Assembly (NCBI GenBank): GCA_013420905.1 | Contig: JAAXNY010000009.1 | Location: 3,348,001 to 3,412,000, forward strand | Source: Collybia mongolica | Taxonomy: Eukaryota > Basidiomycota > Agaricomycetes > Agaricales > Clitocybaceae | Reading direction: 5' to 3' | DNA: 64,000 bases | Shown here: in pieces, positions 1 to 64,000 of the stretch | Layout of the letters: every line of letters begins with the position of its first letter | Position numbering within the stretch: the stretch's first letter is position 1 | Notes under the pieces: generated by a model | The model's input: only the letters and a program-made list of their open reading frames with translations | What the model was told of the DNA's origin: nothing | Database searches by the model: none | Program-made: the position numbers and the translations under genes

Positions 1-364
1 GTTTGGCACTCAAGGACAACACAGCGCTTGATAGCTGGCTGGCTGGGAATTGAGAGGCTAAGGCTGTATGTTCAGTTCATCCTTCTTCATGTCCCTGCCG
101 CTGGTAGCTTTTCCCACTGGGTTTTTAATGCACCCATGCTGAGCAGTTTTACTTACTTCTCTCCATCTTTGGGTTGGGCTGATTTTTTCTGGGAGGGGAG
201 GGATGTAAGCCTGGCTTACTAATCTTTGCCTGTATTTGATGACCTGTCAATGAAACCTCACATATACTAACATCATCGAGACATCACGATCCTATTCTCT
301 GATTCTTCCCCCCCCATCTTCCTTGCATACACATATGCCTTATCCCCTTTGCTCATTGAATATA
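1..364. other. Left edge, no gene seen
   Basis: No convincing coding region. A 64-codon open frame at 28-222 has no recognisable domain and no splice context, so I treat it as chance. The stretch ends at the TA dinucleotide (363-364) that is the insertion site of the Tc1-type element. Confidence 0.5.
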
Positions 365-576
365 CAGTGGCTCAAAAAACTGCCCCAATGTTTGTACATT
401 TTTGAAAGATCAATATGGTATGAAGTGCTGACATAAGCAGGGGACCTGGGGTAATTATGTAAGATACTATGACATCGTGGCTTTCCAATGGACCCTGGAT
501 CATGTGATTTGGATCAAAACCCATTAAGCTATAGGCCAAACAAAATGATTACTCATTGGGGCAGTTTTTTGACCCT
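365..576 (+). repeat. Left terminal inverted repeat of the Tc1 element
   Basis: Begins CAGTGGCTCAAAAAACTGCC at 365. The 19-bp core at 372-390 recurs in reverse complement near the inner end (554-572), so one repeat is itself bounded by an inverted pair. These are candidate transposase binding sites. Confidence 0.9.
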
Positions 577-591
577 CTATTAATTTTCTAT

Positions 592-1611
592 CTAATACTT
601 TGTATGACCACCTTTTGCCTTTATAACTGCTTGTATCCGCCTGGGCATACTTTCTATCAGGTTTTGGCATACCTCTGGTGGAATTTCACCCCACTCTTCA
701 GCCAATCTATCCCACAACTCATGTACTCCTTTGGGTGGTGTCGGATATTCTTTAAGACGGCGCTTGAGATGTTCCCAAAGGTGTTCTATTGGATTCATGT
801 CAGGGGATTGGGCAGGCCAGCCAAGGACTTGAATGTTGTTGTCTTCAAACCACTGTGTGGCCAGTCCAGATGTGTGTTTGGGGTCGTTATCTTGCTGAAA
901 GTAGCGCTCGCCATCCACCATTTCCAACTTCTCAAAACTTTCCTGAACTCCACTCTCCAAAATTTCACAGTATTGAACCTTGTCCATGTTCCCCTGCACC
1001 TCTATGAGCTTTCCCACTCCATTCCACCCCATACAACCCCATACCATGAGGTTTCCTCCTCCTCCATGTTTGACAGTAGGTGATGTTGTTCTATCAGATG
1101 GTGGTTCTCCCCTTTGTTTCCAGACATAAACCTTTCCATCTGACCCAATCCTATTGATTTTGGTCTCATCTGTCCATAGAACCCTTTTCCAGTCCTCCAC
1201 AGTCCAGCTTTCATGATATTTTGCAAACTGGAGACGCCGGATGCGATGGGCTCGTTTGAGAAGAGGAGCTTTCCTCTTTGTAGCAGCATAAAATTGATTT
1301 TCCTTGGGTGCATTTCTGACTGTCTGGGGTGTGACAGGATTGGGGATGATGCCATTGATGAATTGGGTAGCCTGAACTGCATTATCAAGCTTCCCTGACT
1401 TGATTTGACGAATAATTGACTGTTTGTCACGAACAGACAGCTTGGAGGGGCGGCCACCAAGGTTGTTTTCTTTGTTTCCATCCACATCTTTGCTGATCCT
1501 ACTGATGGTACCCTTCCCTAGACCAGTTTTCTCCTTGATTTGACGCTGAGAATAGCCCTCATTGAGGAGAGAAACAACAGTATTGTGCTGAGCAGTAGAA
1601 ATGGCTTTCAT
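592..1611 (-). CDS. Tc1-family DD34E transposase, 339 aa
   Basis: Cut-and-paste transposase acting on the terminal repeats around it. An N-terminal helix-turn-helix (about residues 1-43, with SQRQIKEKTGLGKGTISRIS) is followed by a GRPSKLS-type linker and a second DNA-binding helical region, then the DDE catalytic domain. Visible catalytic residues are D148 in WTDET, D241 in QQDNDPKH and E276 in NPIEHLW. D241 and E276 are separated by exactly 34 residues, which fits DD34E. Length is normal for Tc1 transposases (about 340) and there is no stop or frameshift. The ATG at 1611 gives a full HTH, so I accept it. It is intronless, unlike most host genes here. Confidence 0.95.
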   Translation of the reverse strand: MKAISTAQHNTVVSLLNEGYSQRQIKEKTGLGKGTISRISKDVDGNKENNLGGRPSKLSVRDKQSIIRQIKSGKLDNAVQATQFINGIIPNPVTPQTVRNAPKENQFYAATKRKAPLLKRAHRIRRLQFAKYHESWTVEDWKRVLWTDETKINRIGSDGKVYVWKQRGEPPSDRTTSPTVKHGGGGNLMVWGCMGWNGVGKLIEVQGNMDKVQYCEILESGVQESFEKLEMVDGERYFQQDNDPKHTSGLATQWFEDNNIQVLGWPAQSPDMNPIEHLWEHLKRRLKEYPTPPKGVHELWDRLAEEWGEIPPEVCQNLIESMPRRIQAVIKAKGGHTKY

Positions 1612-1760
1612 GATGGTGGTAAGAGGTCAAGAAGATGATTGAACCAATTCCAACATGTCAAATTGATACAAATAAAGTCACATGACATTGTTTATTCTTC
1701 CCACAGTCCATAATGTTCTTGCATTGGATCATAAATGCCAGAATAATGGAAAATAAGATA

Positions 1761-1972
1761 AGGGTCAAAAAACTGCCCCAATGAGTAGCCATTTTGTTTG
1801 GCTTATAGCTTAATGGATATTGATCCAAATCACATGATCCAGGGTCCATTGGAAAGCCACGATGTCATAGTATCTTACATAATTACCCCAGGTCCCCTGC
1901 TTATGTCAGCACTTCATACCATATTGATCTTTCAAAAATGTACAAACATTGGGGCAGTTTTTTGAGCCACTG
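1761..1972 (-). repeat. Right terminal inverted repeat of the Tc1 element
   Basis: Reverse complement of the left repeat over 212 bp with about five mismatches, all in the inner 70 bp. It has the same pair of outer and inner core copies in opposite orientation. It ends ...GAGCCACTG at 1972, followed by TA. Confidence 0.9.
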
Positions 1973-1974
1973 TA

Positions 1975-2710
1975 CTCTGGTCCAAATTCTGTTACATTCC
2001 AATCTGAAGCACATCCACTGTAAGCTTACACAATGGTAACTATGATTAAGCAAGTAATTGGGACAGTCTGCATGGACTCCATGAGGGGTTGTTCCAAGCT
2101 AGGTCTAAGCATCCAAGTACAAGTGTGGATTCATGGACTTAGCTTTGACTTGGCTCAGATGCAGACTGTCAATTAAGCAAGGCTCCCTGCCAAACAGGGT
2201 CTGAGCCCAGTCTGCAGACATCTGCATTTGTTTGTGTGGTTTGTGTGGCTCATGTAGCTCAGTGTAAAATCCCCAGAGAAGCTACCAAGTTGGTTGTGTA
2301 TTTGGAATATACAAATATGGATCTACATTTTCAAGTTTGTTAATTTCTTCACACAGTCCATCTCTGAGAGTCTGGGTCCCTACTTTACCAGCTGAGTTGT
2401 TTTTAAGGGAAGTGCCTAGATATATATGGTTACCTTTTGTTGTTGGATATTTGTATAGGGGTTAGAATGAGAAAGACCCAAGAGGAGAGAAGTTCCAGAA
2501 GTGTCCAGATGAAGCACCAGAATAACTACAACAATTGTATTAGCAACAGTATAGCTAAATATAGTACAGGTGGCTTGATGATGTGGCATTAAGCATGTGA
2601 GACAAGAAGTCACATGATTCTCAATCTAACAATAGGATCTATAAACACTAACTTCTATTGGCAATTCATTTGGAGTTGCTGATATCATACACCATGGATA
2701 TAGGTGAAAT
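1975..2710. other. AT-rich intergenic stretch
   Basis: No coding potential seen; open frames here are short and carry no motif. It ends at the solo LTR. Confidence 0.5.
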
Positions 2711-3100
2711 TGTAAGGGCATCACTTGTTTGTCCATGTCTAGCCATCAGGATCACTATTGCACAGCTTGCATTGCCTCACTGTTACACCCGTCACCCCAA
2801 CAGGTACTGCACCAACCCCTCAATAAATAGCAGTTTACTCTGGACTGACATATCACAGATGGATTGTTGTATCAGTAGAGTTAATGATACAGATTCTGTT
2901 GTTATTTGTGATGTAGCCACAATGTACTATATAAGGTGCCCCTTCCTCTCTATGAAAGGGCACCTTTGTAATAGACTTGGATTGGGTTCTCTACTTGTGA
3001 TCAAGCCTCTAGTGCTCTATACCCATCCCTTCCCTGCATGGCTTTTTATACTGCGTATACTGCTCCCTGCCTGAGCCTCTTGGCAACATGACCCCTTACA
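2711..3100. mobile_element. Solo LTR (family 1), 390 bp
   Basis: Starts TGTAAGGGC and ends CCCCTTACA, a short inverted repeat with TG...CA ends. It is flanked by GAAAT (2706-2710) and GAAGT (3101-3105), a 5-bp target duplication with one mismatch. A TATA-like stretch (actatataagg, near 2926) lies inside. The layout matches the LTR at 9454-9872. No internal retrotransposon domain remains, so this is a solo LTR left by recombination. An open frame across it (2658-3074) is not treated as a gene. Confidence 0.8.
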
Positions 3101-4639
3101 GAAGTGCAACAAGTATTTGGTAAGCTCAATGTGTGGTCATATTACATCTTCATGTTGTGCACCCATTAGGCCTTCCATGTTATCAAGCTACTCCCTGTAC
3201 CCTGCAATATAATTCTAGGACAACACCTAACAAGTGTTCCAGAACCAAACTTATCAATAATAAACAGTAATATAAAGTTGAAGAGATCCTGGGTACCTAG
3301 TTCTATTGCAACAAGCTGGTTCTAGAAACATAAAGAAAAGTTTAAAAAAAACATAAGGACTAGTATCTGTCAGTAATGGCCCTCTACCTCAAGTATATAC
3401 ATACTGAGTGTGGCATTATCAATTGTTCTCAAAGTCAATGTCAGGCCAAATGAATGAGCATGTCAAAGGTGTTCCATCTGCATTAGCAGCACAAATATTT
3501 TACCTTGAATCACTTCTCAAAAACCTCCCTTCATCACTGTCACTAGATCCACCCAACAGTGACTCAACATAAGTCAGAATTGACATTGTGGACCCCAGGA
3601 CTCAACAATTCTGTATAGATTCCATCATGGAAGAAGATAGTCATTTGCATGCTGATGCCTTGGTGGGGGATGTGTGGGCATACTGTGATGATGGTGGGAC
3701 TTGTGCTGAGGCAATGGCAAATGGCAACGTAGTTTAGATTAATCAAATCCCATTCAAATTTGAGCCTCATGCATTGATTACAGGTGAAAAAAAGTTTGGT
3801 TCAAGGGTAATAACCGACCCTGCGTTATGCGCTACAAAGCCATGGATAGGCAACTTTCATATACCATGTTATGCATTATGGTTGCCACCATACAGTCCAT
3901 TATAGTACATGTCCAATTCTGATTTTTGCTTCTTATGACAATAAACAGTTCAGTTTATCAACCGAAAGTACTGCATTTTTCCAAGCATTACATCAGTAAA
4001 CTGGCAAATTAATTTCCAGGTTTCTGCTGGTTTCTGTTGGTTCCCAGGTTTCCGAGAACTTGGAAACCCAGAAACCAGGAAACCTGCACCACCCTACACA
4101 AAGCACCAAACAACCCATGTCGCTACAAGCTACCAATAAATTCATGAGTGTGATGATCAATGAAATGGTTTACAAAGAAGGAATTAAAGCTGTCCAATGC
4201 GTCATGACTTTCAGCATACTGTGAAGATTTGTATATTCCTTCAAGCCCTCAGAAAGCATAGTTCCTTCACAGTTGTTCATACATGTTTGTTTACTCATTA
4301 CGTGCCCTCACCATACTATTTTCCATCTTCCTATACCCTTGTAGATAGCATATGCCATAGATTATGACGTACAACCGAAGTTTCCGAGGTTTCGGTAAAT
4401 TTCCCAGGTTTCCGCTCTGGTGCATCCAGATAGGTTTCCAAGAAAATGGACCTGGGTTGGCAAGTTCCCAAATTTCTGGGTTTTTGCTGGTTTCCGCTGG
4501 TTGCTCAAGTTGAGCAACCTCCAGAAACTAAAACGCCCGATTACTGATGTAAGAGAACCACCTCTCCAACAACATCTAACAGCCCATCTATCTATACACA
4601 AAACCAAACCCTGGCGATTCACATATAAACAAAGATAAC
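3101..4639. other. Gene-poor spacer with G/T-rich repeat patches
   Basis: No gene recognised. Two related patches rich in GGTTTC/GGAAACC words occur at about 4012-4090 and 4376-4520, listed separately. The second patch ends about 120 bp from the stop codon of the adenylosuccinate synthetase gene and may overlap its 3' UTR. Confidence 0.45.
4012..4520. repeat. GGTTTC-type degenerate repeat pair with palindromes
   Basis: Patches at 4012-4090 and 4376-4520 share repeated words such as ccaggtttc, gctggtttc and ccgctggtt. The first contains ggtttcc...ggaaacc hairpin arms. The second contains a nearly perfect palindrome (ggttgctcaa / ttgagcaacc with a 1-nt centre, about 4499-4519). They may be the ends of a small non-autonomous element or a decayed minisatellite; I cannot define termini or a target duplication. 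Confidence 0.4.
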
Positions 4640-7211
<2,572 letters not shown>

Positions 7212-7692
7212 ATGGCGGTCTTTCCCTCAAAGCCGCTCCGCACATCGACGCTCAGCCAAACCGTGCGGAAGTACCCCGGCCTCTTCGGCGTGCCCTTCAT
7301 CCTGATCATGGTCGGCGCGTCCTATGGCCTGTCGACGTTCACGCAGACGCGGTACGACATGCACGACCAGAAAGTCAAGCAGGTGAGCGCCAGTGTCTTC
7401 AGAGATTCAGAAGGGAACATGATGGGTATTCTGGGCGCAGATGACGAAGGAGCAGGAGCTGAAACTGGATAGGAACAGGAAGAAGTTTGATATACGGGAA
7501 GAGTACTTCGTGAGTCATCCCTGGCCTTTCTGACGTCGTGGATGTATCTGATCATGGGGGTTTTGGGGGACTCAGCGGCTGAGTGCAGCATCGAACGAAG
7601 ACTGGGAGCCAAAGAGAATACAGCGGCCGAAAGGCGTGCCGGAGTGGGGTGTCCCTCCGACAGAGCCTCCGCCAAAAACGAAAGAAACGTGA
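7212..7692 (+). CDS. COX16: Cytochrome c oxidase assembly protein COX16, 118 aa
   Basis: A mitochondrial inner-membrane factor needed to assemble cytochrome c oxidase (COX1/COX2 module). Exons 7212-7382, 7441-7509 and 7576-7692, total 357 nt, all introns in phase 0. A single membrane segment (about residues 21-40, GLFGVPFILIMVGASYGLS) is followed by the family motif FTQTRYDMHDQKVKQ, then KLDRNRKKFDIREEYF and the C-terminal KGVPEWGVPPTEPPPK. Length matches fungal COX16. It is convergent with the ATP18 gene. Confidence 0.93.
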
Positions 7693-8512
7693 TACGATTT
7701 GTGTATGGGATGGGTATATTTGAGTGTAGGGGGGGTATTAAAAGTAATGACATCTGTAATTCTACTGGCTTATTGCACTATAATTTATTGACAACCTCAT
7801 GGATTCTTTCAAACCTCGAGCTATGCTTGTATTAATCTGTGAAGATGCAAGACATTGTCTCATCAGGCCCTCTATGTTCCACCAACGAACGTGTGCAGCA
7901 AGGGGCAAATCTATTCACTACAGGGAAGCCAAAGGTAGAAGGTCAAGGAATCGACAGTGTTGGACCATGTTCCGGGCCAGGCAGCCTGTATTCCGCTCAG
8001 ACTTGGCTCTCCCCGACACCAGACTTGAATGGCAATGCGGGTAGGGCAGCGGGTGGTAATGCCAACCTGAGCAAGGCGTATCTCACCCGTGCAGAATCTC
8101 CTTTAACCAAATTTCTCAGGGGACCGATGTTGTCTCAGCGAGCCTTGTATTCCTTTAGCCAACACCTGGTAAGGCATGGATATCCCTTAGCACAGGCAGG
8201 CCCGACCTCTCAAAGTGGACCGGTCGACAATGTTCCGGGGCACGTAACACGCCCTCGCTCACACAAGGCCACCCCTTCACAAACTCCGCAAACGGCGACG
8301 ACAGCAACACGAGCGGTCCAGAGGCCACGATCCCGACACGAACGACGACGCACCTCGTTTTCACGACACCACATCCCCAACCCACAGGTCAGTCAGGGGC
8401 AGCACCAACACAACTCAACTCAAGAAGGTCCACACGTCCAAATGCAAAAACGCCTGCGATTCATACAGCGGCTCTATTCAACACACGGCTCCACTCCATT
8501 GCTAGCTCGTTT
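7693..8512. other. Convergent intergenic region COX16/ATP18
   Basis: The 3' flanks of two convergent genes. A 225-codon open frame at 7839-8516 (+) is proline/threonine-rich without domains and runs antisense into the ATP18 terminator. I see no support for it as a gene. Confidence 0.4.
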
Positions 8513-8863
8513 CTAATGCAAAGACTCTCTCGCGATCTGCGCCGCATACGGGTTACGCGGGTCGTTGCGGTTTTCCGGCGCTGCAAAATGAGGCATGGTG
8601 TCAGACGCGGGGTCACGGGGAGGGGATTGGCCGGTTTGGGGGGGGGGGACGTACATCGGACGGCACTGTCCTGCGCCTTCGACACGAGGTACATGGTCAG
8701 CGTTCCTGCCGCCATGAACGGCCACAAGGGCTTCAGAATCTACGCACACCCCAAAAGAGAGAAAAGGAAAAAAACGAGCGTGCGTCAGTCCAGGCCGGAA
8801 GAAAAGGCAAAAAAAAGAGAAACGCACGGGTGTAGGCCATTTGCGGAGTCCGAGGAAAGCCAT
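8513..8863 (-). CDS. ATP18: Mitochondrial ATP synthase subunit i/j (ATP18), 62 aa
   Basis: A small Fo subunit of the mitochondrial F1Fo-ATP synthase, located in the inner membrane. Three exons on the minus strand: 8828-8863, 8655-8739 and 8513-8580, total 189 nt with consistent phases. The protein begins MAFLGLRKWPTPILKPLWPF, continues with the membrane helix MAAGTLTMYLVSKAQDSAV, and ends in the motif NDPRNPYAAQIAKE-like (DPRNPYAAQIARESLH), all typical of fungal ATP18. It is too fragmented by introns for any single open frame to show it. Confidence 0.92.
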   Translation of the reverse strand: MAFLGLRKWPTPVRFSFFCLFFRPGLTHARFFPFLSFGVCVDSEALVAVHGGRNADHVPRVEGAGQCRPMYVPPPQTGQSPPRDPASDTMPHFAAPENRNDPRNPYAAQIARESLH

Positions 8864-9453
8864 TATTTTTTTGGGGGAGTGAGTCTGCAACGGTGGATGT
8901 TTGAGTTATCGAGGAGAGACGAACGCAGGGCAGGCTCACGGGTGAAGTGGAGAGGAGGTGGTGCTGGAGGGACTGTCGGGCGGGACCGTTTGGTTTGTTG
9001 GTGATGACCTGGCCGTGTGGGAACGGATTGCCGGTTTGGGCGATGGGGTGTATTTGGCGGTGTGTGGCGGGGGCTTTGGGGGTGGGAGATAAGATAAGAT
9101 CTTGGCCGTCACTCTGTTGGACTTTCAGGAGTGAAAAAAGAAAAGCTTGGATCAATGCAGGTCTACCCAGAAAACACCTCCTTACTTGACAATCTTTGTT
9201 ACATGTGAGATCATCATGCAATCGAGCCAGGTCACAGCCTGGGAGGGCAAATATGAGTCAATGAACTGAAGCCCTATCTAATATTACAGAATGTGTCAGG
9301 CAGTGATGAACATTGCCAAGCCAATTTGACTGGCCTCAAACACATTTCAATGACCTACAGACTCTGTTGATGAGCTCCATCTGCAATAAATGTCTCTTGT
9401 AGCCTATTTTACTCAGTGGCAGAGAAAGGCAACATGGCTACAGGATTGGATGC
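8864..9453. other. Intergenic, upstream of ATP18
   Basis: GC-rich near the ATP18 start, then AT-rich. Overlapping open frames on both strands (for example 8733-9221 -) are low-complexity and carry no motif. No gene supported. Confidence 0.45.
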
Positions 9454-9872
9454 TGTAAGGGGAGTGCTAGTTCACCCCCATCTAGTCACTCAGACTAATG
9501 TTGCACCATTGTATGATCTCCATATGCTGCCATACACCTGACTTTGGTGTAATCCTACTAACCTTGTGACCCCACCCCTTACCCCTTTTGTGGACATTAC
9601 ATTACTCCTTACAGGTGCCTTACCAGCACACTGTTGTATGCCCAAGTGGGTCTATATCATATTCCAAAGTATCTCCCTAGTTTACCCATCAATGTTCCAT
9701 ATATAGCTGGTGCTTGCCCTTTGGGGTCTATACCTTTGCACCACTCTAGGTCTGGGTCTCTCTCATGCAACTAAGCTGCCTGTGCCCTGAGTGCCCCCTT
9801 CCCTACATGGTTGACCTCACTAAGCACATTGCTCTCCCTCAGATAGTACTTGTGGCAACACTGCCCCTTACA
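9454..9872. mobile_element. Solo LTR (family 1), 419 bp, perfect 5-bp TSD
   Basis: Starts TGTAAGGGG and ends CCCCTTACA (a perfect 9-bp inverted repeat). It is flanked by identical GATGC at 9449-9453 and 9873-9877. It carries an internal TATA-like patch (ccatatatagc, near 9697). Ends and internal layout match the copy at 2711-3100, so both come from one LTR-retrotransposon family. No gag or pol sequence lies next to it. Confidence 0.9.
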
Positions 9873-10492
9873 GATGCCCAGAACAGTCACAGGCTTTGAT
9901 GTGCAACAATGGTGAGCAAAGGACATCCTTGTGGCACAAGAGAATATGGGGGTTGCTGTATGTCTTTGGGGCTGAGGGTTAGGGGCTTGTTATGTGTGTG
10001 AAGGTATAACTCTTGGATTTCCTTTGCCTCACCACACTTTGACCAACATCAGGTTAGTGTGGTGCAACATAGGGTTGCCCTTACAAGTTTGAATGAAAAT
10101 CTGGATGTGATGTAATAAGTGTGTACCATACATATTAACTTGCAGTCAAACTGTGGCTACAGTGTGTATCTAGTGCACATACACTGATCTCACTTATGTT
10201 GTTCTATTAATACACTCATGGAGGAAATTAAGAACACACAGAAAATCATTGAAGATACATTCAGGGTTTTACACACATCTGCAGTTCCACCCAGTGCTGT
10301 TCAGTATCCTATCCCTCTAAGAGTTGTTCAAAGGCCAGTTTTGTCTGATTCCAATAAAGTTAATGATACTTCCAGATAGAGAGAGATTATTAAACAGACC
10401 TAGCCTGTTTGCCAATACAATTGCTTCCAGTCTTTTTTGAAGGACATCTTTGAAATGGTTCTTGGACTTTCTGAATACAAAGATGAAGTAGA
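9873..10492. other. AT-rich intergenic stretch
   Basis: No gene seen. It lies just downstream (minus-strand sense) of the putative C-terminal exons of the G-domain gene and probably includes its 3' end. Confidence 0.4.
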
Positions 10493-11122
10493 TCAATTTG
10501 CAGGTATATTAAGATGCAAGACAAACCTTTTCTGAACCACATCCTTGGCATGTCTCCAAATTGACTTTTCAAGTTCAGCCACAGAGTCCGAATACTCAGT
10601 GATACCCTCTGCAACTTGTCCAGTGATAGCAATGCCCTGTGATGATAATTGATATTGGGTAACTGCAATTGGGACTGCTGGAGCAGAGACTGATTTGCTA
10701 TGTCTCCAAATGAAGTACAGGTGTTCTGCAATGACTGTAAGGGCTGTACAACACTGCTTTAGCATGACAACGAGGCTGGGATAGAAACTCACCAGTGCCT
10801 ATATGAATGACTTGAGCCTGAATGGAGGCAGATGCATGAGGATCTGCCTTAACAATGTCAAGGAAATGTTAAAATGTGAGAAGGATTAAAAAAAAAAGAT
10901 ATCCCACTATTTGCATTATAGCAAAGGCTATGGATCCAATTTCTTCAGTCTAAAAGGAAGAGAATTGAGCAGCTATTTTGCATATAACCAAGCATATCAA
11001 GAAAGAGGAAACCTCTGAAAACATAATGTACTTCCCAATAAATGCAAACAACCAGAGTTGGTTCATGTGACAAGGAGTTAGATCAATAGCTTGAGAAATC
11101 CATGATAGACCAAAAGAAATTT
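10493..11122 (-). CDS. Probable C-terminal exons of the G-domain gene
   Basis: After the intron-like array, coding sequence seems to resume on the same strand. Proposed exons are 11013-11122, 10908-10949 and 10493-10798 (stop at 10493), joined in phase 0. The predicted peptide is helical and hydrophobic, with segments such as WISQAIDLTPCHMNQLWLFAF, TEEIGSIAFAIMQI, LTVIAEHLYFIWRH and YSDSVAELEKSIWRHAKDVV. From memory, similar hydrophobic C-terminal helices follow the G domain in this Agaricomycete family. The first proposed exon needs one extra nucleotide of phase relative to the array, so I could not connect the two halves in frame. It may be a splice I missed or damage. Confidence 0.45.
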
Positions 11123-11213
11123 CTAGTTATTATTCAACAATACAACATCTCATATAAGAAACAGCCACTCACATCTTGGTAGACCTAGATATAGGCAAAA
11201 AAATTCCCACTTA

Positions 11214-13709
11214 CAGTCTGGAGAGAACATTGAGGATTGTGAGGCAGATTATGGATGCAGATGAGAAATAGCTTACAAACTAGAAATGATTTTTGAAATA
11301 ATAAAAATAATAAAATTGGTTCTTTGTGCTGGCATAAAACAGTGGCTTACAAACTGCAGAAGATTTTGAGGTTATGTAACAAATTATGCATTAGATGGTT
11401 ACACACATTCTAGAAGACAATTCCAGGTTATGAGATAGTATTTCATGCAGGAAAATAAAGCCATTTACAAGCTGGAATAAACCATCAAAATTATAAGGCA
11501 GGATCCAAGTATGACTGAGAAAGCATGCTCACATGCTGCAAAGAAAGACCATGGCTATTAGACAATATCTGGGTGCAGCCAAGAAACAGCTGCTGACTTT
11601 CTGGAGAAATATTCAAGAAGCTTAAATAGTCCCTGAATGCACAAAGGAACAGCTACTTACATTCTGCAGAGAAGTTGAAGAATGTGATAGAATCTGGAAA
11701 CAACAAAGAAGAAACACTCACATACTACAAAGAAGTTTAAGGTCATATCGTAGGATCTAGTTGCAATCAAGAAACAGCTGCTCACATACTGCAAAGAAGT
11801 TCAAGATCATGAGATGGGATTTGAATCCAGGATGAAAATTAGCTACTTACTTTCTGAAGAAAAAATAAGACTATAAGACAGAAACTGAATTCAGAAAGAA
11901 TAGCCATTCACTTTCTGGAGAATAGTTCAAAATTATGATATAGGGTCTAGTTTCAAAGCAGAATAGCCACTCACAAGCTAAAAGACAATGAAGGCTATAA
12001 GACAGAATATTGATGCAAAACAAAAAAGACTACTTACAAACTATGGTAGGGAGGATTGGGATTATAAGACAGAATTAGGATGCAGCCATGAAACAACCAC
12101 TTACTTTCTGGAAATATTATCAAGGTTAATGAGATAGTATTGGATACAGTCAACAACCAGCTACTCACATCCTAAAGGAAAATACAAAACTATAAATAAG
12201 AATCTAGATGCAGCTAAAAAATAGATACTTACTTCCTAAAAAAAACGGTCAATGCTACAAGATAGATTTTAGATGAAGCCAAAAAAAACAGCTGCTTACT
12301 TGCTGAGGAAAAGTTCAGAAATATGTAACAAACTCAGGATGTGGCCAAAAAATAGCTACTCACTTTCTGAAGAAAAATCCAAGGGTATGAGACAGAATCT
12401 GTTTGCAGAACAGAATTTCAGTCACTTACAAGCTAAAGAAGATATTAAGGCCATGAGATCAGCTCTGGCTATAATCAAAAAATGGCTACCTACTTCCTAA
12501 AGAAAAAGTCAGGTCTATAAGATAAGTTTTAGATGCAGCCAAGAAATAATCACTTACATGCTGGAGGGAAATTCAAGGCAGTAAAGAGGATGTGGATATG
12601 GCCAGCAAAGAGCTACTTACTGTCTGAAACAAAAATGAAGGCAGTGAGGCAGATGGATGCAGCAAGAAAATGGCCACTCACTCTCTGAAAAATTGAATGT
12701 TATGAAATGAGATCTGGATAATACCAAGAAACATCTACTTACTCTCTAAAGGGGAGAATCAATGTTGGTGAGTTAGGATCTGGTATTAGTCTAGAAACAG
12801 CCACCCACTTGCTAAAGTAAGATCCAAGGCAATGAGTTAGAGTCTAGATACAGAATAGAAAGGCCATTTACAAGCTGGAGGAAAAGTCAAGGCTATGAGA
12901 CAAGGCCTGGATGCAAGAAAAAATTAACTACTCACAACCTAGATAAAGTAAAGGCTATAAAACAGTTTCAGACAAAATCTAGGTGCAGACTCTCACTGTC
13001 TGCAGAGTAATTCAAGGCTATGAAACAGGATCCAAATACAAAAACAACCACTCACTTCCTGAAAAATAATTAAAGTAATGATACAAAACCTGGATGTAGA
13101 TCAAACATAGCTGCTTACAAGCTACAGGTAAATACATGGCCATAGCCCTTAAGATAGGATCTAGAAGAAGCCAAAAAACAATTTCTTACTTTCTGAAGAT
13201 AAAATGAAGGCCATGAGCCAAAATTTGGACATTATATTTGGATTGCCACTCACAGGCTAAAAATGATCAAAGGTACAAGGCAGGATTAGATGCAGCCAAG
13301 AAAAAATTACTTACTATCTGGAGAAAGATATTAAAACCATGGAATAGGTAGGAACTGGATGTAATCAAAAATTGACACCCACTTCCTGGAGGAAGAATTC
13401 AAGACCATAGAATAGAATTTGGATGCAGTCAAACAATGGTCACTTACTTCCTGGAGAACAACCAATGCCATCAGACAAGATTCAGATGTAGCTGAGAAAC
13501 AGTCACTTACTTCCTGAAAGACAATCAAGGTTACTAGACAGAATTTTAATATAACACAAAAACAGTTACTCACATGCTGGAAGATAATTCAAGGCAATGA
13601 TAAGTTGAGTGAAGTACATGCCAATTATGAATGGCCCATTCTCACAATCTAATCATATGTCACATTAATATATTTTCCAAAGTTGCAACGCAAGTAAAAC
13701 AAGTCTTAC
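11214..13709 (-). repeat. Array of ~39 intron-like units separated by 3-nt exon-like cores
   Basis: On the minus strand this stretch is a tandem array of diverged units 61-74 nt apart (mean about 64). Each unit starts with a 5' splice-site-like GTRAGT/GTGAGT, runs through a loosely conserved body (gctgcatcyagatyctgtctcatagccttga, in part) and a pyrimidine tract, and ends YAG. Between each YAG and the next GT there are exactly 3 nt. I counted 39 such cores, from 13646-13648 (att) to 11215-11217 (act), for example 13574-13576 cat, 13511-13513 gaa, 12997-12999 aca, 12105-12107 aaa, 11351-11353 ttt. Sixteen different triplets occur, none is a stop codon, and the third base is always A or T. Intron size equals that of ordinary host introns. 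It directly follows the 3' coding exon of the G-domain gene. Confidence 0.85.
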
Positions 13710-14949
13710 TGTCCAGCATGGAAAATATTCCATTATAGCCCCAAACATGCCTAGTACCCATATCCTTCTGTCTTCTGGTTTTGATGTCTCATAGTCTAGT
13801 ATTTTTCTTATCACTTTAAGTGTAATTTTCAAGTACATAGAGGAAAAGCTATTGCTCACTTTGTTGCATATCTCACTGATATCTCCAGACTAACTTGCTG
13901 AGTTGAGACAAATAATGCCTGCAGAGTGTCACTGTTAAGAACAGAAGCTGTACACTCTACCAGTTCCTTGCAGCTCGTCTCAGGCCTCTCCATCTCTGGT
14001 TATCAAGTGAGATTATGGTCCGAAGACTCAAAAACATGGCACCCAACCTTGCAGATATACATGCCCTCGTGGTGAAAATTTTTGCTTTGCCAAATCCAGG
14101 TGAGTATTCCACAAATTCTCCCTAGCATACTGAGGTGCCCTCTTCACTGCATCTCGATAACTCAAGTTTTCCTCTGTCTCCAATATTTCAATCGCTGTTA
14201 GCTCCAGGGCCTCACATTTAGTGAACACCGCGATAACAGGAACTGTAGCGATTATTGATATTTTACTTATACCCCTTGATTGTTTCTTACCTTTTCCTGT
14301 CCCGAATTTCGAGAAAAATTGAACCTCGGCATTTGTAATTGGTCGAGAGTCGTCCATCGGAATACAGTACCTTTTACCATAATCAGATTTGGCGACACGT
14401 TTGTGGTAACAATTGGCCATACCAAACGACATGAACTTGATTTTCCAGCTTCTTTTCATTCGAGCGCTCAGACAGAAATTTTTTGACCTTTTGTAACTCG
14501 TCAACCCCACCAGCTTCAAAACCGCGTGAATCGTGAAAGATAAAACCGGGATTGCTCCGAAAGATCATCTCATCCGTGATATCATGGATTCCACGCTACG
14601 TTGGCGTCAGTGATGACCTTGTCACTCTGTGAATTCGCAACTCACTCCAGGGGTGGGTTCAATCTTCGAAGGGTCGACCTTCATGAAACAATTCACAAGT
14701 TATTCAACCTGAAAGCCTCGATCACACAAACGAAAGTACCTTGTGCCCGGCGCTGTCGTAGATATCAGGATCATCGGTTGTGTTGCAGATCTTCTTGAGA
14801 ATAGTCGTTTTTCCCGCGTTGGCTCTGCCAACGATAAGGATCCGGAATCTTCCCGCCTTCCTCGCAAGTTCAGCCCGCTTCACTTCCTTTGCGTATGTAT
14901 CGATTGTGGTAGTCGGCTCGTGGGCGCTTGCCGTTTGGATTTCAGACAT
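13710..14949 (-). CDS. G-domain (P-loop GTPase-like) protein, N-terminal 295 codons
   Basis: Exons (minus): 14740-14949, 14646-14678, 14423-14595, 14291-14370, 14048-14242, 13860-13995 and, less surely, 13710-13767. The ATG at 14949 precedes a nucleotide-binding fold: P-loop GRANAGKTT (residues 41-49), a switch/G3-like FHDSRGFEAGG (DxxG), WYCIPMDDSRPIT, and G4-like PVIAVFTKCEALE. Then come the helical C-terminal signatures CKELVECTASVL and LFVSTQQVSLEISVRYA. This is a widely expanded Agaricomycete family of unknown role; GTP binding is inferred from motifs. The last exon ends TGGACA followed by GTAAGA, the first donor of the 39-unit array. The 92-nt intron before that exon is longer than usual and uncertain. 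Confidence 0.8.
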
Positions 14950-16664
14950 ATTTTGAGTTTTCCTATGAGCTCAGAGCCCTCATGAATGTCTGCGTATATA
15001 GTGGAATGATACTATTGAAACCATACCTATTGTGTAGAACGAGACGATTGAGTTGTACAAAGGAATGTACCCTACCCCGCCTCCAAGTGTGCCGACACGT
15101 GCAAGGCACAAGTCGGGCCCAGGGTGTCAACCCAACGTCCACCCCGTCATGCGAACCCTCAAGCTCGAATATTGAATGATAAATATGCCTAGCTCTCGTC
15201 GATACACCCACCTTCCCATGGATCGCGTTGATCATTGTCTAACTCATCGCCCTCTGTCTAATCACATTTCTCGGAGCGGTAACACCCATGTGCCTAATTT
15301 TTGCGCGCAATGCGTCATTACTTATTATTGGCAGGAGGGCGCAGAAATCTCAGGGTGGGCTTAGGAAAGTTCTCGAGTAAGCCTTTTTTCCACTTCTCGG
15401 AACTCCAGTGCTGGTTCCTTCCTACCTGGCTGCATCCGAAATAGGACGATGGCTACCTGAATCATTGAGCTCTGAGCTTCAAGATATTGAACGGGGTCGG
15501 AGGGTCGGAGGGTCTGGGGCCCTGGACCATGGTACGAAACCCGTTATCGATGGGTGAGAGCTGCGTTGGTGGAAGTTGGAGACACGCAAAAACGTAACCC
15601 ACGCCCCCAACTTCTCTTTGGCACGCGAATAACCTCGTTCTTCCACCACCTCTCCATCGCCTTTCAACGACATCAACCTCCCCAGGAAGATTATCCCAAT
15701 TAAGGATTACTGGGTATCCCAAATGGAGTCCGGTGCGTCGCTACTCGACAATGACGCCTACCTCGATCGGCTTCAACATCGTTCACAAAAATTAACCGTC
15801 TATAATATCTGTCTGCACTTCGTCTCACTGTTGTCTGCTCGCAATCGGGCAATCAAGTACAAGCGTCCTTATGCCACAGCGTCAGGCAAACACAGTCCTT
15901 TAAATTATGATGACTCACACTCTAACGCACCGCGATCCTCGCGGAGGTCGATATTGGAGATGAGTGTGCCGTCAAACAGATATTTATCACGACTCAGTCA
16001 ATTACGGGCGGAAGCTGGCCAAATTTTTAGAGAGCAGCTAGTGGTCTCTCAATCCTTAGCATTTTGCGTTCGATGTGGCGGTCCTTGATTGTAAGTTATT
16101 TCCACTCAAGCGTTGCGTGATATCTGGAGGCCTGACATCACTATTCGAATTGGCTTTGATGCGGAACACGTCTGCGGTCGATGGCTGTAAAGCCCAGGAC
16201 GTATGAGAATTAGAGTGAGAAATAGAGTGTTGTAAGATTATACTTGACACCAGTCTAATACAGTCTTGATATAAGGACCTTTGCAGATCTGTGAGTCTTT
16301 ACAGCCCATGGGAGGTATGACGGGCAAGTTAAGCCAGGTCCCCTCTTTGATTGAAGATGAGAAATTCCTAGCGAGCTCATTTGGCGATTGTACGAAGCTA
16401 GTAGAAGAACGCCAATGTAACATGTAACAAAACCATGATATCCTAATAGCTATGTACTCGGTGTGCATTGGCTGGACGAATGAATACTAAATTTGGATCA
16501 CGTGATGCCATAAGTATGTGGCTGGCCTTGGGCGAGGGTTAGCACCAACCTCGCCGCTGAGCTGGTCGACTAAATCAGACACGACCACGAGCGACATCTC
16601 ACACTTGAATTTGACTCACGTATAAACTAACGTATTCAATAACGACAATTTCTGCTCGCGATCC
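14950..16664. other. Intergenic between G-domain gene and VPS11
   Basis: Divergent upstream region of two genes. The only sizeable frame is the ORF at 15723-16088, listed separately with low confidence. Nothing else recognised. Confidence 0.4.
15723..16088 (+). CDS. Hypothetical short ORF, 121 codons
   Basis: An open frame starting ATGGAGTCCGGTGCG. I recognise no domain. The C-terminal half (SRRSILEMSVPSNRYLSRLSQLRAEAGQIFREQ) has an amphipathic, coding-like look, but the first half is unremarkable. It could be a lone exon, a decayed gene, or chance. Confidence 0.2.
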   Translation: MESGASLLDNDAYLDRLQHRSQKLTVYNICLHFVSLLSARNRAIKYKRPYATASGKHSPLNYDDSHSNAPRSSRRSILEMSVPSNRYLSRLSQLRAEAGQIFREQLVVSQSLAFCVRCGGP

Positions 16665-19600
16665 ATGTCAAGCTTAGCCACGGCAACTGCAAACGCGTCT
16701 GCAGGCGCAGTCGCCGCACCTGCGGTGAGCTTCCCACCACTCTTGAACTCGAAAACCATACAGAACACCCATTATCCTCCGTGTGCACAAAACCTAACTT
16801 TCGTCTCCTAGTGGCGACAATACTCTTTTTTCGATGTTGTTCCCATAAAGGACGTGCACGATTTGGACAGCTCTCCAGATATCTTCAAAGTACGAGCAAC
16901 TCCCAAGACATTAGATGGCAATTGAATTTATACACACAGGCAACTCTCGAAATCTCCACGGTCGCGTCATCATCTGCCGGAGTCCTCGTCGCAGACATCC
17001 ACGGAAGCGTACATATCCTCAACGAGGAGTTCGAGTCGGTCGTGAGTTGGGTAGCGCATACTGGGGGGCGGGTGATGCATATGGTGGAGCGCAAGGGAAT
17101 TCTGGTTACGCTGGGGGTACGGGGAAGGTCTTTCACTGCGAGGTGAATAGTTACTTACGCGAGTATAGGAAGAGGACGCAGTGCGGTCGCCGTTACTGAA
17201 GGTTTGGGATCTTTCGGGAAAAGACGCGAAATCTGGTGCACCTACACTCATTCGGTCGATCAAAGTCCAGCCCACCAACCGGCCTCATCCAGTATGTATT
17301 ATACCGTCTTTTTTCTGCCTTAATACACCTGACACGCACGCTTGCAGGTTTCAACCATCGCCCTCACAGCCTCTCTCTCACATCTCGCCATCGGACTCGG
17401 CGATGGTACAGTCCTGCTCTACCGACACCTCGACCAATCTCTCTCCTCCTCAACTTCTCTCACCGCGCTCCCCAAACCACGCATCATACACGAATCGCCC
17501 ACGGAACCTATCACAGGCCTGGGATTCAAAGAGCCCACAGAAGACAGTGCCAACCTGTCGCTGTTTGTGGTGACGACGAACCACGTGCTATCGTACCAAG
17601 TGACGGGAAAGGGGAGTGGGGGCTCGGCGGTAGTCGTCGATGAGGTCGGGTGCGGACTTGGCTGTGCGACGATGGACTGGAGAGCGAGGGACATTGTTGT
17701 GGCGCGGGACGAGGCGATCTATGTGTGTGGGACCGAGGGACGGGGTGCTTGCTATGCATACGAAGGTTCGTCCTCTGAGCTTTAAGCCCCACGCCCTACC
17801 TGACTTATTCGTAGGACACAAATCGTCGGTGTACACGCACCTGAACTATCTCGTCATCGTGTCCCCTCCATTCATCCCCAGTGCGTCGGCGGCGTCAGCC
17901 ACGGTGCGGAACTTTGTAGCACGGACGGCGAACCCTGGAGAGACGGATATCACGAAGGTGACGGTGTTCGAGCCGGAGAACAAGTATGTGGCGTACTCAG
18001 GGACGTTCACGAACGATGTGCGGGAGATCATCTCGCAATGGGGCCAGATCTATGTCCTGACGAGTGATGGGAAGGTGTGTCCTGGGTATCCCTACTGTTG
18101 CGGAAAATTCACGCTGATGCAGATGGTTCTAGCTCCTATGCCTGCAGGAGAAATCTACGTCGGCGAAGTTAGACATGCTTTACCGCAAGTCACTGTACAC
18201 GTTGGCGCTGAGCCTGGCGAAGACGCAGAATCTAGAGGAATCGAGCGTGGCGGATATCCATCGGCAATATGGGGATCATCTGTATGCGAAGGGCGACTAT
18301 GATGGAGCGATGCAGCAGTTCGTGCTTACGATTGGGCATCTACAGCCTAGCTATGTCATTCGCAAGGTACGGCGATCCTCCTTTACATTACTGAGAAATA
18401 AACGTATTACTCTTCTAGTTCCTCGATGCGCAACGGATCCACAACCTGGTTACTTACCTGCAAGAATTGCACTCGTTAGGCCTAGCGAATTCGGACCACA
18501 CGACGCTGCTTCTTAACACCTACACGAAACTCAAAGACGTCTCACGCCTGGACAGCTTTATCAAGACCGAGTCGAAGCGCAACGCAGACGACGCGGGCGA
18601 GCTGCCGTTCGACCTGGAAACGGCGATCAGGGTGTGCAGACAGGCGGGGTACTTTGAACACGCGTCGTACCTCGCAAAGAAGTACGAGCGTCACGAGGAC
18701 TACCTACGAATTCAGATCGAGGATGCGGAGAACTATGGAGATGCGTTGACGTATTTGCGGAAAATGGGACCTGAGGCGGTGCGTTTTTTTTTTGGCTTTG
18801 GTTGTGGTGGAATGATACGTGGGCGTTGATACGAAATTTTCAAGGCGGAGAGCAACCTCGCTCGGTATGGCCGTGCCATGCTCGACAGCCTGCCGCAGGA
18901 GACGACGCAGCTGCTCATCGATCTGTGCACGAGCTCCGGGCCGTTATCTTTAGAGGCAGAGGAGCCTGATTCGGCGTCTACCACCAAACCGGCGGGTCCA
19001 GCACCGTCCTACCTCTCATACCTCGCCATTAACCGCAATTCTTCGATCCTGCCCACCGTTTCTTCTGATACCGCCACACCACCATCACCGTCTATCAAAA
19101 CGGTCAAGCCAGATTCCAGTTCACGCCGTGACTCATTACACGAACCTTCACGCGCATCGACTCCGCCTATCACTTCCTCCGCCATCACAACCGCAACGCG
19201 CCCTCCGCCCCCGCCCCCGCCGCAGCCCGTGAAACGTTTGTCACCACGGATATACTTTGCGCATTTTGTGGATCATATGGAGCAGTTCATCTTCTTCCTC
19301 GAGACGGTCGCGCTGCGACGGTGGGGGCAGTCCGTTGACGAGGACAACACGCAGACCTCGGGTTCGCCGTCGGAGGAGGAGCCTCCTGCGGACGAGGAAG
19401 CGGACAAAATGGATCAGGTTGCCGTTTGGAATACGTTGTTGGAGCTATACCTTTCGCTCCCCGGCCCCCCTTCCGCCTCCCATGGTGCTAGTACTAGCGC
19501 TGGTAAGATGACGTTGGTGGAAAGCACCTTGCGCGCGAAGGCTATGCGGTTGCTGACCAGCGACACCATCCCGTACGATCCTACGCATGCGCTGATCCTT

Positions 19601-20491
19601 TGCTCAACGCGCGGGTACACCGACGGGCTCGTGTTGCTGTGGGAGAAAATGGGGATGTATGAGGACGTACTGCGCTTCTGGATGGACAAGCACAAGGAAG
19701 GCTCGACGCCGAGCGCGTCGCACCAAGTGATGGGCCAGCTGGAGAAGTATGGGGAGAGGAACCCGCATTTGTACCCGCTTGTGCTGAGGTTCTTGACTTC
19801 GACGCCGGAGCTGCTGGCGAAGCATCGGGAGGACGTGAAAGGGATGCTGGAGTATATCGATGAGGAGGGGATATTGCCACCGCTTGGCGTTGTGCAGCTG
19901 TTGAGCCGTAATGGGGTCGCGAGCGTGGGGTTGGTGAAAGAGTGGTTGGTGAGGAGGATCAAGGAGTCGAGGAGTGAGATTCAGAACGTGAGTCTGCGCA
20001 CTACTTACATGTTATGGAAGAGTGGGAGCGCTGATTATGAATGGGTATTGTAGGACCAGGAACTTATCAATTCGTATCGCCTGGAAACGGCGGCGAAGCT
20101 CAAACAAGTCGAAGATCTCTCAGACTCCGAGCATCCGCGTGTGTTCCACGTCACACGGTGCTCGACGTGCGCTGGGCAACTGGACCTGCCCAGTGTGCAC
20201 TTTATGTGTAACCACAGTTATCACCAACGGTACGTTCCTTTCATTCTGATTTAAAATCTCTTTCTCATCAATGATACCCTCACGCTTAGCTGTCTTGCCG
20301 AGAACGACACCGAATGTCCCAACTGCGCCCGCGAACATGGGGTCATTAGGGAAATCCGGAGGAATAATGAGAGGCTGGCAGATCAGCATGATGTGTTTCT
20401 GTCGGAGGTGCGGGAGGGCGGGTTCGAGGCGGTTGCGGCGGGATTTAGTCGTGGTGTTTTGAATGTGACGAGACCGGATATGGTCGCGTAG
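16665..20491 (+). CDS. VPS11: Vacuolar sorting protein VPS11 (PEP5), 1076 aa, 11 exons
   Basis: A core subunit of the HOPS and CORVET tethering complexes at the vacuole/endosome membrane. Exons 16665-16724, 16812-16889, 16940-17116, 17169-17291, 17348-17765, 17815-18074, 18133-18366, 18419-18778, 18845-19987, 20054-20229 and 20290-20491, total 3231 nt. An N-terminal beta-propeller (FFDVVPIKDVHDL, VLVADIHGSVHILN, LLKVWDLSGKDAK) is followed by alpha-solenoid repeats (YGDHLYAKGDYDGAMQQF, ACRQAGYFEHASYLAKKY-like) and a C-terminal RING-H2 domain (CSTCAGQLDLP, CNHSYHQRC, CPNCAREHG). A Ser/Pro-rich insert of about 100 residues (near residues 615-700) lies within the solenoid. Length is close to fungal VPS11. 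Confidence 0.95.
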
Positions 20492-20985
20492 CCTGGTTAT
20501 GGATTGCCCACCTTACGCCTGATTGATGCTGCTTGGAGCAGCGTTGAGTAGCGAGACTACAGCAGCAGTCCGTTCTTGAATATTAATGGCCATTTAGCTT
20601 GGGGCATGGGGACGTGAGGTCAGCGATAACTCGTGGTTGGAGACTGAGATCAAGATGACCGCTGTCCAGGTACGATTTTAAGGCCTTGCATAATCTTTCT
20701 CTCTCACTATGAATGTCCGATTGCAATGCACAAGCCAACATAGTGCTCAATCCCAATGAAAATTTGGTTTTTTTTTCAAAGCCCCAGTGGTGAAGTGGAA
20801 CGAAATACAAGGCTTCAAGTTATGGTTTAAATTAAGTCAATAATTTTACAACGCGTTATATTCGCAAATTATGAGATTGATTTCGGGTACATGGAACATC
20901 GCCATATTATCTCGAAGGATTACTGTGTTTTGGTTCCCTAAGAAAGCTGATTGAGTGAACTTTCTTAAACTGGGATGTTGGTTTA
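20492..20985. other. Convergent spacer VPS11 / DUF6534-1
   Basis: 3' flanks of two convergent genes; a T-run lies near 20768-20778. No gene seen. Confidence 0.45.
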
Positions 20986-22374
20986 CTACCTGACAACGTC
21001 CGTCTTCGGTACGGGCAACCTTCCATGTACGTCCCACGTCTCTCTGCCAACATGTATGCTATCCGTCTCTGGTTGCCGGAAAGAGCCCAAGGGATTGGAA
21101 AGCACAACATCTGCGGTATACGAAACTGCTTGCCCGCGTCCACTAATAATGCCGACTCGGCTATTGAATACCACCATCATTGAATTCGAGTAAAGCCGTC
21201 CAAGTATCACAGCTGGAGTGAGGAACCACCCCTTGTGCTCGTTGAGGCCAGAATAATACAAGGATATATCAACTACGGCCACGGTAGCTGGATTTCAGAC
21301 CACGAGTCAAACAACGTGTAATGCAAAATACTCGATATCATACCAGTCAAGGTGCCTGTCCCGATTATGAGACGCATGAATCTGCCCACGATCGTGTGAG
21401 TTGACTCAAGAGAGCTGTTGTCCATGCGGTATAACTGTGCAATTGAATATGGGTCTGTCCATTATAGGCTAGTTGAAATTCAGTAACTTACATAAAATGA
21501 CATACAACCTGCGATAATGATATCGCAAACGCCACTGGTTATATCAAATAGCTACAGGAAAAAAGCATCAATGGATATGTTGGAAGGGAAGGGCTTATCT
21601 ACCCACCCCATGGCCGATGTGGTCGATCTTCATTGTTAGTTTCAATATACTCCCAGCAGTCATGCCATGAACGCCCGAAACTAAGGCTCCGGCGAGTTGT
21701 AGAACAGCCAGCTTATAGTATGAGAGTTTACATTGTAGTTAAATTAATAATGAAATAGCCTCCTACCGAAGAAATAAATAATCCAACAATCCTCGATTTT
21801 GATAGTATTGTTATGCGGTGGGCATAGAACACTTGAACGCAAAAAGCCACTGGCGAAAGCAATGAGTACAAGTTAGCATTAAAATCAACCACGGTACAAA
21901 TACATACCAATGCCACTCAAGACGGGCATAGTAAACCAGGTCAATTGTACGCCTGCCAGGATTTCGAAATCACCGAAGCCAATCACGAAACTATTGAATG
22001 CATCGTGGGCTACCAGAACTGCCTGGAGAGTTTCTAGGATAAAGACGCCATAGACCAAAATTTTCTGGAAAAGCCCGTCAGTCCGGGAGGTGAGGTAGTA
22101 TATGTCTAAATTCAAGGCGAGGTATAACACAAATTCCCGGTTGAGCGATAAACTTGGTCGTACAAACTTGGACCGACAAGGCACCATACAGTCCCCAATT
22201 CAATAAATATCCTACAAGCTGATTTTCGTTAGACCGACTCAACATTTGATCAGGATACCACATACAAGAGGGCCGGCGCTGGGACGGACGAGGAAGTAAG
22301 AATACGGAATCAATTTATGGCCTATGCACCTACATGGTCGCAATCTGGGCCGAAGTTACAGATGTTGGGGCCAT
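20986..22374 (-). CDS. DUF6534 seven-pass membrane protein, copy 1, 315 aa
   Basis: A multi-pass membrane protein of the basidiomycete DUF6534 family; function unknown. Exons (minus): 22334-22374, 22266-22278 (13 nt), 22164-22218, 21908-22105, 21767-21849, 21607-21711, 21492-21551, 21344-21434 and 20986-21287, total 948 nt with consistent phases. Hallmarks are GYLLNWGLYGALSVQVYIYYLTS, ILVYGVFILETLQA, TWFTMPVLSGI, VAFCVQVFYAHRI, and the C-terminal GRLYSNSMMVVFNSR. Exon sizes match copy 2 exactly for exons 2-8, showing recent common descent. The frame is intact. It is the downstream member of cassette unit 1. Confidence 0.88.
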
Positions 22375-24748
22375 GTCAGGTTGAATGGTGAATCAAGTGG
22401 TTTCTGACGTTATAGCTGGGATTGAGATCAAGGCTTCCTGATGGACAGAGGTCAGTATCTGACGTTTCGAACCCCACAGCGGTGTTATCAAGGGTATAAA
22501 ACGCTCAGAAGCATGAGCTCCCTAAAAACACCGGGAATAAGATGATAGTATGACCGGTGATACTAAGAAAATATCGACAGACGCTGATCTTGTTCTTAAA
22601 TGAACGTTGATGACGGGAAGGTTCTACCTAAAGCAGAGATTGCAGGTGGACCGAATAGCATTCTAAGATAGAGTGATCGTCGAACGGCCCGGAATCCATC
22701 AACATCAGAAGCCGTTACCAAAGACGTAGGAAATTTTCGAACAAGGACCACCAAGTGTACACTAGTGTAGTCGAAGTAACCATGATTGTGCAAGTCAAGG
22801 ATTTAATTTCACTTGAGGAATCAAAGTGTTGAAAGTCATATCAATTGAGGCTGAGTAAGATTGTCTCGATAGAGGTTGTGAGGCACTGTCTCTGCGGAAA
22901 ATACCTGATGCTTGTGATTAAGTATTATAAGTTATAAGGTAGGTGGTGAAGAATACGTACGTATTAACAATCCTAGATGAGTACTTTACGCTATTAACTA
23001 TATCATCAGTACACGAGGAATGCAGTGAGGCAGTGGCAAGTTTCATAACTTACCAATTAGTCCGAGGCTTTCCCAGCATATTTCCCACCATGTATGAGTA
23101 AATATAATGAGACACTGCGAACCAAGGGAAAGTACTGCCTTTGATGTCTCAATTATACTTGCAGTCGCTTCCTACTGACTCTGTAAATATTTGATGTGGG
23201 TTGAGAGTATATCGTCTCTGAGAGTGCCATTGATAGAACAACTATCTGCCTGTGTTTTTGGATTGCCCACAGAAGCCTGAATGATAGTATGTGTGGGAGC
23301 TAAAGACTTGGGGAAGCGAGTAGAAGGTTGACACCAAGTCTCCAACGTTTGCGTCAATGGTGATCTAAGTCAATTCTGACCGGCAATAGTGTTCCTCGCA
23401 GAATAGAACAAGGTCATCCAGCGGAGGGGTCTTGCAACGGTCTATACCCTCTACAAAACAAGTTCGCGAGTACCAGGGCTAGATACAACATCAAAACACG
23501 GGATGATTAAGAGATTTCGCAGGTTCCACACTGTAAAGAGACAATGTGATAATTTTGGCAGAGGTCAAACAAAATTCCACCTCGGCATGAAACAGGGCCT
23601 ATTCGATTTTGATGCCTGCTTGTCGTAACGTTGGCTTCATGAGTGGCCCGTATGATACAATTTGACCGAAATCACGCTTCAGAAGCAAGAGTTAAGCTGA
23701 ATAGAAAGAAGAAAGCACTGCCACGGCGCTCCGTGTCAGATGAGCGTTTCGGTGGGGTTTTCCGTGATTCGATCACGGATACATCCGGTTCAGTTTGCAC
23801 CTCACCCACAAAATTCGAGCTCGGATTTCTAGTGCTTGCAACTGCCCTTCACTAAGGTTGGATCGCATCGCTTTGTGCTGTTATATCGTCACTGAAAAGA
23901 CGGATTTCAAAGCGGGGAGGCCAGAGCAACTTCGCTCGCACCAGTGCACCTCAAGATACCGCGAATGAGCAGAATTAAGCCGCCACAGCTTGCCCTGCTC
24001 TCTTGTTTCCCGCGAATCGTATAGCGCTTGAATATATCTCGCTCATTTCGTCGACAATGTGACCCAGTCTTACTCCTAAAGATGGTTGCATGGTGGCGCG
24101 ATGAGATTGACGATAATCACCCTTCAGGCCCGATACCTCAGGTGTACCTTTAGATGGGCATTTGCAGACGCGGATGAAGACACAGTTAGTCATGTTACCA
24201 TTTGGAAATCAAACCCGCGTCCAAAGCTGCTAGAAAAATGTCTCTGAGAAAGCAGCGACGCCATTTGCGCGGTGGAAGATTCAGAACATCAAGCCTACCT
24301 ATCAATGGATAGTAGGAGCAGCATGTTGTGTTTATCGTAGAAGTATGGTGACCAGTGGGAGGCCATTGCAGCAGCTTTCAGCCAAGGCGTGTTCATTTTA
24401 ACGGTGTCAGATAGTGGTCCGGAAGCTTAGCGGTTCCGAAGGCTTCGCTATTTTTGCTGAAGTCTCCAGAAAATGCATTACAGCACCAGAGCGAGACTTA
24501 AAGAATAACTACCCAATACTGATTGTCTCGACACCATCTAGAGTAGACAAAAAAGTGATTGGCGAATATTGGGGTATACATAGTATAGGTAGGATCACAA
24601 CGCAGGCCTTAGATAGCTCTAAGGTATCATTTTCGTGCAGTGTGCCAAGTATGAACATACGATACAAGTCACACTGTATGACTCATACTCATACAGTATG
24701 AGCCAAAAGCACTGGCCTGGCGACAATAGGTCGTACACTCGATATAAC
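22375..24748. other. Cassette unit 1: decayed amidohydrolase position
   Basis: Where units 2 and 3 have an amidohydrolase gene or pseudogene, unit 1 has mostly unrecognisable sequence. The part upstream of DUF6534-1 (about 22590-22720) aligns by eye with 26320-26460 upstream of copy 2 (shared tcatcaacat-type words), so the promoter was duplicated too. One clear amidohydrolase relic is listed at 23536-23612. A short palindrome (ctcatac...gtatgag) lies near 24676-24704. Confidence 0.5.
23536..23612 (-). pseudogene. Relic of amidohydrolase last exon (unit 1)
   Basis: The stretch gaggtcaaacaaaattcc...cctcggcatgaaacagggcc matches 31088-31131 in the last exon of the intact amidohydrolase (ggaggtcaaacaaggatcc...cctcggtacgcaacaagg) by eye. 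It is in the position expected for unit 1. It is too short and too changed to encode anything. Confidence 0.55.
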
Positions 24749-26158
24749 CTAAGAATAAGAACGGATTAATACATCAGCAGTCGACAATGTAATAATTGCA
24801 AAAAATACCTGTTGATCCCAGTGTTTGGATTCGCACAAAGTGCTATCAGCAAGTGTGGTATTTGGGTCTGACGGCCGGAAAGAACTCAAAGTAGAATTGG
24901 AGATCGCAACATCCGAAAGAGCCGATACAGTTTGGCCACGTCCACCGACGATTTCCACTCGGCTATTGAATATCACCATCATAGAATTCGAGTAAAGGCG
25001 CCCGAGTATCACAGCAGGAGTGAGGAACCATGCCTTATGTTTTGGAGAGCCGGAGTAGTACAACGATATGTCGATGATGGCAACAGCAGCTAAATCCAAG
25101 CAGCCGAGTTGAGGCAGGATAGTGAGATTTTGTTCAAGTCCATACCTGTCAAAGCACCTGTTCCAACAACAAGGCGTATGATCCTGCTTACAGCAGCATG
25201 GGTTGACTTGGTGGAGCTGTTATCCATGCGGGACAACTATGAAATCGACAAATTAAAAGCCATAGGTCAGAGGAATGAAGTCCGAAACGTACATAAAGGG
25301 ACATGCAGATCGCGATAACAATATCGCAAACTCCACTGGTTATATCGAATAGCTTTTAAGTCTAGCGCTTTAGTGGGCATATGCTCGGCACCGCGATGGC
25401 TCACGTACCGCATGACCTATGTGATCAAGTTTTGAAGTAAGCTTGAGCAGGTTCCCGGCCCTGATGCCTTCAACTCCTGAAATCAAGGCCCCGGCCATCT
25501 GTAGCAGGGCCAGCTGTATAATCCGTGAGTATTCAATCAAAGAATCGGAAAATGGTGATTGTTTTACCAAAGCAATGAATGAAGCTACAACCTTCGACTT
25601 TGATAAAGTTACTATCCGGAACGCGTAGAATAACTGCACACAAAGGGCCACTAATTGACGTCAGGTTAAAGCATAAAAAATCATACAGGACCAGAATACG
25701 GACCGATTCCACTCAGAATGGGCATCGTGAACCAGGCGAAGTGCATATCGGTCAGCCCGTTAAAGTCGTTAAAACCGTCAACAAAATTGGCGAATACATC
25801 GTGGGCAACCAGGATCGCCTGGAGTGTCTCAATGAGATAAACTCCGTAGACCAAGAGTTTATGGGCGAGACGGTCTTTCGGGAAGGCGAGATAATATATA
25901 TCTAAATATAGGTGAGTGTGATAGCTAAATCAACAAGTGAAGTGATAATTTCGTACAAACTTGAATTGACAAGGCACTATACAATCCCCAATTCAGCAAA
26001 TATCCTACAAGCTATTATTTGTTAGATGATTCAGCCTGCAATCGGCAAATGGCATACTAAGGGACCAGCACTAGGTGGAAGAATAGATAAGAACGTGGCA
26101 TATAGTAAACATATCTACAGACTTACACGCTTGCAACCTGAGCTGAAGATACAGCCAT
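24749..26158 (-). CDS. DUF6534 membrane protein, copy 2, about 325 aa
   Basis: Exons (minus): 26127-26158, 26058-26070, 25957-26011, 25704-25901, 25568-25650, 25409-25513, 25293-25352, 25146-25236 and 24749-25089, total 978 nt in frame. Exons 2-8 have the same lengths as copy 1 (13, 55, 198, 83, 105, 60, 91). Motifs include GYLLNWGLYSALSIQV, IYYLAFPKDRLAHKLLVYG, FAWFTMPILSGIG, VALCVQLFYAFRI and GRLYSNSMMVIFNSR. The donor after exon 4 is a poor GTCCGT where copies 1 and 3 have GTATGT, so splicing there may be weak. The C-terminus may instead splice at CAG/GTATTT near 24808. Function unknown. Confidence 0.82.
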
Positions 26159-27420
26159 GAGAGTGGTTTCTAGTTTGAATACCTTGCTTAGCGAGTATTT
26201 AAAGCCGAAGTGAGATCAAACCTTATGAGTAACAAGGTCTCAAGTACTTTAGTTTAGTAAGGGTTGACAAATGTCCTGTTGGAGATAAACAAACATATTG
26301 TCAGAAAAATGTGCAGGCACGTCGATGCATCTATCAGGTATACAGTGATGATGATAAAACCGCATCCTGAAATGGAGAGCTGTAGTGTCGTGCTGTGAAA
26401 AATCTTTGGTCGTGGAACGGTCCAAGTGATCCATCAACATTAGGATCCAGTGGTTGATATGTGGCGTGAGAGGTTATAACCGAAAGGAATTATTGAGTAG
26501 GGGCAGTCATGAGATTGAAAGTATCATATATCATGACTAAAAAATTGTCAGTTCAGCAACTTTGCATTCTCGAAGGCTTACAAAACAGGAACCTATTTCA
26601 AAACCAAATTCCCACACGTTTAGAGGCTTTCCGAGATACAATAAATTCAGAACGCTGCTCAGACCATGCTTTGTGGTTGGGTCTTCTGGCATGTTTCTAA
26701 ATTGCTCCTACACAAAAATAGACAGGTATGACCGTTTAGAGAGGTGATAGCAAAACGAAACCACCCTTCTTTCCAAGGTCTGCCTCGAAGCAAAGTGTTG
26801 TTTTGATCTTGTTATGACAATAGGGTTAAAGTTCAGCATCAGTTATTGGCGGGTGTCGGCCAACAACTATATCCTGATGCTCTGATATTTTTGTGTTAAA
26901 TCCGAGCAGTATCTGAGGAAGGTGCACCTGTTGTCATCTAAAGATGTGGGGAGGTTGTGCATGTATTGATCAACAGAGCTGTTGAGTAAATGTAACATGG
27001 GAGCCAGTTAGTGATGATACATGCCTCCATCCGCTTTGCAACCGATACTCATTGCGCCAACACGTTCTGCAAAACAACGACAGTCTGAGAAAACATACAA
27101 GATGCCATCACTAGACCTGATGGATATTGTGTTGAACGTTGCAATCGGTGGAGGCTTGGTGATACCAAGTCCAAAGATCCAAAGTCCCAACGAAAAGACG
27201 AAGTGATTGGTTAATAGTTGACTGGAGAGGTAGAAAATTTAGGAGTCGCATCCGGGTTTGTTGGGACCCTCGTGGTCGAGACCATTCGTCACGTTTACAG
27301 GCACATGGACGCTAAGTAAACTGTCAAGCCTTAGAGAAGAAGTACCGTCGAAGAAGTAATCCGCCTATGGGAGATCAATCCAAGCGGCACATTTGCATCC
27401 AGGCATTACGTACTATTAAA
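26159..27420. other. Upstream region of DUF6534-2 in unit 2
   Basis: Contains sequence similar to the upstream region of copy 1 (about 26320-26460) and otherwise no recognisable gene. Short open frames carry no motif. Confidence 0.4.
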
Positions 27421-29000
27421 CCAACATCGTCTTAGGGTGGCAAGGATTGACAGAGTGACGATGGTAAAAGCAAAGCGTCCTTTTGGCACATGGAATCGAA
27501 GACAAGGCGATGACAACGTGGCTTTGCATTGCATTACACGTAGTAAACATTTCTTTTCAGCGCACAGGTGGTTGTTGCATAGGCCAATGGACTGGCTTCT
27601 GTTCGTCATGTAATTAGTTTTAAGGGCGACCTGTAATAGTAGAATATGGCCAAAGTTCGTGCGGAGGAAAATCCAAGGAAGTCCATACCTATGAAACATC
27701 GAGAAGGGTATCTTGGGCTGCGAACTCATCCATAAAGCCAATACCGATGTTGACATTCGCAGCTAACGCACCAGCACCAGGAGTCACAGGTGGGCCAGGC
27801 AAGGCTTGATGATGCTTCACATTCTTTCATCCCCCAGTATCCGGAATATAGCCCGGACGAGGTTGCGACGACGCTAATATGGATATTTAGAATCCGATGA
27901 GCCAAAGACGTGCTTCGGCCACCGCGACAAAAGCTATGTGGAGGATCATCTGACAGACGCCTTAGACTGATTTCAGTTTAAGGAGGTAACATTGATGACC
28001 AGTGGTATATTCCCTATCGACGCATCAGAAGATGTACCGTTGATGCAACAGAAGTAAATGGACATCATGTGCTTAATTGTAGGCATGCAGTGTTGGATTG
28101 ATTATCGAACAACAATCTTCGGAGCATGACAACGTGAGCGCTGATGTGACGCCCGCGCGCAGGCTCACGGTCATAGGTAACGTGTTTTCTGTTTCAACGA
28201 CTGCACCCGCTTTTACTGCATTCGTTGCACCAATATTTATATCAAGTGCTGTGAACCGACCCGACGAGATTTGTGACAGTGTAATTGCAGGGGTGTAATG
28301 ATGGCCTTCGTCATGCCACGTGGTAGGCGAACCTACAGTGATGTCAGAACCAGGGTGGGCTCAGGAGAAAACAATTGACTGACGGAAATCCGTACCTCAA
28401 ATCCAAACCCACCTCCCGATTAAAAACGTTAATCGCCTCGTCGTTGCCCCCAATGGTAAGTACCTTTCTGCTGAGCGGATGGAAAAGCAGGTTGTCGGCA
28501 GTCGAGGGTTTAGCGGAATATCAACGGGGCAAATGGGAGAGCCGAAAGTCGTTACAAGGTGTGATCAGGGCATCCCATAATGCGGCTCCACCATAGATAT
28601 GACGAACTAGAGCAACATTAGGCGTGTCGTGTCTTTACCAGTATTGAATCCTAAACGTTTCAGATGGGGCAGTACCGACCAAGATGGAAGCCGATGGTGG
28701 CTGTGGACTTTCAGCAGTTTGTGCTCGCGGTCGCCGGTGCCGCGTATAAGGAGCGGCTGTTCAAAACCAGGGTATCCGACTGTATACCACTGGTCAGCAA
28801 CTGAGTACGGATGAAGAGAAGGTACTGACCTTTTTTACTTAGTGTAAAGAGACAAGAGTAATGGGATCGCCTTACCTTTTCGCAACACGTGATCAAAGAG
28901 CGGAAAAATCCGAAAGACCTACCGGACGGAGCGCAGAACATACAAGGTAGCATGTGTTCGTGGTGCAGGTACACGAGGGTGCGCTCAAGTTTGGGTTAGA
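27420..29000 (-). pseudogene. Decayed CE9-like amidohydrolase (unit 2)
   Basis: Colinear by eye with about 31130-33050 of the intact gene. About 27567-27640 matches 31158-31228 (both end in aagggcgacct). About 27718-27960 matches 31318-31600 (tcatccataa..., gggccaggcaa, gaggttacgacgac-type words). About 28108-28235 matches 31775-31890. About 28376-28560 matches 32036-32215. About 28630-28840 matches 32745-33030. No continuous reading frame survives, and many indels and stops are present. The N-terminal exons are not recognisable before the next unit begins. Confidence 0.75.
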
Positions 29001-29320
29001 GGCTTTCAGCCGGTGTCTTTTGATAATATTAACGGGGCCAGATTATAGTATTCTACAACCTAGTACTTAATATTTTGGAACGCTTTCCCATCTATGTGAG
29101 GCTCAATAAATGTATGGCGCTACCGGACCAAGGCTGCAGGAATCCAGAAGATGTGATAGGATAGACCTTACGATATGCGCGTCGCGTAATGGTTGAGAAC
29201 GGTACACACTCTAATTCGATGGTCAATCTCGACGGGCCAAATCAGGGAGACAACACCGGCTTAGCCACGAGCATTCGTGGCTTTGACTCAACCTAAGAAA
29301 GCAAATCTATGCTGAAGTGA

Positions 29321-30545
29321 CTAATGCTGTAAAAATACAGAATTTCCGACCTGTTGATCCCAGTGTTTAGTCTCAGGGCAAGTAATGTGGACGTCCCAGG
29401 TTTCTCTTTCAGTAACCGTGTTGCTTGGTTCTGACGGTCGGGCACAAGCAAACGTAGAGTTGGAGAGCACAACCTCCGGAGTTGCGGATCGGCCACGTCC
29501 ACCAACAAAATCTGCACGGCTATTGAATAGAACCATCATGGAATTCGAATAAAGTCGTCCAAGTATAACCACAGGAGGGATGAACCACGCTTGTTGTTTT
29601 CCAGCGCCAGAATAATATAACGATATGTTGATGATGGCAACCGCAGCTAAATTCAAACGGTCGAGTCGGAGTAGGGTAATATAAACATGTTTGAGCTCCT
29701 ACCTGTCAAAGCACCCGTTCCAACAACGAGACGTATGATCTTGCTCACAATAGCGTGCGTCGACCTGACAGAGCCGTCGTCCATGCGAGATAGCTACGAG
29801 ATCACACAAATTATAGCCGATTGATCGGAGAAAGCTGAGAGGGAACGTACGTAGAAGGCCATACTAATTGCGATGACGATGTTACAAATGTCACTGGTTA
29901 TGTCAAATACCTATAAGTTTGTTATTTGAATTGGTATTTTTCGTGGTAAACCTATTGTCCACTTACTCCATGGCTTACGTATTCAAGCTTTGAAGTTAAC
30001 TTCAGTAAATTCCCCCCCTGATGCCTTCAATTCCCGAAACAAGAGCGCCAGTGACTTGTATAACGGCCAACTGTTAGATCCATGGGTTTTAGCCTATATA
30101 TTTATAATGGATAGGTCCTTTACAAAGAAATAATCCATCCAATGACCCTTGATTTTGATAAGGTTGCTACACGGAAGGCGTAGAATAGCTGCACAAAAAA
30201 CGCCACTAGTCGAAGTCAGGTGAAAGCACGGTAAAACTCTAGTGGGGCACTAATACATACCAATCCCGCTCAGGACGGGCATAGTGAACCAAACGAAGTG
30301 CATATCAGTCAGCACTTTAAAATCGCCAAAGCCGATCACAAAGCTATCCTGACCAACGAGAATTGCTTGGAGAGTCTCGATGAGGTAAATTCCATACACC
30401 AAAAGTTTATGGGCGAGACGGTCTTCTGGGAAAGCGAGATAATATATATCTGGACTGTGGTGAGTGTCATAGTTGGAACGGCGAGTGAGACGATGATTTC
30501 GCACAAACTTGAACTGACAAGGTCCCATACAGTCCCCAACTCAGT
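29321..30545 (-). pseudogene. DUF6534 copy 3, truncated and frameshifted
   Basis: Homologous to copies 1 and 2 but lacks exons 1-2 and the start of exon 3; homology stops abruptly near 30545. Exon 4 (30261-30449) is 9 nt shorter, an in-frame loss. Exon 5 (30124-30205) has lost one G at its 3' end (TTT/GTAAAG where copy 2 has TTG/GTAAAA), shifting phase. Exon 6 has a run of 7 C on the plus strand (30012-30018) and is 1 nt shorter than copy 2 there, giving a stop. The last exon is well preserved (SLYYSGAGKQQAWF, GRLYSNSMMVLFNSR). It is a pseudogene by these breaks. Confidence 0.8.
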
Positions 30546-31034
30546 GTGGCAGAGATCATGAACAGAGGAATAGTTGGTGTGGCGGTCCCGAGGCTTGCTC
30601 GAGGTTCATTTCATAAGGGAGTGAAGTCTGGCAGGCGCATTATGGCCACCTAACTATCTGTAGCAGAAGTCTAGGATGCTTTCTGGCGTCAACAAAATAG
30701 AATAGGTAATGAAAAAATTAAAATGCTCACACGACTGATTCCCGATTACAAAGTAGTACTTACCTTTTGACTCCTAAAGGAGACTGTTCCTTCCAAAAAC
30801 CACCAGAAAAGGAAGATACCATTTGGGTTCACCAGGGTCCCCCAGAGCTCGGAAACCATATTGATAACGCCAGTGGATGCTCCTTATACGGGTCTAAAGA
30901 ATCGTTTCCCAGATCAATGAATTTCCGCTTTCGGACCCACGAACCGACAGAATCATGATAAAATAGCTTTGCATTCTGCTTAGTACATACAGCTGTGAGT
31001 ACGGGGTAAGGTATTGGCAAAAAGCACGTATGCA
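30546..31034. other. Spacer between amidohydrolase and DUF6534-3
   Basis: Sequence after the amidohydrolase stop. The replaced 5' end of DUF6534 copy 3 would have been here. No gene seen. Confidence 0.4.
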
Positions 31035-34000
31035 TCAAAATAGTTCAATTGTCCTGCGCTCAAAAGAGATAACACCAGCGACTTTCGCATGGAGGTCAAA
31101 CAAGGATCCACCTCGGTACGCAACAAGGTCTGTTCCGTGAGTCGAGCCAAGGGCACGGTGTAGGCGGGTGGTCGCCAAACCAATGGCCTGGGCTCTGCTT
31201 ATCGTTCCGTGAGCTTCAAGGGCGACCTAGGATAGAACTATGACTGAGAAACGCGGCGCGAAGTAAAATTCAGCGAAATTCATACCCATGCAACATCAAA
31301 GCGGGCGTTTCGGGCATTAAACTCATCCATAACGCCGATGGCGACGTTAACGTTCGCGGCGAGCAGCGCAGTAATGCCGGTATGACGAGTCAAGGGTGGG
31401 CCAGGCAAACTGGAAGACAGCGGCTGCGAATCAGTATCATAATTTTAAACTCAATAATACCTTACATTCTTTGGTTCTGCCAGTACCCAGGGTACGGCCT
31501 GGGTGAGGTTACGACGACACTGACATTGGCATGTCCAATCTGATGAGCCAAAAGATGCGCTTCAGCCGCTCCAACAAACGTCATGCGGATCGCCCTCCTG
31601 CTCGATACCTCAAATTCAGACTTCAGTTTGAGCAGCGTCGCCATGATATCCGCGCTATCGACAGTTACGACTAGCGTTATATCCCCCTATCCACGCATCA
31701 GAGTGCATGCTGATGATGTCCCGTAAAAGTAACGTACCTCACGCACTCGAGTCCACGCATGCGAAGTCGAATCGAACAGTAATCTTCGGAGAGCGGCGAC
31801 CTGAGTGCTCACACTGACACCCATGCGGGCGCTCAGGGTAACGTGCAACGCAGTTTCTTCTTGTACCACTGCACCCCCCTCCACTGCACTCGTTGCACCA
31901 ACGTCAAACATCGTGGACAGCCCCGATAGGAATCCATTGCTCAAAGGTGCAGTAATGGCTCTGGTCACACCACCTCTATAAGCAAGTCTACAACGAAGTT
32001 AGAACCTAAGCAGGAAACTCGACGGGGCGTGATCAACTGACAGAGCGTTCCTTCCCTCAAACTGAAGCCCATCCACCGCACGAATGACGGCCTCGTCCCC
32101 GCCTACGATGGTAGGCACCGTTCCTATGAGTGGATCGAAAACCACACCGTCTGTAGTGGATGGCTCAAGCCGAATTTCGACAAGACCAACGGGAGAGCCA
32201 AAGGTCGTCAGGCCAGGCGCGAGGGAACCACCTCGCAGATCGACAACTTCCATATCTTCCTCTTCGCCCTGAGCACACTGCATTGGATCGCTCTTTCCCG
32301 CAAAGCAAGCGATGCGGCCATCGCGTACGACCACGGTCTTGCCCGCCACGTAGCTTTCATCACTGTCATTGTCGAACAGTGTCTGCACATTTCCTTCTTG
32401 ATCCAACACCCAAGCACTCTTCACGTTCAAGAATTTCACCCCAGACCGATCTCCCGAACCCCGCCGGCCTGGCCTGTGTCCGCCCAAATACACCCTCCTT
32501 CCCCGCAGAGGCGGAAGACCCTCGAACTCAACGGCCTTCTGAGCTTCCCGATCCCAGTTGGGCGTCTGCGGGGTGTGCTGAAGCCGGCTTGGTTTTGCCA
32601 ATGTATGGGGGTCGGTTAACTGGGCGACACCATCGATGTATACTTGCGTCGGAGTGGCCCCTAGTGTGAGTGGATGGGAATCCCATACCGCGATATCTGT
32701 CGGATAAGGCGTAGTGGGCCAGAGGCACATCGGGGGTTAGAGGTGGCTTACCAGCGTCGAATCCTAAACATTTCAGAGAGTTAAGTACCAACCAAGGTGG
32801 TAATTGACAAGCGCTACATACCTTTAGCGATAGTCCCCACACGGTGTCCGACTCCTGCAGCCTTCGCCGGCGTGGATGTCACCGACAATAGTGCCAGTGC
32901 AGGGTCAAGGCCATAGTAGTGAGCTTGCTGTGCTTCATAAAGGAGGTAGCGACTGTTGAGAACCGGATGGTCCGACTGCAGACCGGTCAGCAATTTAATA
33001 CAGAGTACAAGTCGGTACTAACTTTCATAACGACTGGAATACCACTTGCGGCCAGCACCCTTGGCGCGAATTCAGAGCCTCTGTACGCTTCTCTCTTCTT
33101 ACTGTAACATGAAGAGTCAATAACATAGGTACGTCTGAGTGATGTGTGGCTCACCGGGCATTGCTAGCGAAAAGTGCGATGGTGGGAGCACCTCCCTTGA
33201 AAAACCGTCAGTGTTGTATATCAGGGGGGATGTTGAGAACATACCCATGCTTTCTTAAGCAACTCCGGTACAAGGTACGTCTCGCCGGCGTGATGGAACG
33301 AAGCGACCGGGAATTTGAATTCATTTGACAGCTTCATGATAATAAGATCAGATACGATGTCCAATAAGACAGAAGGTCCACCGTACCCGTACTATAACAT
33401 CCAAATCCACGGCCTAACGAACATAGCCTAGATCAGCCAAGAGATAACCAAAATAAAACACGATCGACTTGCCTCATAACAGTGAATCGAGAGCTACGAG
33501 CGTACTTCAATCAGCAAGCGCATTCCAACGGAAATCCAATCGACATACTTTGACTCTTCCTCTCAAAACGTCCACCAACGACTCCCACTGCAAATTCTCC
33601 GGAAACTCCCCCTCAACCTCCCTGGCTCCGAGTCCCAAGAACTTGCGCCAACCGCTATTCGATGCCTCGACGCGGGCACAAAAATCGTCTTGCGCATCTC
33701 TGATCTTGCGGGCTTCTTCGTAGGCCTGTCGGAAGTTCCACGCGGCGTCCATCCGGGTTTGTGAGTAGACTCTGTCAGGATTCTCGCCTGATTGGGTGTG
33801 ATTAGCTAAGAGAGAAAATATGTAGAACATGTTGGGTACCGCATGCGTGTCTATGAGTGGAAGCGGGTCAGAGGAGGCAATGGATTATGCTAGCGTATGA
33901 TATGACATACTTCATGTGCCTCCAGTTGTGGTGATCCGTTGTCCTATTTCCAACCAACGTCTGAGGTGGTTCGAGAATCCTTGATATAACTGATCGTTCC

Positions 34001-34807
34001 GCTGTTGGGCGTAGTTTGATGAGGAAAGCCTGTCCACCTGTCATGCCGGGTTAACATATACGTGGGAAGTGGACACTGCCCACGTACCAATGTTATTCGC
34101 GCTCCCTGGAAGGACTTGAGCAGTGGTTACTCCACCTGCAATTGAAAGTTCATACGCTAGGTCGTGGGTGTTCAGGCCGTCGACACTTCGCAGCCAAGGT
34201 AGGATGGGCGCCTTGCGTGAATTTGTCTCTGACGATCCTATAACGACAATTAGACTACTGGTAGTCACAAAGGTTGCAACTATCACTCACCACGCAGGAT
34301 GGGAGCACTAGAAAGCCCAATATGCGAATGCAAATCCACCAACCCGGGAGTTACCCATTTCCCGTCTACGTCGAGAACCTCCAGCCCTCCGTACCTCCTC
34401 TTCACTTCCTCCAACATCCGACCGGAGATCCTTCCAACACCAAATATCACACCCTTATCAAGCAAGATATCCCCGTGCACCACATCCGTCCCATTGTGCT
34501 CTCCAGTCCAAATCTTTGCGTTCCGGATGAGAGTTGGTGGTGTTCCCGGTACCTGGCGATCCGAACCTTTCTCCACGCGACTGGATGACTGAAAGCCCGG
34601 CGGTGGTCCGGCTGGTGTCGATATGGACTTGCACAGATCGAGGAGGCGTGCTGAGTTACTGGAACTGGACGACGTGAGCGCCGAATGCTTCAGAGATGAG
34701 AGGGCGAACGTGAACAAGAGCAGAAGGAGTGTCGTTGGAAGGAACGCGCCGCGCCAACGTGTCCTTCGTGAAACCGAAAACCCACTGGGCTGCGGTAGTT
34801 GCTTCAT
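31035..34807 (-). CDS. CE9-like amidohydrolase (metallo-dependent hydrolase), 968 aa, 17 exons
   Basis: A membrane-anchored metal-dependent hydrolase of the amidohydrolase superfamily, of the type often annotated as carbohydrate esterase 9; substrate unknown. Exons (minus): 34291-34807, 34088-34237, 33911-34037, 33840-33850, 33549-33787, 33473-33493, 33387-33413, 33245-33331, 33155-33195, 33023-33101, 32822-32975, 32752-32763, 32042-32696, 31738-31987, 31466-31686, 31286-31409 and 31035-31226; 2907 nt, all phases consistent. An N-terminal anchor (FLPTTLLLLLFTFALSSL, about residues 22-39) is followed by HxH in GLVDLHSHIG, GGVTTAQVLPGSANNIGGQ, ENPDRVYSQTRMD, FHHAGETYLVP, SDHPVLNSR and FDADIAVWDSHPLTLG. 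The start is the ATG at 34807. It has 11- and 12-nt microexons and one GC-AG intron (33414-33472). It is the only intact copy of three. Confidence 0.88.
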
Positions 34808-35330
34808 TGCTGTCAGTGGTTTGGTGAGAAAATTCACGGGTGGTTCGAGAATGTCCGAATGGTTGGGGCGCCGTGGGATTTCAACTCCTTGGAAGGCGAA
34901 TAGACGTAAGTAAGTGGGTGTAAAATAGCCATTACTCGCATTATGCGAGTACAGATAGCATTCAAGGCTTCATGATATCGGCCGAGCCCGCCTGAGTATA
35001 TACCATGCTGTAGGTATAAAGAGTTTGACGCTGAAGCTCGGCTCAAGAGACCACACCAAGCACGTGCCGAAATTCCACCACAGATACCGATGGCAATTTC
35101 ATAAGCGGTGGCCCTCACCAACTCACCCTGGTTGGCGACATCATATCATATCAGCAAGGTCGGAAAGAAACAACTTTAGAGCACCACAAGCGCGATATTT
35201 ATCCATCACACGTGAAAGACCCATCCAGCCTCAAGTGTTCAACTGCTATGGAAGGCGAGGCATTGAACTTGCTTATTTATCCAAGTCTCCGCTCTCTATA
35301 ACCTGCACATATAGTGTTTCATTCCCAAAT
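34808..35330. other. Intergenic upstream of the amidohydrolase
   Basis: No reliable coding sequence; probably the promoter of the amidohydrolase. Confidence 0.4.
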
Positions 35331-36465
35331 TTTCAGGAACTACAGAACAAGCTGTGCAATTTCTGCAACCAGACCAACTTTGATCTCCTCAAAAACTCCT
35401 TTAACTTTGGACTTGCCCACCTTGAAAGAGGGCCAATTTATGACTAGAAATAATCCTACCTTGGGAATTTGTCCAAAAATTCCAAACCTACCAAGCTCGG
35501 CGCATTGGATAATATTCGCCAAAGGGGCCAGACGTGCCCGCTCTATCAGCTCATCAGGCAGGTCTTTGAGGATCACGAGTACCAAGCGCCGCGATCTGAC
35601 CAGAAGGGACGAAAGTCTACTCAGCAGAATTCCTATGTAGTGTTCTACGATATGTGCGATAACCAATACTGGCTCCGTCGACTCTCTATCATAGTCGAAT
35701 ATGATGGGAGTAAAGACGACTACTATACGTACAAGTGAGGAGATGCAAGGGGGGACGTCCATTACGCCTTCCAGGCTTGTAGCGTTGGTCCCGCAGACAT
35801 TCAGAATAGTAAATACCCTATCAACCCAAAACTATTTAGCAGCCGCAACGCCCTCCCCTCCTTGACTTCACATGGGTGCATAGATGGATAGAGATATGCG
35901 CTGGAAAGCACATGAATGCAGAAAACAGGACCTTGACTCGGAGGAATGGCCTCCCCAGATCCGATTTATTGATGTCAAGAAGCGATGTATCGTGACAGTG
36001 GGCGAAGGATGGGTTGGATTGGTGAGACGGATATTGTCATAAACGACAACCGGTCGGATGGGTGAGTCGGTATAACGGCAAGTTGTGTTCCATTTCGCAA
36101 CATTTACCTCGATTCATTAGTGAACTGCCCGAGCTTCTCTGCTTCGTACATGCGCACGACCCTTGTTTGAGCATTGTAGGGGCTAGGAACACAAAAACAC
36201 CTCGAAACCCACGGCAGAGGCAACCGGCGCGTAACACTCGCAGACCTCGAGAACAGCCATCCTTGCCTCCATGCGAAGTTGGATACCGTTCCTGAGAACC
36301 AACTGATCTTCTTTTGGACACGTTCGGCCACGTTCTCCTTAAATGAAAACGACGGATCCGTGGACTTTTCTGTTTTAGAGTCCAACGGCAAAGTCGTTAG
36401 TTCTACTGGGGTCACGCTCGGGCATGCGGGTACCGACGGCCCCGAGCAAGAATATCCATTGTGAT
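35330..36465 (+). pseudogene. Decayed HET-domain-like gene fragments
   Basis: Pieces of coding look separated by stops. About 35337-35447 reads LCNFCNQTNFDLLKNSFNFGL, with paired Cys. About 35490-35580 reads LGALDNIRQRGQTCPLYQLIRQVFEDHEY. About 35635-35740 reads YVVFYDMCDNQYWLRRLSIIVEYDG. About 36300-36465 reads NQLIFFWTRSATFSLNEND and VLESNGKVV. This order resembles the N-terminal region of basidiomycete heterokaryon-incompatibility (HET) proteins, where a second Cys would be expected in place of Y in CPLYQLI. I could not build an intact gene. The family call is from memory and weak. Confidence 0.35.
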
Positions 36466-36799
36466 AGGGAGCCGACGTAATGAGTTTCGCCACCGGTACT
36501 CTTGGTGCTATAGATTAAATGGAAAGACGACATTGCGTATCGCGTTAATTCTGGTGAAATATTTGAAGATGATTGGCTCAAAGCCCCTAATACTTCGAAG
36601 TTAATTCCACTTGGGTAATTGTAGTAGTGTAATAACACTTGCTAGGATATCCAGACTGAAATATCAGTATCAAATTTGCTCGAAATGTAGGGGTATCCTC
36701 ACGTTACATTAGATTAGATTATCTAGCTCATCGATATTTAGGAAGGGGGCTAGAAAATACGACGACGTAGTTGTTGTGCAATACTCAACCCGTTGAAGG

Positions 36800-37974
36800 G
36801 TTACAACGATCCACTACAGGTGTCCTCGTCCCTAAAAACTTGCTGGATCCGCCCAATGCGAGCTTCCCCACTAGTCATATAGAACGCCAAGCCCCTCAGA
36901 TGCTCCGCCATCTCCACACGATCATCGGGAACATGCAAGTCAAACTCCCTTGTCCGCCTGACGAAGAGCCGCACGCTTTGTGGGAGAACTGGATGGCATC
37001 GGACAGCGGTGATGTACGCTGTTGTGAAAAGCGCACCATAGAAAACCATATGTGTGCCGTTTTGGCAGAGGTTGGTACAGTAGCACTGTTTTTTTTCAGG
37101 TTGGTGTTATGAGGGAGTTTTTCGGCAAGTGAAGCGTCGCACCTCCTGATCAGTGTAACCGTCCTTGAGGTGACCGAGATTGGAAGCGACCATGGCAATC
37201 ATAGTGCCTACTACCTCGGCTAGGGTTGCGTCGACCTAGGATGTACGAAGTGATTCTTCGTGGGCGGGGATGCGACGCCAATGCTCACAACACATCCGAG
37301 AACTGGGACTCTGGAACGATGATGTCCCCTTTCGACGACAACTCCACAACAAATGCGGGCTTTCCATCGGTATGGGACATTCGCCATGGGAAATGGGAGT
37401 AATATGACGTCTTCATGGCTGTAGAATGAATATTTTTAATCCAAGAGCAGTGGGGAGGTCTTGAAGAGGCGAACTATCTAAGGTGGTATTCTCCGCTCAA
37501 TAATTGATTTGGGGTGGATGCCAAAACTGCTGGGAGAATGTGGCGAAATACCCCACGCCCTAAATATATCGAGACTTTTTTAGAGTCGTCTTCGCCGTGC
37601 AGGCTGTGGTGATCTAGTACTACATTCTCATTCTGATCCCAGAGTGATGATAGGAAACTGCCCTCTTCTAACAGTGGCCTGCTGAGGATTTCTAATAGAA
37701 TATTTCCACGTTCTTCATACTCTTCCGTCGCAGCTGTGAGCCAAGAATGAGTTGGAAAAGATCCTGCTCCCAGGTCGATAACATGGAGAGCAGCGATATG
37801 GTCAGAGCCCCAATCCCAGCATGGCGACAAGAAATTATTAGAGGCGGCATTGGTGCCATCTAAAGCTGGCAGTGCAGCGGTATTCGTGTATGTATTCCTG
37901 TAAAGTTCAAGCTCATGTTCGGAAGCGCCCAGCCAAAGGGATGGAGAGAACATGACATCCGGCAGGAACAGCAA
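36800..37974 (-). CDS. Unassigned minus-strand gene or genes
   Basis: Three coding-looking blocks on the minus strand. 37474-37974 starts MLFLPDVMFSPSLWLGASE and contains CWDWGSDHIAALHVIDLGAG. A block from an ATG at 37417 contains HFPWRMSHTDGKPAFVVELSS and, after a possible intron, TLAEVVGTMIAMVASNLGHL. 36801-37010 contains RTREFDLHVPDDRVEMAEHL and ends with a stop at 36801. I do not recognise the family and cannot fix the splicing; the first block could be a separate single-exon gene. Evidence is amino acid composition and open frames only. Confidence 0.35.
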
Positions 37975-38085
37975 CGGTTATCGGAGTTCGAACTTAGCGG
38001 TTGTCACAAACACGTCAAACACGCGTTCCTTTTGCATTTCTTTTCTTACAACGACTGTGAACATACTCTCGCTTCTCTACAAAAC

Positions 38086-39396
38086 ATGGCTTTAAGTTTC
38101 ATTGGGTGAGTGCCCGAAAAAACAACTTTTGCAGCGATATTCATCCTTGATGTTCGTAGGAAACCAATTTCTCTAATCTCTCATTCTGATGTTCGTTACC
38201 GGGGCATTTTGGCCGGTATCGACCCAGCCGCCTCGACGATCCAGCTTTCTAATGGTGAGTACAGTGGCGACAATTTTCATAGCTGATACTGAACCGTTCA
38301 TACAGTGTACTCGATGGGTACTGAATCTCGACGGTACGCACTCGATTTAGAGCAAGTATCGCTCCACCACTCATTCACATCTCAAAACAGGCCACCGACC
38401 GAGTTCATACCCCCAGTTCAAGAACCATACCAATACATAATATTCCGGGCCTCGGAAGTCAAGGATCTGGCCGTGGATGAGCCCACCCCGCTTCGTAGTG
38501 TGCACGACGATCCTGCAGTTCTCGGGGTAAGCCCCCACTACTACACGTTTTCAGGATCAGCCTTCAAAGACTAACCCCCAACACAGGCTTCAGCTCCAGC
38601 TGCTAACCCGGCCTACTCACCATACCCCGCACCCGCCGCGGCCATGCCTCCTGTGCAGCAACCACAGCAACAAGTCCCACCCCCTCAGCCCGTACAGCCT
38701 TCTTCGGCCCAAGTTGACGCTACAGCCCCTGTACGGCCGCAGCCTCAAGCACGGCGCAGCAACCCCGTGCACACTGCAGCCGCCTCGCTGGAGACCGTAG
38801 AGCGTGCAATCGGTGACCTGCGCGTATCCAGCAACAATCACACCAACGCAACCAACGGTCGGGGTGGGCGCCGCGGCGGGCGTAGCGGCGGTGCGCGCGA
38901 CAATGTGCAGATCAAAGTCCCGGCCACCGACTTCGACTTTGAGAGCAGCAACGCCAAGTTTGACAAAGCCGCGCTGACGCCGCGATCGACATCTGCTGCT
39001 GGGAAGGAGAACGGCGACGAGGAGGGAGGGGAGGCTGCCGGTGCGGAGGAGAAGGAGAAAGAGAAGGAGATGGCGTATAACCCCCAGAAATCGTTCTTCG
39101 ACTCTCTGTCGTCGTCATCGCAGGGCCCGCCTGCTTCGGGCGCAGGCGCGGGAGGTGGACAAGCAGGCAACGGTCGCAGCCGGAGGGGTGGAAGGGGCAT
39201 GGGAAGGAACAGGCGAGAGGAGGAGCGGGAGAAAAACGTGTCTACTTTTGGAGAGCCTGGTGGTGTCGGACTCATGGGCCCTGGTGCATATGTTGGTGGA
39301 TGGGGCGGGTATGGGAGAAGAGGAGGGCGGCCAAGGCGTGGTGGAGCCCAAGGTGGAGGAGGGCCCGCACCACAAGCCGTACAGACGCAGGTATGA
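38086..39396 (+). CDS. SCD6: LSM14/SCD6-family mRNP protein, 362 aa
   Basis: An RNA-binding translational repressor and decapping activator of P-bodies. Exons 38086-38105, 38160-38254, 38306-38333, 38391-38526 and 38587-39396, total 1089 nt with consistent phases. An N-terminal Sm-like LSM14 domain (IGKPISLISHSDVRYRGILA, STIQLSNVYSMGTESR, QYIIFRASEVKDL) is followed by a Pro/Gln-rich linker. An FDF motif lies in ATDFDFESSNAKFDK, then an FFDSLSSSS box (FFD-like) and RGG-type Gly/Arg-rich stretches (GRGGRRGGRSGG, RRGGRGMGRNRR). It ends QTQV at 39396. A donor-like CAG/GTATGA overlaps the stop codon, so a short extra 3' exon is possible but unsupported. Confidence 0.93.
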
Positions 39397-39659
39397 TGAT
39401 GAGGCGAGTATGAAAGGCTATTGATATGTAGGTTATTGCTATCTGGGCGAGATGCATAGGAGAAGCTAATATTGTCTGGATAGTTCCATTGTGTGTATGC
39501 AGTAATGTCATATTTCGAAACTTCCGTTGACATGAGACATTGAGAGATTATCCCCTGAGTTGTGAGGATCTTGCTTATCGGCTGTTTATATGGAATTTTG
39601 GCTTGATGTCCTGGGCGTGAGTGATGTCTTCTACGAGAAAAAGTAAAAAAAAGATATAC
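39397..39659. other. 3' flank of SCD6
   Basis: Short spacer; no feature seen. Confidence 0.4.
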
Positions 39660-39762
39660 GGCTCAGTCTCCGAATCGAACGGAGCTATATCTGGGGCGTT
39701 GTCCAAGAACTAAAGTGGGCTCCGGGACTTCCAGCTACGCGATACCACTACGCTACTGAACC
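39660..39762 (-). tRNA. Probable tRNA gene with intron, anticodon unassigned
   Basis: On the minus strand the ends pair perfectly over 7 bp (GGTTCAG at 39756-39762 with CTGAGCC at 39660-39666). An A-box-like TAGCGTAGTGGT and a B-box-like GTTCGATTC in a 5-bp T stem (CTCCG/CGGAG) are present, giving a total of 103 nt. This length suggests an intron in the anticodon arm, where GTCC and GGAC could pair. One unpaired A between T stem and acceptor stem and an irregular anticodon stem (CTGG/CCAG, no clear T33) prevent assigning an anticodon, so it may be a tRNA pseudogene. Confidence 0.5.
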
Positions 39763-40394
39763 CGACATAACATGACACAATGGTCGAACATCTACTATCA
39801 TGTAGGCCTAAAAGTAGAGCGTGAACAAGTTTCGTATTCTTCCGTAGAAATCATAGGTGCATATATAGCTTCTCCAAGGTGTCAGTAAGTCCAACTCGTC
39901 TCCAACAGTCGTTTGGGAATCATCGCCCTATTCACAGACCTCGCAACATCGACTCCGGGAACAAATAACATCATTGAGAGTTTTCTAATAGCAGGGACCC
40001 ACTTGACATCCTCATCCTCATCAAAGCACGGGCGTTTGCACCTCATCGATACTAGGGTAATACTACGCGGGGTTGTCACATTTGAGTAATGCATATTATG
40101 CTTCATCCCAACATTCTGATGAGGGTGGATGTGACCCATGTAGAATTTCATCATAGACTGGAGCAAGACTCATGAGGAATGTGCGAGTCACGTGAAGAGA
40201 AATCCGGACATGATCAAGCATCCTTCGTCAACCTCGAGATACACGTGTGCCGTTTGAGGATTAAGATTAGGTGCAAATCGTATATGCATACACGACAAGC
40301 TATAAGCGTCGAGAATTGGTATGATTGAGGAAAACTATAGCTATCGTATAGCAACAGAGGCACTTCATCGACCACACAGCGTCAGGAAACCTGG
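39763..40394. other. Intergenic between tRNA-like gene and GMC oxidoreductase
   Basis: No gene recognised; this is the 3' flank of the GMC gene. Confidence 0.45.
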
Positions 40395-42667
40395 TTACCA
40401 TGCCTCTTTGATCAAATCTGCGCCTCGTTCAGCAAAGACATACGTTGCAGCTTGTGTATGCCCGGCGGGTACGACAGGCTAGGTCCACCGATTAGCCGGG
40501 AACGCATCACGGATGGTCTCTTGAAGGGCTTACCAGCACAGAGGCATCAACCACACGCAGGCCAATGACACTCTTAACCCGCAAATCGGGGTCAACAACA
40601 CCGTAACTTGCTCCACGTGGCGACATTCCAGCAGTACCGACTGCATGAAAGATAGCGTTCGTGTTGCTGCGGATATAATCGTCCAGCTCTGCGTCGGTCG
40701 TCGCATCGCTCACGCGAGAATCGATGTAGTCTGCCCATGCCGGCGCTCCCATGAATCTGCGGGCACTTCTGATCCCCTCTCGCATGACGAACATGTCGAA
40801 GTCGGATCCGAGAAGATTGAGGTCGATTACTGGCGGGTCGAATGGGTTGGAACTGTTTATTGTCACAGAACCGCCTTCCGAAAGAACATTTCAGAACTGC
40901 AAAATCAACTTTCGGGACGAAAACGACTCACGGGAAAGGGGGGTAAGAACGACAGCGCCCATCCCCAGGAAGTTCCCGGTAGTCGGGAACGGCGGACGAG
41001 TAATCCCGTTCTAAAGTGAGGTCACGAACGCCATGAGATATAACAACGAAATTGCGGGAACTGAATGCTCAAACCGTTGGCAGTAGCTCGATATGAGCCG
41101 TGTGTGGGCCGGCCGATGGATCCTGGAAGCGCTGAAATATGGACGAGTTCGAGGGTAGCCGTACCCAGCCAGCATGGTTGAAAGTTCCATCCACCAATAC
41201 ACCTGTCCTTGTGTTACTCCATCGCTGAAAAGCTTCTGCTGCAAGAGTGGCGTTTCTCCCGAGGTTCTCAAACGTGTCGTTTCCATTCACCATCCACTGG
41301 TTTCCAACAGTGGGATGGTCGGATAGGTTCCGCCCCACAGACGGAAGGTGTACGAGTGGCGTGATGCCGACACGGGAAAGGGTGTCCGAGTCCCCAATTC
41401 CGGAGTTGAGGAGGATATGCGGCGTGCCAATGCTTCCTGCTGATAGAATGACTTCTTTTTTCGCCGAGACGCGATACTGTGGGCCTGTAGATGATGTGTA
41501 AGTATTTAAAAGAAGTTAGGAATAGATCAACGTACCTCCCACACCATCCGTGAACGATACTCTGCGGAATACGGGACTCCCGTGATTTGCTCCAGTCTTC
41601 AAAACCCGAGAAACTTGAGCATGCAAAAGGACGTGAAGGTTTCGCCGCTTTATGAATTGGGGGCCAAGGTAAGAAGTGGCGGAACTGTTTCGTTCCCCGC
41701 GTCCAATAGTTGACTGTGTCCACCCTGAAGGAAAGATAAGTCGGGTAGTACCAACCGAAACAATGATTCTCGTACCAACTCCAAGATGACGACCCGAATT
41801 CGTATCGATGTTATAGGGAAATTCATCAGGCAGTTCACGAGTAGTTTGGATCACCCGCTGATCGATGGAATGTGAGAACCCGGGGAGACTAACAGAGTTA
41901 ACGCCTTTGAATCCATGCGCGGAGGGGTCGAATTGTCCCGAGATATTATGGTTGTCGGCAGGTAATGACTACTTTTCGTTCTGTCATTGAAGAACACGTG
42001 TCACTATCGTCGTAGTCTTCGTGACACAAGCATGAATTAACATACCTTTCGAAAATAAGGCTGGAGGCGATCCCAAGACCAACCTGGGTCGCTCACCATC
42101 CGAGCATACCGATCATAGTCGTCGGACGAGCCACGCGTATATGCCATAAAATCTAGGATAGGTGTCACATTACAGTTTCGTTCCGCAAGCAACAGAACGT
42201 GACTCACTGACAGAACTACTGCCTCCGAGCACACGGCCTCTTGAATACGATATCACTCGCCCATTCAGTCCAGCCTGGGGAACAGTCGTAAAGTTCCAGT
42301 CGAATTGTGTTCGCGGCGTAAGCCGAGTGCAATAAAGTGGAACCACGAGTTCCAAAATCCCTTCATTTCTGTGAGGTGTCGTTGATGAGTGAATAATATC
42401 ATTGAACGACGTGATGCTTACGATCCGCCTGCTTCCAATACCAGTACGGTATGCTTTGGGTTCTCGCTGAGTCGGTTAGCGACGACGTTTCCAGCAGTGC
42501 CTCCTACGAACGAAGTCAGTTCTGCGTTTAAACGAAAATTACAGTGACGCACCGCCAATGATCACAAAATCGTACTCCAGACCAGGTAGATCCGCAACGC
42601 TCTCAACAATCATCCCCAGACACAAACCGCCATACCAGATGAGGTGGATCAAGCCGTGATACTTCAT
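40395..42667 (-). CDS. Secreted GMC oxidoreductase (aryl-alcohol/glucose-oxidase type), about 586 aa
   Basis: An FAD-dependent alcohol or sugar oxidase, probably extracellular. Exons (minus): 42553-42667, 42422-42503, 42208-42368, 42046-42152, 41776-41968, 41536-41724, 41075-41484, 40932-41010, 40534-40874 and 40395-40478. A signal peptide (MKYHGLIHLIWYGGLCLGMI) precedes the FAD-binding YDFVIIGGGTAGNVVANRLS and LVLEAGGS. GMC signature 1 lies around GRVLGGSSSVNFMAYTRGS, and signature 2 is GSIGTPHILLNSGIG. Catalytic His are in FHAVGTAGMS and VPAGHTQAATYVFAERGADL. At exon 5 the usual acceptor (after 41981) would read Asn-Glu-Lys then TAG; the model uses the AG 12 nt downstream, which removes the stop. 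If that acceptor is not used the gene is broken. Confidence 0.82.
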
Positions 42668-45624
42668 GAATGATGAGGCCACGGAGAATGTGGAGAATAC
42701 AAGTAGGTCCAAATGGAATGGTATAAGTGTATGCGAACGACCCCCATGGACGACGAGAAGTCACAGTGGGAGATAATTCGCCCCGGGCTCAATGTCGATC
42801 TATCGCGAACCTGCAGAGGTTTATGTAGCGCGCCCTGGGCTCCAGTATTCATTTCGGGGTAACCTTGGAATATATGTATCGTCCGATGACCAGCACTAAT
42901 AGCATAAGCCTCTGGGAGAATAAGGCTTGAATAGGAAAAGCATGAAGTCTCTGCTGCGAGTGCAGCAGCAAACGGTAAGCCGTGAATTCCGGAGAGGCGT
43001 TTAAATCCCATCCAGTATCAACAAGTTCTCCGGAATGTAGAATCAAGCGCTCCAGTGGTAATTCTTAAATCATCCATGTGGTAGTGGCTGCTGTGACAGA
43101 TAGAAGGCGGCGAGATGACTGACATCAGAAACGAAACAGAATTCTTGGTGCCTGAACTTTAGAATAGTATATCATAAAATTGAAGTGAGCAGGGAGGAAA
43201 TTGGTGGGGCTGGTGTACATCAGAGTCGAACAGCGTGACATGCACGAGCTGAAGACGGATAACATCTACGTCAATTTGAAAATAAGTTGAGATCTTGGGG
43301 TGAAAATGGGGACGCACTAGATGATCCAAACCCTACTCTATCCAGAGCAGAGATTGCCATCCTTTCGCAACTTTTAGTCCATGTAAGGGTTCATCACCCT
43401 TCCTTTTAAAACCATATCTCACCAACCAGATTCATTTTACCCCTGCTCTCGCCAGGCCAGGGCCATTTCTTGCATATGCGTTTTACACCCGTAATTATTA
43501 GCATAGACCACGAGCGTACTGCAGTCGCATCATTTTGAGATCATGGTTAGATTCTATGTAATGTACTACTTACGATCTCATCCATTGCCATAGCTTTTTA
43601 CAAGAGCTCGTTGTGGAGATCAAGTCAACACCTCGGAGTGGTAGGAGAAGAAGTCATTGGTGGTGGGAAACCCAGAAAATGTGCAGACCCAATTCCGAGT
43701 CGGCCCCTTCCTTTTCATGACTACCACATGCAGTACGATCTATATCGTACCCAGGCAAACGCTTGGATATGGTTCTAGGTCTCAACATTTGAATTGTACA
43801 TTGCCTCCAAATAACACGCAAAATCTCCTTTCACCAATCAAGATGGTATTGAACCATCGTCCCTCAACGATAAATCTGTGGACCCAGGCAGAGGGCATTC
43901 ATGCTTCTTTGCCACTTATTCTACTTTCCATGAACCTTTGGTACCGTTCCGAAGCTCACTGGACGCAGTCCCATCGTAGAGTCGCTCTCATCCTTAGGCC
44001 AATTTTCAAGAACTTGTCTTACCTATGACCGTAGCTACACCTTCATTCGGATGGAGTGGGCGACGGATGAGAAGGGACTCAGCTTGGCTCAGAACTTCCT
44101 TTTCCTTTGACCTGACATGATGCTTTCTTCACACACGGATTCTCTCGTACATCCATGCATTTCATCGTCAAATAACCCATCGCGCGTAGCGAAGTGCGTA
44201 TATTATCCTTTGGCTCGTTCACTCAACGCTTCCCAAAACGCTAGCTTCGTCGACATTTCCGACGATCCAGAAGTGCAAAGAATGATCTGGATATACACCG
44301 CTAAAACGTAGAGCGTTGACTCATTACAGAAATGCGTATGGCACGAACAGTAACGACTTATTATCCTCGTGCGGTAGTGGCGGCGCACGAGTCAAGTACA
44401 CAAACTCCAAAGTGAAGTTTTACGATGGCTGACATATCAGATTTATCAAATGTCCGGACGTATCCTCACGAGAGCTTTACAGCTATGCTAAACAAACATA
44501 AGCACAATACGATGGCCAACCCTATCTACAAGGCACAGCGGGTTGATCTCTGGAAATGCAGCTAAATATCTTAAGCTGCATGTAGCTACATCTGAGAAAC
44601 TAGAGCGCGTCTGGAGTATTTGGTTTCAATTAGCAGGCTAACCGGAAACAGCGCAATATCCATACGATTTATTTTAAATATAATTTTTTATCAATCAGAT
44701 TTTCTTCGGCGGCGTGACAAGCTATCCTGACCTCTCATAGACGTTATTATGGCAGGTTTACTTGGGTGGCCCCTTCACTACTTGCTTCGTCTTCCCATCC
44801 ATTTTCACCTGCGGCACCGCCTGAGTTGGTGGCCCTCGGGCACGCGCACTATTCAAATGGCCAAGACGACAATAAGATACAATGTAAACAATGTCTTTAT
44901 ATTGCATACGTACCCAGGTGGCTCAGGGGGCCTTAAGCTGTCAGGAAGCCTAGAATAACCACATATTTACATCGACTGTTTCACGAACTCGATAAAAGCG
45001 AGAAATATACCCTGCCATCTGTCCAGAGGCTTCAGCTAACTGACCGTCGACTAAAGGAGATACAATATGGCTTCAAGGTGATAAATGTTATGGATCATGA
45101 TCATAGTTCATCCTATACGCTCACCTGACATTTACAATAATTGCTGCACCAATACTAAGGCCGTCTTTCATGATCGTAGCAAATGGTCAGGCTTGTAACA
45201 ATAATTCCCGGATTGGTAAAGAACAACTTCATTATGTCCCGTGATGCGACAGGTTGTGGGAGATTCAAAGTCTAATTTTAGATACCTGGATTTTAGGACA
45301 AATTGACAGCATAGTAGAATAAGAAACACCAATTTATTCCACATTTGAGAGAGAGAGAGTAAGCACTTGAGGGACATGGTAGGGAAGCAAGAGAGAGTTT
45401 TTTTTTTTACTTGCACCTGGAGATTTAGCAGCTAGACAGGTATGAAATCTACAAATTCCAACCCATTTAAACATCAAAACATTTTTTTGTCTACTAAGCA
45501 ACACCAGTGCAAGTGTTTTTGCAAATGTTCTTCTGTGCTATACCAGAAACACTTATACACTACTTTCCTATGATCAAGTGGATCTTTGAGCCTAATGATA
45601 GAATAATTCTCTTTTGACTAAATT
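42668..45624. other. Long intergenic stretch, no gene supported
   Basis: About 3 kb between the GMC and CHAT genes. Open frames up to 123 codons (for example 43657-44028 +) have no motif and no splice partners. The part from about 44990 becomes AT-rich and belongs to the 3' flank of the CHAT gene, with a GA microsatellite near 45347-45359. Confidence 0.45.
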
Positions 45625-48600
45625 TCAGGCACCAATATGGATAAAGTTAGTCCACCGATCCAATGAGATACCCTGCCTTCTCAATGCCCTAGTTGCAATG
45701 TTAAGAGCCTCTGCTGCATTTTTCAAATTCACAGGGCCTGCATCACAAAACATGTGTTTGTAAAATATGTCTGCAATAATTGGGCCATCATCATCTACCA
45801 TTTCCCACAATGTTCCAATAACACTTCTAAATCCACAAGCCTTTAAAGCTGCTGCCAGGTGGATAGACTCATCTGGGGTCCCAAGTATACTTCCTGCTGC
45901 ACTATGATAGGCAGATAGAAATGCAAACTCTGCATTTGGGAGCTCAGCCTTTGCCAGGTCAAGAACAGTCAGGTGTTCACCATTACCAAGTTGGAACCAG
46001 GAATCAAAAGGTTGCTTTGCAAGGTGACCATGACAAGCAAAGTGAACCCATGCATGAGACTGCAAACCTTCCAAAACAGTCTGTTTGTGGGCATCACTTC
46101 CTGAGCAAAGATCAACCTCTATGCCAAGATTTTTTATGATCTTAGCCTCTTCAAACACATGGGGAATTGTATCATCAGGTTGACTGACTAGAAATAAATT
46201 TAATGTGGTTTGAGGTTTGGGAATAATGGATCTGGCTCTCATCAATGAGGTTAAAGTAGGAGTGTATGAAACTGTGTACAGGTCAGGCAGACACTTATGC
46301 CCCTTTTTATATGGGCCTGCAGCATGGAGAGGAAGTGCACAGAGATAGGATGTGGGACATAACCAAATGCGTGATTTATGTGGCACCTTCAGCTCAGATA
46401 GCTGTTTCAAGATTGGCTGAGCAATTGCATCCCACAAATGGTGTAAAACTTGGAAAATATCTTTGGAAGACTTGGTACCAGCAGTAGCTTCCATAAGTTG
46501 TTTGATAAGCTGTTTCAGTATTTGAGGTGATGCATCATGAAGGGTAACAAGCACTGGGGCAGTGTGAGAAGCAAGGATGATAGCATCTGACTGGAAGTCA
46601 ATAATGTTCACCATAGTAACTGGGCCTTCTGCAGCTGCATTCTGCAATATTTTGTATGGAGTAGCCCTTAAATAATCTGAAAAACCATCAAGTTTCCTGA
46701 TCTCTCCCAGTAGAGCTGTCCATTTCTCAGAAAGGGTATGTTGATGTGTAATATTCACATCATCTGATACAGCATTATGCTCAAGCTGGAGGGCAACAGC
46801 TTGGAACTCATTTGCAAGTTGAGAGTTTCTCTCTGAAATTTGTTTGAATGATTGTCTATATCCTTGCATTTTAGCCCATAGTATAGACCTTCCCTGCTCC
46901 AATAGTTGTACAGCCATTTCCAATTTATTGGCACTGATGGCACATGAAGCAGCATTTAAACACAGCTGGGCTGAGCTCTCTATGAGCTTCTGCTGGGATG
47001 TGACTGAAGGTAACAAAGCAAGATGTTGCTGCTGCAAGTCCAGTGCAAGAGAGTAGGCATTAATTGCAGAAGTGAATTTATACTTGTGTGCTGTACTAGC
47101 CCATTCTTTTGCAGCTTTAAATCTATCAGGCAGACTTGATGTTACGTGCTGTGCTGCTGACATAAGAAGTCCACAGGCATCATCAATGTGAGAGCAATTG
47201 TTACAGTATTCCCAGTCAGACTTATGTACAATCATTAAAAGTGATGCTTGACCAAACATCACTGAAGAACAATAAGGGTGATATGGAGGCAGGCATAATA
47301 GAGCAACTTCATAGAAATTGATGGCCTTCTCCAGATCAATCCTAGCTCCAAACTTCTTATACCTTGTGGATAGGACACCTGCAATGTAGGCAAGAGACCT
47401 GGGCCTCTCTGGGTGACCAGGTGGACACAGTTGCAATGCCTCATCATGATATATTATTGCCTGATCTAGATCCATTCTATTTTCAAGCTGCATATATCTG
47501 GTAGATAATGAAAGTGCAAGATCATTTAGAGATACAGGCCTATGTGGGTAGCCAAGTGGATGCAAGATCAATGCCTGTTCTTGATATTCAATGGCTGTCT
47601 CCAGATCCCCCATTTCCCCAAGCCTGTAGTGTCTGATATATAGAGCAAGTGCAAGGTTATTCATAGATTTAGATCTTTCAGGATGACCAGGTAGAAACAA
47701 ATCCAGTGCCTGTTTCTGGTAGGTTATGGCATTTTCCAGATCCCCTATTTCTCCAAGGTGTAAATATCTGGCATACAAAACATTTGCCAGATTATGCAAA
47801 GAGCTGGACCTGATAGGATGACCAAATGGGCGTAAATTCAATGCCTGCTCATGATAGCTTATGGACATTTCCAAATCCTCAATTTCTCCAAGTTGCTCAT
47901 ACCTGCTTCTCAAAGTAATTGCAAGGTTATTCAAGGACATAGCTCTGTCAGGGTGGCCAGCTGGATGTAAGTCCAAAGTCTGTTCATGATAGTTTAAAGC
48001 CTTCTTTAGGTCATTCATTTCTCCCAGTTGCTGATACCTAGCATACAAAGCAAGTGCAAGGTTGTTCAAAGAGCTGGACCTGAGAGTGTGGCCAGATTGC
48101 CTTAGGCTCAATGCCTGTTCATGGCAGGTTATGGCCTTTTCCAGGTCTTCCATTTTGCCCATTTGCTGATACCTTGTATACAAAGAAAGTGCAATTTTAT
48201 TCAAAGACATAGATCTGTCAGGGTGACCAAGTGGATATAGATCCAGTGCCTGCTCATGATACTTTATGGCCTTCTCCAGGTCAACAATCTCTCCCAGCTG
48301 TTGATACCTTGTGCATAAAACAAGTGCAAGATTGTTCAGACACATTGGCCTGTCAAAATCACCCAGTGAGTGGAAGTCCAAATTCTGCTCTAGATAGCCT
48401 ATAGCCTTCTCCAAATCATCCAGTTCTCCAAGTTGCTCATACTTGCTCCTCAGAGTTAGTGCAAGATTATTCAGAGACATAAATGTATCAGAGCCAGGCA
48501 GGGATAGATTCAATGCCTCTTCATGAAAGGCTATGGCCCTTTCTAGATCCCCCATTTCTCCAAGCTGCTGATACCTGGTGTACAAAGCAATTCCAAGGTT

Positions 48601-48963
48601 ATTCAGACACATAGACCTCTCAGGGTGGCCAGATGGGAACAAGCCCATTACACGTTCATGACAGATTATGGCTTCCTCCAAATCCTTCACATAGCCAAGC
48701 TGTTCAAACCTAGAAACCAAACCAGCAGCAAGATTGATCAGCAATAGCCCAAGATCATCATTATCTACTGTATCTTGTTCCAAGGCGTTTTTATAGTGCA
48801 TTATAGCACTGTCAAGGTCATCTGGTTGAAAATCCTCCTGGTACCTTTCATGGTAGGCAAACCCAAGAGTGAGAAGCTGTTTCATGGTTTGAGTCCCTTC
48901 GAGAATGGCTATAACAAAGAGGTTTTCTTGTTGTTCAATTTCGGTCAGTTGTTTGGTTTCCAT
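45625..48963 (-). CDS. TPR-CHAT protein with Cys-to-Tyr change in the protease dyad, 1112 aa
   Basis: An intronless gene. Residues about 60-535 form 11 tandem TPR-like repeats of about 42 residues (pattern DLEKAI.YHEQALDL..GHPDRS.SLNNLA..L..RYQQLGE). A linker helix region follows, then a C-terminal CHAT domain (about 770-1112; HFACHGH, AFLSAY, DESIHLAAALKACGFRSVIGTLW, RWTNFIHIG). CHAT domains are caspase-like proteases with a His/Cys dyad. The His motif is present, but the Cys of the usual SAC is Tyr1019 (TAT at 45907-45909), so proteolysis is predicted to be lost. TPR-CHAT proteins occur in bacterial and fungal defence or death-related systems; a role here is inference. Codons are AT-rich at third positions, unlike VPS11 or ADE12. 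Confidence 0.9.
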   Translation of the reverse strand: METKQLTEIEQQENLFVIAILEGTQTMKQLLTLGFAYHERYQEDFQPDDLDSAIMHYKNALEQDTVDNDDLGLLLINLAAGLVSRFEQLGYVKDLEEAIICHERVMGLFPSGHPERSMCLNNLGIALYTRYQQLGEMGDLERAIAFHEEALNLSLPGSDTFMSLNNLALTLRSKYEQLGELDDLEKAIGYLEQNLDFHSLGDFDRPMCLNNLALVLCTRYQQLGEIVDLEKAIKYHEQALDLYPLGHPDRSMSLNKIALSLYTRYQQMGKMEDLEKAITCHEQALSLRQSGHTLRSSSLNNLALALYARYQQLGEMNDLKKALNYHEQTLDLHPAGHPDRAMSLNNLAITLRSRYEQLGEIEDLEMSISYHEQALNLRPFGHPIRSSSLHNLANVLYARYLHLGEIGDLENAITYQKQALDLFLPGHPERSKSMNNLALALYIRHYRLGEMGDLETAIEYQEQALILHPLGYPHRPVSLNDLALSLSTRYMQLENRMDLDQAIIYHDEALQLCPPGHPERPRSLAYIAGVLSTRYKKFGARIDLEKAINFYEVALLCLPPYHPYCSSVMFGQASLLMIVHKSDWEYCNNCSHIDDACGLLMSAAQHVTSSLPDRFKAAKEWASTAHKYKFTSAINAYSLALDLQQQHLALLPSVTSQQKLIESSAQLCLNAASCAISANKLEMAVQLLEQGRSILWAKMQGYRQSFKQISERNSQLANEFQAVALQLEHNAVSDDVNITHQHTLSEKWTALLGEIRKLDGFSDYLRATPYKILQNAAAEGPVTMVNIIDFQSDAIILASHTAPVLVTLHDASPQILKQLIKQLMEATAGTKSSKDIFQVLHHLWDAIAQPILKQLSELKVPHKSRIWLCPTSYLCALPLHAAGPYKKGHKCLPDLYTVSYTPTLTSLMRARSIIPKPQTTLNLFLVSQPDDTIPHVFEEAKIIKNLGIEVDLCSGSDAHKQTVLEGLQSHAWVHFACHGHLAKQPFDSWFQLGNGEHLTVLDLAKAELPNAEFAFLSAYHSAAGSILGTPDESIHLAAALKACGFRSVIGTLWEMVDDDGPIIADIFYKHMFCDAGPVNLKNAAEALNIATRALRRQGISLDRWTNFIHIGA

Positions 48964-49350
48964 GCTTGGTTCCTATAAAGTAGTGGTTAAGACAGGTTCT
49001 ATCTTCGTTGACTTGACTGACTGGTGAATTCATGATGAGGTAGTTTGAAATTGTATGCCGGGTCGGTCGTTTGATATCTCTAGAGTTGGGGGTCGCAACA
49101 AGAGATGGTATCGACCGATATCGATGGATTAATAATAACAAGAAACACAAGGCGGCAGCCATGTGACCACTTTGATCACGAGCTCTAAATTCTTCTAGAC
49201 CTCAACGAGGTTTATCAACGCTTCAAGTTCGTCAATGAGAATCAGCCGCTCACATCACTAGCACCTCATTCCAATAATGACAAGCATATCCCTTTCCTTC
49301 AAAGCCTCCACACTGCCGACAGGGCGCAAAAATTCAGCCTCGTTTATCAG
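48964..49350. other. Upstream region of the CHAT gene
   Basis: No coding sequence recognised. Confidence 0.4.
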
Positions 49351-49559
49351 TATCGCTATATCGCAAGCCCGTAGACGAGCATAAAACTCCTGAACCATAT
49401 CAAATAAGCACCTGATACCCCCCGTAGGCTGGGGTTCGGTTGTTTTTGACGAGGATGCATTTGCTTCAATCCTTCCCTTCCTCTAGGATTTCTCCCATTG
49501 AACGTTTTCGGTACGGGCACGGACAGTTGTAAGTCCCTCATCGCCTCGACCCCATGTGC

Positions 49560-49740
49560 TTTCATTCTGTTAATGTCTGCCCACATCATCTGGTCGAACC
49601 GCGAGTCGTCTGATGGGGATTCATTAAGCATAAGTGGTCTGTTCTGATAGAGGCGGAAGGCGGCGATGTGATGCTCTCTTGAGTGGGTGTCGAACTGCGT
49701 TTGCTAATACTATGAAGCAGTGACTGTCCGCCATGGCTTC
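49560..49740 (-). pseudogene. Relic of a GH18-like gene
   Basis: On the minus strand from about 49737 the sequence begins ATGGCGGACAGTCAC, parallel to the start of the GH18 gene at 53710 (MADGH). It then encodes RFDQMMWADINRMKAHGVEAM at about 49615-49548, matching RYDQMWADIANMQSQGVKVI of the intact copies. The frame is interrupted between these parts and the catalytic half is absent. Confidence 0.55.
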
Positions 49741-50570
49741 CGTGAATGCGGGGATCTAAGACCAAGTCCCTAAGGTTTGTGACTATATAATCTGGCGCTG
49801 CCTACGCTCCATCTAACACGATATTGGGCTACCTGTCCCCCCTCTGAAATGACTTCACATGTGCTATTTTCAGTCCACTTCGAGGTTCCAGAGGGCCTAA
49901 ATTCCGCAGTGTAGCAACCCTCACGCAAAATCCTCGGCCAGACTAATATTGAACAGATGTAGCCAAATCTATCCAGAATATGTGCCATTCACCACAGTTG
50001 TACCTCTGGATAAAATGCTGATGGACAAGTGATCCTTTGCACGCGGCCATGTTGCTGTTCCGGCCAGGAAGGGGGCTAGGTGGCGGATTGGAGATTCGAG
50101 GCCGTGAAAGATGCTCAAGGTCCAATCAGATTGTCTTGTAACGCTCGCCCGGCCTAACGCAGGTTCATCCCTACGAAAACGCCAATATACACCCTGCCAT
50201 ATCAAACCAGTAACCAAGGCCAAAAGACGAGATGACGTATATCCTAGTACGGACACTATGAATCCGTTATTCCTACATATTAACGAACCGGGACCTTCAC
50301 CAGTACCATGAGCGGTTCGCCCGGCCTATATGTCCTTCTGCTCTGGGCGTAATAACTAGATCGTTTCCATGTGTACCTTTCTCCATCCCATATTTGATGT
50401 TTGTGCTTCGAGGCAATCTGCGACACGATAATCGCTAGCCATGGAATCGGTATGTCTCTTTAGTGCTCCATGAACGGTTGTCCACTTTTGGTCATGATAT
50501 GAAAAAAAAAATATGATGCAATTCCAGCCCAATGATCGACTAACATACTATCAACACGGGATATAATCCC
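49741..50570. other. Intergenic
   Basis: No gene recognised; open frames are short and overlapping. Confidence 0.4.
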
Positions 50571-52082
50571 TTATATATGAGGGATGAAAGACGTCCAATC
50601 AACTTCTGCAAGCGCGGCTGGTGTGAGTACTCGCAGAGTGGCAAATGCCTCTGCAATGAGGATGAGCCGCGCAATCGTGTAGAAGGGCAAAATGATGCCA
50701 AACGAAATGCGACTAAGCACTTCAAAGATCCAGCTTGAAGATCCAAGCAGGTGCTGGTGTAGTCGAAAATCTCCCACCGCCGAAACTAGGAGAAGAAGCT
50801 CGGGGGTGATAAGCACAATGAGAGAGCAAGTACGCCATAGGATGCCCTCAACGTATGATGGGAATTGGAATGGCCAGGCAATGCAGTGGATGGCTCCGAA
50901 TAAATTACCAATCAAAGCCACAAGGATCGCAATCTGGTAGTGGAAGGTGAAAGTGGGCATAACGTGGGCATAACGTGTGTATGTTCTGGTGAAATAATGG
51001 CTCCCGTCTATGTCCCTGATTCCAAACCCACAGAACTCGGCCACAGGGTTTATCATATGCTGGTCCAGGAATTCCCACAGAGAAGCCAAAATTACTTTCC
51101 ACGACCAATGGAACTCCCAGCGTTTGTGGAAATCAATCTTTGTGGGGTATAAATGCCGATAAACACCATATAGATGATCTACAGGGTTCGGCATTTGGTC
51201 CCAGAACGTACGTTCTGGTTAGGAGATAAAAATAATGAGAGGTATGCGCGTGTGGCGAAGTGCATGGCTTACTTGGTTTTTTTCTCAAGATCTGCTTGGG
51301 CCGTGGTTCGTCGAATACAGTAACTGGGGTGGAACATCTGATGGCCAATGGTTTGTTCCACCAGAAGAAGTACATTATTCCGTTTAGAGTGGCGAAGGCC
51401 AGAGTGATAATCTCTAATTCTGTGATTACCAGTCCTTGAACGTGGCGAGCGATGCACTGCATGACAAACCAGGTAGTCTGGATTATTGTAATAGCCTTAG
51501 CGAGTCCATCGCCCTTGCTACGGTCTTGAATCTCAACCTCTGTGATTGTTGGGAAGGCAATCCTCCCCTCCCTGAATAAGTCTCCCAAATCATCTCCGTT
51601 AAGGACATGAACGCGGCTCTCGCCTTCGTACAGCGTGAACCCCCCCATCTGCAAATAGTAACCGTGTGTCTTGGTCCAGTTGAACTCTGCAAATCAATGA
51701 GACGTGTCCGACTTTGGTGATTAACTTGCAACACACGATGGTACTTATCTGCAAGCTGCCGAGCCCCAACCCATTGCCTTATGGCCCAATAAATAACGAG
51801 TTCTGGCGCGAGAATGGCCCAGATCATGAGCCCAGCTCGACGTTTCGTGATCTTCCATTCCGAATCATCTGGGCCTGGAATATTGGGGTGCACGGACACC
51901 CAAGTACATGTAAAAATTGTCGCGAGACAGCTCCAGATGATATCCCAGAGTGTTCGTTGTTCAGATGGACAGTTGCACGTCGCTAGGTCGCGTTCGGCGC
52001 CTGTGGGTACCACGACATGAGAGAGTGTGGCTGCAAGGCCAACGTTATGAAAAAAATGAACCAACAGAAGGATCAAAAACAT
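50571..52082 (-). CDS. Multi-pass membrane protein of unknown function, 467 aa
   Basis: Three exons (minus): 51737-52082, 51273-51686 and 50571-51214, total 1404 nt with consistent phases. The ATG at 52082 begins a hydrophobic leader (MFLILLLVHFFHNVGLAATL) that may be a signal peptide. Further membrane segments appear around LWDIIWSCLATIFTCTWVSVHPNIPG, MIWAILAPELVIYWAIRQW, LVITELEIITLAFATLNGIMYFFWW, IAILVALIGNLFGAIHCIAW and SFGIILPFYTIARLILIAEAFATL, with the loop motif NWTKTHGYYLQMGGF. This arrangement (ICTWVSVHPNIP, APELV, WTKTHGFY.MGGF) is a conserved fungal membrane protein family whose function I do not know. The first intron's donor (GTGTGT) is chosen by frame. Confidence 0.8.
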
Positions 52083-52700
52083 CGCAGATCAGTGAGAGCA
52101 GACTATTAATTGGAATTTGAGCGCTGGCGTTCGAGCAAATGCTTCTCGGCAGTGTGGGAGAGGGGAGTCAATTTTAGACCGAGTCCGATGTCACCGGAGA
52201 GCGAACAAAAAAATGTGAGAATCTGAGTTTTATTATCTTGTGTGGGTAACACAGTATAATGCGCGTCGCTAGTTCACTGGACTCACTCGCAATTTCCCAC
52301 CATCCATCAGTGCTCGCCACAGTTGGGCTCACTAAACAGAGCAGGTATAGTTTGACACTAACATTTCACGCCTCGACTTGATCCTAACCCAGCTTCAATT
52401 TGGCTCAGGTCACTCTAGATCATTGACGTTAACACCACGTCGACAGGTGGGCGGCCTGGTTGGATGTCGTAACGCCCTTGTATGCAAATTAATTCTTCGC
52501 CGTTTGGAGCCTTTCATGCTCAAGTTAGAGAGCCGTATTTCTATCCGACTCAAGGCCGGTACTTGCATTCCGGAACTTTCCCTCAAGTTGACCTAGTTTC
52601 CTTCAATATCTTGTCATCTGACATTTAGAGACGAATGAGCAGACAATTTATGTAGAAAGCAATAGTTTACTGTTGTGATCCGATACCCCATGTCGCAATC
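52083..52700. other. Intergenic
   Basis: Upstream region of the membrane protein and 3' flank of the GH18 gene; no gene seen. Confidence 0.45.
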
Positions 52701-53710
52701 TCAGTACGAACTAGACGCCTCCAAAGCACGCCTTCCCCAGATCCTCGACCGCCTTCCACTAGGTGCCGCTTTCTCCTCAGAAGGCTGCGAAGCCGTATTC
52801 ATCGCTGACTTCATGACCTCGGCCCACTTCCAAGGGCGACGACGGTCAGGCAATGAATTAAAATACTCCCAGCCTGCTATGCCACCGAACTGGGGCCCGT
52901 ACTTCTTCGATAAAACCTTGACACTTGACACCACCTTGTCAATCTCCACAAACCCGCCACCATTATCCGGGTTTGTCAGCGTCACAGCGACCAGCCGGGA
53001 AGGGGAGAGCCCGCCCTCGTATTCTACGATGTCGATGTATTGCTGGGGTGGGTCGATGGAACCGAAGCCTGAGAAGAACTGCGCATTGTACCAGGATATC
53101 ATATGCCCCATGGTATTCTCAAGCTGCATGTAGTCGAAGCCGGAAAGGTTGCTTCCCCCCTCCAGGGCAGAGGCGACGGGCGCTAGAGTGATGATGAAGT
53201 CGTTGCCAAAATCGGATTTGAGACGGTTGATGAGGTGGACGATGTCATTGAATGGGACGGATTGTTCGACGTCGAGATCCATACCGTCGAGCTTATACCT
53301 AAGCTAGATTATATGGGGAAGAGCGCGACGGCAAAACAAACGTACTTCTTGATGTAAAAGGCCAACTTCGGGTAAAACGTGTCGAATTTATCGGGTGTAA
53401 GACACTCATATGTTCCAGGAGCTGCGCCACCGAGCATTCCAATGACTTTGACGCCCTGAGATTGCATATTGGCTATATCCGCCCACATCTGGTCGTACCG
53501 CGGGTGGTCAGGCGCGTAATCGTTGAGCGCGATAGTGACGGGTTTGTTCGCGTTGATGTGGAAGGCAGCGAGGAAAAGGTGTGTTATCAGTTGAATGAGT
53601 GGAAGTGGCGATATGTAATTGCCGTAAGGAGAGTTGGGGGAAAGACCAGATAAGGGGCTGGGTTCGTATTGGGTTTGGTAGTACACCACGACACGATGTC
53701 CGTCGGCCAT
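52701..53710 (-). CDS. GH18-like chitinase-family protein, copy A, 320 aa
   Basis: A glycoside hydrolase family 18 fold (chitinase or endo-beta-N-acetylglucosaminidase type). Two exons (minus): 53346-53710 and 52701-53298, 963 nt. The catalytic motif DGMDLDVE (DxxDxDxE, Glu as acid) spans the start of exon 2. The N-terminal strand HRVVVYYQTQY, the loop VKVIGMLGGAAPGTYECL (SxGG-like), and LAGWEYF-like GIAGWEYFNSLP follow. No signal peptide is visible after the ATG at 53710, so it is probably intracellular or exported unconventionally. It is a tandem paralogue of copy B. Confidence 0.85.
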
Positions 53711-55421
53711 GGTTTTGTGAGTGGACAGAGCCCGATTAGCGACGTTTTGTGCGGTACTTGGGGGAAGAAAAAATTTGAGTGGTTGGTTTTATATCCGAGG
53801 CGCTTCTTGTTCGGGAGACGGGCGTTGACGTGTCGTTTGGCGTCTTGAACGTTCACCGAACTAATTCATCATTGTTCTGGTCCAGGGGTGTAGTGCGGGC
53901 GGCCCTCGAATATGAGAACCAGGTGAGACGTTGTAAATGGGCCAAACTCCTAGTCATTTGGGTTTTCTGCCTTGATGCGGTGGCTGACACCATCCCATGT
54001 TGTTACTAGTGTAACCATTTCTGTACCTACAAAGTACACGTAGTTAGGGTCATGGCCAAAAGAAATTAGAGGACAGAAGACGAACCCATAATATTCTATC
54101 CTTCTGACAATGACAGGCTGCTGATGAACTGACATTTAACCTTCCACCCAGCCCCGGGCCTCAACCATTCCACCGTATCGGGAAAAGACGTCGCAGATAC
54201 TTAGCATACTGATATAATTTGCCATGGATTCTCTTGCATGCTTGCTTTACATATCATAAGGGACTCAGCTCTACCCATCATCTGACAACAATATGAGTTT
54301 GAACATCAGTGGTGGCTGAAAAGTGTTTGTTTGCGATTGATTGAAGTTTGAATTGAATATGATCACATGGTGAGATTATGTATTACAATTTATTAATCGA
54401 TGTTTAGCTTGGGCTGGCCTTTTTACCATCATTCGGGAATTAAGCATCGACCTCGAGTCTCTTGTTAAGTTTCAAGAACACAGGATTGTCAGAGGAAACT
54501 TTTTATGGGATTGCAAATGCTTTTGAAGGGCGCCTCCAGTACAAGGGTATAGTGGATAGGTTACAAGTCGGCCTGGCGTAGTAGGCCATGCCTGCCGAAC
54601 GTGTGTGTACAGTCAGATGGTTCCTCGTGGCCCCCTTTCTCGCCGCGGTGCGCTGGCTGGACCCATCAGTCTGTATTCCCCCCCCCCTTAACATCCCCAA
54701 CCCTATCCCGGGGGTTGAATTTCCAATAGGAACACCACAAACCTCGGACCATATACCCCCCTCGCCTCACATAAATTCCATCACACCCCAGTACCAACAT
54801 TGTAGGATTCCCGCTTGAGAATCTTACTGAGGTCCACTTAAGCATTTTTGTTTAGTAATAGCTCTCGAAAATATGAACTGGGTCAGTACCGGTCCGACCT
54901 TTCAACATATTCTATCTCTGGATTCTTACCCGGGTCCCCACATGCAAATCTTGTTATTTAAATACCAAGATGATCTATAGCATCTTGACCTTTCTGCTAT
55001 GACGGATTCTGCTATCATGACCACGTCGCAGCGACACCTGGCATCCCCCCAACAGTATCATCCATCTGTCAAGAACCCTAGAACCACGGTCCCCAGCATC
55101 ATGAGTACAAGCGACGCATTGAATCAAGATGTCCTAAAGGTGGTCGAATGTTAATGTGGCTCGGCATACGCGACGGAAATGGCTGGGACGACCGGGGGAA
55201 GGTCAGCCAACTTATTATTTGCTGTCACAGTTCTCGGGAGTCCGATCTGAACCAATCTTGGACAACAATTTCTGACATCGCCCCCTACTGGCCTCCTCCA
55301 CAACGTCATGTAATTGTCAGATCCAAACGAGCAAACTATATGTACATACATAAGGCAATAAATTACCGCCATTATTCACAGAAAGCCCGGCTCAGAAAAG
55401 AAGCGTTTTCAACTCATAAAC
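53711..55421. other. Intergenic between the GH18 copies
   Basis: No coding sequence recognised; a run of 10 C lies near 54678-54687. Confidence 0.45.
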
Positions 55422-56437
55422 TCAATTCGAATTGGCCGCTTCTAACCCGCGCCTTCCCCAAATCCTCGATCGCCTCGCGCTAGGGCCTGAGTCTTCCTCC
55501 TTTTTCTTCCTGGCCAACCTCGCAAGGGTATTCATCGTCGACTTCATCAATGCCGCCCACTCCCACGGTTGCTCAACATCAGGCAACGAAATGAAATACT
55601 CCCAACCCGCTACCCCACCGAACCTGTATCCATATTTACGTGCCAGTGCCATTACGCTCTGTACCACCTCATCCGGATCCACAAACCCGCCGCCCAGATC
55701 CGGGTTCGTCAGCGTTGAAGCAACCAACCGGGAAGGGTCCAATCCAGCTCCGTATTCGATAATATCGATGTATTGCTGTTCGGGGAAGATAGAGCCAAAA
55801 CCAGAATAAAACTGAGCGTTGTACCATGCTATCTTATCCCCCATAGTTTGCTCAAGCTCGATATAGTCAAAGCCGGAGAGATTTCCGCCTTGAGTGAGGG
55901 CAGAGGCGACGGGGGCGAGGGTGATGATGAAGTCATCTCCAAAGTCGGCTTTGAGGCGGTTAATTAGGAATTGGATGTCCGACAACGGTACAAATTGTTC
56001 GACGTCGAGGTCCATGCCATCAAGCTTATATCTACAAGAAATCAGACAAGATGGATAATGAGTATAGAAAAAACATACTTCCGGATAGTATCACGCAGGT
56101 ATGGATAATATTCGTCAAAGGTATGCCCAGGCACAAGACACTCGTACGTCCCCGGGGCCGCACCACCGAGCATTCCAATGACTTTGACACCTTGAGATTG
56201 CATTACAGCAATATCCGCCCACGTCTGGTTGAACCATGGGTCATCGGGTGCGAAATCGTTGAGTGCCACGGGGACGGGCCACGGTTTAAGATTGACGTGG
56301 AAGGCAGCGAGAATGAGATGTGTTATCAAGCCGATGAGAGGAAGAGGGGAGACATAATGGCCGTAAACCGAGTTGGCTGGGAGATTGGGGTCGTATTGGG
56401 TTTGATAATATACCGCGACGCGGTGTCCGTCAGACAT
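55422..56437 (-). CDS. GH18-like chitinase-family protein, copy B, 322 aa
   Basis: Two exons (minus): 56079-56437 and 55422-56031, 969 nt, with the same intron position and phase as copy A. The ATG at 56437 gives MSDGHRVAVYYQTQYDPN, aligned with the start of copy A; an upstream extension of the frame begins with a non-ATG codon and is rejected. The catalytic DGMDLDVE is intact, followed by LINRLKADFGDDFIITLAPVA and GGVAGWEYFISLPD. No signal peptide seen. Likely carbohydrate substrate is chitin-like; this is family knowledge, not shown here. Confidence 0.85.
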
Positions 56438-59400
56438 GGCTGGATTCACAGATCCAAGTGCGAGCCACAACGGTTTCTGAGTACTCAAGGCGCGGGGGAA
56501 TTTTTAGGTGGCTGGTTTTATAACCGAGGTGCTTCTGGTTCGCTAGGCTCAGAAGGCCTAGTACGGGTGCTGGCATTAGCTTGGCGTCTCGTATGGTCAG
56601 TGGGCATGCTGTTTTTCGTCAAGTGATGTTCTCGAGTCTAACGTGGGTGAGCTTCGGTGCGATAACGGAAGAAAGCCATCGATATTCTGAAACAAGCACA
56701 CTGAGAGGGGGTTCTGGTACTGACCATCAGCAGCACGTTGTGCATGGTATCGGGGCATGTGACTGGCAGTATGATTCGCGGCGTGGCGGGCGAAAAGCCA
56801 GTTTAGGAGTCCCTGTGTCGTCTCTGGAGGTATGGGATCGTTTAGGCATGCAGTAATGTATTGGTGTTTGAATTATTACTTTCCACGATGATGTGACGGC
56901 GCTATCGGGCGAGAGCCATCTGAAAAAGATTTAAATTGCGGATTTGTATTGGAGTGCCTAGGAATTGATGCTTACCCGCCGTTCAGTCCCCGGTGGCAAC
57001 CTGTGATAGGACGGCTCTAGGGCACCTGAAGAAGTATCCCGCTACCTGTGATGTGTCAGTGTGTGATGAATCAATGGACGTGGGCGCCGATAATCCCTAC
57101 TTCTGCGCAAGTTCTCTTCTCTGTCACTGGTACGTTGTGGGATATCATTCAATGTTTCGTAATAATCTAGACTGGGGGAGTAAGTATCGCAGTTCTGGTG
57201 GGAGCGGGAACACACCGAATGTATGGCGGCTCGCCACCAGCCACTCTGAGATGACTAACAGTGTAACGCAAGGCTTCTATCCTGTCGTGCGATACTCTAG
57301 GGAGTGTATACATCTAAACGAGAAAAATGGTTTGTTAAAGGTGCCGACGGGAAAAAGCGACAGGTTGGAAGGGACATGTGTCTGACTCACGACGCATTTA
57401 TTGGCACCAGAAAATCTTGAGAAATCAGGCTTGGAAAATAATATTTCCCCTCTACATCCATTCATCCATAGGCTTTGCGTGTGCCACCAGCACAGACTTT
57501 CAATACTGTTTCCTCGTGAACCGCAATCAGATGCACAAGAGGTCCAAAGAGCGTGACTACAAGTGACACCTAGGAATGTCTTGGGTGAGCGAATGGAATG
57601 TTGACGGAATGTTCGTTTACCTTTTATAAAGCCGCCTCACTGATTGTGGTTTGATAGGTCCAATGGAACGCCAGTTAAGCATGGCGGGTTGGGTGGTAGT
57701 TATCGACAATCGCGAGGACGGGCGATACCTGCTGGGGATAGACAAGCAGACAATCTGTGGACGATCCAAGTTATCTAGATAGCCTATTATCTGTAGCCAT
57801 GATGACTCCGAGTCGGAAGAATAAACTACTTCGGAATACCCACCATGGTCTTGTGAGTGCATTGTGATAGCGAATTTGTAGACACGTTATTGCTTAGCAA
57901 TCAAGGGAAACTCTGAAAACGTTATTCGATAGTTGACATGTAGATTTTGTGAATCGTTTGCATAATTCGTTGCTTGCTGGCTGGGTGGTCGGGATTATCG
58001 CTGAAGGTGTAAGTAAATGAGAGGGGCTGTGCACTGAACTGCCATCAGTCATCGGCTTTTCCCGGAAACGGTCCGAAGCGGCCCTGATTTTTCCGTCTGA
58101 GCTTGATCATGTTTTTCCTGCTCGATATCCTGGTCGACAAATTCCAACAAGCTTATTACCACTCGTAGTTAACATCTCCGACACATACTATAATGACATC
58201 CTGAGTCGTTTGACGAATTCATTATAAGTCTCCTTCACCATCATACTCTGGGCGCTTAAAACCACCCTACCTTCGTGCAAATGGAGGATCCTAGTCCTGC
58301 ATTTTCTGATAGTCGCACAGCCATCCAAAGAACGTGAAAATTATCATGTTCAACCTTCTGAAAGCTTCCTCTTTGGGCGCCAGCTGCTAGCGTATCGGTG
58401 TATTACTCACTGTAAACACACTTGAAGCTTGACGTATGATACACTCCTCCCATTAGTAGTATGTATCTGCCATGCGATACAATGCTGTCATTTGCACTTT
58501 CGGCAGAGAGTACTGATATTCTATCATTAGCCCTGCCTCCGGCGGAACCCAAAAGGGTAGCCCTGACAGGGTACACGAATCCGATAAATATAACCTGATC
58601 ATAGTGGGGTTCCCAGATTGTAGCTGCAATATGATGCACCACATATTAACGGTAAATGCAGTTGAGTTGTTCATCGATATGATAGTATGGGCTGCTTCGG
58701 AAAACAAGAGCTTGCTGTCGGAGTTCAGCCGTTGGCAACATTGTTCTTTGTTTCTTGAAAACAATCAATCTCCTTTAGATCACCTTGAAACTTTTTACCG
58801 AAAGCTCGCTATACACAGCCTATAAGCTAATGGGTTATAAGGGTAAGTGTTTGTACTGCATTGCTCAACACTCTACCTTTGACCTCCAAGCATAACGAAA
58901 TCCATGTCCCCTCACACAACTTCCCAAAAATTTATCCCCACTATACATACCATGGAAACATCCACAAGAAAGCAGCCTCTGCGGCGACATGGGATTTCAG
59001 AGAAACTCTTTATTCCCGCAGCTCCATTTCTTGTTGTTCCAGAGTCAGAATGGTGCACCTCTCCGTTTTCTGATGATGGCGCAAACAACCAGGTTCGTGG
59101 CTCTAGCTTCTCGAATTCAAATGATGTATATGTATTCATTGGGTCCACGTTTTGACTGTCAGACACCTCCTCGACCATCTACTTCATTCTACCACAGTCC
59201 GAAGTATTTGTCGATGCAGATTTGGGCTTCCGTGAAACGCGGAATGACAGATTATTTCAAGACTGAAGTTGCAAATGACGAGAACAGTGTAGCTTTTATG
59301 TGTGAACCAGTGTGTCACACCACCAAAAAGGATGACTCTGCAGTCAGTAGTAACTATACTTGGATCCCGGTAATATAATTATAAACGCGATAATCTCCCT

Positions 59401-59570
59401 TTGTGACATGGGTTATGCCTTCTTCATCACACGACTGGGTCAGGTGAGGGAGTCACGTTATCATGCCAGCAAAGATTCATCCCAAGCTTTAAACGCCGCG
59501 TGGGTCTAATAGGTATGGTTATTTTTTATATGCACTGTCCATAAGGCCCAACAAACGTGGTGAACGCAAT
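56438..59570. other. Long stretch without a supported gene
   Basis: About 3.1 kb. Open frames up to 130 codons exist (56993-57385 +, 58904-59155 +, 58989-59378 +) but show no domain and no convincing splicing. The frame at 58904-59155 (LFIPAAPFLVVPESEWCTS) has some coding look and might be a small gene. I report nothing firm here. Confidence 0.4.
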
Positions 59571-59879
59571 CTAGAAGAACAAATATTGGAGCATAGCATA
59601 TGGGTCAGGTTTGGCACGGGGTCGGAGACACATTATAGCCCGACAGGACGAGCAGTGTCCCCCACATGTACAATTGGCGTACATCGTTGTTTTAAACGTG
59701 TATCGCCATTTGTATCCCAGCGTCACACTGCTAGGATTTACGACAAGCCCTGTTGGAATTTGCGAAGTATGGTCAATGTGACGATTCAGGATGACATCAT
59801 ATAAATACAGCTCACAAGGTCGGAAGGACTGACGTTTCAGAGTTGTGCCTGGCTTAATGAAAGTTGAGAAGAGAAGGGG

Positions 59880-61429
59880 ACTTAAGAGAACTATCACCCG
59901 ATTTCGGTGTGGTCGGATTCGAGGATACTCTTGAAAATTGGTGATTTGACTGTCTTTGGCTCCGAAGCACGGCAAAGATAGACCCACTCGATTCCCAGGA
60001 CTTACAGCATCCTCATACCCCTCCTCGCCCTCCATTATTATCTTCATTGTATCCGGGTGAATCCTGAACTTCCTGCCCTCCAACGCCTGAGAAATGTCTT
60101 TGGAATCATGTACCCCAGCAAGTAGGTCACCCATACCCGTTTGGGCCCCAATAGAAACCGCCGAAGCGATGGTCCCTGGTTCGCGTCGAAGATGAAGGTC
60201 GCGTCGGTCAAAGCGATGAAATAGGTGGACTATAGTTCCAGAGAAGGCCAAAAGAAGATTGACAGTTGAGAGGAGATGAACGGCTGTATCACTGACAAAA
60301 GGATGTTAGACCGCGAACAAGTTAGATTGTGGGTCACCACACCTTAACCAAACACGATGTCTGAACGTCTGGAGCCGAACTGTGAGAGGCTCCTCCACAT
60401 CCAAGAAGTAAACGGTTCTGGCAACAAGAGAAAGGTATGTGGTCTGGGTATGACCATGAATTAGGAGAAATTTATAACTTTATAAAACACTTACGTAGAC
60501 ATGATTTGACCAATGAAAGAAATTGTTGGCACGGTAGCTTCCAACTGTCCCTCCTTCACTCAGCTGGGCGTAATGGTAGACTGCTGCGGGGAGCTGTAAG
60601 CGAGTTGCATTCCTTCTTCCACTTATAAATTCGTTATCTTGAGTAAAATTCAGATAGATTCCGTTATATGCGTGACCATTGAGCGGTGCGCCTATGATAT
60701 TGCCAGAAAATGACGAGAAGTTCGACTGGGAAGTAAATGGTTGGATCTCAGCGATATTGGTGACATTCCCACTGGTGAGGTCAACGCTAACATTAACGTC
60801 CCAAAACGTGATGGATGGATAGCAGAATGTCGCCGAAGCCATGATTTCAGGTTCGTAACTACATCGTAGTTAATGCCATACAGAAGTTCGTAATTCGAAA
60901 ATACATACTCGAAGAACCAAAATATGACTGGGCCATATTCAGGCGGATGCTCAGGATTGCATTTTGGCGTGTCAGTACCTTGTAATATGGTGTCAGAATA
61001 TTGTCTCCCTCATTAAGCTATGATCGTCTCACCGAAGAGTGTAGGGATGCTTTTATCAACAAGCCATGTACTGGAACATCCGTCCAGACTTGCGCTATTG
61101 ATCCAGCCAGGTACGTCTGTCCGTTGTTCCCTGTTCACCTTTCAGATACCTCAATGTTACCTGCAAAATAGAATTGAAGAGAGAAAAGAACATACTTTTA
61201 CCGGCCTGCAGTTGGATTCTTCGCTCTTGATCGCAGTAGTGTTAGCAAACGCCGTACCATTTGTAACTAAGTTCATTTGCAACTAAAAAAACAAGTCAGG
61301 CTCAGGTTCACTCAATAATATTATCGGCTTACCTGGAACTTTGCGACAGTGTATGTGTCATTCACAAACAGTGGGTCAGCAAGGTTGTATGGGACAGTAG
61401 CTGATGCATAGCTGGCAGCGGTGAGAAAT
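59880..61429 (-). pseudogene. 5'-truncated large membrane protein gene (C-terminal half)
   Basis: Coding blocks on the minus strand in order: about 61333-61429 (YASATVPYNLADPLFVNDTY), 61202-61283 (LQMNLVTNGTAFANTTAIKS), about 61033-61110 (SASLDGCSSTWLVDKSIPTLF), about 60900-60980 (PEYGPVIFWFFE), 60480-60842 (FCYPSITFWDVNVSVDLTSG, APLNGHAYNGIYLNF) and about 60011-60300 (AFSGTIVHLFHRFDRRDLHL, REPGTIASAVSIGAQTG, RKFRIHPDTMKIIMEGEEGY). I recall this as the C-terminal half of a large Agaricomycete multi-pass membrane protein (DUF3433-like). The N-terminal half expected upstream is absent: 61430-61786 is short repeats, then the KDZ gene. Either a pseudogene or a shortened gene. Confidence 0.55.
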
Positions 61430-61786
61430 GCTAGTCAGAGTAGATGATGAGCAATCAACAATATTTAGAAGTCATTGAATATCCTACAGGTGAGGCTTAG
61501 AAGTCATTGAATATCCTACAGGTGAGGTCTCTATACAACCTTGTCAGTAGGCTTCATACATAGAATCCTGGGAAGACAGCAGAAATGGCATTAATGAACG
61601 ACTGCAATGACAGCTGTTTCCATTGATTGAAACTTCATGTATGAGGAGTCGGGTGACCTACCTGACCCTGCACTTCGTTCCATGTATGATGACCTGTTGA
61701 TATATGCTGGTTCCATGTATGATGACCTGCGAATGTCATGCTTTCGGCTAATGTATGAAATATGTTATTGTCAAATAAATAAATAA
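61430..61786. repeat. Short tandem duplications at the junction
   Basis: Two adjacent 32-bp copies at 61465-61496 and 61497-61528 (ttagaagtcattgaatatcc...), and two copies of gttccatgtatgatgacctg at 61677-61696 and 61710-61729 (33-bp period). They lie between the truncated membrane gene and the KDZ transposase, possibly at or near the end of the mobile element. Confidence 0.7.
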
Positions 61787-64000
61787 TTACAGGTCCAAAT
61801 CGTTCTCCCCCGCCGCTTCGTTTACCTCCTGCTCTCGCGCTTCCTTATATGTATTTTCAACTGCATACTTCCGCTTCTGATTGCTACCATTCTCCAAAGC
61901 CACACGTCGTTCAGGTGATTTTACGGGCTGCCAGATCCCCTCGCAGTGTTCCCGCAGCTTCTGATAGATCGAGGCCTGGCGAAAGGCATATGCGCGTCGA
62001 CCCTCTTCGATCCCTACCGACTCCAACAATGGAGCCTGTGCATAGGACAACCAAGTTGCTTCGTAGTACCTGAAGAACCGCACCACCCGATTCATTTCTT
62101 CCTCCAGTAGTTCGACCTCCTCTGCCCACCGACGTGACCGAGCACGAGCCTTACACCATTCAATTCGGAGACCTGCAATATCAAATTAGTAATAGGTGTT
62201 GGAAATAATCGAATGTATTTACCTTCGTCGAGCTCCTCCGATTCTCTTCCCTCCCAATTTGGCACCTTCCATATCCACGAGACTTCTTGAGTACCCTGCG
62301 TGTGCCCATTCTCTGCTACCGACAAGCCACGTATGTCATCCGGTTCCAGTCGCTTGTAGATGCCTTCCCAGGATTTCGGCTTCCCCAACGGTACAGAGAG
62401 TGCTTCGAGTGCTCTTCGTGCTTTCCGATATCGACTCACATCCATCTTCACTGCACTATCCAGCGCATGGATTGCGGTCCACGAGCGTAGCTTTTGTCGC
62501 TGACCGCGTACGTTGGCGTTTTTGTCGTGAAGGAGGTGAGTACGACATAAGAGGTGTTGACGGAGTGACGCCAACGCATCGAGTGCTTGGGCTTCGCGTA
62601 ACAGCCACTCGTATTCCTGCAGGTGCTTCTCGCAGCTCCCTAAACCAATAATCTCTGACGGCAAGTACAATTTGATATCAAACGGGCGAAGGACCTCACC
62701 ACCAGCCTCCTCGTCTTTAAGCCGGAGTCGCGCAACAGGGGGCATGTATAACTGCTGAACGCTTGCCCATCCTGCGATACGCCTTCTCAGGGCGTTCCCT
62801 CGCTCGAGGATCTTCGATGTCTGGAGGTCCGTTGCATGTTGTGATAGGACCTCGGCATCAGACTGGAGTTTTCGCCTACAAAATGTTCACACCGGTTGCG
62901 ACGGGTCAAAACTCTTACTTACTGGGCTTCTTCAAGCTCCAGGCCTTTAGTGATGAGCAATGCAGGTGTTACCTCAGGATGTAGGACTTCAGACTCATCC
63001 GTGGTTTTTGAATCTTCCTCAGCCAGCTTGCGACGGACAGCAGTGCTTGTCAAGGCTGCAAACTTGTCTATCAATGCTGTTGATGTACGAGAAGAAAGAT
63101 AACTCACGGCGCAACGTGGTTGCAAATGGATTGACTTGAACGTGGTCTCGCTCCCAGGCTGTGATCATACTCTCCCAGGTTGTGATAGAAGCCGGAGGTC
63201 GTGATGCTGTGAGGCCGTCAAAAGCATCCTTCATGCGTTTCCGTTCAGCAAGTGCATGCGACCATTTAGCATACAGAGCATGTCCTGCGTTCAATCGATT
63301 AAGCCCTATTCCTATGTGTGACGAAGTACTCACCCATCGCGACTGTCTTCCGCCAATTCTGATCACCAAAGTGATCATCAAGTGTATCCCGTCGCGAGCC
63401 TGGACCCATCTCCTTCGTACTGGCTGCTAGCGCATCAATGGCTGCCCATCCACGCTCTGACGCTTCGCCGTCGGTTCGTCCTACGTGCATGGTGTAGTTA
63501 AAAGAGTAGTTGAGCTGGCAATTTTCGTTATGGGCAGGTAAGTGGAACTTCGGGACGAGCGCAATGATGTCTTGTTTGGTTTGTTGTAGGCGTAGGTTTG
63601 CGGGATACTGCTCCATGCGTTTGAAGAAGTTCGTGATGTATTGGCATGCTATATCATAGGCCAAGGCGAGGAAAAGAATCGCCAGGCCAGGAGCCGCGAG
63701 GTTTGTCATGCTGCTCAGCAAAACATAATCCATGTTAACGTATCTGACCGACTGGGGTTAGCCTCGACATGAAATACATGTGAAAGATGTGCGTACCGTT
63801 CTCCTTTCTGAAGGTCCCCCACTGACGTAGGCCTGCGCATGTCGTGGCGTGCACATCCGCATGCAGCAATGCCGCTAGCCGCGATACCTCGCCCCCCCCT
63901 TACATTTGCGAGCTTGATGGCATCAAAGTTGTTGCAACCGGATGGTTGCTCCTCCTGAATCGTGTTGTATGCCTCCAAATGCCGGCGGAAAGCCTCATTC
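61787..64000 (-). mobile_element. KDZ-family transposase gene, C-terminal part (runs off the right edge)
   Basis: The gene continues past 64000, so its N-terminus (cysteine-cluster domain) is not visible. Exons include about 63807-64000 (GIAASGIAACGCARHDMRRP and GDLQKGERY), 63340-63740 (YDIACQYITNFFKRM, VPKFHLPAHNENC, GRTDGEASERGWAAIDALAA, TKEMGPGSRRDTLDDHFGDQ), about 62900-63280, 62223-62875 and 61787-62172, ending with a stop at 61787. These are hallmark motifs of Kyakuja-Dileera-Zisupton transposases, common in mushroom genomes. No frame break was seen in the parts I joined. The element's terminal repeats were not identified. Confidence 0.85.

Follow-up and report, generated by a model that had tools for sequence, protein, structure and literature searches.

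In a 64,000-nucleotide stretch of a Collybia mongolica contig (the window), we have found an array of 39 consecutive single-codon exons, which very probably represents a run of genuine exons in a gene for a fungal G-domain GTPase. The array lies on the minus strand at 11214..13709, is read in the sequence as successive YAG-3 nt-GT junctions, and would encode IHEEEIPKLETVLQRRTHELKQEDKFLKKYYNKHLNFFT. The array itself, its presence through a gene family, the constraint on its codons and the duplication of its blocks are evident at the level of the DNA. From these we infer the splicing of each unit, the order of splicing and any variation in the number of residues.

The initial annotation had counted 39 consecutive junctions of this form, and our recount in the window agreed. 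It had given their spacing as 61-74 nt, and we measured 56-74 nt, so that the lower limit was wrong. The first triplet, ATT, is located at 13648-13646 and the last, ACT, at 11217-11215. Each triplet consists of the three bases that follow an AG end on the minus strand. These ends are located at 13649, 13577, 13514, 13451, 13386, 13318, 13257, 13193, 13122 and 13059 for triplets 1-10; at 13000, 12939, 12875, 12812, 12746, 12685, 12624, 12561, 12497 and 12433 for triplets 11-20; at 12367, 12303, 12236, 12172, 12108, 12041, 11978, 11915, 11854 and 11789 for triplets 21-30; and at 11725, 11664, 11601, 11536, 11472, 11410, 11354, 11280 and 11218 for triplets 31-39. As had been claimed, the triplets are of 16 kinds and include no stop, the third base being T in 20 and A in 19. 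All exons of the array are 3 nt long and in phase 0, and each is thus a multiple of three. AG and GT were both search requirements, and their presence in every unit is therefore built in. Under a strict consensus, the longest chain comprised 32 sites; when this stretch was shuffled 500 times by dinucleotides, no chain exceeded 2.

The array lies inside a GTPase gene that extends from 14949 to 10317 on the minus strand, and the splice sites of this gene were placed by hand. The G-domain part is formed by seven exons (14949-13710), identified by translation. Exon 1 (14740..14949) carries the ATG and the P-loop GRANAGKTT, and Pfam MMR_HSR1 is found in the closest homologue, P0001. It is followed by exon 2 (14646..14678), exon 3 with FHDSRGFEAGG (14423..14595), exon 4 (14291..14370), exon 5 with TKCEA (14048..14242), exon 6 with LFVSTQQ (13860..13995) and exon 7 (13710..13806), which ends in phase 0 with MEYFPCWT, corresponding to WFPH of the relatives. 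After the array, a last, longer intron can probably be placed at 10950..11214, as read from the sequence, and a possibly decayed unit lies within it near 11183, past the array end. The C-terminal domain is formed by four exons (10949-10317), namely TEEIGSIAFAIMQI at 10908..10949 (translation and alignment), ADPHASASIQAQVIHIGT at 10793..10847 (translation), EHLYFIWRHSKSV... at 10527..10725 (translation and alignment) and the last exon with ...KDVLQKRLEAIVLANRLG... at 10317..10470 (translation), whose stop TAG is at 10319-10317. An apparent frameshift between exons 6 and 7 was rejected, because the acceptor GATAAG gives an intact frame that agrees with relative P0003; the gene is therefore not broken there. 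Of its 10 hand-placed acceptors outside the array triplets, four end in AAG instead of CAG or TAG.

With the 39 triplets included, the gene has an open frame from ATG to stop. Against a profile of 13 relatives, the predicted protein aligned over 415 columns (E 3e-87); its 39-residue array peptide sits at the point where these relatives differ in length. The nearest database proteins come from Collybia nuda, the best of which is 82% identical across 69% of the query. When five members (P0001, P0003, P0023, P0117 and P0120) were scanned against Pfam, MMR_HSR1 was the best family in all five, above the cut-off in three, and no NACHT or ANK match was obtained in them at E 0.01. A PDB sequence search with P0001 returned a weak match to Arl3 alone. 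The predicted structure of P0120 had a mean pLDDT of 62, with most of the insert below 50, and a comparison of P0120 with viral contigs gave no match.

On the other hand, the array could be regarded as a non-coding minisatellite within one long intron, whose splice-like junctions arose by chance and whose 2.5 kb would be removed whole. This reading, which we consider highly improbable, agrees with the tandem duplication of the arrays and with the fact that omitting the whole array also keeps the frame of the gene. Against it stands the length of the core. Across the window and the further genome DNA scanned, core lengths of 0-2 and 4-12 produced no chain of at least four, and core length 3 produced 23 such chains with 298 triplets. 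It is also opposed by the integrity of the run, in that the introns of the window array are alike at 62% on average and yet the spacing shows no gap of the size of a lost unit within the 39 units.

Arrays of this kind occur through a family. Searching the 46-Mb assembly with protein, array DNA and C-terminal domain queries, we located about 27 array loci, including two near-identical copies (C2 and C18). Twenty-one were read in DNA, and the remaining six were recognised solely through DNA similarity (C13:2226, 2343 and 2359 kb; C16:543-546 and 929-931 kb; C6:386-387 kb). Among the matches listed, a G-domain or C-terminal match lies within about 3 kb of 26 of the 27, and none lies near the array at C16:929-931 kb. 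Of 14 ten-kb regions taken around other G-domain matches, six contain a chain of at least four and eight contain none. A looser parse gave 20 chains with 392 units, excluding the C18 copy; small chains of low score, near C9:3289.9 and 3290.5 kb, were left out of the counts. Twelve paralogue loci have 19-33 units each, and the other parsed loci have fewer (C18 copy again excluded). Array introns measured 50-84 nt with a median of 60 (n=336, first parse), and in an alignment of 59 units those from different arrays form a single family. The copies C2:60500-70499 and C18:70500-80499 carry GTPase genes 99.4% alike over 4.6 kb with the same 28 array codons and a piece in inverted order after the array; the pair is too similar for testing selection. 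On C6, two arrays about 3 kb apart face in opposite directions (386.3-387.4 kb, plus strand; 390.2-390.7 kb, minus strand), the former having a C-terminal match and, among the matches listed, no G-domain match on the same strand.

The triplets behave as codons. Since their positions carried no weight in the parser, their codon statistics are not built in. No stop was found in 392 units, where 23.8 would be expected from base composition by position; this also argues against the minisatellite. TAA or TAG accounted for 0 of 44 TAN triplets versus 86 of 183 for the other NAA and NAG (p 7e-11, related units being treated as independent in this and the other triplet tests). Individually, TAA occurred 0 times against 75 for other NAA, and TGA 0 times against 19 for other NGA. 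The freedom from codon constraint that characterizes a non-coding minisatellite is thus not seen in these triplets.

A further indication comes from the first codons of the arrays. In eight paralogues whose arrays begin with xWxLE, picked after the motif had been seen, codons 2, 4 and 5 (W, L, E) specify the same amino acid in 8/8, and the introns before them are alike at 68, 77 and 76%. In the same eight, codons 6-8 have amino-acid identities of 14, 14 and 4%, with introns alike at 73, 81 and 72%. Retention of head codons despite intron divergence is again difficult to reconcile with a minisatellite. The best match of an intron was at the same position in another paralogue in 46 of 56 cases for intron 2 and 52 of 56 for intron 3, and in 19, 5, 3, 12 and 0 of 56 for introns 4 to 8. 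Accordingly, the head appears to be inherited by position and the tail not. Among the 19 parsed array loci (C18 excluded), xWxLE is full in eight, partial in three (C5:947 kb, C13:2217 kb and C13:2307 kb) and neither in eight; the array in the window is without it, full or partial.

Fourteen relative proteins derive from short contigs of about 1.1-2.6 kb. Their frames run uninterrupted over the intron sites of the family, so that these contigs look like cDNA, and we take this to suggest that they are. Thirteen of the 14 reach WFP, and in seven of these 13 (P0020, P0023, P0117, P0120, P0121, P0122 and P0126) an insert directly follows WFPH or its variant, at the same place as the array, which speaks against removal of the whole array as one intron. 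The inserts, whose ends were set by hand at the next conserved motif, comprise 21-49 residues, except in P0020, where 91 residues run to the protein end; six of the seven proteins continue into the C-terminal domain. In P0045, scarcely any insert separates WFP from the C-terminal domain, and this protein agrees with the minisatellite reading. Five other short-contig proteins (P0022, P0039, P0042, P0053 and P0082) stop 6-33 residues past WFP; these may be messages that retain the first array intron. Together with P0045, they could be unspliced or skipped messages, other gene ends, or relatives without an array. Genome-derived models such as P0077 and P0089 lack an insert. Several Collybia nuda models (P0002, P0003, P0005 and P0010) end shortly past YFP with residues resembling a translated intron.

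The inserts vary more than the domains beside them. P0020 and P0023 have the same residue at 195 of 243 positions of the G domain and at 16 of 43 of the insert, and P0120 and P0121 at 61 of 76 and 16 of 37, respectively. Ten residues (D, E, Y, H, L, R, N, K, W and F) constitute 83% of array residues and 73% of the inserts (P0020 excluded), against 51% of the G-domain parts.

The units also carry features related to splicing. GTGAGT or GTAAGT donors were found in 310 of 357 array units versus two of nine ordinary introns of the window gene. A triplet of the form NAG would offer a second acceptor, and NAG triplets are the rarer ones (11 of 183, against 33 of 165 for other NNG; p 9e-5). If retained in the message, 272 of 370 array introns would introduce a stop in frame, and only 21 are both open and a multiple of three. 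The initial annotation had proposed that the splicing of each unit has been under selection; the donor consensus, the scarcity of NAG, the lack of stops and the kept head codons fit selection on the splice sites and also on the codon.

How the units change can be judged from pairs of units. Where the 60-base flanks were identical, the triplet was common to 28 of 29 pairs; therefore, whole units and blocks duplicate. These block duplicates, together with the open frame through 39 codons, support the earlier claim that a unit of intron plus codon was amplified in tandem within the gene. With one flank difference, the same triplet was found in eight of 21 pairs. With 2-3 differences, it was shared by 6% of 78 pairs, where 87% would be expected if triplets changed like flanks, and with 4-5 differences by 19% of 130, where 79% would be expected; the pairs are non-independent, in that a single array contributed 48 pairs to the group of 78 and 82 to that of 130. 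The three best collinear runs between paralogues (10, 14 and 12 units) had flanks 90-92% alike and triplet bases 33-47% alike.

Introns that resemble one another beside triplets that do not would also arise by insertion of introners, if near-identical intron copies had been placed between successive codons of an exon that was formerly continuous. Introners are spread through many genes, unlike the array intron copies, which among the matches listed are confined to the array loci of one gene family: a search with a two-intron query, which scores the best candidates alone, gave 165 matches, and those listed were all in known array loci and none elsewhere. Moreover, every codon would need a strike in phase 0, the identical blocks indicate duplication of units with the triplet included, and array length varies between paralogues. 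We thus consider this origin quite improbable.

Accepting that the triplets are coding, either the codons have been pushed to change or the introns have been kept alike by conversion. On the latter account, tail change would not be driven by selection; the contrast of similar introns with dissimilar triplets would then follow from homogenised introns together with short tracts of conversion, and old codons would merely be preserved. The low identity of tail codons between paralogues at positions 6-8 speaks against mere preservation. We regard this account as possible but somewhat doubtful.

The arrays are nearly devoid of CpG. Their introns contain 15 in 20,759 bases (observed/expected 0.015), and the array in the window, which is A+T-rich, has a ratio of 0.04; both the base composition and the CpG depletion would also suit a minisatellite. 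CpG occurs inside 13 of 357 array triplets. The near absence of CpG from the arrays and its presence in some triplets suggest that methylated CpG has decayed and that some arginine codons were retained. The third base is C in none of the 392 triplets; at that position a C would create a CpG together with the G of the donor. Elsewhere in the window, a gene for a TPR-CHAT protein (45625-48963, minus strand) contains internal DNA repeats of 135 bp and has a CpG observed/expected ratio of 0.05, about the level of the window array. An open frame at 592-1611 on the minus strand encodes a transposase with DDE_3 and HTH_Tnp_Tc3_2 domains, which we take to be Tc/mariner-like.

Returning to genuine single-codon exons, we propose that the spliceosome would take out about 40 similar introns of roughly 60 nt. 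Because each acceptor and the next donor are 3 nt apart, removal would be simplest in succession from the 5' end, with one codon contributed by each step. The 39 codons would form a hypervariable segment joining the GTPase domain and the C-terminal domain. Units would multiply via tandem block duplication, and any number could be gained, lost or skipped without a break in frame. The head codons of the xWxLE paralogues would be under selection and the remaining codons would turn over fast, as expected for a variable binding surface, and the segment may possibly, by analogy with other systems, serve in recognition.

The kind of array is already known. The initial annotation had known of no description of such an array; this needs correction, since codon-sized microexons of 3 bp, tens per gene, have been reported in the nank (NACHT-ANK) NLR genes of Tuber melanosporum, an ascomycete. 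According to the passages of later papers that describe this work (Iotti et al. 2012, Fungal Biol 116:261, cited in PMC4986451, PMC3689799 and PMC10197012), the nank microexons are alternatively spliced. As far as those descriptions go, the two cases are alike in having tens of 3-bp exons per gene (39 in the window gene and 19-33 in 12 paralogue loci), an expanded fungal family and a proposed diversification of the protein. They differ in that the present host is a basidiomycete and the family one of G-domain GTPases, and that alternative splicing is reported for nank, whereas our array is known from DNA and its splicing is a deduction. The nank proteins have NACHT and ankyrin domains, unlike the five scanned GTPase members with their lack of NACHT or ankyrin matches; the Collybia mongolica genome itself gave 22 NACHT matches.

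Other systems share single features. Micro-exon genes of schistosomes, in the passages available of PMC10526429, encode variable secreted proteins from many tiny exons, mostly of 15 bp (6-81, or 3-81 according to the abstract) and mostly multiples of three, between introns of 0.1-5 kb, whereas the array exons are all one codon and the introns about 60 nt. P450 genes of Phanerochaete chrysosporium, also a basidiomycete, have very small exons beside small introns, with microexons of 2-10 amino acids and the shortest of 6 bp; unlike the arrays here, these are dispersed, and the available passages of the source describe no one-codon arrays (PMC1184071). Families of near-identical introns are likewise seen in fungal introner-like elements (PMC4457414). 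Recursive splicing and stwintrons resemble the array in their successive reactions at an abutting acceptor and donor, but they leave no exon or place an intron within an intron, whereas three bases would remain here per step; no chain with the zero-length AG-GT core of a recursive site was present in the DNA scanned. In the literature searched with the terms used, we found no description of such arrays in a GTPase family or in a basidiomycete. As far as this literature shows, what is new relative to the Tuber case is the host phylum and protein family, along with the extent of the arrays and the evidence drawn from codons.

In summary, if our reading is true, as many as 39 one-codon exons in a row would be spliced and retained over long evolution, models of how splice sites pair would face a demanding test, and a protein would be variable one residue at a time without frameshifts. 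Such variation would then be known from two fungal phyla and two protein families, which suggests that runs of one-codon exons arose more than once. At the array site, automatic gene models of this large GTPase family of mushrooms may also be incorrect, as the Collybia nuda models illustrate. We tentatively propose that the family diversifies at the level of the codon. The near-identical introns may act as recombination spacers and splice cassettes, by which single codons are shuffled, duplicated, deleted or skipped in frame, and a conserved head may be followed by an evolving, perhaps alternatively spliced, recognition tail.
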